Assembly: GCF_007859955.1 (NCBI RefSeq)
Contig: NZ_SJPR01000001.1
Span: 1,059,590 to 1,123,589, forward strand
Origin: Botrimarina colliarenosi
GTDB lineage: Bacteria > Planctomycetota > Planctomycetia > Pirellulales > Lacipirellulaceae
Length of the DNA stretch: 64,000 nt
Direction: 5' to 3'
The notes beneath the pieces are model-generated. The model ran no database searches, had not been told where the DNA came from, and saw nothing but the letters and a program-made list of their open reading frames with translations. Position numbers and translations under genes: made by a program. Each line of letters begins with the position of its first letter. Position 1 is the stretch's first letter. Positions 1 through 64,000 of the stretch are shown in pieces.

Positions 1-168
1 AGTTGCGGATGCACGACTAAAGTGCGAATTCATCCATGGACGCACGTCTCGGAGCTTCGAAGCGACGCCTCGGCTAGGAAGCTCTTCCAAAAGGCAAGGC
101 CCGATGTCAGCCATCGTCGATTCGCCGCGACGTCACTCGGGCGACCGTCTCGGCAACATCTCCGGCAA

Positions 169-1128
169 CTAACTCGCGTCGCGGGCCTCTTCGGCGTCGC
201 GCTCTAACAACTCGTCGAGATGCGCCGCCACGCAGTCGGCTAGCGCGGGCGGGTTGTAGCCCCCTTCTAGCAGGCTCACGAGCCGCCCGTCGCAGTGCGC
301 GGCGGCGACATCGACAACGGTCTGCGTCAGGCTCACAAAGTCCTCGACTTCCCAGCCGAGGGAACCAACCGGGTCGGTGCGGTGGGCGTCGAAGCCGGCG
401 CTGACGATCACCAGCTGCGGCCGCAGCTTGTCGGCGAGGTCGGCGAGCTCGCGGGCGAAGAGGCTCGTGCAGCGGTCGCGGGACGTCCCCATCTCGACGG
501 GTAGGTTGACCGTCGTGCCGAGGCCGTCGCCGGTCCCCGTTTCGTCCGCGGCGCCGGTGCCGGGGTAGAAGGGCCAGCGGTGCATCGAGAGGAAGCCGAC
601 GCGCGGGTCGTCGTAGAACTCGGCCTGGGTGCCGTTGCCGTGGTGGACGTCCCAGTCGACGACCAGCACCCGGTCAAGGCCCAACTCGTCGACCGCCACG
701 CGGGCGGCGATCGCGGCGTTGCCGAACAGGCAGAACCCCATCGCCCCGGTGCGGACGGCGTGGTGTCCCGGCGGTCGGATCGCACAGAACGCCCGGCGGG
801 CTTCGCCGCGGACGACACGCTCGACGGCGTCGCAAGCCGCCCCGACGCCGAGAGCCGCGACGTCGACCGAAGGCGGACTGACGACGGTGTCGACCTCGGC
901 CCGCCCGCCCCCCCGGGCCGCGAGGGCCCGGACTGCCGTCAGGTAGTCGGCGTCGTGACAGCGGAGCAGCCGCTCGTCGGTCGCGGCGGTCCACGCGGGC
1001 CGCTCGCAGCGGGCGAGCTGGCCCCCGCGTTCGAGCCGGGCGACCACCTGCTCAATCCGCGCAGGGCACTCCGGGTGCCCCCCCGTGGCGTGGTCACGGA
1101 AGCGGGGATCGCTGTAGAGCAGGGTCAT
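169..1128 (-). CDS. Histone deacetylase-like / acetoin-utilization-type amidohydrolase
   Basis: This is a 319-residue member of the arginase/deacetylase superfamily (bacterial HDAC-like proteins), predicted to be a cytoplasmic zinc-dependent deacetylase. It begins with the family's usual YSDPRFRDH...HPECPARI start. It carries RPPGHHA with the paired active-site histidines, DWDVHHGNGTQ with the zinc-binding Asp and His, SAGFDAHRTDP with the second zinc Asp, and LLEGGYN with the glycine loop before the end. The length fits the single-domain class I/II bacterial enzymes, with no extension. The substrate cannot be read from sequence: bacterial members act on acetylated polyamines, acetyl-lysine or other amides. 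The gene is divergent from the next one across about 230 bp. The family call is secure; the substrate is open. Confidence 0.95.
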   Translation of the reverse strand: MTLLYSDPRFRDHATGGHPECPARIEQVVARLERGGQLARCERPAWTAATDERLLRCHDADYLTAVRALAARGGGRAEVDTVVSPPSVDVAALGVGAACDAVERVVRGEARRAFCAIRPPGHHAVRTGAMGFCLFGNAAIAARVAVDELGLDRVLVVDWDVHHGNGTQAEFYDDPRVGFLSMHRWPFYPGTGAADETGTGDGLGTTVNLPVEMGTSRDRCTSLFARELADLADKLRPQLVIVSAGFDAHRTDPVGSLGWEVEDFVSLTQTVVDVAAAHCDGRLVSLLEGGYNPPALADCVAAHLDELLERDAEEARDAS

Positions 1129-1361
1129 TATCGCTTGAACGGGGCGGGGGGCGGCTGGGTTCGGGACCTGCCGATTACGCGGGCGGAGACCCCGGCGGTG
1201 GCGGGCGGGTCCCAGAATGTTGACACTTTCGCCGTGGGCTTGCTAGTGTGGCGATGGACCGCCGCGCCCCGCGTGGCGACGTCCCAAACCCTTTTAGCGG
1301 CGGCGTTTAGGGGAAACCCCCCTTCTCCGCCAAGCCGCAACGGAACCGGAACCCCCTGGCG

Positions 1362-2612
1362 ATGCGTTATCTCTGCGACACGACCGTTGCGCGCTGGTTG
1401 CTTTGCCTCACGGTGATCGCCCTGGCGGCGCCCGCCTCGGCGCAGCGCTACAAGTCCGACGCCGTCGAGAGCCGGCTCTCGTCCAAGGGCGCCATTGCGC
1501 GGCGCTACGCCAAGTCGGGCACGGGCGACGCGCAGGAGTTCAAGGAATACGTCGAGAAGTACTTCTTCCCCGCGATGACGCAGCCCACGGCCGAGGGGCT
1601 GGCCGACCTTGAGAAGCTGCACGGCGACCTCTTCAAGTACTACCTGTACACCTCGACGGGCGAGACGCAGAAGTACATGAACCAGCAGGCGATGGAGTTT
1701 GCGGTCCGCGTGCTGCGCGCCTCGTATCATCCCAGTGTGCGTTACAACGCGCTGCTTATCCTCGGCAAGCTCGACGACAAGTACGCCGACCCCCCCACCC
1801 CGAGCGCCAAGGCGTGCGACCTGCTTTGCTCGCTCGCATCGAGGGCGCTCAAGAACGCCCGCGTCCCAAACTACGAGTTGGTTGGCGCGCTGATCGGCCT
1901 GGAACGCCATGCGAAGTACGTCCGGGTTCTGCCGAGCGACCAGCAGAAGGCGCTAGCGAAAACGCTGTACGACGTGATGTCGGTCGATAAGCTCGAGGGG
2001 GAGTTCACCCCCGAGGTGCGTGAGTGGGTCTTCGTGAGCGCCGCGTCGGCGATCGCCAACTTGGGGACCCCCGGCCCGCGCGGCGTCTTCGCCGCGGCGT
2101 TGACGAAGCGGATCGGTGACGAGTCGTTGTCGCTCGAGTCGCGGGCCACCATTGCGGCGGCGCTAGAGAAGCTCAACGCCAAAGCGGGCCAGTTCGATGG
2201 CGAACCGGTTGTTAACGCCGTCATCGACCTCGCCGCCGAGATCGGTAAGGAAGAAGCCGAGATCGCTAACAAGTTCGAAGACCTCCAGCTCCAGGTCGGC
2301 GGCGGGTTCATCGGCGCCCGCGGCAAGCTCTCGCGGCGGATCGTCCAGAACGCCGAACGTGAGCCAACCATCGTCCGCGAGGCGCTGCTCGCCCTGCTAG
2401 TGGACCTGCGGGACGGCGTCCGCGCCGCCAAAGCGATCAGCCCCGAGCCGAAGCAGGCCGCTGTCGCCACGATCGACGACGCCGTCAGCAACGCGATCCG
2501 CGTCGTTAGCGACAAGGGGAAGATCGACCTCGACGTCTCCGAGGCGATCAAGGACATGGCCGAGGCGATCCAAGGCGTCGCCAACACCGAGCCGCTCGCG
2601 GCGGCCGAGTAG
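1362..2612 (+). CDS. Secreted alpha-helical (HEAT-like) protein of unknown function
   Basis: The 416-residue protein opens with a clear Sec signal peptide (Arg near the N-terminus, hydrophobic stretch WLLCLTVIALAAPASA, then a likely cleavage after ASAQ). The rest is helical, rich in Ala, Leu, Glu and Lys. It contains segments such as VRYNALLILGKLDD and SRATIAAALEKL that look like HEAT/ARM-type helix pairs, so a periplasmic scaffold role is possible. I do not recognise a named family. The ATG is the first in frame and directly precedes the signal peptide. The gene is convergent with the next, and the two share a perfect palindromic terminator. Confidence 0.8.
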   Translation: MRYLCDTTVARWLLCLTVIALAAPASAQRYKSDAVESRLSSKGAIARRYAKSGTGDAQEFKEYVEKYFFPAMTQPTAEGLADLEKLHGDLFKYYLYTSTGETQKYMNQQAMEFAVRVLRASYHPSVRYNALLILGKLDDKYADPPTPSAKACDLLCSLASRALKNARVPNYELVGALIGLERHAKYVRVLPSDQQKALAKTLYDVMSVDKLEGEFTPEVREWVFVSAASAIANLGTPGPRGVFAAALTKRIGDESLSLESRATIAAALEKLNAKAGQFDGEPVVNAVIDLAAEIGKEEAEIANKFEDLQLQVGGGFIGARGKLSRRIVQNAEREPTIVREALLALLVDLRDGVRAAKAISPEPKQAAVATIDDAVSNAIRVVSDKGKIDLDVSEAIKDMAEAIQGVANTEPLAAAE

Positions 2613-2640
2613 AGCCCGCCACGTTTTCGTTCAGCGCTTC

Positions 2641-2711
2641 ATCCCCCTCCCTGCAAGGGAGGGGGATGAAAGTGAAAAAGGGCGTGGGTTGCATGCAACC
2701 CACGCCCTTTT
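2641..2711. terminator. Two hairpins forming a bidirectional terminator
   Basis: A first hairpin (2641-2667) pairs ATCCCCCTCCCT with AGGGAGGGGGAT. A second (2676-2711) is a perfect 36-bp palindrome beginning AAAAGGGCGTGGG and ending CCCACGCCCTTTT, so it gives a T-run on either strand. It lies between the convergent genes at 1362-2612 and 2730-3443 and suits termination of both. Confidence 0.8.
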
Positions 2712-2729
2712 CGCTTAGTTTGACCGTCG

Positions 2730-3443
2730 TCAGACGACGTAAGTCGGCAGCGTCACGCCGTCGAGGTCGAGCGTCTCGGCGTCGCGGTAGTAGCCGTTGC
2801 GGTAGGCCCCTTCCCGGTAGCGCCCCTCGCGCGTGATCGGCTCGCGGTACAGGCCGTCGTGGTAGTACGAGTCGCGCTCGACGCCGTCACGCCAGTCGAA
2901 CGGGGTCCGCCAATCGAACCGCTCGAGATAGCTGTACGGCGTGCGGGCCGTCGTCGTGACCGGCCGCGGCTCGATGACCGGCTCGACATCGCGCTCGAAG
3001 CGGTAACGCGGTTCGACCTGATGGTACGCCGGGCGGTATGCGGCCTGCGGGCGGTAGCCGCGGGCGACGCGACGCGGGCGCCACGACTCGCCGTGGATGG
3101 CGGCCTCGTAGGCCCAGCGGGCGAGGACCGAGCGGATGACCGACAACGATTGCGTGCCGGTCCGCTCGCCGACGACCCACTTGGCTTCACGCCAACGGGC
3201 CTCGCTGTGGGCCAACTCGAGCAGCTCGTGGCCCGCGTTGGTGAGTCGCACGCACGGCACGCCGGCCGAGGGGCGCTCGACCTCTTTGGCGAGGCCCGCG
3301 TCGATCAGCAGACGGACGTGGTAGCGAAGCGTCTCTTCCGCCTCGCCGCTGGCGCCCGGCCGAAGGGCGGTCACAGCGCAGTCGGGGCCGTGCCCCTCGA
3401 TGTCGGCCAGCAACTGGCGGCAGAGGTCCAAGTCACGTTTCAT
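2730..3443 (-). CDS. DUF2513-like winged-helix protein with Tyr/Arg-rich tail
   Basis: I place the start at the ATG preceded by AAGGAAGG six bases upstream, giving 237 residues. The longer reading has 60 further residues of low-complexity sequence and no ribosome site. Residues 1-105 (MKRDLDLCRQLLADIE, then YHVRLLIDAGLAKEV and LTNAGHELLELA) match the layout of DUF2513, a small winged-helix-like family often found in prophages and stand-alone in bacteria. The remainder is unusual, with repeated YR/RY motifs (YREGAYRNGYYRD), and resembles nothing I know. It could be a regulator with an RNA- or protein-binding tail. No neighbouring gene hints at its role. Confidence 0.75.
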   Translation of the reverse strand: MKRDLDLCRQLLADIEGHGPDCAVTALRPGASGEAEETLRYHVRLLIDAGLAKEVERPSAGVPCVRLTNAGHELLELAHSEARWREAKWVVGERTGTQSLSVIRSVLARWAYEAAIHGESWRPRRVARGYRPQAAYRPAYHQVEPRYRFERDVEPVIEPRPVTTTARTPYSYLERFDWRTPFDWRDGVERDSYYHDGLYREPITREGRYREGAYRNGYYRDAETLDLDGVTLPTYVV

Positions 3444-3622
3444 CGGGCGCCTTCCTTTGCACTCGGAGTGAGGAGGCCGCGTGTCGCACTGGGTCGAGGG
3501 CGCCGCGGCCGGGGTATTCGGGAGGAGCATGATGCGCCAACTCCGCCAAATGGGGCAACGCGGATTTATGTGGGCGGTGTTGCTGAGCAGTCGAGTAGGT
3601 GGCGGAGCGGTTGGGTGGTTCA

Positions 3623-3710
3623 CTCCCGGCGCTGGCGCTTAGGGCTCCCGAACCCGCGAAATGGAATCGTCAACGACGGGGCGGGGAGCCCTAAGCGCCA
3701 GCGCCGGGAG
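3623..3710. repeat. Intergenic inverted repeat, family A, copy 1
   Basis: Perfect 27-bp arms (3623-3649 and 3684-3710, starting CTCCCGGCGCTGGCGCTTAG) enclose a 34-bp loop. The same arms recur at 5453-5540 and 35428-35510. The loop and left flank (GTGGTTCA) are also similar in the copy at 5453, so the whole unit was duplicated rather than only the stem. Confidence 0.9.
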
Positions 3711-3736
3711 TTGCGCAAGAAGAATCGCCGCGCCAA

Positions 3737-3780
3737 AAATGCTAGCAGCCGCCCCGAGTCCCACTCGGGGCGGCTGCTAG
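3737..3780 (-). terminator. Rho-independent terminator of the sigma factor gene
   Basis: Perfect 18-bp arms (3742-3759 and 3763-3780) with a 3-base loop. On the minus strand the stem is followed by ATTTTTGG. It lies about 60 bases after the stop of the sigma factor gene. Confidence 0.8.
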
Positions 3781-3842
3781 ACGCGATAGCACTCCGGACC
3801 CAGTTCGGAGCGTCGTTAACTCTCACTTCCAAAACGCCACCT

Positions 3843-4499
3843 TCAAACCGCGAACAGTTCGCCCAACTCGGCGGCGAGCCGCTTGCGGGCGACGTGCAGG
3901 CGCCGCTTGATGGTGCCGACCGGGGCGCTGAACGAGTCGCTCATCTCCACGAGCGACTGCCCGCGGACATAGAACGCCTCGAGCGTCGTGCGGTCGAGAT
4001 CGCCGAGCCGCGCCAGCCCGTCGCGGACCTGCTCGGCCCGCTCGGCGGTGAGCGCGGCCTCGACCGGGCTGCGCCGTTCGTCGATGCAGGTCGCCTCGAG
4101 GGTGGCCGGCTCGGTGTCGACCGACCGCTTGCGCCGGACCTGCCGGTTGATCGCCATGCGGACGGTGATCGACTTGAGCCACGCGCCGAACGCCCGGGGC
4201 TCGCTGAGCTGGTGCAACCGATCCATGGCTCGGATCAACACCTCTTGCGAGAGCTCGGCCGCCTCGGCGTAGTTGCCGAGCCGACGCAGCGCGACGGCCT
4301 GGACCATCCCCTCGAAGCGGACGACGAGCTCGCCGAACGCTTCGCGGTCGTCGTCCTGGGCGGCGCGCACCAAGTCCTCGGTCTCCCACTCGGTGAGCGG
4401 CAGGTCCTGGGCGGTGACGACCCGGAAGGTCGGCGTGGTTTCGAACAACTCGGCCGCGCTCGGTCGCTGAGCGGACAGCGGCGTGGCGATAGCGGTCAT
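3843..4499 (-). CDS. ECF-type RNA polymerase sigma factor
   Basis: A 218-residue sigma-70 family protein. Region 2 runs about residues 50-120 (LVRAAQDDDREAFGELVVRFEGMV, then the AELSQEVLIRAMDRL core and WLKSITVRMAINRQVRRKR). Region 4 lies at about 150-205 (LGDLDRTTLEAFYVRGQSLVEMS, then APVGTIKRRLHVARKRL, the recognition helix). The start is set at MTAIATPL, preceded by GGAAGCGAGAGA. The open frame continues 78 codons upstream, but that part is arginine-rich and looks non-coding. No anti-sigma factor gene lies next to it. The roughly 45-residue N-terminal extension before region 2 is characteristic of a planctomycete ECF subgroup (my recollection, not checked). Confidence 0.95.
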   Translation of the reverse strand: MTAIATPLSAQRPSAAELFETTPTFRVVTAQDLPLTEWETEDLVRAAQDDDREAFGELVVRFEGMVQAVALRRLGNYAEAAELSQEVLIRAMDRLHQLSEPRAFGAWLKSITVRMAINRQVRRKRSVDTEPATLEATCIDERRSPVEAALTAERAEQVRDGLARLGDLDRTTLEAFYVRGQSLVEMSDSFSAPVGTIKRRLHVARKRLAAELGELFAV

Positions 4500-4821
4500 C
4501 GTTTCTCTCGCTTCCCTGAAGGCGGAGCGGGACGCGCTAGGGGCGTCGCAGCTCGCCGTATTTCCCGGAGAGCGGGCGCCATGCAGCGTGCAGGGCGTCC
4601 CGCGGAACGCGAGCGGCGTGAGACAAGTGCGGCGCGGGTTCCGCTCAATCGAGAGGGGAACGGCGAAGCTTCCCCGTGTGACGGGCCGCATCAAGACGAT
4701 GCGGCGAGCACACAAGGCAGCTGAGCGCGGCACGAGTCACGTCGATCGCGACAGACTCCACGCGTGGGGACCAGATTTCGGGGACGCTCGGTTGGGAGCA
4801 GCCCCGGGGTCTCACGCGGCG
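4500..4821. other. Intergenic region upstream of the sigma factor gene
   Basis: 322 bp without a supported gene. Open frames here are short and lack ribosome sites. It should hold the sigma factor promoter, but I could not pick out convincing -35/-10 boxes. Confidence 0.5.
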
Positions 4822-5112
4822 TTAGACAACGGCCGACCGGCGGCTGACGATCGATGAACTCGATCGGCTGCCGCGACACGCATCACTCTGCGGGCGACAC
4901 ATGGTCGCCATCGCCGGGTGGGCATGCCGCATCGCTAGTCGTTCGACTAGCGACGCATAGGGTTGGCCTACTACGCCGGGATTAAAGCCGCCTACTACGG
5001 AGCGCCAGCGCAGGCGTGACGAGGCAGCGGCCGAAATCACCTTGGCAATCTTCGTGGCGGCCGAAATGGCGGCGGTGAAGGTCGTGGCGATCTTGATGGT
5101 CGTTGTCTTCAT
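4822..5112 (-). CDS. Small basic protein of unknown function
   Basis: A 96-residue reading frame is proposed because its ATG is preceded by GGAGG at a five-base spacing. The first 30 residues (MKTTTIKIATTFTAAISAAT, then KIAKVISAAASSR) form an Ala/Thr/Lys-rich amphipathic helix. The C-terminal half is less ordered and Arg/Ser-rich, so the true protein might end earlier if a frameshift exists. The longer frame that begins 55 codons upstream has no ribosome site. No known family. It sits upstream of the sigma factor on the same strand with 322 bp between them. Confidence 0.5.
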   Translation of the reverse strand: MKTTTIKIATTFTAAISAATKIAKVISAAASSRLRWRSVVGGFNPGVVGQPYASLVERLAMRHAHPAMATMCRPQSDACRGSRSSSSIVSRRSAVV

Positions 5113-5574
5113 CGGGGCCTCCGCTCGCGCTGTGGGCGCGGCTATGGAGAGAACGGTTGGAAAGGCGTGGTCAGGTCGGGCGCCGGGAGGGCGACCGAGG
5201 GGGTAACCAGCCATCTTGTGGGGTAGATCGGCGGCCGGTCGGGTCCACCTTGTGGCGAACCAGATCGGCGTAGCCAATCCGATCTAGCAAGCTTTTCAGC
5301 AAAACCGGCCCCGGTCAAGCAAAATCGGGGCCGATGAGCCGCCGCTAGCGGGAAAACAGCGTCTCCGCTGTCGCCCTAACCGTCGCGGCATGGGGGGGAC
5401 AACACGGGGGGCGGGGTGGGTTCGCGCGGAATCGGAGTTTTTTTGTGGTTCACTCCCGGCGCTGGCGCTTAGGGCTCCCGAACCAGAGGGATGGAGTCTT
5501 CAATCGAGGGGCAGGGAGCCCTAAGCGCCAGCGCCGGGAGTCGCGCCCCATATCGGCTCGTCACTGAGAACGCA
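5113..5574. other. Intergenic region with hairpin and repeat
   Basis: 462 bp between the small protein gene and the cytochrome gene. It contains a 7-bp GC stem (CGGCCCC at 5306-5312 with GGGGCCG at 5327-5333) and the second family-A inverted repeat. I see no coding signal. Confidence 0.6.
5453..5540. repeat. Intergenic inverted repeat, family A, copy 2
   Basis: Arms 5453-5479 and 5514-5540 are identical to those at 3623 and 3684. The 34-base loop begins GAACC and resembles the loop of copy 1 with about ten substitutions. The right arm ends about 35 bases past the stop codon of the cytochrome gene. Confidence 0.9.
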
Positions 5575-6483
5575 CTAACCCCGGTAATCCGCGTGGCAAT
5601 CGACACAACTGCGGCTGACCTCGGTCATCGCCGCGGCGGCGGCGGGCTGGTCCTCGGCCTCGGCGGCGGCCGCCAGCTGCCCCGCGGCGACGCGGAGCCG
5701 GCGGGCGTAAGCCTGGTAATCCGGGTCGTCGTGGTCGTCCGCCTCGGGCCGGAGGATCGCCTCCGCCAGCAACGCGAGCACCTGGGCCTCGTGCCGGGCG
5801 TCTTCGGCGTTGCGGGCCAGCGCCCGCTCGCTGGCGACCCAACCGCGGAGCCGTTCGCCCTCGGCCGCCTCCATCCGCCGCATCAGCGTCGAGCGGCTCG
5901 CCAGCTGCGACCAGTCGACGGTCGGCTCCGCCTCGGGCGTGGCGGGACGTCCCCCGCGGACCAGGTCCTGCAGGTCGGCCGACCGATCCGCAGCGGCGGC
6001 GTAGGCGGCGTCGGTCGCGGCGTCGGCCTCCGTCATTCCAGCGGCGAACAGGCCGCGGAGCGCAGCGGCCTCGTCCCGCCAACGGGGTTGGCCCGAGTGC
6101 TCGGCGGTCACCGCGAAGAGGGTCGCGATGACCCCCAACGCGTCGGTGGCGTCGCGGAAGCCGCCCGCCTTGTAGGCCGAGGCGGAACGGGTTGTCTTTG
6201 CTAGGGCGGACGCCTGCCTTTTGACCTCGGTCTCAAGCACGTCAGGGGCGACTAGATCGGACCACGCCGCGGTCGACGCCGTGGCGGCCGACCCGGACCG
6301 TTCCTCGGTCGGCGTCGCGGCGCCGGCCTGCGGCCGGGGGCCGACGAGCGTCGCGAGGGCGTCGTCGAAGAACGCCGCCCGGTCCTCGGCCGTGAATTCC
6401 GGCGGCCGGGCGCGGGGCGCTTCGGCGGCGGGGGCGGGGGCGGGGGCGGCGATCAGCAGCAAAAGCAGTGTCGAAACTCGCAT
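5575..6483 (-). CDS. Secreted c-type cytochrome (cytochrome c'-like, C-terminal CxxCH)
   Basis: The 302-residue protein starts with a signal peptide (MRVSTLLLLLIAAPAPAPAA). The body is helical and Ala-rich. A single heme-attachment motif, CVDCH, lies only four residues from the C-terminus. This matches cytochrome c'/c556, where the CxxCH sits on the last helix of a four-helix bundle; here two such bundles could fit in tandem, with only the second binding heme. It would act in the periplasm as an electron carrier or gas-binding protein. The start is the ATG preceded by AAAAGGG; a 15-codon upstream extension is unlikely. No cytochrome partner genes are nearby. Confidence 0.75.
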   Translation of the reverse strand: MRVSTLLLLLIAAPAPAPAAEAPRARPPEFTAEDRAAFFDDALATLVGPRPQAGAATPTEERSGSAATASTAAWSDLVAPDVLETEVKRQASALAKTTRSASAYKAGGFRDATDALGVIATLFAVTAEHSGQPRWRDEAAALRGLFAAGMTEADAATDAAYAAAADRSADLQDLVRGGRPATPEAEPTVDWSQLASRSTLMRRMEAAEGERLRGWVASERALARNAEDARHEAQVLALLAEAILRPEADDHDDPDYQAYARRLRVAAGQLAAAAEAEDQPAAAAAMTEVSRSCVDCHADYRG

Positions 6484-6505
6484 TCGCTTACCCTTTTCAT
6501 CGCTT

Positions 6506-6589
6506 CTCAGCCGCGGGCGGTAGCCCACGGCGGCCCCGCGGAGCGGCGCCTCACGCCGTTTTGGCCGCTGGCTTCCGCCTGCGGCTGAG
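6506..6589. repeat. Intergenic inverted repeat, family F
   Basis: Imperfect 26-bp arms (6506-6531 and 6564-6589, CTCAGCCGCGGGCGGTAGCC against the complement of its partner) with a 32-bp loop. It lies between the divergent cytochrome and sugar mutase genes. Confidence 0.75.
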
Positions 6590-6695
6590 GGCCACCAATC
6601 GGAGTTTTGGGCCGCGCTGCGCGCTCGCTGTCTGTCGTGCTAGTCTATCGCACCGCACAGCACCCGTCCCGAAACCTAGAACCGACCCCGCCGCG

Positions 6696-8495
6696 ATGTC
6701 TGCCGAAGCCCTGGTCTCGAAGGTCCACCAAGCCGTCGCCGACGGGAAACTCACCGAGTCGGCCGAAGTGAACCTCACGGCGTGGCTCACCGAGCCTCGC
6801 TACGCGGATTACTCCCCGCAGGTGGCCGAAGCGGTCGAGTCGGGCGATTGGCAGACCCTCGACGACGTCTTCTGGACCATCATCCCGTTCGGCACCGGCG
6901 GCCGTCGCGGCAAGATGCACCCGTTCGGCTCCAACGCGATCAACGACCGCACCATCGGCGAGTCGGCCCAGGGGCTCGCCGACTACATCAAGTCGAAGCT
7001 CGGCGCGGACAACCTCTCGTGCGCCATCTGCCGCGACACCCGCCACAACGGCGAACGCTTCGCCAAGCTGTGCGCCGAGGTCATGGTCGCCGCCGGCTTC
7101 AAGGTCTACTTCCTCCGCGGCTTCCGCAGCACGCCCGAGCTGTCGTTCGCGGTGCGCTACAAGAAGGCGAGCTGCGGCATCATGGTGACCGCCAGCCACA
7201 ACCCGCCGAGCGACAACGCAGTGAAGGTCTACTGGTCGACCGGCGGACAGGTGCTGCCGCCGCACGACAAGGGGATCATCGAGCGCGTCATGAACTGCCA
7301 AGAGATCGTGCGGGCCGACTTCGACCAGGCGGTCACCGACGACAAGATCGTGTTCTGCGAAGAAGAGGTCGACGTGGCGTTCATCGACGCGGTGCTGACC
7401 CAATCGCACCCCGGCCCGCGCGACCTGAAGGTGATCTACTCGCCGCTGCACGGCGTCGGCGCGACGGCGGTCGTGCCGGTTCTTGAGCGTGACGGCTTCG
7501 GCGATGTCGAACTCTTCGGGCCGACCTCGACGCCCGACGGCGACTTCCCGAACGTGCCGGGTCACGTGTCCAATCCCGAGCGGCCGGTCGTCTTCGACGC
7601 GATGATCGAGCGGGCCAAAGAGACGGGCGCCGACTTGTGTGTCGCCACCGACCCCGACTGCGACCGAATCGGCCTGGCGGCGCCTTTGGAGCCGGGCGGC
7701 GACGAGTGGCTCACGCTCAGCGGCAACCAGATCGGCGCCCTACTGGCCGACTACCTGCTCGAAGCTCGGCAAGGCTCGCTCACGCCCGAGCACTTCAACA
7801 TCATCACGCTGGTCACGACGCAGTTGACTCGGCGCATCGGCGACTCGTACGGCATTCGGACCATCACCGACCTGCTCGTCGGCTTCAAGTGGATCGCCGG
7901 CGCGATCGACGAGAACGGCCCGGAGAAATTCATTTTCGGCACCGAGGAGTCGCACGGCTACATGGCGGGCACGTACGTCCGCGACAAGGACGGCGCCCTC
8001 GCCGCGATGCTCGCCTGCGAACTGGCGGCGAAGCTCAAGGCCGAAGGCAAGACGCTCCACCAGAAGCTCGACGACCTGTTCTGGCAGCACGGCCTGCATG
8101 CCGAGCGAACGATCAACGTCCAGATGCCGGGCTCCGATGGCATGGAGCGGATGATAGAGGTGATGGCTAAGTTCCGCTCGCAGCCGCCGACCGACCTCGA
8201 CGGATTCGGCGTCGCCCAGCTACGTGACTACAAGACGGGGGTCACGCTACAGATGACCGGCGCCGCGCCACCGGCGAAGCTCGAAGGCCCGACCGGCGAT
8301 CTGGTGATCCTCGACCTCACCGAGTGCGGCAACTATGTCGCCTGCCGCCCCAGCGGCACCGAGCCGAAGATCAAGTTCTATCTCTTCACCTACACGCCCG
8401 CCGAGCAGCTGCACGACCTGGAGGAAGCGAAGGCCGACCTTGAGAAGCAACTCGACGCGATCGAGGCCGACCTGCGGAAGTTCGCGGGGGTTTAG
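6696..8495 (+). CDS. Phospho-sugar mutase (phosphoglucomutase/phosphomannomutase)
   Basis: The 599-residue enzyme interconverts hexose 1- and 6-phosphates through a phosphoserine, linking glycolysis to glycogen and polysaccharide precursors in the cytoplasm. The four alpha-D-phosphohexomutase signatures are present. They are TASHNPPSDNAVK (catalytic Ser near residue 167), DPDCDRIG (metal site, about 318), GTEESHGY (sugar recognition, about 415) and RPSGTEPKIKFY (phosphate site, about 550). The Glu-Ser-His sugar loop suggests glucose or dual glucose/mannose specificity, as in PgcA-type enzymes. The start is the ATG of MSAEALV. An upstream extension overlaps the divergent cytochrome gene and is discarded. 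Confidence 0.95.
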   Translation: MSAEALVSKVHQAVADGKLTESAEVNLTAWLTEPRYADYSPQVAEAVESGDWQTLDDVFWTIIPFGTGGRRGKMHPFGSNAINDRTIGESAQGLADYIKSKLGADNLSCAICRDTRHNGERFAKLCAEVMVAAGFKVYFLRGFRSTPELSFAVRYKKASCGIMVTASHNPPSDNAVKVYWSTGGQVLPPHDKGIIERVMNCQEIVRADFDQAVTDDKIVFCEEEVDVAFIDAVLTQSHPGPRDLKVIYSPLHGVGATAVVPVLERDGFGDVELFGPTSTPDGDFPNVPGHVSNPERPVVFDAMIERAKETGADLCVATDPDCDRIGLAAPLEPGGDEWLTLSGNQIGALLADYLLEARQGSLTPEHFNIITLVTTQLTRRIGDSYGIRTITDLLVGFKWIAGAIDENGPEKFIFGTEESHGYMAGTYVRDKDGALAAMLACELAAKLKAEGKTLHQKLDDLFWQHGLHAERTINVQMPGSDGMERMIEVMAKFRSQPPTDLDGFGVAQLRDYKTGVTLQMTGAAPPAKLEGPTGDLVILDLTECGNYVACRPSGTEPKIKFYLFTYTPAEQLHDLEEAKADLEKQLDAIEADLRKFAGV

Positions 8496-8508
8496 GCGCC
8501 CACCCCTT

Positions 8509-8579
8509 CGTGAGCGGCACGGCGCTAGCCGCCGGTATTTCGCCAAACACAACCGGCGGCTAGCGCCGTGCCGCTCACG
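8509..8579. repeat. Intergenic inverted repeat, family B, copy 1
   Basis: Perfect 28-bp arms (8509-8536 and 8552-8579; left arm starts CGTGAGCGGCACGGCGCTAG) with a 15-base loop, just after the mutase gene. A second copy lies at 9579-9647. Confidence 0.9.
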
Positions 8580-8682
8580 GACGGACGCTCACGGAAGCTT
8601 TAGGCATCGCTCATGCCGAGCCGATGAGAGGGACGAGGGCGTGAGGCTGCGACCCGCTTCTCTCTTGTGTGAGGCCTTTTTG

Positions 8683-9537
8683 ATGACCGTGACCGACATC
8701 GCTGCTTTCGGCGCCAGCAGTTCTCTTGGGGCCTTTGGTGGCGCCAGCAACCGGCCCGACCGTCACGTGCAGAGCGCCTTTAGCGCCGTGCTCGAAGAGG
8801 CTGGCCGCGAGGGGTACGCTTCGGCGAAGCCGCTCGCTAGCGGCGAGTCGGTCGCCGAGAGCGCCCAGAAGGCGTTGGACGACTGGTTCGGCTCTGAACG
8901 CAACGGTCGCTACGCCACCAAGGAATCGCTCGAGGAACTGCAGCAGGCCTTTGGCCAGATCGTCGTCCGGGCGATGGACGAGGGAGGCTATGTCGATCCG
9001 AAGGGTTTCTTGGCGGGGCTGAGCCGCGACGAGTTATCGACGCTCCAGTCGGTCAACTCCCTCGCCGAGCCGATCAACGTTGGCGGCCTCACCGAGGAGG
9101 GCGCCCTCAACCTGCTGTTGCCGCCCGCCGCGCAGGTCGACCTCAACCACGACGGGATCACGCAGTCGGGCGTCGGCAACGGCCTTCGCTTCCCCAACAG
9201 CGACACGCCCGCCGAGGTGGTCGAGGCCTGGGACGCCGCCACCGCCGGCATGAGCCCCGGCGCCATGATGGCGTTCGAGTTGCGGATGATGCTCCCGCTG
9301 CTGACGGCGAACATCGAAGTTGACGACAACGGGCAGTTCGTCCGCCACTACGAGCCGGGCGACCCCGGCTGGCGGAACCCCTTCAACGAGGCCGGCTACT
9401 CGTACCGCGACGCGGTGCAGTCGATGATCGACGCGCTCGACTTCCAGAAGGAGCAGACGCCGATCGACCAGTACGAGGAGCAAATGGCGTTTTGGCGGCG
9501 GTTCGGCGAGGAGCTCGCTGCCAACGGCGCCACGTGA
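8683..9537 (+). CDS. Protein of unknown function with EF-hand-like loop
   Basis: The 284-residue protein has no signal peptide or membrane segment and no family I recognise. The start MTVTDIAAFG follows GTGAGG at a good distance. A VDLNHDGIT segment (about residue 151) resembles a calcium-binding EF-hand or dockerin loop (DxNxDGxx), but only one is visible. The rest is helical and acidic. Family-B inverted repeats lie on both sides. The stop codon itself falls inside a partial copy of the repeat (CACGTGAGCGGCATGGCGCT). Confidence 0.75.
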   Translation: MTVTDIAAFGASSSLGAFGGASNRPDRHVQSAFSAVLEEAGREGYASAKPLASGESVAESAQKALDDWFGSERNGRYATKESLEELQQAFGQIVVRAMDEGGYVDPKGFLAGLSRDELSTLQSVNSLAEPINVGGLTEEGALNLLLPPAAQVDLNHDGITQSGVGNGLRFPNSDTPAEVVEAWDAATAGMSPGAMMAFELRMMLPLLTANIEVDDNGQFVRHYEPGDPGWRNPFNEAGYSYRDAVQSMIDALDFQKEQTPIDQYEEQMAFWRRFGEELAANGAT

Positions 9538-9578
9538 GCGGCATGGCGCTAGCGCTCTTCTGCTCAGCTCTGTCTCGT

Positions 9579-9647
9579 CGTGAGCGGCACGGCGCTAGCC
9601 GCCGGTGATTAACCAAACGCTACCGGCGGCTAGCGCCGTGCCGCACA
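9579..9647. repeat. Intergenic inverted repeat, family B, copy 2
   Basis: The left arm (9579-9606) is identical to copy 1. The right arm (9622-9647) is shortened and differs near its end (CCGCACAC in place of CCGCTCACG). The loop differs in sequence but is again about 15 bases. A third, partial arm occurs at 9534-9556. Confidence 0.85.
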
Positions 9648-9655
9648 CCTAGAAG

Positions 9656-10609
9656 CTATCGGTAGACGTGGGCGAACTGCTGGCCGAAATCTTCCAGGTC
9701 GGCGTCGTACCCTTCGGCGGCGCGTCGCTCGTTGATCCTGCGGAAGACGCTTCGTCGACGCTGCTCATCAATTGGTAGACGGAGCGCTATCCAGCCGCGG
9801 ATACCGCCGACGCCGTGCCAATAGCTTTGTTGCAACTGCCAAACGATAATGACTTCGTCGACGCCGTATGTATACAGCGAGTCGATGTAATCAGTCGTGA
9901 TCTCCGGGTACGACTCCAGGATCTGCTCTCGCTCGTATTCGGGAGCATTCGCGAGCCAATCACTGGCTTCGCGCGCCATCCCTTCGTCGTACGCGGCTAA
10001 CGTTCGCCAATCGACTCGCAGGCCGTCCCAGAAGTAGTCGGTTTGCCCTTCTCGGAAGTACCGCTTGTGCAGGTGGTACGCCAAATCGGGATCCGCCGCC
10101 GCCGAAGCCTTCACGCGCTTGGTCATCGCCGGTGAGTTAGGGGTCCCTACGATCCACCCGCACCCGTTCATGCAGGGGAATGTGCAGAAGTATCCGCCCC
10201 AGTAGCGATGCTTGACCCATGCTTCCATATTCGCATGGCGGCACACCCATCCCAGGTCTCTCAAATCAAAGTGGATCTGATCGGAAAAATCATCCTCGAT
10301 CGACCACCCCGGGAAGCCGAGCACCCGGAACTCCAACCGATCGCTCCCCCATCCACAGTCGGGGCAGCTGCTTAGAACCCATCGTCCATCGACGCCTCCG
10401 ATCCACAAGACGATCGATCCAACCAGCAGTGCCAAGCCTCTAGGCACATAGAACCACTTACGCAGCCGGCTCCGCAGCGACCACGCCACCAGGGCGAACG
10501 CCCCGGCGAGCACGGCGGCGTGCGGGTAGCCGAGGCGCTGCGCCACCACGAGGTAGGCGGACACCAGCGCCGTGACCCACAGGAGGGTGGGTAGTCGCAT
10601 TCTCAGCAC
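9656..10609 (-). CDS. Membrane-anchored protein with Cys-rich domain, unknown function
   Basis: 317 residues. Three hydrophobic segments fill the first 70 residues, followed by a soluble part with CPDCGWG (about 83) and C...CTFPCMNGCGW (about 125-150), which may bind a metal such as zinc. The C-terminal third is rich in Tyr, Trp and Glu and mostly helical. No family recognised. The start is a GTG; the ATG three codons later (10600) is an equally good alternative. The gene is downstream of, and on the same strand as, the DUF454 gene. Confidence 0.7.
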   Translation of the reverse strand: MLRMRLPTLLWVTALVSAYLVVAQRLGYPHAAVLAGAFALVAWSLRSRLRKWFYVPRGLALLVGSIVLWIGGVDGRWVLSSCPDCGWGSDRLEFRVLGFPGWSIEDDFSDQIHFDLRDLGWVCRHANMEAWVKHRYWGGYFCTFPCMNGCGWIVGTPNSPAMTKRVKASAAADPDLAYHLHKRYFREGQTDYFWDGLRVDWRTLAAYDEGMAREASDWLANAPEYEREQILESYPEITTDYIDSLYTYGVDEVIIVWQLQQSYWHGVGGIRGWIALRLPIDEQRRRSVFRRINERRAAEGYDADLEDFGQQFAHVYR

Positions 10610-10674
10610 GTCACGCTCGAAGAGTCGGGCCCCGTCTCAGCAGACTAAGGAACGGCTCCCGCTGAGGCCAGCGA

Positions 10675-11364
10675 TTAGCACGCCACAACGCGTAGCCGCA
10701 TGACGACCGCCGCGCCGACAGCGCCGGCGATCGCGACGGCCCACCAGGCGACCGGCGGCAACGGGGCGAAGAGCAAGCTCGCGCCGATCATCACCGCCAT
10801 CGCGCCGAGCGCCTTGGTCTTCACGCCGGGGCGGACGCCGCGGTGCAGCCGCCAGTGGCGGAGGGACGGGCCGAACCACTTCGAATCCAGCAGCCGCTGG
10901 TGCAGACGCTGCGAGCTGCGGCAGAGCGAGTAGCTCGTCAGCAGCAAGAAGCACGTGCACGGCAGCCCCGGCAGGATCGCGCCCAGCACCGCCAGGGTGA
11001 ACCAAACACCGGCGAGCGTCAGGTGCATCACTCGGCGCCAGCCGGTCGCTTGCCGCGGCGTGCGGACGTAACTCTCACGCCCCCCTTCGGATTCAGGCCA
11101 CCGCTCGACCGAGTCTGCGGGCAGAGCGATCGCGGCCGTCGCATTGAGCAGCACGGTCTCAGCCGCGAGATGGCCCGACAGCCACGCCAGCGATGCGCGG
11201 TGCACCGTCTGACCCCGGTAGCGAACGGTCGCTTCATCCGCCGTTCGATCAATCGTCAGCGACCGAACCGAAGGGTCCGCCAGGACGCGACGTGCGATCT
11301 CGATGCCGGGCGTCGGCTCGTTCGCCCAGGACGGGAGAGGGAGCGGGGTGGAGAGGCTCGCCAT
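10675..11364 (-). CDS. DUF454 / YbaN-family inner membrane protein
   Basis: 229 residues. The C-terminal half carries the YbaN/DUF454 pattern: LGAILPGLPCTCFLLLTSYSLCRSS, then LLDSKWFGPSLRHWRLHRGV and two further hydrophobic helices. Residues 1-110 are an extra soluble N-terminal domain with IARRVLADPSVRSLTID, which may resemble the small domain seen in HMA-like or Mg-transport accessory proteins; I cannot name it. Function is unknown in the family. Expected in the cytoplasmic membrane. It forms a likely pair with the next gene on the same strand. Confidence 0.8.
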   Translation of the reverse strand: MASLSTPLPLPSWANEPTPGIEIARRVLADPSVRSLTIDRTADEATVRYRGQTVHRASLAWLSGHLAAETVLLNATAAIALPADSVERWPESEGGRESYVRTPRQATGWRRVMHLTLAGVWFTLAVLGAILPGLPCTCFLLLTSYSLCRSSQRLHQRLLDSKWFGPSLRHWRLHRGVRPGVKTKALGAMAVMIGASLLFAPLPPVAWWAVAIAGAVGAAVVMRLRVVAC

Positions 11365-11586
11365 AGCACGGCTCCAGGATTCGACGTAACGGCTCGGGAA
11401 ACAACGACTCGCGGAAACGGAGCCCGCGGAACGCTACACCACGGGGGTGCGTCACGTAGCTCGCCGGCAGGGGGACGCGGGGATTACTCACGACGAACCG
11501 CCCGATCCGATAACTTGGCGACCGATTGGTCGGGAAGCAACGGTTTTTTGGGCCGCGTGGCTGTAGGGACGATCCCCGCGTCGCCG

Positions 11587-11613
11587 ATACTAGACTTTGT
11601 TGACCAGGGTAGT
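11587..11613 (+). promoter_or_regulatory. Candidate Rrf2-type operator upstream of cysH
   Basis: ATACTAGACTTTG TTGACCAGGGTAGT lies 53 bases before the cysH start. The left half, ATACTAGACT, matches nine of ten positions of the known IscR type 1 half-site ATASYYGACT; the right half is looser. An Rrf2-family regulator is encoded just downstream of cysH. Site assignment is by eye. Confidence 0.35.
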
Positions 11614-11665
11614 AATATATAGGTCAGGTAACGCATCGCCCTGCCAATTGCACTGAGATCGCGAA

Positions 11666-12436
11666 ATGTCTGCAGCGCCCCAACTAATCGACAGCCCGAA
11701 TCCGGCCCCCCCCGTCCCGGGGGAGACGCCGTCGGACGCCTTCTTGGCGGACCTTGCGGCCGAGAGCCAGCGGCTGGAGTCCGCGACGCCCGACGAGATC
11801 CTCGCCTGGGCCCACGAGCGCTACGCCCCGAGCCTCGCCATGGGGACCGCGTTTGGCCCCGAAGGCTGCCTGCTGCTGTCGCTGTTGCCGAAGCTAGCGC
11901 CATCGACTTATGTCTTCAATCTTGAGACGGGCTACCAGTTCCAGCAGACGTTGGACCTGCGGGACCGGATTTGTGAGAAGTACGGCCTCGAGATCGACAT
12001 GCTCGAGCCGGAGCTCTCGGTCCCGGAGTACGAGGCCCTGCACGGCGGGCCGCTCTACAAGACCGACCCCGACCGCTGCTGCCACGACCGCAAGATCAAG
12101 GTGCTGCAGCGCGCGGCGGTGGGACGCACCGCCTGGATGAGTGGCATCCGCCGCGATCAGTCGCCGGTCCGCGCCAAACAGCCGATCGTCGCCTGGGATC
12201 GCAAGTTCCACCTCGTGAAGATCAGCCCGCTGGCGAACGCCACCAAGCAAGGCGTCTGGACGCGGCTTCTCAAGGAGGGCGTCCCCTACAACCCGCTGCA
12301 CGACGAGGGGTACCCGAGTGTCGGCTGCTGGCCGTGCACGCAGAAGGCCGACGGCTCGGGCGACGAGCGCGCCGGCCGCTGGGCGGGCAACGCCAAGACC
12401 GAGTGCGGCTTGCACACGGATGGCGGAGGAATTTGA
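11666..12436 (+). CDS. cysH: Assimilatory adenylyl-sulfate (APS) reductase, CysH family
   Basis: The 256-residue enzyme of assimilatory sulfate reduction converts APS (or PAPS) to sulfite using thioredoxin. It has the PAPS-reductase-family ATP-pyrophosphatase-like fold (SLAMGTAFGPEG loop, FNLETGYQF, SGIRRDQSPVR). The cysteine pattern RCCHDRKI (about 137) plus GCWPC (about 219) forms the [4Fe-4S] site of APS reductases. ECGLH at the C-terminus holds the catalytic cysteine. The presence of both cluster motifs favours APS over PAPS as substrate. No other sulfate genes lie nearby. The next gene is an Rrf2 regulator, so cysteine- or iron-sulfur-responsive control is likely. Confidence 0.93.
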   Translation: MSAAPQLIDSPNPAPPVPGETPSDAFLADLAAESQRLESATPDEILAWAHERYAPSLAMGTAFGPEGCLLLSLLPKLAPSTYVFNLETGYQFQQTLDLRDRICEKYGLEIDMLEPELSVPEYEALHGGPLYKTDPDRCCHDRKIKVLQRAAVGRTAWMSGIRRDQSPVRAKQPIVAWDRKFHLVKISPLANATKQGVWTRLLKEGVPYNPLHDEGYPSVGCWPCTQKADGSGDERAGRWAGNAKTECGLHTDGGGI

Positions 12437-12438
12437 CG

Positions 12439-12539
12439 AAGTGGGAAGGCGGAAGTGGGAAGTGGGAAAGTTTGACCCGCTAACCCGCTCCCACCTGAAC
12501 ACCAACTTCCCACTTCCGCCTTCACAATTCCCACTTCGA
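12439..12539. repeat. Imperfect inverted repeat between cysH and the regulator
   Basis: CGAAGTGGGAAGGCGGAAGT on the left pairs with the complement of ACTTCCCACTTCCGCCTTC on the right, with a few extra bases near the outer end. It begins two bases after the cysH stop codon and ends just before the regulator ATG. It could attenuate read-through or simply be another intergenic repeat family. Confidence 0.6.
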
Positions 12540-12542
12540 AAA

Positions 12543-12962
12543 ATGCTTTCCGCCAAGACCGAGTACGCGTGTCTCGCCCTTGCTCGGCTGGCGTCGGAGT
12601 ACGCCGGGGGACAGCCGCTACAGGGGCGTCGTATCGCCGCGGAAGAGGGAATCCCCGAGGGGTTTCTCGTGCAAATCCTTCAGGAGCTGAAGCGGCTGGG
12701 ACTGGTGACCAGCACGCGGGGCGCGTGTGGCGGCTACCGCCTGGCGCGGGAGCCAGAAGAGCTGTCGCTCGGCGAGGTGATCGATCTCGTGGATGGGCCG
12801 CCGACGGGAGCCAGCAACGTCACCACCCCCACGCCGCTCGGCGAGGCGGTCACCGAGGCGATCAGCGAGTCGGCGCTCGCCGAGCGCGAGCGGCTACGCG
12901 GGGTGACGCTCGCCGAGATCACCGCCCAAGCGACCGCGCACGGCGCGATGTTCTATATCTAG
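12543..12962 (+). CDS. Rrf2-family transcriptional regulator
   Basis: 139 residues, the normal Rrf2 length. It opens with the winged-helix pattern MLSAKTEYACLALARLA, then RIAAEEGIPEGFLVQILQELKRLGLVTSTRGACGGYRLAR. The three clustered cysteines that bind an Fe-S cluster in IscR/NsrR are absent from the region around residues 90-110, so it resembles CymR-type members that sense metabolites or partner proteins. It follows cysH on the same strand across 106 bp and is probably its regulator. Confidence 0.9.
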   Translation: MLSAKTEYACLALARLASEYAGGQPLQGRRIAAEEGIPEGFLVQILQELKRLGLVTSTRGACGGYRLAREPEELSLGEVIDLVDGPPTGASNVTTPTPLGEAVTEAISESALAERERLRGVTLAEITAQATAHGAMFYI

Positions 12963-13035
12963 GCCCACCGCAAACGTTATCGCACCAGCCGACGTCGAGT
13001 CGGCGGCTTGCGCTTGGCGGCGCCGAAACGGCCCG

Positions 13036-15102
13036 TCACTCGGCGAGCCGGACCCGGATAACGGACAGCGAGTGCGGGGGCGCTTCGTAGTCGAAATCCT
13101 CGGCAACTTCTAACGGAGAAGAAGTCGGCGTCATCGGTGACTCGGCGCTTCGACCTCGGGCCATTGGGTCCTGCGGGTTCGATGTCATGGGATCGCCGGT
13201 CAGCACGTGCACCGTTGCGGAAGACGCGGTTGCGGGCGACTCGGTTGCGGGCGTCTTGGGAGAGTAGCCGTCGGGCAGAGCGATCTGCGTAGCGCACGCC
13301 TTGTCGGTGGTGTTAACCAGCTTGACGATGAGGACACGGTTCTCCGAGTCAAGGACCGTCGAGGCGAACACGCCGGTGGCGCCGTCGCCGGGCTCGCCGT
13401 CGTTGACGCGCGTCGTGAAGGACTGGTCGCCGCTGTTCCGACTAAAGAGCTGCTGCACGTAGTAGTTGACCGTGGGGTACACGCCGGCTTCGTCGAAGTA
13501 GATGAGGTCGGGGGTCCACTGGGTGTGGCCACGTCTCGCTAGCAGCGGCGCGTAAGAGGCAAGCCGCACGATGTCGGCGTTGCGCTCGAGGTGCGTTAAG
13601 TAGGCCGCCTCGGCGAGCGCGCTGCGGAGCGTCGCCTGTCGGCCATGGTCGTGGGCCGCGTACTCGCCCAGGTAGACCTGGGACTTGTCTCGGTCGTACC
13701 CGTCGTACCGCTGCGTGTTCTCCAGAAACCACTCCGGCGAGCGGTAGTAGTGCTCGTCCACCATGTCGACGCCGAGCGCGTCGGCGATCCGCCAGCCTTC
13801 CTCGTAATCCGGTCCCTCGGAGGAGGGCCCGACGGTTCCGATCAGCGTGATCTCGGGGTGCTTCGCTTCAATCGCTTCGTGGAGGATCTCGAAGCGCTTG
13901 CGGAAGACCGGGGTGATGTGGTCCTCGTTGCCGACGCCCAGGTACTCCAGATTGAACGGCTCGGGGTGACCCGCTGCGGCGCGCTTCGATCCCCACTCCG
14001 AATCGGCGGGGCCGTTCGCCCACTCGATGAGGTCCAGCACCTCTTGGACATAAGCGGGCATGTCCGTCAGCGGCAGGCCCTCTTGCCCCCGTCCGCCGGT
14101 GACGCCGGAGTTCTGGCAGCTCACCGCCGCGGGGACGACCGGCAGCGGCTTCGCGCCGATGTCTTCGCAGAACTGGAAGTACTCGAAGTAGCCGAGTCCC
14201 ATGGTCTGGTGATAACCCCAGATGTTGAGTTGGGCGCGGCGATGCTCGATCGGGCCGATCGTGTCCTTCCAGCGATACATGTTGGCGAGCCCGTTGCCGT
14301 GCACCAGGCAACCGCCCGGGAAGCGGACAAACTTGGGCTCGAGCGCCTCGATCGATTCGGCCAGGTCGTTGCGGAGGCCGTTCGGGCGATCGCGGAACGT
14401 GTCCTGCGGGAAGAGAGAGACCATATCGAGGGCGATCCCCCCCTGCTCGTGAGCGAGGAGCACGAACCGCGCGCGGGGCTCGGATTTGTCGGCGGTGATC
14501 CCGCCCTCGAGGCGGCGCCAGTCGCTGCCCGAGTACTTGAGTTCTGTCTCGCCGAGATTCGCGCCGTCGGGTCCCTCGAGTCGCGCGGTGAGGGTGAACG
14601 ACTTGTCGTCGGGGATGGGCCCGCCGCCCCAGCGTCGCTCGACGTAGAGCTGACGGACGAAGAGCGACACGTTGTACTTCTTGCCAGCTACGACGGGGAC
14701 GCCATCGAAGCCGGGGTTGCGCACACCGACCCCCTCACCCACGTTATCGACATTCAGCACAGCGTACGTCGGATTGTTGGGGTGCAGAGGTCGCCCGGCG
14801 TCGAGGCCGAGCGAGCCTTTGCCGCCCCCTAATTGGACCACTTCCCAAAAAGAGAGGGGGTTCCAACTGAGTTGCTCGAGGGCCGAGTAGTCGAACGAGC
14901 GGTTCTGGATCAACTCCGCGTACAGTCCGCCGTCGGCCGCATAGTTGATGTCCTCGAAGAAGACTCCGACTAGGTCCGTGCTAATGGGCTTTGGCGGCCC
15001 CTCGATCTTGATCGCTAACGGGGCGGATGTTTGCGCCGTGGCGATGAGGGGCAAGCCGAACAAGCAGGCGAAAAGGCCGGTGGAGCGAAGAGAGCTATGC
15101 AT
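13036..15102 (-). CDS. Secreted alpha-L-arabinofuranosidase, glycoside hydrolase family 51
   Basis: 688 residues with a signal peptide (LFACLFGLPLIATAQT). It removes terminal arabinofuranosyl residues from arabinoxylan or pectin side chains. An N-terminal carbohydrate-binding-like beta region (about 30-220) precedes the catalytic barrel. The acid/base glutamate is in LGVGNED (about residue 393) and the nucleophile glutamate in VYLGEY (about 480). A C-terminal beta domain typical of GH51 follows, interrupted by a Pro/Ser/Thr/Ala-rich insert near residues 620-665 that looks like low-complexity sequence. No other plant-polysaccharide genes are adjacent. It is divergent from the radical SAM operon. 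Confidence 0.93.
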   Translation of the reverse strand: MHSSLRSTGLFACLFGLPLIATAQTSAPLAIKIEGPPKPISTDLVGVFFEDINYAADGGLYAELIQNRSFDYSALEQLSWNPLSFWEVVQLGGGKGSLGLDAGRPLHPNNPTYAVLNVDNVGEGVGVRNPGFDGVPVVAGKKYNVSLFVRQLYVERRWGGGPIPDDKSFTLTARLEGPDGANLGETELKYSGSDWRRLEGGITADKSEPRARFVLLAHEQGGIALDMVSLFPQDTFRDRPNGLRNDLAESIEALEPKFVRFPGGCLVHGNGLANMYRWKDTIGPIEHRRAQLNIWGYHQTMGLGYFEYFQFCEDIGAKPLPVVPAAVSCQNSGVTGGRGQEGLPLTDMPAYVQEVLDLIEWANGPADSEWGSKRAAAGHPEPFNLEYLGVGNEDHITPVFRKRFEILHEAIEAKHPEITLIGTVGPSSEGPDYEEGWRIADALGVDMVDEHYYRSPEWFLENTQRYDGYDRDKSQVYLGEYAAHDHGRQATLRSALAEAAYLTHLERNADIVRLASYAPLLARRGHTQWTPDLIYFDEAGVYPTVNYYVQQLFSRNSGDQSFTTRVNDGEPGDGATGVFASTVLDSENRVLIVKLVNTTDKACATQIALPDGYSPKTPATESPATASSATVHVLTGDPMTSNPQDPMARGRSAESPMTPTSSPLEVAEDFDYEAPPHSLSVIRVRLAE

Positions 15103-15413
15103 GGTGGTGAGTACCGTCCGATGAGTTGGTCGAGCGTTCCCGATAGCTTAGTTGGGCGAATAGTGGGGTGACAGCGTCCGTCGAAACAAGGGCTTTGACC
15201 GCCAATGAGAGACGCCCGCCATGGAGTGGTAGGCGGCGTGCCGGGCTCCACGGTCCAAGTAAAGGCCGTTGTCCGTAGGCAGGCGTCGACCTTCTGGGCG
15301 GTTGGAGACCGAAGAACCCGCTATAACATCGGCCCGGGCATCTCCGCTTCGTTGAAAAAGGGACGCTCCCGCAGCCTCCACAAGTCGCCTAAAGCCATCA
15401 TGGGTACTTGCGA
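15103..15413. other. Divergent intergenic region
   Basis: 311 bp between the GH51 gene and the radical SAM operon, presumably holding promoters for both. No box pair is convincing. A 198-residue minus-strand frame overlaps here but shows low-complexity Arg/Pro/Ser sequence and overlaps the small membrane protein gene. Confidence 0.5.
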
Positions 15414-15722
15414 ATGACCGATCCTGCTGATCCGACAGAGCCCACAAGGAGCGGGCGTGTGCACGACAAGGCTGACCGCTTCGGACGCGGACTGCTCTTC
15501 GCCCTGCTCGTGTTGGTCTCGCCTGTCGCGGTGTTCTTGTGCGGATTCTGCAGCTGCTTGGGGGTGGTGGGAGGGGGGCTCCCGGGCGAGGTCGCTTGGG
15601 CGGCATTTTGGGTGGGCTTGCTTGTTGGATTGTTTGTTGCTGTGCTGCTCTTGATCCGCGCGTATAAGTGGTTGTTCGTCGTTGAACCGATCCTGATGGA
15701 AGACGTCCGGACCGATGATTGA
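15414..15722 (+). CDS. Small two-helix membrane protein coupled to radical SAM gene
   Basis: 102 residues. After a charged N-terminus (about 25 residues) come two hydrophobic helices: LLFALLVLVSPVAVFLCG with CSC, and AAFWVGLLVGLFVAVLLLIRAY. A short acidic tail follows. No family recognised. It is supported by its 8-bp overlap with the next gene (the stop TGA lies within the next gene's first codons), which implies translational coupling. The start is the ATG of MTDPADP; a TTG two codons earlier is possible. The ribosome site is weak. It may anchor or partner the radical SAM enzyme. Confidence 0.7.
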   Translation: MTDPADPTEPTRSGRVHDKADRFGRGLLFALLVLVSPVAVFLCGFCSCLGVVGGGLPGEVAWAAFWVGLLVGLFVAVLLLIRAYKWLFVVEPILMEDVRTDD

Positions 15723-17283
15723 GCCACTCCGCGCCAGCGACCATGCTTTTCTCGGCCTGACGCAGAGCCTCTGCCCCGAGTGCTTAGAGGTGGTGCCCGC
15801 GAAGATTATCCATCGCGCGGGACGCGTTTACTTCCGCAAGCGTTGCAAGACGCACGGGACGCGCGAAGACTTCGTTTCGGGCGACGCGGCGTGGTTTGAT
15901 CGCCACGTCGGTAACAACATCGGCAAGACGCCGCATCGCAGGGCGATCGAGCCGCGGCGGGGATGCCCCTACGACTGCGGCCTGTGCACCGAACACGAAC
16001 AGCACACGTGCCTCGCCCTATTGGAGATCACTAGTTCTTGCAACTTGACCTGTCCGATGTGCTTCGCTTCGAGCGCGCCGGGGGGACAGCATCTTTCGCT
16101 CGAACAATGCCGCCGCGCGATCGACGCCCTCGTCGAGGCCGAAGGGCGCCCCGAGGTGCTGCAGCTTTCCGGGGGCGAGCCGACGGTTCATCCCGAGTTG
16201 CTCCCGATCGTTGATTACGCCCGCGATCAGCCGATCGATATCGTGATGATCAATACGAACGGCGTCCGGCTGGCCAAGGATCGGCGGCTTCTCGAAGACC
16301 TCGCCGCCCGCCGCGACCGGCTGGAGATTTACCTCCAGATGGACGGCTTCAACGACGAGGTCTATCGACAGCTACGCGGCGAAGAACTGCTGGAGACGAA
16401 GCTGGCCGCCATCGAGGCGTGTGGCGAGGTGGGCCTCAACATGACGCTGGTCGCCATGCTGCAGGCGGGCGTCAACTTTGGCGGGGGGGAGGTCGGCGAG
16501 CTGATCGACTTTGCCGCCGCGCGGCCGTGGGTGACCGGCGTCAGCTTCCAGCCGGCGACTTACGCGGGTCGGTACTTCTTGCCGGCCGAGCTAGAGAACC
16601 GCGTCACGCTGCCCGATGTGATCCACGCCGCCGAGCGGGAGACCGCCGGCCGCTTCCGTGAGAGCGACTTCACCCCGCTGCCGTGCGCTCACCCCAACGC
16701 CCATGCGATCGCCTACGCCTATCGGTCGGGTGACCGCGTCACGCCGCTGGCGAGGCTGATCGATCTAGGCGAGCACATCGACTTGCTTTCCGGCAGGATC
16801 ACCTACACCCGTCCACGGGCCAAGGAACTGATCCAGGAGTACCTCAGCCGCCAGTGCTGTGGTCCCGGCGGGTGTGGACCGACGGGCTGCGACCCAGTTG
16901 CTCCGTCGCCAGTTGTTCCGTCGCCAGTTGCTCCGTTGCCGGTGACGCTGGGGGCCAGCCTGCCCGTGCTCGAAGCGACGCCGAAAGCCGACGACGGCTT
17001 GGCGGCGATTGGGCTGGAGTTCGTTGAGCGGGCGATGGCCGAGCGGCTCGATCCGCGCGATGTCTTCCGCGTGACGATCACCAGCTTCATGGACGCTTAC
17101 AATTTCGACTTGCGGCAACTGATGCAATCGTGCGTCGCGTTTGCGTTGCCGACAGGCCACCTGATCCCGTTCTCGGCCTACAACGTGTTGTATCGCGAAG
17201 GGCACGCACCGCTGCCGCCAATCACACCGCGCACGCCAATCACTCCGTCGGCCGATCTCGTTCTGCTAAGGTCGGGTCGATGA
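15715..17283 (+). CDS. Radical SAM enzyme of the tetraether lipid synthase (Tes)-like family
   Basis: 522 residues. The cysteine layout is that of archaeal Tes (MJ0619-like): an N-terminal CPECLEVVPA with a partner cysteine in KRCKTHG (rubredoxin-like metal site), GCPYDCGLC, and the radical SAM motif CNLTCPMC preceded by LALLEITSS. LSGGEPTVHPE is the SAM-binding GGE-type segment. Tes couples lipid tails by C-C bond formation between sp3 carbons. Bacterial relatives are mostly uncharacterised. Residues about 382-410 hold an added Cys/Gly cluster (CCGPGGCGPTGC) and a repeated VAPSP linker built on a 15-base tandem unit. The gene overlaps both its neighbours, a small membrane protein and an Lgt-like protein, forming a single operon that points to lipid chemistry. 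Confidence 0.85.
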   Translation: MIEPLRASDHAFLGLTQSLCPECLEVVPAKIIHRAGRVYFRKRCKTHGTREDFVSGDAAWFDRHVGNNIGKTPHRRAIEPRRGCPYDCGLCTEHEQHTCLALLEITSSCNLTCPMCFASSAPGGQHLSLEQCRRAIDALVEAEGRPEVLQLSGGEPTVHPELLPIVDYARDQPIDIVMINTNGVRLAKDRRLLEDLAARRDRLEIYLQMDGFNDEVYRQLRGEELLETKLAAIEACGEVGLNMTLVAMLQAGVNFGGGEVGELIDFAAARPWVTGVSFQPATYAGRYFLPAELENRVTLPDVIHAAERETAGRFRESDFTPLPCAHPNAHAIAYAYRSGDRVTPLARLIDLGEHIDLLSGRITYTRPRAKELIQEYLSRQCCGPGGCGPTGCDPVAPSPVVPSPVAPLPVTLGASLPVLEATPKADDGLAAIGLEFVERAMAERLDPRDVFRVTITSFMDAYNFDLRQLMQSCVAFALPTGHLIPFSAYNVLYREGHAPLPPITPRTPITPSADLVLLRSGR

Positions 17284-17996
17284 TCGACCCCGTCTACACG
17301 CTCATCATGGCGGCGGCGGTGCTCGCCGGTGGGTTGATGCTCCGCCGCAGCCAGCGGTCGCTGCCGATCGACAAGGCCGACCGCTTGGCGATCGGCGTCG
17401 CTGCCTTCTGCGGCGCGATGCTCGGCTCCAAGGCGCCGTTCGTGCTGGCGGGTGACGCCGCTTGGTGGTCAGCGCCGGCTTGGCTCGCCAATGGCAAGAC
17501 GATCCTCGCCGGCCTCGTCGGCGGTTACTTGGCGGTCGAGTTGGCCAAGTGGGCTCTGGCGATTCGCACCAAGACCGGCGACTCGTTCGCGCCGGCGGTG
17601 GCGGTCGCCGTGGCGATCGGCCGACTCGGCTGCTTCCGCGCCGGGTGCTGCTACGGGGCGCCGACCGACGCTCCCTGGGGGGTCGTCTTTCCGCACGAGG
17701 ACCAGCTGCCGCGTCACCCGACTCAGCTTTATGAGGCAGGCTTCCACGCAGTGATGGCGATCGTGCTCATCACGCTGCAGCGGAGCGGCCGGTTCCGCGG
17801 CCAGTTGCTGAAGCTCTACATCATGAGCTATGCCCTCTACCGGTTGGCGACCGAGACGATTCGGCCCGAGCCGACCTACTTCGCGGGGCTGACCGCCTAC
17901 CAAGCGGCCTGCTTGCTGCTCTTGCCGTTGTTCGCCTTCCTCTGGTGGCGCGACGCCCGCAATATCCCCTCGCCGGACGCGGGCCCGGCGTCTTAG
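17280..17996 (+). CDS. Lgt-like (prolipoprotein diacylglyceryl transferase-related) membrane protein
   Basis: 238 residues with about six to seven membrane helices. It carries GRLGCFRAGCCYG and RHPTQLYEAGF, which match the GRLGNF and RHPSQLYE signatures of Lgt, the enzyme that transfers diacylglycerol from phosphatidylglycerol to lipoproteins. Downstream YALYRLATETIRP keeps the Tyr and Arg equivalent to E. coli Y235 and R239. In place of the FHGGLIG loop there is ILAGLVGG, so the essential His103 appears to be Leu. The protein is also short for Lgt. Its ATG overlaps the stop of the radical SAM gene (ATGA), so the two are translationally coupled. It is probably not the housekeeping Lgt. Confidence 0.85.
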   Translation: MIDPVYTLIMAAAVLAGGLMLRRSQRSLPIDKADRLAIGVAAFCGAMLGSKAPFVLAGDAAWWSAPAWLANGKTILAGLVGGYLAVELAKWALAIRTKTGDSFAPAVAVAVAIGRLGCFRAGCCYGAPTDAPWGVVFPHEDQLPRHPTQLYEAGFHAVMAIVLITLQRSGRFRGQLLKLYIMSYALYRLATETIRPEPTYFAGLTAYQAACLLLLPLFAFLWWRDARNIPSPDAGPAS

Positions 17997-18048
17997 ACCA
18001 AAGCGGTCGATCGGGCCGTCGCGTCTTTTTAGTGACGCGGCGAGCGAC

Positions 18049-19527
18049 TCATGCGAACTCGCCCGCGTCGGATTCCGGTTCGACCAGCTTCGGCTCGATA
18101 ACGCGCATCGAACGCCAGCTGCCGTTCAAGAAGCGGAGCAAGAAGACCATGCCGATCGTGCCGACCCACGCCGAGATGACCCCCCAGCAGCCGTACAGGC
18201 CGGCGTGGGCGACATCCACCATCAGCCAGGTAAGCAACCCGAGCGCGAGGGCCATTACGAGGCTCGTCAGCAGGATGAACCGCGTATCGCCGGCGCCCTT
18301 TAGCGCGCTGACGAAGACGATCGCCATCGCGTCGAGGAAGTTGTAGGCCGCGACGAAGCGGAGCAGCACCAAGGCGGTCGACTCGACGGCGGCGCGCGTC
18401 GTGAGGTCGCCCGACATCGGTTCGCCGGCGAAGAACCCGCTGAGGAACAGCTGCGGGAAGAAGACGAGCCCGATCGAAACGAGCGCCATGTAGGCCCAAC
18501 TGACGTGCAACGCGGTCCAGGTCGCTTGGGCGGCGACGCGGTCGCGGTCCTCGCCCAGGTGCTGGCCCACCAGGATGCTCACCGCCAAGCCGATGCCGAA
18601 GACCGGCATGAACGCTAGCGAACTGATGCTGAAGGTGAGACTGGTCGCCTCGTTCTCGACCGAGCCGAGCCGGCCGACCAGCACGACGAAGACGGTGAAG
18701 CCGAGCACGTCGAGCAGCATCTGCACGCCGGCCGGGCCGCCGAAGTAGAGCAATCGACGGAAGAGTTTCACGTCGAAAATGGCGTGTCCCGTGCCGAACT
18801 CGGCCCGGTAACGTGGCAGGACAAAGATCAGCAAGTAGGTCGCTGCTTTCAGCCATGTGGCGGTGACGGTCGCCCAGCCGGCGCCGGCGATTCCCCAGGC
18901 GGGGAACACCTCGAGGGTCTCGTCGCCCCAGGCGACGGTGAGGCCGAAGATCCACCACCAGTCGAGCAGCACGTTGAGGATCGCGAACACGCTGTCAACG
19001 ATCATCACCACGACGGTCTTTCCGCGGCCGCTGTAGAACGACGACAGCGACTGCGCGAGCAGCATGCCCGGCGCGCCGTAGCAGAGGATCGCGAAGTAGC
19101 GCCCCTCCAGTTCGACGTCGGAAGGGGCGTGCCCCGCCGCGAGGAAGATCGCATCGGCAAAGGGGATCGCCGCCAGCAGGAAGGGACTCGCCGCGAGCGC
19201 GAACCAGACGCCTTGCCAGACGGCGGGGCCGATGCGACGCGGCTGCGCCGAGCCGTGGTACTGGGCGACGAAGGTCGACGTGTACGAGCAAATGCCGAGG
19301 GGCAGACAGAGCGCGGCGAACCAGATCATCGACGCGACGAACGCCGCCGCCATCGCCGCCCCCGACCAGTGGTTGAGGAACATCCGGTCGACGAACGTCA
19401 TGACCGTCCACGATAGGCTCGACACGACCAGCGGCGCGGCGACCGACAGCACCTCGCGGCCGCCGCCGGGGCGGGACCACCAACCGGTGGGGGAGAGCGT
19501 CTCGTTGGCGGTGTTCGTTTCGGACAA
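18049..19527 (-). CDS. MATE-family multidrug/toxin extrusion transporter
   Basis: 492 residues with about twelve hydrophobic segments in two similar halves, as expected of MATE cation-coupled efflux pumps. Typical features include APLVVSSLSWTVMTFVDRMFLNHWSG at the start of repeat 1 and FGIGLAVSILVGQHLGE at the start of repeat 2. The first 25 residues are a soluble tail and the C-terminus ends in a short acidic tail. The substrate is unknown. It is convergent with the Lgt-like gene, with 52 bp between stops. Confidence 0.92.
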   Translation of the reverse strand: MSETNTANETLSPTGWWSRPGGGREVLSVAAPLVVSSLSWTVMTFVDRMFLNHWSGAAMAAAFVASMIWFAALCLPLGICSYTSTFVAQYHGSAQPRRIGPAVWQGVWFALAASPFLLAAIPFADAIFLAAGHAPSDVELEGRYFAILCYGAPGMLLAQSLSSFYSGRGKTVVVMIVDSVFAILNVLLDWWWIFGLTVAWGDETLEVFPAWGIAGAGWATVTATWLKAATYLLIFVLPRYRAEFGTGHAIFDVKLFRRLLYFGGPAGVQMLLDVLGFTVFVVLVGRLGSVENEATSLTFSISSLAFMPVFGIGLAVSILVGQHLGEDRDRVAAQATWTALHVSWAYMALVSIGLVFFPQLFLSGFFAGEPMSGDLTTRAAVESTALVLLRFVAAYNFLDAMAIVFVSALKGAGDTRFILLTSLVMALALGLLTWLMVDVAHAGLYGCWGVISAWVGTIGMVFLLRFLNGSWRSMRVIEPKLVEPESDAGEFA

Positions 19528-19693
19528 CTGGAAGCTCCTTCTTCTTCGGCGTCCGTCCTACCCGGCGGGCGGTCGGGGCGCCGCGGCGGTCCGTCGGCGG
19601 CGGGAGAGTGACCGGCGCGCCGCCCCCCTCCGTGCTGCGAGCGTAGCGTGCCGAGAGACGACACGGGAGCCAGCGATCAGGTTCGCCCTTCGA

Positions 19694-21085
19694 TCATTCG
19701 AAATCGGCGAAGGGGTCGTCCGTATCGGCCGGGGCGTCGTCCCCACCGCCGGCGGGGGCGAACGGATCGAAGGGATTGCCGGCGGGTTCGGCGTCGGCTG
19801 GTTCTTCGGCGGGCTCGTCGGCGGGGCCCTCGACAAAGTCGGCGGGCTCGTCGGTTGTCGTGACCGGCTCGTCCGCGGCGGGCGGAACCTCGTCATTGGG
19901 CTCGGCGGCCCCGTCGTGGCGCCACGGCGACGCGAGCCCCGCCTCGTGGAAGCACTGGATCAGCCCTTCCGCGGAGACGAAGTACAGACGGTCGTTCTGG
20001 GTGTTGGCGATCGGCGTCAGCGCGCCGACGGCGGGCCAACTGGCCACGGGCCTGCCGGTGGCGACGTCGAGCACCCCCACGGCGCCGTCGGGCGTCACGG
20101 TATAGACCCGCTTGTCGGTGGCCGAGACAAAGTCGCTGAGCCCTTCGACGGTCCAGAGGTGTTCGCCGGTCGCCGCGTCGTAGGCCCAAATCGCGGGGGC
20201 AGCGGTTTGGATGAAAGCGACGCCGCCGGCGACGACGATTGGCTTGTGCACGGAGCCGCCGACCGTCGCCCGCCATGCGGGGCGGCCCCGGTCCGCCTCG
20301 AGGGCGTGAATCACGCCATCAACGCCGGCCACGTAGAGCATGCCGTCGACGAGCATCGGCGAAGCCGCGAGCGGCTCGCCGGCCTCGAACCGATAGATCG
20401 CGCCCCCTTTGCCGACCGGCGCCGCGTAGATCTCTCCACGGACCGTTGACCAGATGACGCGTCCATCGCCGACGACAGGGGACGCCTCGAGCTGGCCCGG
20501 CGACGCGATGATGTAGGGAACGCCGCGCTCTTGGTTGAGCGGATAGGCAAGCAACCGGCCGCTGACCGCGGGGACGTAGACATAGTCGTCACCGAGCACC
20601 GGCGCCGAAGCGGGCGAACCGGAGGCCTCGATGGCCATCTCGGACTCGACGCCTCGCTCGACCTCACGCAGCACGTGCAGCGTCGATCCGATGGTGACGG
20701 CGCAGCGAACGAGGGTGGTGTCGGCGCCGTCGGCGTCCTTCACCGTGACACGCGACACCGTTGGGCCGAGCACGACGGTCGAACCGCCCGAGCCGAGCCG
20801 CGTCGACCAGCGGGTCGCGCCGGTCTCGGCGTCGAACGCCTGGAGGACGCCGGCCGAAGTGAGCACATAAAGCGAGTCGCCCGATAGCTGGGCGCCGACG
20901 GTCTCCTGCGTCGCGGGGTCGAGCGCCGCTTGGGTGAACCACGCCCGCTCTAGGCCCGCCATTTCCGCCGTGTGCTTGGCGACGACGCGGGACTCCGCGG
21001 GCGACGCTAGCAAGGCTCCCAGCAGCGCCACGAACGGGACAAACCGGCAAAATCCGTCGGACAGCGGGCGGGAGGATCGCGGCAT
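19694..21085 (-). CDS. Secreted PQQ-like beta-propeller repeat protein
   Basis: 463 residues: signal peptide (LLGALLASPAESR), then repeated propeller blades with the tell-tale pattern of GxxYxxxxxGxLxAxDxxTGxxxW. Examples are LQAFDAETGATRWSTRLG, IHALEADRGRPAWRATVG and IWAYDAATGEHLWTVEG. The fold is like BamB or the PQQ dehydrogenases, but the quinone-binding residues of dehydrogenases are not evident, so it is likely a binding or scaffold propeller. The last 80 residues are Pro/Asp/Glu/Ala-rich and disordered. Divergent from the large gene that follows. Confidence 0.88.
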   Translation of the reverse strand: MPRSSRPLSDGFCRFVPFVALLGALLASPAESRVVAKHTAEMAGLERAWFTQAALDPATQETVGAQLSGDSLYVLTSAGVLQAFDAETGATRWSTRLGSGGSTVVLGPTVSRVTVKDADGADTTLVRCAVTIGSTLHVLREVERGVESEMAIEASGSPASAPVLGDDYVYVPAVSGRLLAYPLNQERGVPYIIASPGQLEASPVVGDGRVIWSTVRGEIYAAPVGKGGAIYRFEAGEPLAASPMLVDGMLYVAGVDGVIHALEADRGRPAWRATVGGSVHKPIVVAGGVAFIQTAAPAIWAYDAATGEHLWTVEGLSDFVSATDKRVYTVTPDGAVGVLDVATGRPVASWPAVGALTPIANTQNDRLYFVSAEGLIQCFHEAGLASPWRHDGAAEPNDEVPPAADEPVTTTDEPADFVEGPADEPAEEPADAEPAGNPFDPFAPAGGGDDAPADTDDPFADFE

Positions 21086-21322
21086 CGGATTGGTCCAGCA
21101 GGGGGCTTCAACGGGTGCAGAGAGGGCACCGGCCGGGGGCGGCGCGGGTCCCTGTCATAGTAATCGGGGCCGCGAACGGCTGCACGCGTCCGGTCGCAAC
21201 GCCGGCCAGCGGCTAGACCCTGCCCGGCGCGACTCCTACATTGCGCGCTACCCGGACCGTTGCGCACTGGGGGGCAAACGCCCCCAGGCCCCCCTTTTTC
21301 GCTACTCGCCCCCCCTGCCCGT

Positions 21323-24300
21323 ATGACCGCCCAGCCCGACGATCCGCGGGAACGGCGCGCCCAGTCCGAGCGAGAGGTGCTGGGGTACCTCAACTTTTCA
21401 TCGGGCGCGACCGACGGCGGCTTCCTGACGGCCGTCAACGAGCTCTTCGCCCTGGAAGAGTCGGTCGCCGCCAACGCGGGGCCGGCGCCGGTCGATCGCG
21501 TCCTGTCGAATCTGGCCCACCGGTTAGAGACGCTCCGCGCCGAGGGGAAGGCCTTCGCCGACGCCGAGCAGGCCCTCGGAGTCCTGCGGCTCACCGGGCA
21601 GTTCCGCCAGGTCTACAGCCGCTTCCACGCCGACCTCTTGTGGGGCCGCGAGGACCACGAGCTGTGGCGTCCCTTCTTCCTGGGGCGGGTCTTCGAGGCG
21701 ATCCTCAGCCAGGGGGCGCCGTGGGACGACGCCGCCCTCAACGCGGCCCGCGACCGCCTCGACGACTACATCGGCTACCGCCCGATCGCGGTCCTCGAGA
21801 CCGACCAGAAGATCGAGCCCTACCGCCACGAGTGGATCCGCCCGATCCCGCTCTACATCGCGCAGGCCGGCGTCGCCCACGGCCGGCGCCACGACTTGAT
21901 CGTGCGGACCCTTAAGGTGCTCCGCGAGACCGACGACGGGATCCTCCGCGCCGCCTACTTCGACCCCGACCACTTGGACGAACTGGCGCTCGACCCCCGG
22001 GCGTACGATTTCGATCACCCGGCGCACAAACGGCCCAACCACCACTTCGGGTTGTGGGACCCGAACCACATCGACTCCAGCGGTTACTACCGGCGCTTCG
22101 TCCTCCAGCCGGTGGTGCTCGACGCCCTCTGCGCCCGCGTCGAACAAGACGCGGGCGACCGACCCGACGGCAGCTTCGCGCGCGACGAGCTGCTCGACGA
22201 GGCCGCGGCGGTGCTGGCCGGCACCATCTTGATGGCGTCGGGCGTCAGTGGGTCGGGCCCCACCGCCCACAGCGGCGAAGAGACCCTCGCCACGCTCCTG
22301 CCACAGATCGCCGCTTACCGCGACCGGTTCTACGCTGACTTGCTTTCGCGGGTCGGCGGCGACCACGGCGAGCGCCTCCGCCGCGAGGCGGAACGCCTCC
22401 ACCAGCCGTTCGCCGGCGCCCGCCAGCACCTCAACCAGGCGATCGCTCGTCGCCGCGCCGAACAGCTGCAGCGCGTGCGGCTCGCCCGCGTCTACGCCCG
22501 GATGGGGGCGGCCAACTCGGCGCTCGAGCAGGCGAACGAAGTGCGGGTCGCCTCGTCGCGGATCCTCTGCAAGATCTACTGCAAGCTCACCGCCGGGCAC
22601 CAAGCGCTCGACGCCCATGACCTGGCTGTCACCGCCGAGTTGACGCCCGAGATCGAGGACCTGCTGGAGCGGGGCATCGAGTGCGGCGCGCTGGTCGATC
22701 CGTGGAACGTCGTCGGGTTTGGCGGCAACTACAGCCTGTTCCCTTCGATCGAGAACACGATCCACGACTACCGCGTCGACGACTTGATCCAGGTGGTCGA
22801 GCAGCTGCTTGGCCTCTGCGCCCGCGCTTGGAGCGAGGCGGCGGCGGTCGACGACTCGGAGTACGAACGGTTCTTCTCGACAACGCTCGAACGGATCGCG
22901 ATCTGGTGGGATCAATTCGCGACGCCGATGGTGAGCGGCGTCCGGCGGCTGCTCGCTAAAGAAGTGGAGGTCTCGACGAACCTCGTCGCCGGGGCGTTGA
23001 ACGCCTGGCACAAGGCGGGCGCCGCGGCGGGCGACATCGCCTTCTGGGGCATGTTCGTTGACCAGTTCGACTCACCGAAGGCGTTCCAGCAGGTGGTCGA
23101 GGCGCTGCTCGAGAAGGGCGACCTCGTGGCGTCGATGGCGCTGCTCATGCGCTGGGTCTGCCAAGTCGATCTGACGCCGCTCGACGACGGCGACGCGTCG
23201 TTCCACCCGCTCGCCGAGCGCTGGCTACGGCTCGTCGAGAAGCGGGGCGAAGAGACGGGCGAGGACCAGTGGCCGTTGGTCGCGAAGTTCTTCGCCCACC
23301 TCGAGGCCAACGCCGAAGAACTCTGGGACGCCCCCCGGTTCGAGCTCGGTATGCGGCGTGACGACGACGATGACGACTCGCTGCTCGATGAGCTGCTGGG
23401 TGACGACGAGGACGATGACGACGACGACCTCTTCGGCTTCGGCGACGAGGACCCCGACTTCGAGGGTTCGGAGTTTGACCCCGACGACGAGTTCGACGAC
23501 GAAGAAGACGACGACCTGGGCCTCTTCGGCGCCGCCTACGACGGCGTCATTTTCGAGGATAGCAGCGACGACGGCGTCGAAGGCGCCCTCTTCGAGCCCG
23601 ACGGCGACGAGACCCGTCTGGAGTTCGAAGACGAGGCCGAACGCCTCGAGGGACGCTTGGCGTTCCTCAACACCGTGTCGCGGTTGTGGAAGCACGCCGC
23701 CGTCGTCTGGGGCGTCCGCGGGGCGGCGTCCGACGGCCGCGCCGAGACCATCGCCAGCTGGCGCCGCATGGCGACCCAGCGGGGCGGTCAGCTGACCCAA
23801 CTGCTCGAGTCGGTCCATACCCACCGGTTGCCGCAGCCTATGGGCGACCACGAGTCGATGGTCGAGTACGACCGCCTGCGGACCATCAAGGACGCGATCG
23901 TCGAAGGGGTGATCACCACCTGTGTCGAAGCGGCCGACGCGGCTCGGCTGCTCCGCGCGGCGGCCGGGGCGATGGCGGCCGACGACCCGGCCCATTCCGA
24001 TCCGATCCATTCCGATCCGGCCCAGCCCGATACCAACAATCCCGATGCGGCGAGCCCCGACACCCCCAAGGCGGTCGGCGCGGCGGTTGGCGTGCTCCGG
24101 GCGGTTTTGCTCGCCGACGCGGACGGCGTCCGCCATCACTGGCCACAACTCAGCAACGCCCTGGCCGGCGAGGAGTTGCTCTACATCCCGATTAGCCGCG
24201 GCGGCGATCCCCGCAAGATCGTCCGCGTCCGCGTCCTGCACCGATTGATCAGCGACCTGCTGGCGTGGATGCCGCGGCTGGGGCTGATCCGCGAGACCAC

Positions 24301-25450
24301 CCGGCTGCTCGAGGTGGCCCAAGGGATGGAGACCGACCACCCGGTCGGCCGCGGCGCCGTCACGGAGTACGACCGCCTATTCGAGGCGGGCTACGCGTCG
24401 ATCGTCCGCTGCCTGGTCGCGTCGAGCGAGTCGTGGCGGATCACCGAGCGCGTCGAAGAGGCGGGCGACGACGCGGCCGACGTCATGCTCGTCGAAGCGC
24501 TGCAAGACCTGACCGAGGCCGAGCTCGGCCGCTGGCTGGCCCACAGCAAGACCGTGCGGCTAAGCGTCGTCGAGCGCCTCGGCGATCCGCGCGAGTGGGA
24601 ACGCTTTGTCCGCTTCGTGGAAGAGTTCGGCGAGGACTTGTTCACCCAGCGCTTCCTGACGCTCAGCAACCTGCGGGCGATCCTGCATCAGAAGGTGGGC
24701 GTCTGGCTCGACAACCTCCGCGAAGAGCCCCCGGCCGACGCGCCGAAGCTCGTCGAAGCGATCGACGCGGGGATCGGGCGCGAAGAGGCGATCCGCCACC
24801 TGACCGTTGCGATCGAGGCGGTGGTCGAGAATTACGCCGTCTACCGCGACTACAACGCGACGACGACCCAGTCCGACCACGGCGAGATGCTGCACGCGCT
24901 CGTCGATTTCTTGCGGCTGAAGAACGCCTATGACCGGGTCGCCTGGAACCTCAAGCCGGTGGCCCTGGCCCACCGCATCTTGGTAGAGAGCGGCCGCTCG
25001 ACCGCCGCGGCGCTGTGGCGTAGCGCGGTCGAGGAGCGGACGCGCGAAGCGGCCGACCAGCACCAGCGGGGGCTCGAGCAATTGGCCCAGCGTTACGGCA
25101 TGCGGTTACCAACGGTCTCGCAGCGGTTGGCCGAGCGGTTCGTCCGGCCGCTGACGATCGACTTGCTCCGCTCGCTCGTCGGTCCCGCCATGGGCGCCGA
25201 CGCAGCGGTCGACCCGAGCGAGGCGTTCGCATCGCTCGAGATCGAGGTCGCGATGCTCCTCGCCGAAGCGGGCGGGGCGGGGCTCGACCTGCCCGACTGG
25301 GTCGAGGCGCTCGAGGAAGAAGCCGAACAACAGCAACGCTTGCTGCGCCGGGGCGAGGACGAGGCCGACGACCCGCTCCGCCGCATCGAGCAGGCGCACC
25401 TCTCGTGGGACGAGACCCAGCGGCAGCTCGGCGTCGAGGACGAAGCGTAG
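21323..25450 (+). CDS. Very large helical protein of unknown function with acidic tract
   Basis: 1375 residues with no signal peptide, no membrane segment and no family I recognise. Composition is strongly helical (long Ala/Leu/Glu/Arg stretches), so a helical-repeat scaffold is plausible. Near residues 677-775 there is a dense Asp/Glu tract (runs of five or six Asp mixed with Phe and Leu) that could bind metal or a basic partner. A short tandem SDP motif lies near residue 895. Start MTAQPDDP is chosen over the 21-codon upstream extension, which is Pro/Arg-rich. Coding throughout on the plus strand; long minus-strand frames are shadows. Probably cytoplasmic. Confidence 0.85.
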   Translation: MTAQPDDPRERRAQSEREVLGYLNFSSGATDGGFLTAVNELFALEESVAANAGPAPVDRVLSNLAHRLETLRAEGKAFADAEQALGVLRLTGQFRQVYSRFHADLLWGREDHELWRPFFLGRVFEAILSQGAPWDDAALNAARDRLDDYIGYRPIAVLETDQKIEPYRHEWIRPIPLYIAQAGVAHGRRHDLIVRTLKVLRETDDGILRAAYFDPDHLDELALDPRAYDFDHPAHKRPNHHFGLWDPNHIDSSGYYRRFVLQPVVLDALCARVEQDAGDRPDGSFARDELLDEAAAVLAGTILMASGVSGSGPTAHSGEETLATLLPQIAAYRDRFYADLLSRVGGDHGERLRREAERLHQPFAGARQHLNQAIARRRAEQLQRVRLARVYARMGAANSALEQANEVRVASSRILCKIYCKLTAGHQALDAHDLAVTAELTPEIEDLLERGIECGALVDPWNVVGFGGNYSLFPSIENTIHDYRVDDLIQVVEQLLGLCARAWSEAAAVDDSEYERFFSTTLERIAIWWDQFATPMVSGVRRLLAKEVEVSTNLVAGALNAWHKAGAAAGDIAFWGMFVDQFDSPKAFQQVVEALLEKGDLVASMALLMRWVCQVDLTPLDDGDASFHPLAERWLRLVEKRGEETGEDQWPLVAKFFAHLEANAEELWDAPRFELGMRRDDDDDDSLLDELLGDDEDDDDDDLFGFGDEDPDFEGSEFDPDDEFDDEEDDDLGLFGAAYDGVIFEDSSDDGVEGALFEPDGDETRLEFEDEAERLEGRLAFLNTVSRLWKHAAVVWGVRGAASDGRAETIASWRRMATQRGGQLTQLLESVHTHRLPQPMGDHESMVEYDRLRTIKDAIVEGVITTCVEAADAARLLRAAAGAMAADDPAHSDPIHSDPAQPDTNNPDAASPDTPKAVGAAVGVLRAVLLADADGVRHHWPQLSNALAGEELLYIPISRGGDPRKIVRVRVLHRLISDLLAWMPRLGLIRETTRLLEVAQGMETDHPVGRGAVTEYDRLFEAGYASIVRCLVASSESWRITERVEEAGDDAADVMLVEALQDLTEAELGRWLAHSKTVRLSVVERLGDPREWERFVRFVEEFGEDLFTQRFLTLSNLRAILHQKVGVWLDNLREEPPADAPKLVEAIDAGIGREEAIRHLTVAIEAVVENYAVYRDYNATTTQSDHGEMLHALVDFLRLKNAYDRVAWNLKPVALAHRILVESGRSTAAALWRSAVEERTREAADQHQRGLEQLAQRYGMRLPTVSQRLAERFVRPLTIDLLRSLVGPAMGADAAVDPSEAFASLEIEVAMLLAEAGGAGLDLPDWVEALEEEAEQQQRLLRRGEDEADDPLRRIEQAHLSWDETQRQLGVEDEA

Positions 25451-25481
25451 CTGAGCTGTCACGCACTCGTAACAAGAAAGC

Positions 25482-25563
25482 AGCGAGCCGGGAGGCGTCA
25501 GCCCCCGGAGTGAAGCGGGTACCCGGCGCCCTCCGGGGGCTGACGCCTCCCGGCTCGCTTTTT
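25482..25563 (+). terminator. Inverted repeat, family C, acting as terminator
   Basis: 29-bp arms (25482-25510 and 25531-25559; AGCGAGCCGGGAGGCGTCAG outward) followed by a run of five T on the plus strand, about 30 bases after the large gene's stop codon. A diverged relative is at 47790-47846. Confidence 0.8.
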
Positions 25564-25641
25564 GCAAAGGTCAATTCGCTCTTGCAGCGGGCGGGCGGGT
25601 TGCGAGACGCTATCGGCGTCACTCCCCCGCAAGGACGCGCC

Positions 25642-26487
25642 GTGAACGCCTTCCCCCGACTGCTCGCCATCGCCGCCCTCCTCGCGCCGGCCCCCGCCGC
25701 CGCCGATTCCGCCACGTTCGGACGCCGCAAAGCAGCGGTCGGCGACGCTATCGAGCAATCGATCGCGATCACCCTACGACTCGACACCACGTCGCGGCAG
25801 GGCGAAGCGATCCTCGACCAGGCGACGAGCGAGGTCGAACGCCGCCAACGTCGCCGTGTGACGGCCCAAGCTTTGCAAGACGGCCGCGTCGTCGCCGCCG
25901 AGGTGCGGTTCTTCGAGGCGGCGAGCACCCACAACGGCGCCACGGCCACCGAGCCGGTCGCGGACAAGTCCTACCGCTGCGTCCGCGAGGGAGAGAAGCT
26001 CCTGGTCACCAACGCCGAGGGCGTGGTCCCGCCGCTCGACGAGTACGCGCTGGTCGTCCGGGCGATGGAGACGCTCGGCACAGCGAGCCCGCTGGCGGAG
26101 TTTCTCGCCGGCCGCACCGTCGCGATCGGCGAGCGACTCGAACTCCCCGCCGAGCTCGCGCAACGCACGCTGGGATTCGACAAGAAGATCGGCACGGTCG
26201 ACAGCTTTGCGCTGACGCTCAACGAGATCGGCGCCGTCGAGGGCCGCCGCGTCGCGCGCTTCGCGGCGACGATCGAGGCGTCGGGCGGGGGCACGGGCCA
26301 GATGGGGCTCTTCATCGACGGGACGTTCGACATCGAAGAGGCGACCTGCCGCGTTGTCGCCGCCGAGTTGTCGGGGCCGATCGCGATGAGCGGCCTTCGC
26401 GGCGTCGGCGTCGTGGCGCACCAACTCGACGGCCGCGGCCGCATGCAGATGGAGCTCACCGCCCGCTACCGCGACGCGGTGCGGTAG
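25642..26487 (+). CDS. Secreted protein of unknown function
   Basis: 281 residues with a short signal peptide (LLAIAALLAPAPAAADS). The start is GTG, preceded by AAGGA seven bases upstream; no ATG fits the signal peptide. The body is a mixed alpha/beta sequence (for example ALTLNEIGAVEGRRVARFAATIEASG) without a recognisable domain, and ends with a beta-rich MQMELTARYRDAVR. It resembles lipid- or polymer-binding periplasmic folds only by general character. It follows a terminator, so it has its own promoter. Confidence 0.75.
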   Translation: MNAFPRLLAIAALLAPAPAAADSATFGRRKAAVGDAIEQSIAITLRLDTTSRQGEAILDQATSEVERRQRRRVTAQALQDGRVVAAEVRFFEAASTHNGATATEPVADKSYRCVREGEKLLVTNAEGVVPPLDEYALVVRAMETLGTASPLAEFLAGRTVAIGERLELPAELAQRTLGFDKKIGTVDSFALTLNEIGAVEGRRVARFAATIEASGGGTGQMGLFIDGTFDIEEATCRVVAAELSGPIAMSGLRGVGVVAHQLDGRGRMQMELTARYRDAVR

Positions 26488-26505
26488 CGGAGAGAACGCC
26501 CGCAC

Positions 26506-26628
26506 TCTCCCCCCTCCTTTTCAGGGAGGGGCCAGGGGACGGTGAAGCTGTTCAGGACAAGAAAACATTCCTGTGATGAACGCCGCGACCCTCCCCTAAC
26601 CCCTCCCTGAAAAGGAGGGGGAGTTTTT
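26506..26628 (+). repeat. Intergenic inverted repeat, family D, copy 1
   Basis: Arms of about 38 bp (26506-26543 and 26587-26624), CCCCTCCTTTTCAGGGAGGG outward, with a 43-base loop and a T-run just after the right arm. It lies between convergent genes. A closely related copy is at 30855-30968. Confidence 0.85.
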
Positions 26629-26635
26629 GGTGGGG

Positions 26636-28174
26636 TCAGTCCGGCAGTGCGGTGTTGACCGCTTCGGACTGGTACAGCGGCAGGTAGCGGTAGTAGACCT
26701 CGAGCGTCATGGTCGCCATCGCGGTCGTGTAGAGGCGTCCGCCGCGGTCGTTGTGCGGGCCTTCGACCCACCAGCTTCCTCGCTCGTGGCCGCGGGTCGA
26801 TTGTTGCTCGACGAGTTGGTCGCGGACCGCGTCGTTCCACTCTCGCCAGACGGGGCCGACGCCGCCGGTGTGGTGGAAGATCGCCTGGGCCGCGTAGTAG
26901 TTGTGATAGAAGTTGCCCGAACGTGGCCCCTCTTTCGCCAGCCGCTCGACGCCCTGTTTCAGACGCTCGTCCGATTGATCCCAGCCGAGGTACATGCGGC
27001 AGAGCAAGCCGACGGCCGAGAGCGTCGGCGTTCCGTTGTAGGCGGGGGCCTCCTCACCCTCGACCGGCTCGGGGGCGGCGAGATAGCCGTACCGCGTTCC
27101 GTCCGCTGTGCTGGCGGAATCAAGAAACGCGGTCGCCCGGCTGGCGACACGCTTCGGCGCCTGGAGGCTGGCGAGCACGCCGCTCTTGAGCGCCATGATC
27201 TGCCAGCCGGTCACCGACGTGTCGCCCGGTTGCTGGGCCGTGTAACGCCAGCCGCCCCCCTGCGGGTCTTGGGCGTAAGCGAGGTAGGCGATCGCCGCTT
27301 GCGCCGGCGCGCGGAGGTCGGGGTCTTTGGTCAGGCCGTACGCTTCGCAGAGGGCGATCGCGCTGATGCCGTGCGCGTACATCCGTCCGCTGTCGGACCA
27401 AGAGAGCCCCGGGTTGTCCTCGTCGATCTCGCCCAACCGAACCAAGGCTCGGAGGCCGTTGCGGATCACGCGGCGGTAGCGGCCGTGCTCGTGCGTCTCG
27501 CCGGCGCCGAGGAACGGCAGAAGTGCGAGCCCCGTGGCGCTCGCCAGCGAGTCGCCAAACGGGTCCTTGCCGGGGACCTTGCCCGGGTGGTCACAACGGC
27601 CACGGCACGCGCCGACGTTGTGGACGAGGCTCCAGGTGCCGTCGGGGTTCTGGTGCTCGGCCATCCATTTCAGCCCGCGGGCGACCGCCGCCTCGCTCGC
27701 CGGCGAGCCCCCCTTGGCCGCGACGAGCGCCGCCTTGCCGGCGTCGGAGCGGCCGTCGGTCCCCACGCCCGCCACCACCGACAGGTTCACGTCGGTCGGC
27801 GAGGCGATTGCCGAGTCGGCGAGCAGCGTCGAAAGGTCAACGGCCGCCGTGGGCGACGCCGCCATGGCGTCGGGGGTTGGGGCCGCGAGTGGCGGCGCCG
27901 ACGCGGCGAGCGGTTGCGACAGGTCGTCGGTCGCGAGGTCGAACGAGACGTCGTCGAGGTCGATCGCCTCGTCGATCCGCTCCGCGGGAGGGGGTTCGCC
28001 CTGCAGGCTGAAGGTCGTCGAAAGCGGCAGCGGCGGCAGCGTCGACCACGCCAGCACCAGAAACACCATGGCGTGCAGGGCGAAGCTCGCTAGCCAGCCA
28101 TACGACTCACGGCCGCCGGCGTGGTACGGCTCGTCGGCGGTCGCTTCGGGCGGCGGTGTTGCGGATTCAGCCAA
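26636..28174 (-). CDS. Membrane-anchored prenyltransferase/squalene-cyclase repeat protein
   Basis: About 512 residues if begun at a TTG; the exact start is uncertain. An N-terminal hydrophobic segment (YGWLASFALHAMVFLVLAW, about residues 25-45) anchors a Pro/Ala/Asp-rich linker of roughly 120 residues. Repeats with the QW-type pattern of alpha/alpha-toroid proteins follow: LKWMAEHQNPDGTWS, IAYLAYAQDPQGGGWRY, and a third around NFYHNYYAAQAIFHH. Catalytic DxDD or zinc sites of true cyclases are not visible, so it probably only has the fold; such proteins are common in planctomycetes. The further 180 codons of open frame upstream read as low-complexity shadow. Confidence 0.8.
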   Translation of the reverse strand: MAESATPPPEATADEPYHAGGRESYGWLASFALHAMVFLVLAWSTLPPLPLSTTFSLQGEPPPAERIDEAIDLDDVSFDLATDDLSQPLAASAPPLAAPTPDAMAASPTAAVDLSTLLADSAIASPTDVNLSVVAGVGTDGRSDAGKAALVAAKGGSPASEAAVARGLKWMAEHQNPDGTWSLVHNVGACRGRCDHPGKVPGKDPFGDSLASATGLALLPFLGAGETHEHGRYRRVIRNGLRALVRLGEIDEDNPGLSWSDSGRMYAHGISAIALCEAYGLTKDPDLRAPAQAAIAYLAYAQDPQGGGWRYTAQQPGDTSVTGWQIMALKSGVLASLQAPKRVASRATAFLDSASTADGTRYGYLAAPEPVEGEEAPAYNGTPTLSAVGLLCRMYLGWDQSDERLKQGVERLAKEGPRSGNFYHNYYAAQAIFHHTGGVGPVWREWNDAVRDQLVEQQSTRGHERGSWWVEGPHNDRGGRLYTTAMATMTLEVYYRYLPLYQSEAVNTALPD

Positions 28175-28463
28175 AACGCGGATGGTTAAGTGGCAAGCAG
28201 CGTGTGCCAGCAACGAACACAGGGTGGCGATTAGGCGAGAGGGGCGGCGACGGGCCGGTCTCTTTAGGCTACGGCGCCACCCCGCCCCCCGCCACGCCTT
28301 GGCCCGCCACGCCTTGGCCCACCACGACTTTGAAAGCGGCGTCCGGCGCCGAAGCTGCCCGAGATTGACAGAAGAGCGGTATAATCCCGTCGGTCGGCTC
28401 CACCGCCAGAGGTGGGCGGACAAACTGAGCGGACATGCGGAAAAGCAAAGGTTGAGACCGAGG

Positions 28464-30845
28464 ATGCGAATCACGTCGCCACCGCCGAACGTCGCGGCGC
28501 TCTCCCGGCGCTTTGCCGTGATCTGGCGCTTTGCCGTGATGTTGACGCTTGCGCTGTGTTCCGGGGCGGCGCTCGCGGCCGCCGACGGGGCCAACCCGGT
28601 CGACCCGGTTACCGAGCCGGCTGTCCCGTTGGCCGCCGAGGGCGAGGAGGGCGACGCTGACGACCGTCCCACGCCGCGCCGTGTCGCCCTGGTGCGACTC
28701 CGCATGCCAATCACCGGCAATGACGACGCCGTCTATCAGGCGCGGCTGCAGCGGGTGGTCGACCAACTGCTCGCCGACGCGCCGCCGGATGACGAACGAC
28801 GGCCCCTGCTGGTCCTCGAGTTCGCCCCCGCCGCCAACGGGGGCGCCACCGAGTTCGAACGCGCGCTGCGGCTCGCGCGGTTCTTGGTGGGCGACCAGAT
28901 GACCCGCGTCAAGACGCTGGCCTACTTGCCCGACTCGGTCGAGGGACACGCCGTTCTGGTGGCGCTGGCGTGCGAAGAGATCGCCATGGCGCCCGAGGCC
29001 CAGATCGGCCGCGCCGGCGTCGACGAAGACGACGCCCGTCCGCTCGAGCCCGGCATCCGTGCTTCCTACCAGCAAATCGCCGAGGCCCGCCGTACGGCGC
29101 CGACCGCTATCGCGTTGGCGATGGTCGACCGCGCCGCCGAGCTGGTCCGGCTTGAGACCGATCGCGGTGTCGAGTACGCCCTCGGCGCTGACCTAGAAGA
29201 CCTCCGCGAGGAGCGCGCCGTCGTTAGCGAGGACGTCATCGCCCCGGCGGGGACGCTCGCCGTCTTCACCGGCCGCGAGGCGCGGGAGGAAGGAATCGCC
29301 AAGTACCTCGTCTCGAGCCGCGAAGCGCTGGCCCAGGCGTTGGCGGTACCGGCCGAATCGCTGATGGAAGACCAATCTCAGGCGGGCGAGTGGCGGCCGG
29401 TGATGATCGACCTGTCCGGCCCGGTGACTAGCCGCAACGTTCGCCGTCTTGAGACCCTGATCGGCGATGAGCTGGAGCGTCACCGCATCAACTGGATCGG
29501 CGTGCGTATCGACTCCGCGGGGGGCGACGTTCGCGCGGCGATCCGGCTCGCGCAGACGCTCGCGGAGCTTGGCGACGGCGAGGTCCGCACCGTCGCCTAC
29601 GTGCCCCAACGCGCCGAAGGCCCCGCGGCGCTGGTGGCGCTCGCCTGTGACCAGCTCGTGATGCAGAGGGGCGCCGTACTGCGGGGCGTCGAGGCCGACG
29701 AAGCCCCTCCCCCGCCCGGCAACGACGCCCCCCCACCCGGCGACGACGTGGGCCGCGTCCTCCGCGAAGGGCTCAAAGATCTGATTGTCGACCCGCAAGA
29801 GCAGCTCGACGCCGCTCGCACCACAATCCGCGAAGTCCTAGCGCCCGCGACGTCGCGGACCTGGTCGCTGCTCGCCGCGACAATCGACCCACGCCTTGAG
29901 CTCGCGGAGTACGCCAACCGCCAGACCGGTGCGGTGCGGATCCTCAGCCCCGACGAGCTGGAAGGGCTCGACGAGGCCGCCGATTGGCGCCAGGGTCAGG
30001 CGGTCAAAGCGGCCGGCGAAGCCCTCGACCTGTCGGCCGAGCGGGCGGTCGAAACCGGTGTCGCTTGGCAAGCCGTCGATCAGTTCGACGACCTGCAGGC
30101 GCTCTACGGCCTGACCGAGGCGCCCGCTACAGCGACCCCTAACTGGGCCCTCGAACTGGTCGAAGCGCTCGCGTCCCCCGGCCTCGCGGCGTTGCTCTTG
30201 GTGATCGGTATCGTCGGTATCTACATCGAACTGCACACGCCCGGCATGGGGCTCGGCGGGTTTATCGCCACGGTCGCGCTGCTGCTGTTCTTCTGGAGCA
30301 AGTTCCTCGACGGCACCGCCGACTGGCTCGAGGTGCTGCTGTTCGCCACCGGCCTTGTCTGCGTGCTGCTCGAGCTGCTGGTGCTTCCCGGCATCGGCAT
30401 CTTTGGCGTCGGCGGCTCGCTGCTGATCATCGCGTCGCTCGTCCTGGCGAGCCAGACGTTCATCCTGCCGCAGACCGAAGGCCAGCTCATCGAACTCCGC
30501 AACTCGTTGGCGACCGTCGCCGGCGCCGGCTTCGGTTTCTTGGTGCTGGCGGGGGTGCTGCGCCAGTACCTGCCGCAATCGGTCCTCTTCCGGCGGGCGA
30601 CCCTCGGGCCGCTCGACGAGGCGGACCGCATCGAGCAAGACCGCCGCGAGCAACTCGCCGACTACGAGCACCTGCTGGGCAAGACCGGGACGGCCACCAC
30701 GAATCTGCTCCCCAGCGGCCGCGCCGAGATCGATGGCGAGCCGGTCGATGTCGTCACCCGTGGCGAGGTTGTTGATCGGGGCGAAGCGGTCGAGGTCGTT
30801 GAAACCCATGCGAACCGAGTCGTCGTCCGCCGCGTCCAGGGGTAG
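28464..30845 (+). CDS. Long NfeD-family membrane protein with two degenerate ClpP-like domains
   Basis: 793 residues. Signal peptide (MLTLALCSGAALAAA), then two tandem ClpP/SppA-like domains: about 50-310 (YLPDSVEGHAVLVALACEEIAMAPEAQIG) and 320-480 (IDSAGGDVRAAIRLAQTL, YVPQRAEGPAALVALACDQLVM). Four to five membrane helices follow (about 560-700), then a C-terminal OB-fold NfeD domain (LLGKTGTATTNLLPSGRAEIDGE...VDVV, about 735-790). In active NfeD proteases the Ser lies in a GARAASAG loop; here the equivalent positions are DSVEGHA and QRAEGPA, so both domains look inactive. The start is ATG of MRITSPP. Divergent from the repeat protein and upstream of a second NfeD and floA. Confidence 0.88.
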   Translation: MRITSPPPNVAALSRRFAVIWRFAVMLTLALCSGAALAAADGANPVDPVTEPAVPLAAEGEEGDADDRPTPRRVALVRLRMPITGNDDAVYQARLQRVVDQLLADAPPDDERRPLLVLEFAPAANGGATEFERALRLARFLVGDQMTRVKTLAYLPDSVEGHAVLVALACEEIAMAPEAQIGRAGVDEDDARPLEPGIRASYQQIAEARRTAPTAIALAMVDRAAELVRLETDRGVEYALGADLEDLREERAVVSEDVIAPAGTLAVFTGREAREEGIAKYLVSSREALAQALAVPAESLMEDQSQAGEWRPVMIDLSGPVTSRNVRRLETLIGDELERHRINWIGVRIDSAGGDVRAAIRLAQTLAELGDGEVRTVAYVPQRAEGPAALVALACDQLVMQRGAVLRGVEADEAPPPPGNDAPPPGDDVGRVLREGLKDLIVDPQEQLDAARTTIREVLAPATSRTWSLLAATIDPRLELAEYANRQTGAVRILSPDELEGLDEAADWRQGQAVKAAGEALDLSAERAVETGVAWQAVDQFDDLQALYGLTEAPATATPNWALELVEALASPGLAALLLVIGIVGIYIELHTPGMGLGGFIATVALLLFFWSKFLDGTADWLEVLLFATGLVCVLLELLVLPGIGIFGVGGSLLIIASLVLASQTFILPQTEGQLIELRNSLATVAGAGFGFLVLAGVLRQYLPQSVLFRRATLGPLDEADRIEQDRREQLADYEHLLGKTGTATTNLLPSGRAEIDGEPVDVVTRGEVVDRGEAVEVVETHANRVVVRRVQG

Positions 30846-30854
30846 AGTGAGTTA

Positions 30855-30968
30855 TCCCCCTCCCTTTTAGGGAGGGGCTAGGGGAGGGTCAGAGCGTTCA
30901 CTACAGGAGAATAAACCTGTGCTGAGAACCTAAACCCTCCCCTAACCCCTCCCTGAAAGGGAGGGGGA
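30855..30968. repeat. Intergenic inverted repeat, family D, copy 2
   Basis: Perfect 35-bp arms (30855-30889 and 30934-30968), TCCCCCTCCCTTTTAGGGAG outward. The 44-base loop is similar to that of copy 1 (GTTCA...CAGGA...AAACCTGTG...TGA), so the copies share descent along their full length. Confidence 0.88.
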
Positions 30969-31005
30969 CTAAACGCTTCCTCCAGCCTCCGGTCTCCAGC
31001 CTCCC

Positions 31006-31608
31006 TTGAACGCTCTCGACGGAATCTCTATCGCCGTGCTGCTGACGCTCATCGGCAGCCTGCTTGTCGTGGCGGAAGTCTTCTTCCCGTCGGGCGGGCT
31101 GCTGGGGTTCCTTTCAGCCGCCGCCTTCTGCGGCGCGATTTATAGCGCCTACTCAGCGGGCGGCTGGATGTACGGCCTGGGGTTCGCTGCGGCCGAAGTG
31201 ATCCTCGCCCCGCTCCTGCTCTACGTGGCGTTCGTCTACTTGCCACAGACGCCGATCGGCCGGTTGCTGGTCGGCGCGGCGCCGACCGAGCAGGAAGTGC
31301 TCCCCGAAGGCGATCGCGATGAGCTGGTGGGCCGTGTCGGGGTCGCCCGGTCGAAGATGCTGCCGTCCGGTTCGGTAGAGATCGACGGCCAGATGCTCGA
31401 CGCCGTCAGTCAGGGCCAAGCGATCGACCCGGGCGAGTACGTTCGCGTCGTCGAGGCGAGCCGCAACCGACTGGTCGTCCGCCGGGCCACGGCCGCCGAT
31501 CGCCCCGACCCCACGCGAGAGACCGGTGGCGCCGACCTGCTGTCGCGCCCCCCCGAGGAGTTGGGCCTTGAGGACTTCGATTTCGACGACGACCCGCCGC
31601 AAGCTTGA
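31006..31608 (+). CDS. Short NfeD-family protein
   Basis: 200 residues. N-terminal part has two to three membrane helices (ISIAVLLTLIGSLLVVAEVFFPSGGLLGF; GLGFAAAEVILAPLLLYVAFVYL). Then comes the soluble OB-fold domain with LVGRVGVARSKMLPSGSVEIDGQ and VRVVEASRNRLVVRR, the NfeD signature. It ends in a short acidic tail. The track start is a TTG with no ribosome site; the true start could be a nearby codon. Co-oriented with the long NfeD and floA, matching the known pairing of NfeD with flotillin-like proteins at membrane microdomains. Confidence 0.82.
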   Translation: MNALDGISIAVLLTLIGSLLVVAEVFFPSGGLLGFLSAAAFCGAIYSAYSAGGWMYGLGFAAAEVILAPLLLYVAFVYLPQTPIGRLLVGAAPTEQEVLPEGDRDELVGRVGVARSKMLPSGSVEIDGQMLDAVSQGQAIDPGEYVRVVEASRNRLVVRRATAADRPDPTRETGGADLLSRPPEELGLEDFDFDDDPPQA

Positions 31609-31668
31609 GCGCCCGACCGCGAAGAGCCTCCAACCAGCCCGCTTTCAAACGGCCCGCTCTCAAACGGC

Positions 31669-31744
31669 CCTGAGCCCCGGGCGCGAGCCCGGGGAGTGAA
31701 TCCGACGCCTACTCGACTCCCCGGGCTCGCGCCCGGGGCTCAGG
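31669..31744. repeat. Intergenic inverted repeat, family E
   Basis: 29-bp perfect arms (31669-31697 and 31716-31744, CCTGAGCCCCGGGCGCGAGC outward) with an 18-base loop, between the short NfeD gene and floA. The left flank has a short direct repeat (CCCGCTNTCAAACGG twice). A degraded relative is at 34009-34090. Confidence 0.88.
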
Positions 31745-31857
31745 GGCTCAGGGGCGGGCTCAGGGACGGGGCCGAAGCCGGTCCCCAAGGTTGTTTCGGC
31801 GGCGTGGCGGCTCTACAACAGGCTTATCTGCCGACCCTCTTACGATGCCGAACTGCG

Positions 31858-32874
31858 ATGATGGAACTCCTCAAGAACCCGACCGTTTGGATCGTCATCA
31901 CGGTCGCGGGGATCATCGTCCTGCTGACGATCTTCGCAATCGTCGCCCGGTTCTTCCGGCTCTACATCCAGTCGGTGACCACCGGGGCGGGGATCGGCCT
32001 GTTCGACCTGCTGCGGATGACCTTCCGCAAGGTCAACCCGACGGTGATCGTCCGCAGCAAGATCATGGCCACGCAGGCGGGCCTCACCGACGAGGAAGGG
32101 GTCACCACCCGCGCGCTGGAGGCCCACTACATGTCGGGCGGCAACGTGCCGCTGGTGATCCGCTCGATGATCGCCGCCCGCAAGGCGAAGATCATCGACC
32201 TCGGCTTCAAGAAGGCGACCGCGATCGACCTCGCGGGCCGCAACATCCTCGAGGCGGTCCAGACGAGCGTCTACCCGCGCGTCATCGACTGCCCGGCGAA
32301 GAACAGCAAGCGGCCGAGCCTCGACGCGGTCGCCCAGGACGGCATCCAGCTGAAGGTCAAGGCGCGCGTCACCGTGCGGGCGAACCTCGACCAACTGATC
32401 GGCGGCGCCACCGAGGAGACGATCGTGGCCCGTGTCGGCGAGGGGATCGTCAGCGCGATCGGCTCGTCCAAGAGCCACAAGGACGTGCTGGAGAACCCCG
32501 ACCGGATCTCCAAGGCGGTGCTCGCCCGCCGTCTCGACTCGCAGACGGCGTTCGAGATTGTCTCGATCGACATCGCCGACATCGACGTGGGCGACAACAT
32601 CGGCGCCCGCCTGCTGGCGGACCAGGCCGAGGCCGACACCCGCGTCGCCCGCGCCGCGGCCGAAGGGCGGCGGGCGATGGCCGTGTCGCAAGAGCAAGAG
32701 AACATCGCCGGCATCGAAGAGATGCGGGCCAAGTTGGTCGAGGCCGAAGCGGAAATCCCCGCCGCGATGGCCGAGGCGTTCCGCACCGGCAAGCTCGGGA
32801 TCCTCGACTATTACCGGATGCGCAACGTCCAGGCCGACACCGAGATGCGGACCTCCATCGCGACGGCCAAGTAA
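31858..32874 (+). CDS. floA: Flotillin-like protein FloA
   Basis: 338 residues, the usual FloA length. An N-terminal membrane segment ([23 protein letters not shown]) is followed by the SPFH-like domain with [23 protein letters not shown] and [24 protein letters not shown]. The Glu/Ala-rich C-terminal coil ([19 protein letters not shown]...) follows, which oligomerises. FloA organises functional membrane microdomains. The start is the first of two consecutive ATGs. It follows the NfeD genes, although a family-E inverted repeat lies between, so transcription may be separate. Confidence 0.95.
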
Positions 32875-32923
32875 CCCCCCGCGATGGCTGCCTAACCCCG
32901 CGTAATTGACCGAGGAGCCTGCC

Positions 32924-33739
32924 GTGCCCTTCACGCCCCTTGCCGCCGAATCGAGCCTGCTCGCCGCAGGTTGGGTCGCCGCGGGCTGGATGGACGGCAT
33001 CGGCCCGCTGTTGGTGGTCGCCTTCTGGGTGCTCCGCCAAGTCATGGTCACGATCCGCGACCAGAAGGAGGCCGCCGACCCGGAGAACCCGGGGCGGGAA
33101 GCCCGCTGGGACGACCGCGAGGCGCTGCCAGACGACCTGCCCCGAGCCGATGGGCCGCCCCGAGCCGAGGGGCGTCCGCGCGCCGAGCGCGCGCCGCAGC
33201 CCGCTCCAGCGGCGAAGCAAGCCGACCTGCGGTCGGAGGTCGAAGAGTTCTTGCGGCGGGCGACCCAGCAGCACCAGCCCGGCGGCGACCCCGCTCCGCC
33301 GAAGCCACGGCGCCAGCCGATCGACCCCTTCGAGGAGCCGCCGCAACGGGCCCCCCGCCGCCAGCCGCCGCCCGCCCGCCAGCAGCCGTCTAAAACGACC
33401 CCGGTCGAGGCGGCCGACGCCGAGCGCGAACCGCGCCGACCGCGGCCTTCGGATTCGATGACGCAACGCTCTGAAATGCGGCATCTGCCCGAAAGCCAGC
33501 TCGCCGAGCAGGCGGCCCATCTCGGCGAATCGCTCTCGCAAACCGACGAACGCCTTGAGGAACGGCTTCATCAGAAGTTCGACCACCGACTGGGCAACAT
33601 CGCCGAACGCCCGGCCGCCAGCGCCGCGGCCGAACCGGATTCCGCCGCCGCTCGTATCAAGAAGGCCCTGAAACGACCCGGGGGCGTGGGCGAGGCCGTC
33701 ATCCTGGCCGAGATCCTCCGCCGCCCATCGGATCGCTAA
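32924..33739 (+). CDS. Proline-rich membrane-associated protein downstream of floA
   Basis: 271 residues. Start is GTG, with GAGGAG six bases upstream. An N-terminal hydrophobic segment (MDGIGPLLVVAFWVLRQVM) anchors a soluble part rich in Pro, Arg, Glu and Gln (about 50-190), then a helical C-terminal region (LAEQAAHLGESLSQTDERLEERLHQ...). It ends with the segment AVILAEILRRPSD. Conserved gene order with floA would suggest a microdomain role, but no domain is recognisable. Confidence 0.75.
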   Translation: MPFTPLAAESSLLAAGWVAAGWMDGIGPLLVVAFWVLRQVMVTIRDQKEAADPENPGREARWDDREALPDDLPRADGPPRAEGRPRAERAPQPAPAAKQADLRSEVEEFLRRATQQHQPGGDPAPPKPRRQPIDPFEEPPQRAPRRQPPPARQQPSKTTPVEAADAEREPRRPRPSDSMTQRSEMRHLPESQLAEQAAHLGESLSQTDERLEERLHQKFDHRLGNIAERPAASAAAEPDSAAARIKKALKRPGGVGEAVILAEILRRPSDR

Positions 33740-33780
33740 ACCGTCGGATCGCTAAACGCCACCTCGCTGGGAATCGATCG

Positions 33781-33996
33781 ATGCCGCTTTACGAATACCT
33801 TTGCAAGAGCTGCGATCACGAGGTCGAGGTGCTGGTCCGCTCTCCCGAAGAGCGGCCCGCGTGCCCCGATTGTGGCCGTACCGAGTTGGTCAAGCTGCTG
33901 AGCGTCTGCGCGACGCCGAGCGGCAGCGGGCGTCCCGAAGCGGGTCCGCCGGCCGGCTCGTGCGGATCGGGTTGCGGCTGCTTTCCAGCCGGCTGA
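33781..33996 (+). CDS. FmdB-family zinc ribbon protein
   Basis: 71 residues. It has the FmdB-type N-terminus MPLYEYLCKSC and a second Cys pair, ACPDCG (C8/C11 and C28/C31), forming a zinc ribbon. The tail is Gly/Ser/Cys-rich (CGSGCGC). Members are putative regulators or small metal-binding proteins. It follows the proline-rich protein gene on the same strand after 41 bp, so it could be the last gene of that operon. Confidence 0.9.
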   Translation: MPLYEYLCKSCDHEVEVLVRSPEERPACPDCGRTELVKLLSVCATPSGSGRPEAGPPAGSCGSGCGCFPAG

Positions 33997-34008
33997 TGAA
34001 TCGCCGGA

Positions 34009-34090
34009 TGCTTCGGAGCCGGGGGCGCAAGCCCTTGGCGTCCCCAGATTCCGTCTCTTACTCCGTGGGCTCGCGCCCGCGGCTTCGATC
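34009..34090. repeat. Degenerate intergenic inverted repeat related to family E
   Basis: GAGCCGGGGGCGCAAGCCC near 34015 pairs imperfectly with GGGCTCGCGCCCGCGGCTTC near 34070, inside a longer interrupted palindrome after the fmdB gene. Confidence 0.6.
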
Positions 34091-34391
34091 TTTTGAGGTG
34101 AAGGGGGTCTTTTGAGGTGGTTGGCTCCTCCCAGGCCCCTACAACCCGCAGAGGCGTAGCGAGCCGACGTAAGTCCCGCATCAGGGCGAGATTACGCAAA
34201 ACGCTTAAATTGACACCCCTTTTCACGCGTGTCTATACTGCCCAGACGCCAATCGGTCGGCGGGTGCGTGTGGGGAGCGATTCCGCTCCCCGCCAAGAGT
34301 CCCCCGCCACCGGCTGCTGGCTCACGGTTTCGAGGTGGCTGTCACCCGCGGGCCGTCCCGCCCTTCGCTGTTCGAGAATAGGCCTCACACG

Positions 34392-35231
34392 ATGAATCTC
34401 CTGGGCAAAAGCCTGGTCGTCGCACTGTTCTTCCTGAGCGTCCTGTTCATGGCGCTGGCGCTGACCGTCTACTCGACGCACCGCAACTGGAAGTCGGTCG
34501 CCGACGCAAAAACACAGCAGCTCAACGACGAGCGCGCCCGGTACGAAACCTTGGTGCGGCAGTCGAACGCCCTAGAAAGCCAGCTCAAGGCCGAGGCCGA
34601 GGCGGCGCTGCAGCAGGTCCGCAAGCTCGAGACCGAGGCGACCCGTCTCGCCGAGGACAACCAGCAGATCAACCGCCGCCTGAACGATCTGAGCGTCAAA
34701 GAACGCCAGGCGATCGAGGCGGTGACCGTTTCTCAGCAGGGGAACAACCAACTCGCCCAAGAAGTCACGCAGCTCCGCGACTCGATCAGCGAGAACATCG
34801 TGGCGAAGGACCGCAGCTTCGAGGTCGCCCTCAAGGCCACCGAAGAGCTGCAGTCGATCCGCAACGACCTCGAGACTGCGATCGAGCGGCAACGCGATCT
34901 GGTCGCCGAGACCGGCCGGATGAGCCGCGTCATGGAGTCCGAGGGCCTCGACCCGAACACGCCCGCCGACGGCGTCACGCCGCGGGTGGACGGCTTCGTC
35001 AGCAAGACCCAGCGGCGTAGCGGCGTGCAACTCGTCGAGATCAGCATCGGCGACGACGATGGCCTGCGGGTCGGGGACACCGTCGAGGTGTTCCGCGACA
35101 CGAAGTACAAGGGCCGCGTCGAGATCCTCAAGACGGCTCCCGACCGCGCCGTGGGCCGTGTCGACACCCGTTTCCAGCAAGGCCCGATCCAGGAGGGCGA
35201 CCGTGTCGCAACTCGACTCAACCTCAACTAG
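34392..35231 (+). CDS. Membrane-anchored coiled-coil protein of unknown function
   Basis: 279 residues. A single N-terminal membrane helix (LVVALFFLSVLFMALALTVY) is followed by a long coiled coil (about 35-185) rich in Gln, Glu, Ala and Arg. A small beta domain at the C-terminus (SGVQLVEISIGDDDGLRVGDTVEVFRD...GRVEILKTAPDRAVGRV) resembles a short translocon- or adhesin-like barrel. The start is the ATG of MNLLGKS. The gene overlaps the next by 29 bp. I do not recognise a family, though the architecture suggests an envelope anchor. Confidence 0.8.
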   Translation: MNLLGKSLVVALFFLSVLFMALALTVYSTHRNWKSVADAKTQQLNDERARYETLVRQSNALESQLKAEAEAALQQVRKLETEATRLAEDNQQINRRLNDLSVKERQAIEAVTVSQQGNNQLAQEVTQLRDSISENIVAKDRSFEVALKATEELQSIRNDLETAIERQRDLVAETGRMSRVMESEGLDPNTPADGVTPRVDGFVSKTQRRSGVQLVEISIGDDDGLRVGDTVEVFRDTKYKGRVEILKTAPDRAVGRVDTRFQQGPIQEGDRVATRLNLN

Positions 35232-35370
35232 CCCCGTTGGCCCCGCACGTGGCGTCCTCGTCAAGAAGCCGCCGACGTCGATCTACACGGTGCTGATGAT
35301 CCTGGCGACGCTCTCGATGTCGCTGGGGTGTCTGTTCCTGGCGCTCGAGCGAGCCAAGTACGGATTCTAG
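35203..35370 (+). CDS. Small membrane protein overlapping the coiled-coil gene
   Basis: 55 residues with one helix (YTVLMILATLSMSLGCLFLALE) and a short charged tail. The GTG start is preceded by AGGAGG at a six-base spacing, inside the end of the upstream gene. This overlap argues for real translation and coupling. No known family. Confidence 0.7.
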   Translation: MSQLDSTSTSPVGPARGVLVKKPPTSIYTVLMILATLSMSLGCLFLALERAKYGF

Positions 35371-35427
35371 GCCGGGCGGCGGCGGGGATCGCCCCGATTC
35401 GCTGCGGTTGCGCGTGTCTTGACGCGA

Positions 35428-35510
35428 CTCCCGGCGCTGGCGCTTAGGGCTCCCGCCCACCAACGGGCAGCCAACACGTGGGCGGGAGCCCTAAGCGCCA
35501 GCGCCGGGAG
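35428..35510. repeat. Intergenic inverted repeat, family A, copy 3
   Basis: Arms 35428-35454 and 35484-35510 are identical to copies 1 and 2, but the 29-base loop differs and extends the stem (GCCCAC with GTGGGC). Confidence 0.9.
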
Positions 35511-36119
35511 TTGCGAACTCCCCCACGGCGCGGATCGCAAAAAACTCGCCTCGCTACTTCCAGCGCCACGAGACGTCTTCCACTCGCTACGCCCGCAGCG
35601 CGATCAGCGCAGCAAGAAACGCGTAGCCCCCGACGTCCGAAGACAGCCGAAAGCCACGCGTTTCTGCGGGGTGGTCGATTATTCCGGCGAGTTTCGCCGG
35701 CTGCTTGTTTGGGAGGAACGGTTCCGCTTTCGGGGCTACCGGAGCCGCACAGCGGCGAAACCATTACTACACAGAATAACCAATTCCGGTCGGGGGAGGC
35801 AATAATTCCGAAAGATTCGTCCTGAATCTTCGCAACGCTTCAAGGGCCCCAATTCCGGGGTCCCGGGCTCGGATTCCGGGGTCAGCGACCCGCGAAGAAG
35901 CCCCCGCTGAAGAAACCTTGCCCCCGTCCCGACCGCTTCAGCCTTCGTTTCCGCTAACAGCAGGTGACCCGCCCTTGGCGAGGCGGGTCGTTCGTCGAAG
36001 GATCCCTCGCACCGCTCGCAAGTCGCCTGCTCGGCGTTCTTTTAGCGTTCATCGCTAAAAAACAGCCGTCGCTAAGTCGTTACCTGCGAAAGATTTGCGA
36101 AGGAAATCGCTCCGGAAAG
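35511..36119. other. Long intergenic region before tRNA-Leu
   Basis: 609 bp without a supported gene. It holds a hairpin with perfect 10-bp arms (35615-35624 and 35656-35665, AGAAACGCGT), and two direct copies of ATTCCGGGGTC (35852 and 35873). An 8-bp stem of GACCCGCC with GGCGGGTC (35966-35989) lies downstream of the tRNA, and a TTTTAGCG/CGCTAAAA stem is at 36040-36060. A minus-strand frame of 106 codons covers the left part but includes the family-A repeat and looks spurious. Confidence 0.5.
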
Positions 36120-36203
36120 TGGGCCCGACTGGAGTCGAACCAGCACGCCCTTGCGGGCACATGCCCCTCAAGCATGCGCGTCTGCCAATTCCGCCACGAG
36201 CCC
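36120..36203 (-). tRNA. tRNA-Leu (anticodon GAG)
   Basis: 84 bases on the minus strand. The acceptor GGGCTCG pairs with CGGGCCC (one G-U), and the D region is GGCGGAATTGGCAGACGC. The anticodon stem CATGC/GCATG encloses loop TTGAGGG with GAG at the anticodon. A short variable arm and TTCGA T-loop follow. Discriminator A; the CCA end is not encoded. It reads Leu CTC/CTT codons. Confidence 0.95.
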
Positions 36204-36549
36204 CTTTCTGCAGCCGTCGCGTCGAAACGCGGCGTCGCAGCCCCCTAAAATACTCGGCGGCCCGGCGCCGTCAACGGGCTAAAATTGGGAGCCTCCTGCG
36301 GCAAGGTTTTCCCGCTTTCGTGGACAGCCGGGCCCCCGAGCGACACAATGAGGCATGGCGGCCGCTCGTCTGACGCACGGCGAGTCGCCCCCGTGGGGCA
36401 ATAGCGGGGTCCGGAGACGGCGAATCGTTCGCCAGACCCGAGTCCGCCGCGCCCCGCAAGACGCTCTCAGCCCGTCCGAACGCCGCCGCCCCGGAACAGG
36501 TCGCGGCTGGTGGGCATGCGAAAAACCTAACTGGCAGGATTAAGAGACT
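36204..36549. other. Intergenic region upstream of the DUF1559 gene
   Basis: 346 bp between tRNA-Leu and the pseudopilin-like gene. No gene, repeat or clear promoter is visible; open frames are Arg/Pro-rich. Confidence 0.5.
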
Positions 36550-37665
36550 ATGAGGCGCCCCCTCTTCCGCTACGCGAACGCCCCCGCCCGTCCGCTGCCG
36601 GGCTTCACCCTGGTCGAGCTGCTGGTGGTGATCGCCATCATCGGCACGCTGGTTAGTCTTTTGCTTCCCGCGGTGCAATCGGCCCGCGAAGCGGCTCGCA
36701 ACAACACTTGCAAGAACAATATCAAGCAGTTGGTCACCGCTATGACCAACTACGACACGACACAAAGCGAACTGCCGGGACTCATTAACGAGATCGGCAA
36801 TCAAGGCAGCTCGAAGGCGGCCAACGGCGAACTGTCGGTCGGGCGTCGCGCCAGCTGGGTTGTCATGCTCTTTCCCTACATGGAAAACGGCCCGCTCTGG
36901 GACCGCTGGACGCAGAGTTGGAATAACTCGGCTCCCATCACGCAGATCGCCGCCATCGATGCGTCCTTCACACCGGAGATCGCCAGCATGCAGTGCCCCA
37001 GCGATCCGGCGGAAACCGTTGGCGAGCCGACGACCTCCTACGTCGGTAACGCGGGCTGGGCGTTCGGCGATCCGTCGAGACCCACTGGGACCCTCTTGGA
37101 GTACGCAGCGGACGGGGTCTTCTTTGACCTCAACAAGAAAGCGACGGGCATTCCCACTACAGGCTGGCTCAACGCGGTGGATAACCGCGAGGGGACGCCG
37201 ACGCTGCAGATGTCGCTCGCTTACATTTCGTCGGGCGATGGAACGAGCAAGACGATGATGATTTCTGAGAACCTCAACGCCGTGAATTACACCTACTCGG
37301 CGAATGACAATTCCATCCCGGACGCCAAGCAGCACTTCGGCTTCGTATGGCACCGCGAGCTGCCAACTTCTTCCGGCTATCCCGACAACGTTTACCGCAT
37401 CAATGGCGGCCGCGATCAGTCGGTTGCGACGCCGACTACGATGGTCGATGTCAACGAGTCGCTGGCTTACCCGTCAAGCAATCACCCCGGTGGCGTCAAC
37501 ATCGCCTTCTGCGACGGAAGTGTCCGCTACATCAATGAGCGGGTGACGTCACGAGTCTATGCCCAGTCGATGACGACCAAGTACAAACGGTCGAACTACT
37601 ACGACGTCGATGACAACAGAACACCGGACCGCAATCTGCCACAGCCGTCTGAGTCGGACCTGTAG
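36550..37665 (+). CDS. DUF1559 prepilin-like secreted protein
   Basis: 371 residues. The N-terminus carries the type IV prepilin methylation motif [17 protein letters not shown] (Gly-Phe cleavage with Glu at +5). The C-terminal region has [17 protein letters not shown], the DUF1559 signature. This family is massively expanded in planctomycetes. It is processed by a prepilin peptidase and probably assembled or displayed on the cell surface; its function is unknown. No pilus assembly genes lie nearby. ATG is preceded by AAGAGA. Confidence 0.93.
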
Positions 37666-37691
37666 CGGCCGGGGCGGTCAGAAGCGCCGCC

Positions 37692-38402
37692 TCACGGCGA
37701 TTCGAAGTCGGCGGGTATCGCGCCGTTGGCGGGCGCCAGCAGCGGCTCGACCGTGGGGAGGAACTCGCGGGCGAACGTCATGCAGACGCTTTCGTCGCCC
37801 TCCTGCTCGGCGGCATCGCCGCTGGTGGTGAAGTAGAGCTTGAAGAGGGCCGGCGCGGCCGCGAACTCGTAGCGGGTCGCGCTGTCGCCCATCGACCCCG
37901 GCACCCGCCATGTGACCGGCTCGCCGGAATCGGCTTGGGGGCGGAACCAGGTCCAAAAGACGCGTTGCTGCTCGACGCCGCCCGTGCGCGACGGACGAGA
38001 GAACTTGGCGGTCCAGAAGTCGGCTTCGGGGTCGTCGAGGTGGAAGGCGCGCTGGTCGCCCTGCATGGCGAAGCCGCTCCCGCCGTAGCAGATGTCGGGG
38101 GTGTGACGGAACGTGTCGCGGGCGTGCCCGACGATGAACCAAATGCCTACCGACTGCCCGCTCGCTTCGTTCTTGTAGGTCCGCGAGACATAGCCGCGGG
38201 CGCCGGCGACCTCGCGCTCGCGTTCCCCGACCTCGTTGTCGACGCCGACCCAGTTGCCGATTTTCTTGGGGACGTCGTCCAGCAGCGTGGCGCAATAGTC
38301 GCAGTGGCGGTTGTCGCCCCAGCGTTCGGACATCCGCCCTTCGATGAAGGTCAGGGCGGCGATCGCAACGACGGCGATCACGATCGGAACAATGCGCGAC
38401 AT
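37692..38402 (-). CDS. Exosortase-associated EpsI-like protein (DUF3485)
   Basis: 236 residues. Short N-terminal membrane helix (IVPIVIAVVAIAALTFI), then the EpsI pattern with GNWVG, YVSRTY, HTPDICYGGSGF and WFRPQ. EpsI-like proteins accompany exosortases in exopolysaccharide or protein-sorting loci. The start is the ATG of MSRIV, preceded by AGGG; the longer frame starts 36 codons upstream without support. It is the last of three minus-strand genes that lead back to the SLBB export protein and face the exosortase. Confidence 0.85.
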   Translation of the reverse strand: MSRIVPIVIAVVAIAALTFIEGRMSERWGDNRHCDYCATLLDDVPKKIGNWVGVDNEVGEREREVAGARGYVSRTYKNEASGQSVGIWFIVGHARDTFRHTPDICYGGSGFAMQGDQRAFHLDDPEADFWTAKFSRPSRTGGVEQQRVFWTWFRPQADSGEPVTWRVPGSMGDSATRYEFAAAPALFKLYFTTSGDAAEQEGDESVCMTFAREFLPTVEPLLAPANGAIPADFESP

Positions 38403-38574
38403 CGGGCGCCCTGCGAAGATGCGAAGAAGGGTGACTACGAAACCGACCGGAGCGGGACGGAGCGACGCTCCGCCTCTCGGAACGCTAGACCCGCTTACGG
38501 GGTGAGTCAAGCGAACGGGCCGCTCCGTCTGGCGACGGGCGGCCCGTTGGTGGTTTTCGACCGGTTGTGCCGGA

Positions 38575-39423
38575 TCAGCGTGTCAGCGGCAGATGGGCCG
38601 AGGCCGGTTGGACGGACGTGTCGAAAGTCGCCGGCCGGCCCCCCGTGATGGGCAGTCGGCGGAGCATGGTTGGCGACCCGCTGTTGGTGAACCCGACCGG
38701 CAGCGGCGGCGGCGCGTCGTCGCTCGAGGCGGTCTTCGGCAGGGACGTCGGTTGCGAAGTCGGCTGCGACCCGAACGGCAGGCTCGGCGGCCCGTAGCGG
38801 TTGGCGGTGGGGTTGCCCTCGGGCGGGGCGTAGCCGAACGGCAGGCTTTGCGGCGCCGGCGGGGCTTGCTGTTGTCTGGGCGCCGGGGCCGGCATCGCCG
38901 GGCGCGGCAGGTTGGGCTCGGGGAAGGCGGGCAGGTCGATCTCGCGACCGGGACGCGGCGCCGGCGGCAGGTCCCTGCCTTCCGTGGGCTCTTCCGAGCG
39001 TTCGTCTTCGATGGGGCTGGGGGCCTGCTTGTCCTCGTCCTCGGGCGCCGGCTCTTCGTAGTCGGGAAGCAACGAGTCTTGGGCGTCGGCCTCCTGCGGC
39101 TTGGGGCCCCCTTCCTCGGTCCCCGGCCAGCGGCGCCACCGCGTCTGGTTCCAGCCCCAGGTGCCGCGGGACGGATAGCATCCCCCTTCGGCGGTGCAAG
39201 GCGGGACGGTGGCGTGATCGACACAAGCGAAGCCCAGCCGCTGGCAGGAATTGCACGACGCCACGGGACCGCAGCCGCCAGGGGGGCAGCTCGCCGCCGG
39301 CGGGCCGGCTGCAACGGGTGTCCCCGGCACGTAGTACGAGACGCCAACTCCCGATCCCATCGCCTGGGTGGCGGCGAGGCCGACAACGAACGCTAGGGTT
39401 TCGACTGCTCGAACTTTCATCAT
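38575..39423 (-). CDS. Proline-rich secreted protein with N-terminal cysteine cluster
   Basis: 282 residues. A weak signal peptide is followed by CPPGGCGPVASCNSCQ with further cysteines up to about residue 85. A long Pro/Ala/Glu-rich region follows, with short repeats such as LPFGYAPPEG and SLPFGSQPTS. The start is set nine bases inside the longest frame because GAGGGG lies too close to the first ATG. It lies between the SLBB and EpsI genes on the same strand and may be a surface or matrix protein. A long plus-strand frame in the same DNA is a shadow. Confidence 0.7.
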   Translation of the reverse strand: MMKVRAVETLAFVVGLAATQAMGSGVGVSYYVPGTPVAAGPPAASCPPGGCGPVASCNSCQRLGFACVDHATVPPCTAEGGCYPSRGTWGWNQTRWRRWPGTEEGGPKPQEADAQDSLLPDYEEPAPEDEDKQAPSPIEDERSEEPTEGRDLPPAPRPGREIDLPAFPEPNLPRPAMPAPAPRQQQAPPAPQSLPFGYAPPEGNPTANRYGPPSLPFGSQPTSQPTSLPKTASSDDAPPPLPVGFTNSGSPTMLRRLPITGGRPATFDTSVQPASAHLPLTR

Positions 39424-39539
39424 GGGTCTCATTCCCCTCAAATCAGACCGGCCGCCGGGCCGGCGTCTTCCCCATTGCTGGGGGGATGGCTTGAACGCTT
39501 TCCGCTACGCGATCCGCGTCACACGGGTCGCCGAGCCGC

Positions 39540-40619
39540 TTAATTCGTAACCTGCGAGAAGTTGACGACGCGGTCGATCGAAGAGGCGCCGAGCGATGTG
39601 AACCCGAAGAGCCGTTCGAAAGGCCGCGTGATCTTCGAGATCACCGCGTCGAACTTCACCAGCGGGTCGTCGGCGATAAAGACGCGGTCGCCCGGCAGGA
39701 TTTGGTAGTTGGTCGCGGTCGAGGCGCCGCGGGTGATGTCTTCCCAGTTGACGTTCAAGATCTGCTCGCATTCGGCGCCGTTGCGGGCCGGGCGGGCGAT
39801 CCAGATCTTGGTCGACGAGACTTGGCTGAGGCCGCCGAGCGCCGCGATGGCGTCGAGCACGGTCTCGTTGCCGGTGATCGGCAGCTGGACAACGTTGTCG
39901 CCGAAGCCGCCGCCTTGCGTGATGATGTAGTACTTCTTGCTGTTGTAAGAGAAGATGTCGACGATCACCTGCGGGTCCTCGAGCTTCAGCGACAGCTGCT
40001 GCTCGATCGCCTCCTTGGCCTCTTCGATCGTCAGGCCGGTGACGTAAACCGAGCCGTAGTTGCCGAGGTTGACGCGGCCGTCGGGGCCGACGAGGTGCTC
40101 GCCGACGATCTGCTGGGCTCCCGACGAGACCGCGAGCGAAACGCTCACTTCGGGCTCTTCGAGGATCGTGCTGAGCTGTTTGCGGATCGCGTCCTTGGCG
40201 CCGTCGATCGTGAGGCCGACGACTTTCACCTTCCCGTAGGAGGGGCCCAGGTCGATCATGCCTTCGGGGTCGACGAAGAAGGCGTCCGCGATCGGCTGGT
40301 CGGGCAAGGCGCCCGCCGCTCGGATCAACAAGCCGTCGAACGGCTCGACGATGTAGGGCGGCTTGGGGACGACCTTGATCGCGTTGAGCAGCAGGATGTC
40401 CGGCGGCTCAATCGTGTAAGGGGGCAGCGACATCATCTCCAGCTCGCGCGGCACCGGCGAATTGGACGAAGGCCTCGGCGGCGACGCCGGGATCGGTTCG
40501 CGTGGCGCCATGAAGGCGGTGCAGCCACTGCTGGTAACGGCCACAACGCCACACAACAACGTGAGGAGCCGGGCGTGACCCAGAGGACGGCAGGCAACAG
40601 TGAAGAGATCGCCAATCAT
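39540..40619 (-). CDS. Polysaccharide export lipoprotein (Wza-type, SLBB domain)
   Basis: 359 residues. The lipobox VTSSGC near residue 33 marks it as an outer-membrane lipoprotein. The polysaccharide biosynthesis/export domain appears twice: YTIEPPDILLL and YIVEPFDGLLIR, each followed by a DPEGMIDLG- or GPDGRVNLG-type segment. An SLBB-like ITGNETVLDAIAALGG follows. Wza proteins form the outer-membrane channel for exopolysaccharide. Divergent from the exosortase gene, and head of the minus-strand operon. Confidence 0.9.
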   Translation of the reverse strand: MIGDLFTVACRPLGHARLLTLLCGVVAVTSSGCTAFMAPREPIPASPPRPSSNSPVPRELEMMSLPPYTIEPPDILLLNAIKVVPKPPYIVEPFDGLLIRAAGALPDQPIADAFFVDPEGMIDLGPSYGKVKVVGLTIDGAKDAIRKQLSTILEEPEVSVSLAVSSGAQQIVGEHLVGPDGRVNLGNYGSVYVTGLTIEEAKEAIEQQLSLKLEDPQVIVDIFSYNSKKYYIITQGGGFGDNVVQLPITGNETVLDAIAALGGLSQVSSTKIWIARPARNGAECEQILNVNWEDITRGASTATNYQILPGDRVFIADDPLVKFDAVISKITRPFERLFGFTSLGASSIDRVVNFSQVTN

Positions 40620-41052
40620 CGCGTATAATCGCCTCGTCGAAGGGCGCAGCGGACTTAGTGGCCACCTCCCCGGCCGAGACTCTGCTCGGTCGGCGCATCC
40701 GTTACTGGCGGCACAGTCGTTATGATCGGACAGGTCGCCCCAGAACTTTGACCCAGCCGTTAAATTCGCCCCAAGTGGAGGGGTCGCCAGCCGCTAGCGC
40801 TGGTGGCGCCGGCCGCGACGCGAGCCGGCCTCCCCCTTGTTTGACAGCATGCCGGGTGACGCCTAGGCTCGACTTTGGTGGCGTAGCTCGCGGCTTCGGA
40901 GCCGGTTCGTCGTTCGCCCGGCGGTGGGATTCGCCGCCCAATTTTCTGTCCGACACCGGAACTCCCTGCCCGCCGGCGTCGTCCTAAGCCCCGTCAAGCC
41001 AGCCGCGGAAAATCCGCCAAGCCGGTTGCGCCCTTCCTGCCCCCTGCTACCC
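40620..41052. other. Divergent intergenic region between export and exosortase genes
   Basis: 433 bp that must carry promoters for both operons. A TATAAT lies at 40624-40629 on the plus strand but lacks a matching -35, so I do not call it. No hairpin family seen. Confidence 0.5.
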
Positions 41053-42246
41053 ATGGCCAACGACTTCGTCAGCCCCGTCTCGCCGCTGGCCGGCGGCCCC
41101 GTCGCGTCGGCTGCCCAGTTTTCGTGGGACGACGCGTACCAGAAGAACACCTACCTGGGCCTGCTGGGCCTGGTTGGCCTGCTGACCTATTCCTATTGGA
41201 ACATGCTGGAGAACACGTCCGCCGCTTGGCAGACGGACCAGTACTCGCACGGCTGGATCGTGCCGATGATCGCCCTCTACTTGATGTGGACGATGCGGCC
41301 GAATCCCGCGGCTCAGGACCCCCCGGAAGGGGTCCCGCAGGAGACCTTCATGGGGGTCCTGCCGGCGTCGCAATTCGGGCGGCTTGGCGCCGGTCTGGGC
41401 GCTGCTTTGACGATCGGCGGCCTGTCGATCGGCAACCCGCTGCTGCAGGGCGTCGGCATCGCCGTCGTTTGTCTGGCGGGACTCGCCTATGTGCTGATCG
41501 GCCAGCCGATCGAACGGGTCGCCGCCAACGAGCGCTGGATCGGCCTGGGCGTTCTGCTCGCCGCCTACGCGTTGCGGATCTTGCTGGGGGCAGGGCTCTA
41601 CATGGAGCCGGTCAACCGTGTGTCGTTCTTGGTCGCCATATTTGGCGCCTTTCTGATGCTGGGCGGCTGGTCGCTGCTCCGCTGGACGGGCGCGGCGATC
41701 GGCTTTCTGATCTTTATGTTCCCGCTCCCGAGCGGGATCGAGCAGTCGTTGCTCCTCAGCCTGCAAGAGCTGGCGGCCCGTGCTAGCGAGGTCATCCTGA
41801 CGATCTTGAGCCAGCCGGTGATCCGCGACGGCAATCGCATCACCGTCGACGGGATCCCCCTGGAAGTCGCCGAGGCGTGCAGTGGATTGCGGATGGTGAC
41901 GATCTTCGGCGGCTTCGCCGTCGCCTGTGCGCTGCTGATGAAGCGTCCCTGGTGGGACCGGATGATCGTCCTGCTGAGCGCCATCCCAATCGCACTAATC
42001 GTTAACGTCACTCGGATCGTCGCCACCGCGCTGTTGTTCCGGATGTTCCCCGAGGGCGAGGCGATCCACCAACTGATTCACGACTACGCCGGCTTGGCGA
42101 TGATGCCGCTGGCGATGGGACTGCTTTACCTCGAACTCAAGGTGCTCTCGTTCCTCAGCGTTGAGGAGGAGGGGATCGACTCCGGGGTCGCGGCGGGCGG
42201 GCAAGGCGGCGCGTTCGGTATCGGGGCCCCGACCTCCAGCCGCTGA
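41053..42246 (+). CDS. Exosortase (EpsH-related transpeptidase)
   Basis: 397 residues with about eight to nine membrane helices. Exosortases sort PEP-CTERM proteins by cleaving at the C-terminal signal. Conserved EACSGLRMV holds the active-site Cys (about 276), VNVTRIVATALL the Arg (about 321) and IHDYAG the His (about 343). The start is the ATG of MANDFVSP, with 43 upstream codons that read as non-coding. It is followed by a Wzz/BY-kinase gene and divergent from Wza-like and EpsI-like genes, the standard exosortase-exopolysaccharide association. A PEP-CTERM substrate lies at 56.2 kb. Confidence 0.92.
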   Translation: MANDFVSPVSPLAGGPVASAAQFSWDDAYQKNTYLGLLGLVGLLTYSYWNMLENTSAAWQTDQYSHGWIVPMIALYLMWTMRPNPAAQDPPEGVPQETFMGVLPASQFGRLGAGLGAALTIGGLSIGNPLLQGVGIAVVCLAGLAYVLIGQPIERVAANERWIGLGVLLAAYALRILLGAGLYMEPVNRVSFLVAIFGAFLMLGGWSLLRWTGAAIGFLIFMFPLPSGIEQSLLLSLQELAARASEVILTILSQPVIRDGNRITVDGIPLEVAEACSGLRMVTIFGGFAVACALLMKRPWWDRMIVLLSAIPIALIVNVTRIVATALLFRMFPEGEAIHQLIHDYAGLAMMPLAMGLLYLELKVLSFLSVEEEGIDSGVAAGGQGGAFGIGAPTSSR

Positions 42247-42541
42247 GGCGGCGGAGCGACACGGCAGCCCATTTGACGCGGTTTTGCAACACATGGCTGG
42301 CGGAGAGGATGAGCTGCTGCGGTCGTAAACCCTTCGATTGCAATGGTTTGCGTTCCTGGTAACCGTCCGCGGCCGGTTTGGCCTTTGGATTGCTTCACCG
42401 GAGGAACAACCACCGATTCCGCCGCGGGAGCCCCGCAGCGATTCGGTTGTCCCCCCTCCTCGCTAACACTACTCGTCTCCCGCACTCGCCCGCCCTGGAT
42501 AAGCCAGTGGCGAGGCCGCCCGACCCGGAGAATCTCGCCCG

Positions 42542-44845
42542 ATGAGTCAGAACGAAAACGGCAACGTCGCGTCGCCCCCTTCCGGGGCCTCCCTCGTCGC
42601 AACCGCTCCCTCCGCAACCGCGATGACGGAGCATGGCGTCCATGGCCACGGCTTCGGACAGCCGATCGGCTTTGGCGGGCAGGACGTCCTCCGTGGCGGC
42701 ATGGATCGCGACGGCTTGTTCCACGCCTTGCGGCGGCGGTGGTTGCTCGCCACGTCGATGGGGCTGCTGCTCGCCACGACGGTCACGGGCCTCCTGTACT
42801 GGCTCTTCCCCGAGACCAATTCAGCGAGCGCCCAGTACGACGTTTCTAGCAGCCCGCTGACGCTGCTCGAGCGTGGCCCGAACGTCGGGAAGGAAGACTA
42901 CGAGATCTACAAGAACACGCAGCTCGCCTACATCAAGAGCCCGTTGGTGCTGATGACCGCCCTCGGGGCGAACAACGGCGCCATCTCGCGGCTCGACATG
43001 TTCGACGACGTTGACGACAAGGTCGAATGGCTCCGTGATGAGTTGGGGGTCTCCTTCCCCTCACGCGGTGAAATCATGGAGATCTCGATGGCGGGGCCGC
43101 ACCCCAAGGAGGACCTCAAGCAGGTCGTCGAGGCGGTCAGCAAGGCGTACTACGACGAGGTGATCTTCCGCGACGCCGGCGAACGGGCCCTGCCGCTCCA
43201 GATCCTCCGTACGAGTCTCCGCAAGATCAGCGATCAGGTCCGCGACAAGCTCGACACCTACAAACAACTTGCCAACGACAGCGGCACCAGCGATGTCTAC
43301 AGCGGCTTCGACCCCGAGACGCAGCTCATGCTCACCGAGGTCAAAGAGATGCAGATGCAGCAGTCGAAGCTCGAGAGCGAGCTTTCCAAGGCGACCGCCG
43401 AGTTCAAGATCTTCGAAACGCAGATCAACGACCCCGCGTACCAGGAGCAGATCGTTGACGAGATGGTCCAAAAGGACCCGATGATCGCCCAGTTGCAGCA
43501 GGAGGCCATGTACTACGAAATGCAGATCCGCAGCCTGAAAGCCACGGTCAAGCGTGGCACGTCGGCCCAGATCCGCATGCTCGAACAGCAGGCCGCCCAG
43601 GCCCGCCAAGAAGTCGAGCAGATGAAGCAGCAGCTCCGGGCGCAGATCGCGGGGCAGCAGACGAACGAACCGAACCCCTACCTCAAGCAGGCGACCACCG
43701 CCTACCAGATTCAGAGGCAGTTTACCCAGGCCAAACTGAACGAACTGAAGGAGCGTTTCGAGGACATCAAGTCGGCTCTCATGCTGAAGGCCGAGAGCAA
43801 CACCGACCTGATGCTTCGCTTGGCGGAGATCGAGCAGCTCCAGGATGTCGAGCAGGGGATCGCGACGAAGATCCAGACCCTCCAGGTCGAGAACCAAGCC
43901 CCCAACCGGGTCCGCGCCATCGGCAGCAAGGGGAACGAGTCGGCCGTCGCCGAGACGTTCGAGAATCGCAACCGCCTGATGCGTTACGCCATCTCCGGGC
44001 TGGGCGGACTGACGACCCTCTGTCTCACCTGCCTCGGAATCGGCTACATGGAGTTCCGTGCCCGTCGCCTCAACGGCCCGCAGCAGATCGACGAGGGCCT
44101 CGGCATCCGCGTCATCGGCACCCTGCCGAGCCTGTCGGGCAAGAAGTCGCTCAGTGCGAAGAGCCCGATCCTGGCCCAGCTCAGCGAGTCGATCGACAGT
44201 GTCCGGACCGCCCTGATGCACGAGTCGACCTCCAAGAAGCGGCAGCTGGTGCTCGTCACCAGCGCCGAGACCGGCGAAGGTCGGACCACGGTCGCCAGCC
44301 AACTCGCCGCGAGCCTGGCCCGCGCCGGACGACGGACCTTGTTGGTGGACGGTGACCTGCGTCGGCCGGCCCTGCACACGCTGTTCAACGCCCCGCTTGA
44401 GGACGGTCTGAGCGAAGTGCTCCGGGCCGAAGCCGAGGTGTCGGACGTCGTCCGCCCGACCCAGGCCGAGGGCCTGTGGCTGATGACGGCCGGCTACTGC
44501 GACACCGACGCCATCCGCGCCCTGGCCACCGAGCAGGTCCAGCCGATCTTCGACAAGCTCCGGGCCGATTACGACTTCATCATCATCGACGGGGCGCCGG
44601 TCATCGGCATCTCCGACTCGCTCCTCTTCGGACAGCACTGCGACGGGGCGATCCTGTCGGTGCTCCGCGACCGTTCGTGTGTCACCAAGATCCACCAGTC
44701 GGTCGAGCTGCTCCGCAGCGTCGGCGTGCGGATCATCGGCTCGGTGGTCAACGGCGTCACAACGTCGGCCGACCGCCGCGTGACACACCTGCAGCAGGTG
44801 ACGCCGAAGAGCGAGCAGAAGAAGCTCGAAATGGCCGACGCGTGA
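42542..44845 (+). CDS. Wzz/GumC-type polysaccharide co-polymerase with BY-kinase domain
   Basis: 767 residues. Two membrane helices (about 68-88 and 480-503) flank a large periplasmic coiled-coil region. After them comes a cytoplasmic BY-kinase ATPase: deviant Walker A SAETGEGRTTVASQLA (about 575), Walker A' LLVDGDLRRPALH and Walker B FIIIDGAPV. The C-terminus (LQQVTPKSEQKKLEMADA) lacks the tyrosine cluster normally autophosphorylated in Wzc. It controls chain length of an exopolysaccharide, likely with the Wza-like protein in this locus. Confidence 0.9.
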   Translation: MSQNENGNVASPPSGASLVATAPSATAMTEHGVHGHGFGQPIGFGGQDVLRGGMDRDGLFHALRRRWLLATSMGLLLATTVTGLLYWLFPETNSASAQYDVSSSPLTLLERGPNVGKEDYEIYKNTQLAYIKSPLVLMTALGANNGAISRLDMFDDVDDKVEWLRDELGVSFPSRGEIMEISMAGPHPKEDLKQVVEAVSKAYYDEVIFRDAGERALPLQILRTSLRKISDQVRDKLDTYKQLANDSGTSDVYSGFDPETQLMLTEVKEMQMQQSKLESELSKATAEFKIFETQINDPAYQEQIVDEMVQKDPMIAQLQQEAMYYEMQIRSLKATVKRGTSAQIRMLEQQAAQARQEVEQMKQQLRAQIAGQQTNEPNPYLKQATTAYQIQRQFTQAKLNELKERFEDIKSALMLKAESNTDLMLRLAEIEQLQDVEQGIATKIQTLQVENQAPNRVRAIGSKGNESAVAETFENRNRLMRYAISGLGGLTTLCLTCLGIGYMEFRARRLNGPQQIDEGLGIRVIGTLPSLSGKKSLSAKSPILAQLSESIDSVRTALMHESTSKKRQLVLVTSAETGEGRTTVASQLAASLARAGRRTLLVDGDLRRPALHTLFNAPLEDGLSEVLRAEAEVSDVVRPTQAEGLWLMTAGYCDTDAIRALATEQVQPIFDKLRADYDFIIIDGAPVIGISDSLLFGQHCDGAILSVLRDRSCVTKIHQSVELLRSVGVRIIGSVVNGVTTSADRRVTHLQQVTPKSEQKKLEMADA

Positions 44846-44873
44846 TCGACCCTCTTAATCACTAAATTTCCAC

Positions 44874-44907
44874 AAGCGGGGCCCTCCGGGGCCCCGCTTC
44901 TTTTTTT
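44874..44907 (+). terminator. Rho-independent terminator
   Basis: AAGCGGGGCC pairs with GGCCCCGCTT around a short loop, followed by seven T. It ends the exosortase/BY-kinase operon. Confidence 0.92.
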
Positions 44908-44941
44908 GCACGGATTGTCCGTTGCTTCGCATTCCTCACGT

Positions 44942-44986
44942 CAGACACTGGGTGGATAGACACTGAGCGGCCAGACACTGGGCGGA
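44942..44986. repeat. Three 15-bp tandem units
   Basis: Units beginning at 44942, 44957 and 44972 share the pattern (C/T)AGACACTGnGnGGn. Each differs by a few bases. A short plus-strand tandem array with no obvious role. Confidence 0.75.
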
Positions 44987-45049
44987 CAGTCGCCCCATCG
45001 TTAACGTAGGAATCTTCTGACAGGTTTCCGCTTCAACGTCGTTCGCTCT

Positions 45050-45427
45050 ATGGCCAAGGCCACACCAGTCCCTAAGAACGTCTTCGGGAATCCGCTCACG
45101 CCGTGCTGCACCGATCCGGTGACCGGCTTCTACCGCGACGGGTTTTGCCGGACCGGCGCCCGGGACGTCGGCGTCCACACGGTCTGTGCGGAGATGACGG
45201 AGGAGTTCTTGGCGTTCAGCCAAGAACGCGGCAACGACCTCAGCACGCCGGTCCCTGAGTACGAGTTCCCGGGCCTCGTCGCCGGCGACCGCTGGTGCCT
45301 GTGCGCCGCCCGCTGGAAAGAGGCGTACGACGCCGGCATGGCTCCGCCGGTTGTGCTGGCGGCGTGCCACATCTCGTCGCTGGAGTTCGCAACGCTGGAA
45401 GAGCTGCGCGAGCACGCGGTGGAGTGA
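45050..45427 (+). CDS. DUF2237 family protein
   Basis: 125 residues, matching DUF2237: NVFGNPLTPCC, TGFYRDGFCRT, GVHTVCAEMTEEFLAF, GNDLSTPVPEYEFPGLVAGDRWCLCA. The pattern of conserved cysteines suggests a metal or Fe-S site. The function of the family is not known. Stand-alone gene. Confidence 0.92.
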   Translation: MAKATPVPKNVFGNPLTPCCTDPVTGFYRDGFCRTGARDVGVHTVCAEMTEEFLAFSQERGNDLSTPVPEYEFPGLVAGDRWCLCAARWKEAYDAGMAPPVVLAACHISSLEFATLEELREHAVE

Positions 45428-45431
45428 CGTT

Positions 45432-45520
45432 CTGTAGGAGGGGTCTCCCGACCCCGATTACGGTCTCCTCGCCGAACGCGGCATGGTGCGCGAAATCGGC
45501 GTCAGAGACGCCCCTTACAG
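45432..45520. repeat. Imperfect intergenic inverted repeat, family G
   Basis: CTGTAGGAGGGGTCTCCCGA (45432 on) pairs imperfectly with the complement of the segment ending CCCCTTACAG (45493-45520), between DUF2237 and metG. Confidence 0.7.
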
Positions 45521-45543
45521 TTCTCTCGACTAGCCGATATCAA

Positions 45544-47670
45544 CTAGTGGACTCGCTGCCCCGGCTTCGCGCCCTCATCGGGTGAGAGCAGGAAAACCTC
45601 TTCGTTTCCTGGGCCGCTGGCGGCGACCATCCCAGTGCTGACGCCGAACTTCATCTTCCGCGGCGCCAGGTTCGCCACGTACATGACGAGGCGTCCGACC
45701 AGGTCCTCCGGTGCGTAGGCCTTCTTGATGCCGGCGAAGACGTTGCGAGTCTCTCCGCCGCCGAGCGACAGCGTCAGCTGCAGCAGCTTGTCGGCGCCCT
45801 CGACGTGGTTCGCCTCGACGACGCGTGCGATCCGCAGATCGACCTTCGTGAAGTCGTCGTAGACGCACTCCGCGGCGAGCGGCTCGGTGGCGAGCGGCTC
45901 GGGGCCGTCGTTCCACTTGTCGTCGAACGTCGTCCCCGCTGCCGCTCCGGGCGCTGACGCTTCCGGCTCGCCTGCTGCGGCTGCGGCGTTTTGCTTCGTC
46001 TCGTCAATCATCGCTTGGACCTTCTCGGTTTCGACGCGTTGCATCAGGTGTTGGAACTTGGCGACCGGCGTGCCGACCAGCGGCGTCTGCGATTGGTCCC
46101 AAGAGGTAATCGGATCGTTGAGCAGCTCGCCCGTCTGCTGCGCGAGTTTTGGTAGCACCGGGGCGAGGTAGATGGCGATCTGGCGGAACAGGTTCAGCGC
46201 GATCGTGCAAACCTCCTGCACTCGATCGGTGTTGGCGGGGTCCTTGCGTAGTTCCCAGGGTTTGTTCTCCTCGACGAACGGGTTCGCCCGGTCGGCGCAA
46301 GCGAGCACCAGCCGCATTGCGTGCGAGTAGTCGCAGCGCTCGTATGCCGCAGCGATCTCGTCGCCAGCAGCGGCCGCTTGCTCGAAGAGCCCGCCATCGT
46401 CGGGGTACTCCTTCGACAACCCCGTCTTCTCGACAAATTTCGCGGCCCGGCTGGCGAGGTTCACCACCTTGCCCACCAAGTCGGTGTTCACCTTCGACAC
46501 AAAATCATCGAGCGTGAGATCGAAGTCATCGACGCGGGCCGAGAGCTTCGACGCGTAGTAATAGCGCAGCGGCTGTGGGTCGAGGTGGTTGAGGTACGTC
46601 CGCGCGTTGACGAACGTCCCCTTGCTCTTGCTCATCTTCTCGCCACCGACGGTGAGGAAGCCGTGGATGTGGACCTTCGTCGGCAGCGCGAGGCCGGCCG
46701 TCTTGAGCATGCCGGGCCAGAAGAGCGTGTGGAAGTAGGTGATGTCCTTGCCGATGAAGTGGTGGACTTCACAGTCGCCGCTACGCCACCAATCATCGAG
46801 CTTCTCGACGTTTCCTTGGACCGTCTGCTTGTCGCACCACTGCTGCGTGCTGGCGATGTAGCCGATCGGCGCGTCGAACCAGACATACCAGTAGTTGCCC
46901 GGCGCGTCGGGGATCTCGAAGCCGAAGTAGGGCGCCGGGCGGCTGATGTCCCAGTCACGCAGTTCGAGCGGCTTGTCTTTGGGGCCGAGGAAGTGGCCCT
47001 TGAGGTAGTTGGCGATCTCCGGCTGGAGGGCGTCGGACGTCTCGACCCAGTCGCGTAAGAAGCCGTGCAGCTTCTCGAGCTCGATGAACAGGTGGGGCGC
47101 CGTCCGAACTTCGGGCGTCGCGCCGCTGAGCGTGCTCACCGGGTTCACCAGATCGGCGGGCGTGTAGGCGCTGCCGCAGCTGCTGCAGTTGTCGCCCGGC
47201 TGGTCGGCGGCGCCGCACTTGGGGCAGGTCCCCCGGACGAAGCGGTCGGCGAGGAACGTGCCCGCCTCGGGGTCGAACAGCTGCTGGACCTCCTGTTCCT
47301 TGACGAGGCCCGCCTTGCGGATCGACGCCCACAGCTCGCCGCACAGCTGGCGGTTCTCTTCGCTGTTGGTGCTGCCGTAGTTGTCGAACTCGATCAGGAA
47401 ATCCGCAAAGTCGGTTTCGTGCTGGCGCTGCATGTCGGCGATCAGCTCGACCTCGGTCCGCCCCTCTTGGCGGGCGCGGATCATGATCGCGGTGCCGTGC
47501 GTGTCGTCGGCGCAGACGTAGACGCAGCGGTTGCCGGTGAGCTTCTGGAAGCGGACCCAGATGTCGGTCTGCAGGTACTCCACGAGGTGCCCGATGTGGA
47601 TCGGGCCGTTGGCGTACGGCAGGGCCGAGGTGACGAGCAGGCGGCGGTTAACAGGGGTTTCTGCGGGCAT
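45544..47670 (-). CDS. metG: Methionine-tRNA ligase
   Basis: 708 residues, the long form with a C-terminal tRNA-binding (EMAP/Trbp111-like) domain. Class I signatures are PIHIGHL (HIGH motif) and GEKMSKSKG (KMSKS). Cys-rich knuckles CPKC and CSSC bind zinc in the connective domain. The C-terminal region around residues 595-705 ([27 protein letters not shown]) is the tRNA-binding OB fold, joined by an Ala/Gly-rich linker. Essential for translation. It starts at MPAETPV. Confidence 0.98.
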
Positions 47671-48112
47671 TTACGGCGGGCGGTGGGCGGTGACAGCAAG
47701 AGCGTGGCCGGCATTCTATCGGCGTCGCGTCGTCCCCACGACCCGACCGCCAGCGGCCCCTCTGGCACGCCAAGTGCAACCAAGTGACGGCGAGCCGGGT
47801 GACGTCAGTCCCCGGAGTCCGTTTTCGAATCCGGGGGGCGTCAGCGACTTGAGCGAAACTCGCGAAAAACTCCGACGACTTGTGTCGACGGCTCGCCGAA
47901 AGCCCGCCAGCCCTGCTAGCGGCGTTGAAGTTTTGAGGTTGTAACAATTACCGGACTGGCACAAATTTGCCGAGCTGACTGACTTGCCCAGGTCGCCAAA
48001 GGATGGCGGCCAGCGCAACCACGAGATTTTTTCGTCGCAGGATGCGGCGTTCGCTCGTGGTGGTCGGTCCACTCACTCGCCGCCAGACCACGTCGTCCAA
48101 GGAGGGATGCGG
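47671..48112. other. Intergenic region between metG and the thioredoxin-protease gene
   Basis: 442 bp with divergent orientation. It contains a diverged family-C repeat (47790-47846) and must hold the promoters of both genes. I see no further gene. Confidence 0.55.
47790..47846. repeat. Diverged family-C inverted repeat
   Basis: GCGAGCCGGGTGACGTCAGTCCCCGGAG resembles the left arm of the family-C element at 25482 with a few changes; the right arm (TCCGGGGGGCGTCAGCGACTT) is shortened and mismatched. Confidence 0.65.
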
Positions 48113-49474
48113 ATGGTCACTCGAAGGTTCGTTTTTACATTCGCCACGCTCGCTGCCTTTGCAGCGGTTGCGTCCGCCCAGCAAGTCGAGCTGCTCGACT
48201 TCTACCTGCCCACCTGCGGGCCGTGCCGCGCCATGGCGCCGACGGTCGAACGCTTGGAAGCCGAAGGGGTCCGGGTCCGCCGGGTCGATGGCTCCCGCGA
48301 GCCGCAGCTCACCGCGCAGATGCGCGTCGATAGCTACCCGACGTTCATCGCGGTCGCCGATGGCCGCGAAGTCGGCCGCGTCGTCGGTGCGACCAGCTAC
48401 GAACAACTCGCGCAGTTGGTGCGGTCCGCCAAGCCTCGGGGCTTCGAGCAACCGACGCCGGGATTCGCCGCGACCTCGGGGCGTGACAACACATTCGCCG
48501 CCGCCCCCACCGCGGGCGCCGTCCCCAATGCGACGGCCGCCAAGCTGCTTTCGCGTTCGGTCCGCCTGACGATTGTCGACGACGCGGGCCGCTCGTTCGG
48601 CACCGGCACGGTGATCGACGCCCGCAGCGGCGAAGCGCTGATCGTCACCTGCGCCCACCTATTCCGCGGCGCCGACGGCCGCCCGATCGACCCGTCCGGG
48701 CGGATGACCATCGAGCTGTTCGACACCGCGACCGGCACGCTCCGTGTCGCCGAGCGGGTCGACGGGCAACTCATCAGCCACGACTTCGACGCCGACGTGG
48801 CGCTCGTCGCGATCCGCCCCAGTGGGGTCGTGCCGACAGCGCCGGTGGCGGCGTCGCCCGGCGACCTGCGTATCGGCGCGGTCGTCCGTAGCGTCGGCTG
48901 CGACCTCGGGGCCGACCCGACCGTGCGTGACAGCCAGATCGTTGACCTCAATCGCTACGACGGTCCCGCGAACATCGAGGCGGCCGGCGCCCCGATCCAA
49001 GGACGCAGCGGCGGCGGCTTGTTTAGCGACACCGGCGAACTCGTTGGCGTCTGCAACTTCGCCGACGAGTCCGCCAACGAGGGGATCTACGCCGGCCTGG
49101 CCTCGATCCACGCGCAGCTCGACCGCATCGGCTTGACCGATTTGTACCGCAACCCCCAGCCCGCGGTTGCGGCGCCTGTCGTCGCCTCGGCGCCGCCGGT
49201 CGTTCCCGCGACGCCCGCCGCTATGACCACTCCCGAGCTCACGCCGATTCAGCGGACGCCCGTCATCCGCGGCCAAGACCCAATGTCCGGCCAAGGGGCG
49301 CTCACCACCGCCGAGCAGGCGACGCTCAGCGAGATTGTCTCCCGTGGCGAACGGGCGGAGGTGGTGGTGCTGATCCGGCCCGACACGGCGGGGGGGCGGA
49401 CCGAGGTCCTGACGCTCGACTCCGCCTCGCCGGAATTTGTCTCTGCCCTCCGCAGGCTGGGGACAACCCGCTAG
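48113..49474 (+). CDS. Secreted thioredoxin-domain/trypsin-like protease fusion
   Basis: 453 residues. Signal peptide (RRFVFTFATLAAFAAVASAQQ). Residues 20-110 are a thioredoxin fold with PTCGPCRAMAPT (redox Cys34/Cys37) and SYPTFIAVADGREVGRVVG. Residues about 160-355 are a trypsin-like serine protease with His in VTCAHLF (about 180), Asp in DFDADVALVAI (about 229) and Ser in GRSGGGLFSDTGELVGV (about 299). A Pro/Ala/Thr tail of roughly 100 residues ends with a hydrophobic LIRPD segment. The start is the second ATG, which is spaced properly from AAGGAGGG. The fusion may be an envelope disulfide/protease quality-control protein. Confidence 0.85.
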   Translation: MVTRRFVFTFATLAAFAAVASAQQVELLDFYLPTCGPCRAMAPTVERLEAEGVRVRRVDGSREPQLTAQMRVDSYPTFIAVADGREVGRVVGATSYEQLAQLVRSAKPRGFEQPTPGFAATSGRDNTFAAAPTAGAVPNATAAKLLSRSVRLTIVDDAGRSFGTGTVIDARSGEALIVTCAHLFRGADGRPIDPSGRMTIELFDTATGTLRVAERVDGQLISHDFDADVALVAIRPSGVVPTAPVAASPGDLRIGAVVRSVGCDLGADPTVRDSQIVDLNRYDGPANIEAAGAPIQGRSGGGLFSDTGELVGVCNFADESANEGIYAGLASIHAQLDRIGLTDLYRNPQPAVAAPVVASAPPVVPATPAAMTTPELTPIQRTPVIRGQDPMSGQGALTTAEQATLSEIVSRGERAEVVVLIRPDTAGGRTEVLTLDSASPEFVSALRRLGTTR

Positions 49475-49626
49475 TTTTCTGGCGGCACAACCGGAACAAC
49501 CGTCGCGGGCGTCGATATTTGCACATTGGCGACCCGCGGCCTTATGCAGGGCGTGAAAGAGCGCGGCTGGATGGCCTACGTTTGCGGCTGAAGTAGGGAT
49601 TCCCTCTCCAGCGACCGAGCGCTCCG

Positions 49627-50865
49627 ATGCTGCTGTTCGTCTTTTTCGTCGCCACGATGAACCTTGCGGTTGGGTATGCGCTCGGCGCGGGGCTGACGAT
49701 CCGCTCGCTATTCGCGATGATGCCGACTCGCGCCGCCAAGCCGGTGATCGCCGAGGTCGATGACGCCGAGCCGCTCACCCGCCCGGCGCCAGTCGCCGCC
49801 CCAACGCAGGCTCCTGCCGCGCCGGTGCAGGCAGTCGCCCCGGCGGCCGCCACGGGCGTCCCCGCCGAGCCCGCTTCGGCGCCCGCGAAGCCGAAGGCGA
49901 AGGCCGTTGACGTGATTGCGAGCCTCTCGGCTTTCCGCGAGCAACTCACCGCGGCGAACGTCGAACTCAAACTCGCGGAGCAAGACGCCGTGAAGTTCGA
50001 GCAGAGCGCGACGAACCTACAAAAGGTCAATCACAACTATCTCGAAGAGACCGAGGAAGCCCTCAAGCAGCTCGACGAGCTCGGCGCGGCGGGCGACCAG
50101 GAGGCCTCAGCAACCCGTGACGCCGTTTCGCACGGCGCGTCGGAAGTCGCCGCCATCAGCAGCGAGATCGACGGTCTTATCGAGGGCGGGTTCGAAGAAG
50201 AGGCCGCGCGGAAGAAGCTGGTTGAGAAGTCGGGCGCGTTGCGCGACGCCGCGATCGAGGCCGAGAAGGAAGCGGTCTCCGCGGTCCCGAAGCCGACGCC
50301 GCCAGCGGCGGAAGCCGTTGCTCTCGACGGCGAGATCGACGCGACCTTCGCCGGGATCGACGACCTCTTCGAGCAACTCGAGGCGTTGCTAGATGCGGCC
50401 GAGTCCGAATCGGTAAACCATCTGGCCGCTGTGCGCGTCGATCCTATCGCCGACGCCGAGGGGAACGACAAGCTGACCCTCGCGGCCGAGCGCGCGGTCG
50501 CCGGCATCGCCAAAGAACTGCTCGCCGAGGACCAGGTGCTCGTCCCCGGCCGGCCGGCGTTGATTCTGCTCAACGGCGACTCGTTTGAAGCCGCCTCCAA
50601 GCGGGTGGAGCAACTCCGTCAGCAAGTGGAAGCCACGCAGTTCACGCTCGGCGGGGTTGAGCACAAGGTGACGATCACCTGCGCGATCGCCGACGCCCAC
50701 CAAGGTGACGAGCGCGACAAGCTCGTCGATCAGCTGAACGGGGCGCTTGAGGAGTCGATGCGTGTCGGCGTCAACCGGACGTTCCACCACGACGGCGCGT
50801 TCCCCACGGCGATTCCTGAGGGACAGGTAGAGGTCGCCGCCAAGACGGTCGAGCTGGCCCTGTAA
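49627..50865 (+). CDS. Membrane-anchored protein with degenerate GGDEF domain
   Basis: 412 residues. N-terminal membrane helix (LLFVFFVATMNLAVGYALGAGL), Pro/Ala-rich linker and a helical stretch (about 95-245). The C-terminal region from about 270 resembles the second half of a GGDEF domain: LILLNGDSFEAASKRVEQLRQQVEATQF, VTITCAIADAHQGD and NGALEESMRVGVNRTFHHD. The GGDEF active motif itself aligns with VPGRP, so cyclase activity is unlikely. A c-di-GMP-binding or structural role is possible. The ATG is the first codon. Confidence 0.72.
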   Translation: MLLFVFFVATMNLAVGYALGAGLTIRSLFAMMPTRAAKPVIAEVDDAEPLTRPAPVAAPTQAPAAPVQAVAPAAATGVPAEPASAPAKPKAKAVDVIASLSAFREQLTAANVELKLAEQDAVKFEQSATNLQKVNHNYLEETEEALKQLDELGAAGDQEASATRDAVSHGASEVAAISSEIDGLIEGGFEEEAARKKLVEKSGALRDAAIEAEKEAVSAVPKPTPPAAEAVALDGEIDATFAGIDDLFEQLEALLDAAESESVNHLAAVRVDPIADAEGNDKLTLAAERAVAGIAKELLAEDQVLVPGRPALILLNGDSFEAASKRVEQLRQQVEATQFTLGGVEHKVTITCAIADAHQGDERDKLVDQLNGALEESMRVGVNRTFHHDGAFPTAIPEGQVEVAAKTVELAL

Positions 50866-50898
50866 GCCAGTTCCAGGCCGGCGCAGCGACCGCGCGAC

Positions 50899-51363
50899 TC
50901 AATCGGTGAGCTGGAAGACGGCCTCGATTTCGACAGCCCAGCCCGCCGGCAGGGCGGCGGCGCCAAAAGCGCTGCGGGCGCCAACGCCCGCCTCGTCGCC
51001 GAGGACCTGTTTCATCAACTCGCTAAACCCGTTGATGACGGCCGGATGCCCCTGGAAATCGGGCGCCGAGTTGACTAGCCCCAACGTGCGGACGAGACGG
51101 CCGACGCGGTCGAGGCTGCCGAGCTCCGCCTTGAGCGACGCGAGCATCGCGAGCCCGACCAGCCGCGCGGCGTCGGCGCCCGCCTCGATCTCGAGATCCT
51201 CTCCTAGTCGGCCACACACAAAGCCCCCCTCCGCCTTGAGCGGACCGTGGCCCGACGTGTAGGCGAGCCCGTCGACCACCAGCACCGGCTTATAAAGTCC
51301 GAGCACCTGCGGCGCTGCGGGGAGCGATAGGCCGAGCGATTCGAGACGTTGTTCAATAGACAT
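50899..51363 (-). CDS. RidA/YjgF-family protein
   Basis: 154 residues in the RidA (YER057c/TdcF) family of reactive enamine/imine deaminases. It shows LGLYKPVLVVDGLAYTSGHG and a C-terminal GARSAFGAAALPAGWAVEIEAVFQ, in which the conserved Arg (GARSAFG) is present. It probably deaminates 2-aminoacrylate and similar intermediates. It lies directly after hisI on the same strand with 43 bp between, so likely co-transcribed. Confidence 0.93.
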   Translation of the reverse strand: MSIEQRLESLGLSLPAAPQVLGLYKPVLVVDGLAYTSGHGPLKAEGGFVCGRLGEDLEIEAGADAARLVGLAMLASLKAELGSLDRVGRLVRTLGLVNSAPDFQGHPAVINGFSELMKQVLGDEAGVGARSAFGAAALPAGWAVEIEAVFQLTD

Positions 51364-51406
51364 GGCGGCGACGCAGGGAAGTTGAAGTGAGTTGGCAAGC
51401 GGCGGT

Positions 51407-51805
51407 TCAAACGCCGTACGTTTTTTTGGGGTCGAAGGTTGGCTCGGCGATGACGCGGAGGCCGGCGGCGTCCGCCTCGCGATAGAAGCAGCTCTCGTAG
51501 CCGTTGTGGCAAGCCCCCGGCCCGAGTTGTTCGACCTCCAGGAGGATCGTGTCGCGGTCGCAATCGACCAAGACGCGGCGGACCTGCTGGTGGTGGCCGC
51601 TGGTGTCTCCCTTACGCCACAAGCCTTTGCGGCTGCGGCTGTAATAGACCGCCCGCCCGGTGCGGAGCGTCTCTTCGTACGCCTGGCGGTTCATGTAGGC
51701 GAGCATGAGGACTCGGCCGGTCGCCGCGTCCTGGGCGATCGCCGGCAACAGGGCCTCGTCGTCGGCGAAGGCGGGTCCGGTCGGGAGGTCAGGGGTCGCC
51801 GTCAT
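51407..51805 (-). CDS. hisI: Phosphoribosyl-AMP cyclohydrolase
   Basis: 132 residues, the third step of histidine biosynthesis, opening the purine ring of PR-AMP. Conserved [54 protein letters not shown] and ESCFYRE carry the Asp/Cys/His zinc- and magnesium-binding residues. The start is the ATG of MTATPDLP; a GTG eight codons earlier (51829) is possible. No other his genes are in the window. Operon with ridA. Confidence 0.95.
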
Positions 51806-52035
51806 CGGTTGGTCGTCTCGTGGGTTCACAGCGGGGTGGTCCTCGTCCGTGGTGGGGACCGATGGCTCACGACCGTCGTCGGCGGAGCAAGCCGGCCGAT
51901 CGTCCCCGCCGGCTCGATCGACCCGATCGGCAAAGTCAGGTGCAATCGGAAGACTAGCGTTCTGGTTCGACTTTCGGGGGAGAGGTCGCCGATCCCCATG
52001 CTAGCAAACCCCGTCCTCCCGTCGGAGCCCGCGAC

Positions 52036-52686
52036 GTGCCATCCTCCCTCACCGTCGTTCTGCCAATCCACAACGCCGAGCGGTCACTCCGCCGTGACGT
52101 CATCGACGTGCTCGAAGCGGCCGCCGAGCTGACGACCGACGTGGAGGTGCTGATCGTCGATGACGCCTCGACCGACGACTCGTTTGAGACCGCGACAGAT
52201 CTCTCCCGAGAGTTCCGACAGGTGCGGGTGCTACGCCGTTCGCGCCGTCAGTCGCTGCAGGAATCGCTCCGCGAGGTGCGCGCCAGCATCCGCTCGGAAG
52301 TGGTCATTGTCCACGACGGCTCGTCCCGCGTGAACCCGGACCAGCTGCGGCTCATCTGGCGCCAGCAGCAGGTCCTCGGCGCGGTCCGCGACGCCCAAGG
52401 GGGTCAACACGGTGTGTCGTTCGCCGACCTCCGCCGGCCGTCGATCACGCAGCCGGCGATGGAAGCGGCGCACCGGCGTTTGTGGGGATTCCAGCGGGTC
52501 AACACGGCCGAGCCGGCGCCCGCCGCGGCGGCCGTCCCCGTCGCCGAGGCCGCGATGCTGGACGACAACCAACGGGCCGACGACGCGTCGCGACCCCGTC
52601 CCACCAAGCGGGGGCTGGGCGTGATCCCCAACCTGCCGCGGGCCAACGTGCTCGGTTCGATCAGCGATTTCGCCCGGGGAGAGTGA
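52036..52686 (+). CDS. Short glycosyltransferase family 2-like protein
   Basis: 216 residues. N-terminal half has the GT2 A-fold core: LTVVLPIHNAERSLRRDV, VEVLIVDDASTDDSF (nucleotide-sugar site) and EVVIVHDGSSRVN in place of the DxD element. The fold stops there; the acceptor region and the usual C-terminal motifs are missing. It continues in a Pro/Ala/Glu-rich tail ending NLPRANVLGSISDFARGE. It may bind a nucleotide sugar without transferring it, or be a remnant. The start is GTG. Divergent from hisI. Confidence 0.72.
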   Translation: MPSSLTVVLPIHNAERSLRRDVIDVLEAAAELTTDVEVLIVDDASTDDSFETATDLSREFRQVRVLRRSRRQSLQESLREVRASIRSEVVIVHDGSSRVNPDQLRLIWRQQQVLGAVRDAQGGQHGVSFADLRRPSITQPAMEAAHRRLWGFQRVNTAEPAPAAAAVPVAEAAMLDDNQRADDASRPRPTKRGLGVIPNLPRANVLGSISDFARGE

Positions 52687-53024
52687 CGGCCGCAGCGGCG
52701 AGAGTCGCCTGCGCGGGGACGTCGCCTCTCTTCTGGCAAAAAGATTGACAAAAATTTCGCCGCGCTGTTTTCATACAGCCGCGCGTTGCATTTCTGAACA
52801 CGGGGTCCCGTACCGCCACTCGGGCCCCGGCGTGGTTGTGGCATTCTGCCCCGCGCCTTTTATTGCATCCGTAAGCTCTTTTTTCACAACGACTTACGCC
52901 GCTTGACGCCGCGCGGGGCCCTTCTAGGATTCACCGCGACGGCGAGAGACGTGTGCTGCTCCGCGGGCCACGCTTCAAGACCTCTTCTTCGTAACGCGGA
53001 ACCGGAAAGGGTAGGAGGCAGACC
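52687..53024. other. Long 5' leader of the HTH gene
   Basis: 338 bp between the GT2-like gene and the HTH gene. It contains the promoter candidate at 52903-52930 and another weaker TTGACA at 52746. No small gene supported. Confidence 0.5.
52903..52930 (+). promoter_or_regulatory. Sigma-70-type promoter candidate
   Basis: TTGACG and TAGGAT separated by 16 bases, about 95 bases before the HTH gene. The same -10 box and spacing recur before the candidate small RNA at 54683-54710. Confidence 0.5.
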
Positions 53025-53603
53025 ATGAGTGTTGCCGACGATTTCGTGATGAATTCGCACTTCATGCCGACCCCCGGGGGAGCGTCGTTACCAACGACCG
53101 CGTCGACCCCGTCGACCGATCGCAACAGCGGCGCCCCACGCCGACCGGTGCGTCATCACCGTGTCGCCGAGGTCCGCCAGCAGCAGGGCGTCTCGGTCCG
53201 CAGCGCCGCCCGGCGGATGGGGGTCTCGATGGAGCTGGTGCGTCGTGAGGAGCGGCCCGACACCGACCTGACGCTCTCGCAGCTCGCCCGCTGGCAGAAG
53301 GCCCTCGAGGTCCCGCTAATCGATCTGTTGGTCGACAACGACGCCCCGCTCAGCGAGCCGGTCCTCAAGCGGGCCAAGTGGTTACGGTTGATGAAGACCG
53401 TCAAGGCGCTCGAAGAGCTCAAGGCGACCCCCGCGGCGACCCGCATGGCGCAGATGCTCGAGCAGCAGGTCCTCGAGGTGATGCCCGAGCTGCAGGACGT
53501 TGGCGCCTGGCACTCGGTCGGGCAGCGCCGCACGCAGGACGAGCTCGGCCGCATCGCCGAGGACATTGTGCCGACCTCCTTCGCCCGCGACGGGTTGCAC
53601 TGA
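53025..53603 (+). CDS. Helix-turn-helix regulator-like protein
   Basis: 192 residues. After a disordered N-terminus (about 40 residues) comes an XRE-like HTH: HRVAEVRQQQGVSVRSAARRMGVSMELVRREE, then LTLSQLARWQKALEVPLIDLLVD. The C-terminal half is helical (TVKALEELKATPAATRMAQMLEQQVLEVM) and may dimerise. The start ATG is preceded by AGGAGG. It appears to be a single-gene transcript from a dedicated promoter, suggesting a regulator; the target is unknown. Confidence 0.82.
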   Translation: MSVADDFVMNSHFMPTPGGASLPTTASTPSTDRNSGAPRRPVRHHRVAEVRQQQGVSVRSAARRMGVSMELVRREERPDTDLTLSQLARWQKALEVPLIDLLVDNDAPLSEPVLKRAKWLRLMKTVKALEELKATPAATRMAQMLEQQVLEVMPELQDVGAWHSVGQRRTQDELGRIAEDIVPTSFARDGLH

Positions 53604-53696
53604 TCCCCGAGACGCCACCGGCGGCTGACTACGACGAGCGGCGTGGTCGCCCAGCCAGGTCGCTAAGCCACCCAGGTCGCTAATCCAGCCGGCGCC

Positions 53697-54497
53697 CTAA
53701 CCCAGCCGGCTCAGCACGGCGTGGTGCAGGGCCTCGGTCGCTGCGACGAGGTAGTCCGCTTTCCAGACGTCGTAGGGCCGGCCGTAGCAGTCGGTGACAG
53801 CGGCGCCCGCTTCGAGGCAGAGCAGCACACCGGCGGCGGCGTCCCACGGGTGGATCGAGAAGGCCCAGTGGGCGTCCATCCTTCCCGCGGCGACGTAGGC
53901 CAGGTTGAGTGCAGCCGAGCCGGTCCGCCGGACAGCGCGGCTGGCTTGCACGACGGCGATGAACGCCGCCAAGTCGGGCGAACCGGGCTCGACGCGCGGC
54001 GGCAGGCTGACCGCGACGAGGGCGTCGCCGAGCGCCATCGCGTCGGTGACGTGGATCGGTTCGTCACCGAGGAACGCGCCGCCCCCTTTCGAGGCGGAGA
54101 ACATCTCGCCCCGGACCGGGTCGAAGACAGCGCCGGCGATGATTTCCCCGTCGAGCACCACGCCGACGCTGGTCGCGAACATTGGAAAGCCGTGGACGTA
54201 GTTCGTCGTCCCGTCGAGCGGGTCGACGATCCAGCAGAGCCGCCCCTGGTGCTCGCCCTGCTCGGCTTTGGGGCTCTCTTCGCCGACAAAGGCGTCGCCG
54301 GGCCGGGCCGACAGCAGCACCTCGCGCACCGCCTTCTGCGACGCCAGGTCGGCGTCCGTGACGAGGTCGGCCGGGCCTTTTTCCCGCATGGTGAACTTGT
54401 CGCGGTACGCCAGCAGCGTCGCGCCCCCCGCCTGGGCGGCCTGGACGGCGAGCCGGCGGAGCGCCGGGGGGTCGAGCGGGGCGTCGGCGGCGGGCAT
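53697..54497 (-). CDS. Inositol monophosphatase family protein
   Basis: 266 residues with the lithium-sensitive Mg-dependent phosphatase signatures: DLVTDADLASQKAV, GEESP (metal Glu), WIVDPLDGTTNYVHGFPMF (metal Asp pair and Ile) and WAFSIHPWDAAAGVLL (metal Asp). It hydrolyses inositol-1-phosphate or related sugar phosphates; SuhB-like proteins also have RNA-related roles. The start is the ATG of MPAADAPL; the 64-codon upstream extension overlaps a low-complexity region. Divergent from the small RNA candidate. Confidence 0.94.
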   Translation of the reverse strand: MPAADAPLDPPALRRLAVQAAQAGGATLLAYRDKFTMREKGPADLVTDADLASQKAVREVLLSARPGDAFVGEESPKAEQGEHQGRLCWIVDPLDGTTNYVHGFPMFATSVGVVLDGEIIAGAVFDPVRGEMFSASKGGGAFLGDEPIHVTDAMALGDALVAVSLPPRVEPGSPDLAAFIAVVQASRAVRRTGSAALNLAYVAAGRMDAHWAFSIHPWDAAAGVLLCLEAGAAVTDCYGRPYDVWKADYLVAATEALHHAVLSRLG

Positions 54498-54682
54498 GGC
54501 GGTAGCGGGCTCGGAGCGGGTCGGGGGATGGCGGCGTAAACCGCCAGGAACGCTTGCTTTACGCTCACGGGTAGCGGCCTCGCGGTCAAGCGCCGGGGTC
54601 GTGCAGCGGCCGCGCCGCTTTGCTGACCGACACTCTTTTCCAGACATTTCGATCGTTTTAAGAACGCCGCGTAACAAATCGC

Positions 54683-63101: not shown

Positions 63102-64000
63102 CTATTTCTTCGCCCACTGACGGAGGACGCCGTCGTAGACGCCCGCGAGGCTGCGGGCCATCGCTTGGTCGCTGAAGTGGTCGAGGTGGCGTTCGCGGGC
63201 CAGCAGCGACATCAGCGGGTAGTCGGTCTCGCCGTTGAAGAGCTCTTCGAGGGCGTCGGCGAGTTGGCTGACGCTGCCCGGTTCGACGAGGAAGCCGGTC
63301 TCGCGGTGGAGGATCGCCTCGGTCGTCCCTTCACATCGGGTGGCGACCACCGGCAGGCCGGCGGCCATCGCCTCGAGGACCACCATCGGCAGCCCCTCGC
63401 CGAACAGGCTCGGCAGCGCCAGCGCGTCGGCCCGCGCCAGGGCGGCGGGGACGTTGTCTGTAAAGCCGGTCCAGTGGATGTGCTCCTCGAGGCCGAGCTT
63501 TTTGACGCGGCTGCGGATGTGGTCCTCATACTCAGCGGACTCGAACGGCCCGATCGCTTCGAGATGGACATCGAGCTCCCGCGACCGCAGGTTGGCGAGC
63601 GCGTCGATCAGCACCTCGACCCCCTTCCGCGGGCGGAACAGGGCGACCATCGCCACCGTGTAGGGGGCGATCGGCTTCCGCCGCCGGCGGGCTTCCTCCT
63701 CGGTGAGAGGCGGGACGCCGTTCAGCACACAACGCAGCTTGTCGGGCGAGACCCCCATCGTCCGCATATGGTTGGTCAGCGTCGGCGACACCGTGACCAA
63801 CTGGTCGGCCCGGTTGGCGCAGCCGCGCTCGAGGAAGTGGTTGCTCCAGTTCGCCAGCCGGCGCGTCGAGTCGCGGCTCGCCGGGCTGTGGACGTGGTAG
63901 ACGAGCGGCACCCCGGCCAGACGCGAGGCCAGATAAGCCACCAGCAGCGAGCGGGGCGTGTGGGCGTGCAGCAGGGAGTAGTCCTCTTGGCGGACCAGCT
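63102..64000 (-). CDS. Glycosyltransferase family 4, 5'-truncated by the window edge
   Basis: 299 codons visible. The open frame continues to the right edge (upstream residues read LVRQEDYSLLHAHTPRSLLV), so the start and N-terminal part lie beyond. GT4 features are VYHVHSPASRD, VALFRPRKGVEVLIDAL and the FTDNVPAALARADALALPSLFGEGLPMVVLEAMAAGLPVV segment with the Glu-x7-Glu type motif. It then reads TTEAILHRETGFLVEPG. A retaining GT-B enzyme, likely in polysaccharide synthesis. A GTG at 63941 is not the real start. Confidence 0.9.
   Translation of the reverse strand, partial: LVRQEDYSLLHAHTPRSLLVAYLASRLAGVPLVYHVHSPASRDSTRRLANWSNHFLERGCANRADQLVTVSPTLTNHMRTMGVSPDKLRCVLNGVPPLTEEEARRRRKPIAPYTVAMVALFRPRKGVEVLIDALANLRSRELDVHLEAIGPFESAEYEDHIRSRVKKLGLEEHIHWTGFTDNVPAALARADALALPSLFGEGLPMVVLEAMAAGLPVVATRCEGTTEAILHRETGFLVEPGSVSQLADALEELFNGETDYPLMSLLARERHLDHFSDQAMARSLAGVYDGVLRQWAKK

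Follow-up and report, generated by a model that had tools for sequence, protein, structure and literature searches.

In Botrimarina colliarenosi, a gene for a radical SAM protein with the fold of tetraether lipid synthase (Tes) overlaps a gene for a second, non-canonical Lgt-like membrane protein (here Lgt2), and in the genomes tested the two are obligate partners. The pair is widely conserved and apparently undescribed. Because each gene is found only with the other, the two proteins probably act together to make or modify a membrane lipid. Tes is an archaeal enzyme that fuses membrane-lipid tails through C-C bonds; Lgt attaches lipid to proteins, taking diacylglycerol from phosphatidylglycerol (PG), and its known acceptor is a cysteine. 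What is new here is the strength of the pairing between the radical SAM gene and the second lgt copy. In the literature searched, whose coverage leaves out most subscription journals, we found no description of this pair, of TrsS function, or of the neighborhoods of bacterial Tes genes.

The radical SAM gene and a second lgt copy occur together

Three overlapping open reading frames on the + strand occupy positions 15414 to 17996 of the window, the 64,000-nucleotide stretch of DNA that was analyzed. Their coordinates (Table 1) bear out the originally described 8-bp overlap between the first two genes and ATGA overlap between the radical SAM and Lgt-like genes. The flanking genes, encoding an arabinofuranosidase (13036 to 15102) and a MatE transporter (18049 to 19527), both lie on the opposite strand, indicating that the trio is a self-contained unit and supporting its description as one operon. 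An Rfam search of the locus gave no match, a promoter scan of the locus found none, and terminator-like sites there were not clearly above shuffled sequence. The radical SAM gene is present in single copy in its own genome.

Table 1. Coordinates of genes and residues of interest in the window
Feature	Position	Strand	Basis or remark
Small membrane protein, 102 aa	15414..15722	+	Two predicted TM helices; 8-bp overlap with next gene
Tes/TrsS-superfamily radical SAM protein (P0002), 522 aa	15715..17283	+	PF04055, PF23545; 7tol E = 7.6e-70; model Z 49.6 to 7tom
Rubredoxin-like site C20-X2-C23-X20-C44-X2-H47	15772..15855	+	Motif and spacing as in Tes
N-terminal auxiliary [Fe4S4] site C84, C88, C91 and His94	15964..15996	+	Opens family signature HEQH(S/T)C
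Radical SAM cluster motif C109-X3-C113-X2-C116	16039..16062	+	Sequence motif
Ala329, position of Tes Cys338 (inferred [Fe4S4]C ligand, lost)	16699..16701	+	Alignment
Cys381-Cys382, family-specific CC motif	16855..16860	+	Absent from Tes
Thr456, position of Tes labile ligand Met439	17080..17082	+	Alignment
Ser472, position of Tes Cys455 (inferred [Fe4S4]C ligand, lost)	17128..17130	+	Adjoining Cys473 family-invariant
Ser487, position of Tes Cys470 (inferred [Fe4S4]C ligand, lost)	17173..17175	+	Alignment
Non-canonical Lgt-like membrane protein (Lgt2), 238 aa	17280..17996	+	PF01790 E = 1.9e-35; pLDDT 94, Z 15.1 to 5azb
Leu76, position of essential His103 of E. coli Lgt	17505..17507	+	Alignment; essentiality from PMC4728403
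Arg115, equivalent to Arg143 of E. coli Lgt	17622..17624	+	Invariant in 63/63 paired proteins
Arg188, equivalent to Arg239 of E. coli Lgt	17841..17843	+	Invariant in 63/63 paired proteins

Co-occurrence was scored in 61 genomes of the same order (60 relatives and the genome itself). A second PF01790 copy was present in 20/20 genomes that carry the radical SAM gene but in 0/41 that lack it, split Lgt hits in G003, G031, G040, G049, G052, G053, and G058 being counted as one gene each, which is an assumption for the fragmented genomes G049 and G031. The corresponding Fisher P value is 1.6e-16; the statistic ignores relatedness, but four genera hold both states. In G006, G019, and G051, the two genes lie on different contigs or far apart and are still both present, indicating that adjacency is not the cause of their co-occurrence. 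The result was the same in a Bacteroidota family: of 61 genomes, three gave a strong match to the radical SAM protein, and only those three gave one to Lgt2 (3/3 versus 0/58).

Across 80 named loci from many phyla, some of whose records are metagenome-assembled genomes (MAGs) that may be misbinned, the two genes lie within 300 bp of each other in 52 and within 5 kb in 63. Lgt2 is upstream in 25 and downstream in 27 of the close loci; it is downstream in Pirellulales and mostly upstream elsewhere. Clustering of the genes neighboring the named loci revealed no third universal partner outside Pirellulales. Neighborhoods of unlinked Lgt2 genes shared no partner except clu3, a 6-TM protein. Its gene lies near an unlinked Lgt2 in one genome, and other genomes have it upstream of the radical SAM gene. 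At three deep-branching loci (L153:4992-8167, L154:867-5968, and L166:4992-8198), genes for an ICMT/PEMT-like methyltransferase and a DUF4395-like protein lie between the radical SAM gene and Lgt2. In Chloroflexota/Bacillota relatives (L149, L151, L156, L165, and L175), the radical SAM gene is followed by a SAM-dependent methyltransferase gene, with no Lgt2. Ktedonosporobacter and a Firmicutes MAG each have an ArsP-like permease gene beside the pair (L148:6547-7476 and L159:7112-8026).

The neighborhood survey called for in the original prediction thus found the radical SAM/Lgt pair kept in related and distant genomes, but a detectable homologue of the two-helix protein (P0001) only in a same-genus genome (L032 in G001; 50% identity). 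The predicted helices of P0001 span residues ~27 to 45 and ~63 to 81, the first containing a CGFC motif. A protein with 2 to 5 TM helices is encoded directly upstream of the radical SAM gene at 40/51 Pirellulales loci, compared with 11/144 control starts (8%) taken from the same loci, and many of these proteins carry CxxC. The small upstream gene is a real, fast-evolving Pirellulales neighbor; a membrane protein is common at that position, but the anchor role once proposed for it gained no support. In one Pirellulales genome, several related small membrane proteins are encoded in a row upstream of the radical SAM gene (L034:10199-14137).

Fold, family placement, and metal sites of the radical SAM protein

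By sequence-based matching, the closest solved structure is MJ0619/Tes (7tol), at an E value far beyond chance (Table 1). An AlphaFold2 model (mean pLDDT of 87.5) superimposed on 7TOM at 3.0 Å over 429 residues; the next other protein reached a Z score of only 20.7, and the peptide maturases SuiB and SkfB were among the next fold matches. A profile search identified the PF04055 and PF23545 domains. The description of a Tes-like radical SAM enzyme is borne out by these matches.

Family models and phylogeny place the protein outside Tes itself. It scored 272.7 bits on the Tes model NF045702 (cutoff, 450 bits) and 333.9 bits, its best NCBIfam score, on the TrsS model NF045646 (cutoff, 490 bits); relatives scored 273 to 388 bits on the latter, and all tested members fell below the cutoff. 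NCBI models would therefore name the protein neither Tes nor TrsS, and we rejected both names. A quick maximum-likelihood analysis of 90 proteins, with MJ0619 and the planctomycete Tes proteins L052 and L053 on the Tes side, placed a branch of 2.06 substitutions (SH-aLRT of 100) between the protein's clade and Tes. Several family marks are absent from Tes. They are the signature HEQH(S/T/G)C after the N-terminal site, whose final Cys99 is invariant in the family, the likewise invariant Cys324 and Cys473, and a CC motif, which stands in the context CCGPGGC in the window copy and LLCCLP in most other phyla and adjoins a low-confidence loop of the model.

Three of the four Tes metal sites are kept. 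The rubredoxin-like site has the CX2CX20CX2H spacing reported for Tes (C9X2C12X20C33X2H36; PMC9433317), the N-terminal auxiliary site of three cysteines and a histidine is found as GC84PYDC88GLC91 with His94, and the radical SAM site retains CX3CX2C. The alignment also showed that the SAM-contact residues Arg210 and Gln268 and the loop residue Arg275 of Tes are kept.

The fourth site is different. According to the Tes structure study, tails are coupled via a lipid bound to sulfur of the C-terminal [Fe4S4] cluster ([Fe4S4]C), Met439 is a labile ligand of this cluster, and the variants M439A and Y459F are still active (PMC9433317). We assigned C338, C455, and C470 as [Fe4S4]C ligands from conservation, not from the paper's text, because they are the only unassigned MJ0619 cysteines conserved in true planctomycete Tes. 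In the window copy all three positions, as well as that of Met439, are occupied by other residues (Table 1), so the "full cysteine pattern" of Tes attributed to this protein fails at the fourth site. All three C-terminal cysteines are kept in 16/23 Pirellulales relatives; most Lgt-linked members from other phyla have Ala, Cys, or Ser at 338, Ser or Thr at 455, and Asp or Glu at 470. Explaining these states takes three or more changes along the tree. Given its scores below the cutoffs, the long branch, and the loss of the inferred fourth-site cysteines, the protein is, judged from its sequence, Tes-fold but not Tes. Structure prediction and alignment to MJ0619 thus upheld the predicted fold and three metal sites, but not the fourth-site cysteines or membership in the Tes family.

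These residues bear on whether the product of the pair is a lipid that spans the membrane or has cross-linked tails, with the radical SAM protein coupling tails as Tes does and Lgt2 supplying or moving a diacylglyceryl unit. The fold match extends over the whole protein, many Pirellulales relatives retain the cysteines, and bacterial Tes homologues, including those of Planctomycetota, have been proposed to act in brGDGT synthesis, although this is unproven (PMC8941075, PMC11868695). Since the M439A and Y459F variants are active, differences at those two positions alone mean little and would not by themselves stop the reaction. However, the inferred [Fe4S4]C ligands are missing from the window copy and from most Bacteroidota, Bacillota, and other copies; moreover, both NCBIfam scores are below cutoff, and no multidomain ester reductase of the Ger/PlsA type was seen in the same genome. 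We therefore give Tes-type cross-linking lower weight for the window copy and consider it unlikely.

Lgt2 and the probable role of the pair

Lgt2 matched PF01790 with 122.8 bits (cutoff, 24.9 bits), and its model is far closer to E. coli Lgt (5AZB) than to the next match (Z score of 6.6), in agreement with its original identification as Lgt-like. On the equivalog model TIGR00544 it scored 72.7 bits, below the 118.9-bit cutoff. Arg143, Glu202, Tyr235, and Arg239 (E. coli Lgt numbering) are kept in 63/63 paired Lgt2 proteins, and the window copy accordingly has both catalytic arginines. His103 and Glu151 are essential for lipobox transfer in E. coli Lgt (PMC4728403). None of the 63 paired proteins has His at position 103, where Leu, Val, Met, Ile, Ala, Glu, or Thr is found instead, and none has Glu at position 151 (Cys in the window copy). 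In Lgt2, N146 and N149 are also replaced. Because His103 and Glu151 are lost, ordinary diacylglyceryl transfer to lipoproteins by Lgt2 appears doubtful.

A separate Lgt is encoded besides Lgt2 in the genomes examined, including that of B. colliarenosi. The separate planctomycete Lgt has Tyr at position 103 and Cys at position 151, so such losses alone leave lipoprotein activity possible in planctomycetes, and loss of His103 alone is weakened as a mark of a non-lipoprotein Lgt2, given that the planctomycete housekeeping enzyme also lacks it. In the B. colliarenosi protein (L193; G000:C3:104752-105732), this Tyr is accompanied by a GCCYG motif, and the other planctomycete Lgts examined have both features.

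If Lgt2 instead placed diacylglycerol on the cysteine of a small protein that the radical SAM enzyme also modifies, the Cys-containing membrane proteins encoded upstream would be candidate substrates. Cysteine is the known Lgt acceptor, small membrane proteins of this kind are enriched at that position in Pirellulales, and SuiB and SkfB are among the fold matches. We nevertheless rate such a peptide pathway as rather improbable: no such small gene is conserved beside the pair outside Pirellulales, the two residues essential for lipobox transfer are lost in 63/63 proteins, no peptide maturation genes were seen nearby, and the match to Tes is far stronger than that to the peptide maturases. Weaker still is the case for a TrsS-type enzyme (an NCBIfam seleno/Cys family) whose chemistry would involve redox reactions, metalloids, or cofactors and whose membrane partner Lgt2 would serve a different function, since the best-scoring model (334 bits), the methyltransferase pairing in Chloroflexota/Bacillota relatives, and the ArsP-like permease at two loci are set against scores uniformly under the cutoff, a methyltransferase confined to five loci without Lgt2, and the lipid-binding fold of Lgt2.

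Characterized members of the Tes and Lgt folds act on glycerolipids. With two lipid-acting folds, obligate partnership, and a retained PG pocket in Lgt2, a module for lipid modification explains the findings most economically, and with moderate confidence we favor a bacterial module of two enzymes for the synthesis or modification of a membrane glycerolipid. The lipid role foreseen for the operon thus remains the best inference from both folds, while Tes-type coupling is weakened by the lost cluster ligands. In this module, the radical SAM enzyme, on the cytoplasmic face, would accommodate the tail of a lipid in a hydrophobic pocket like that of Tes, where its 5′-deoxyadenosyl radical would activate a C-H bond. 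The window copy probably would not use Tes two-step coupling over the [Fe4S4]C cluster; a single C-H functionalization, or chemistry at a replacement site formed by Cys324, Cys473, and the CC motif, is more likely. Lgt2 would bind PG in the pocket of Arg143, Glu202, Tyr235, and Arg239 and pass a diacylglyceryl group on to some acceptor that is not a lipobox cysteine. The two-helix protein may be a fast-evolving accessory in Pirellulales.

Several points count against a lipid module. No lipid synthesis genes flank the pair, radical SAM folds have been reused for peptides and cofactors, and the family is separated from Tes by a long branch. With the inferred [Fe4S4]C ligands lost, substrate and reaction could both have changed. 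Cultured Bacteroidota and Paenibacillus carry members, and we know of no matching lipid reported from them. A more ambitious form of the lipid module, which we hold only tentatively and consider unlikely, is a widespread, undescribed bacterial pathway in which a cytoplasmic Tes-fold enzyme and a repurposed, periplasm-opening Lgt act on one lipid, yielding a new ether- or thioether-linked or membrane-spanning glycerolipid. Members are present in the common aerobic genera Flavobacterium, Pedobacter, Paenibacillus, and Lacipirellula and in MAGs of other phyla.

Genome and environmental surveys have counted bacterial Tes homologues as potential for tetraether lipids (PMC8941075, PMC11868695). The present family, with members in Planctomycetota and Bacteroidota, is distinct from Tes. 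It is accompanied by a second Lgt, and the inferred ligands of the coupling cluster are often missing; lipid biomarker inference could be misled if the family were scored as Tes. The two-gene unit is now named in culturable bacteria, making deletion and lipidome analysis a direct test, and the family provides a natural series of enzymes, some with the C-terminal cluster ligands retained and others with them lost.

Comparison with known systems

The Mss/Ger pathway for brGDGTs resembles the present pair, by the published description of Mss, in its proposed bacterial tail coupling, and Mss models are said to share Tes architecture (PMC13274423). It differs in the Ger-type multidomain protein: the B. 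colliarenosi genome yielded none of the Ger/PlsA ester reductase type and only a single PF01869 match, in a 350-aa frame, and a Ger-type ether lipid route there is not supported. TrsS gives the best NCBIfam score and has the radical SAM core and some of the C-terminal region in common with the window protein, but the window protein scores below the TrsS cutoff, P0002 has no in-frame stop, and its partner gene is Lgt2.

Tes itself (GDGT-MAS; MJ0619, 7TOL/7TOM) is alike in fold, rubredoxin-like site, N-terminal cluster with its His, radical SAM motif, and SAM contacts. The two are only ~30% identical; on top of the low Tes score and long branch, Tes lacks the HEQH(S/T)C signature and CC motif, and the window protein lacks Met439 and the inferred [Fe4S4]C ligands. 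Archaeal-type Tes proteins above the NCBIfam cutoff (577 bits) are encoded in two Planctomycetota (L052, G114:C58:17840-19297; L053, G092:C142:26924-28399), and, unlike the genes of the window family, these true planctomycete Tes genes have no adjoining Lgt2. As a separate observation, the Planctomycetota genomes G203, G078, and G249 contain 6 to 7 Tes-like radical SAM matches each, an unusual expansion.

Compared with E. coli Lgt (5AZB), Lgt2 is a second copy, falls below the TIGR00544 cutoff, and has replacements at H103, N146, N149, and E151, but it has the same fold and the same PG/diacylglycerol pocket residues, R143, E202, Y235, R239, E243, and R246.
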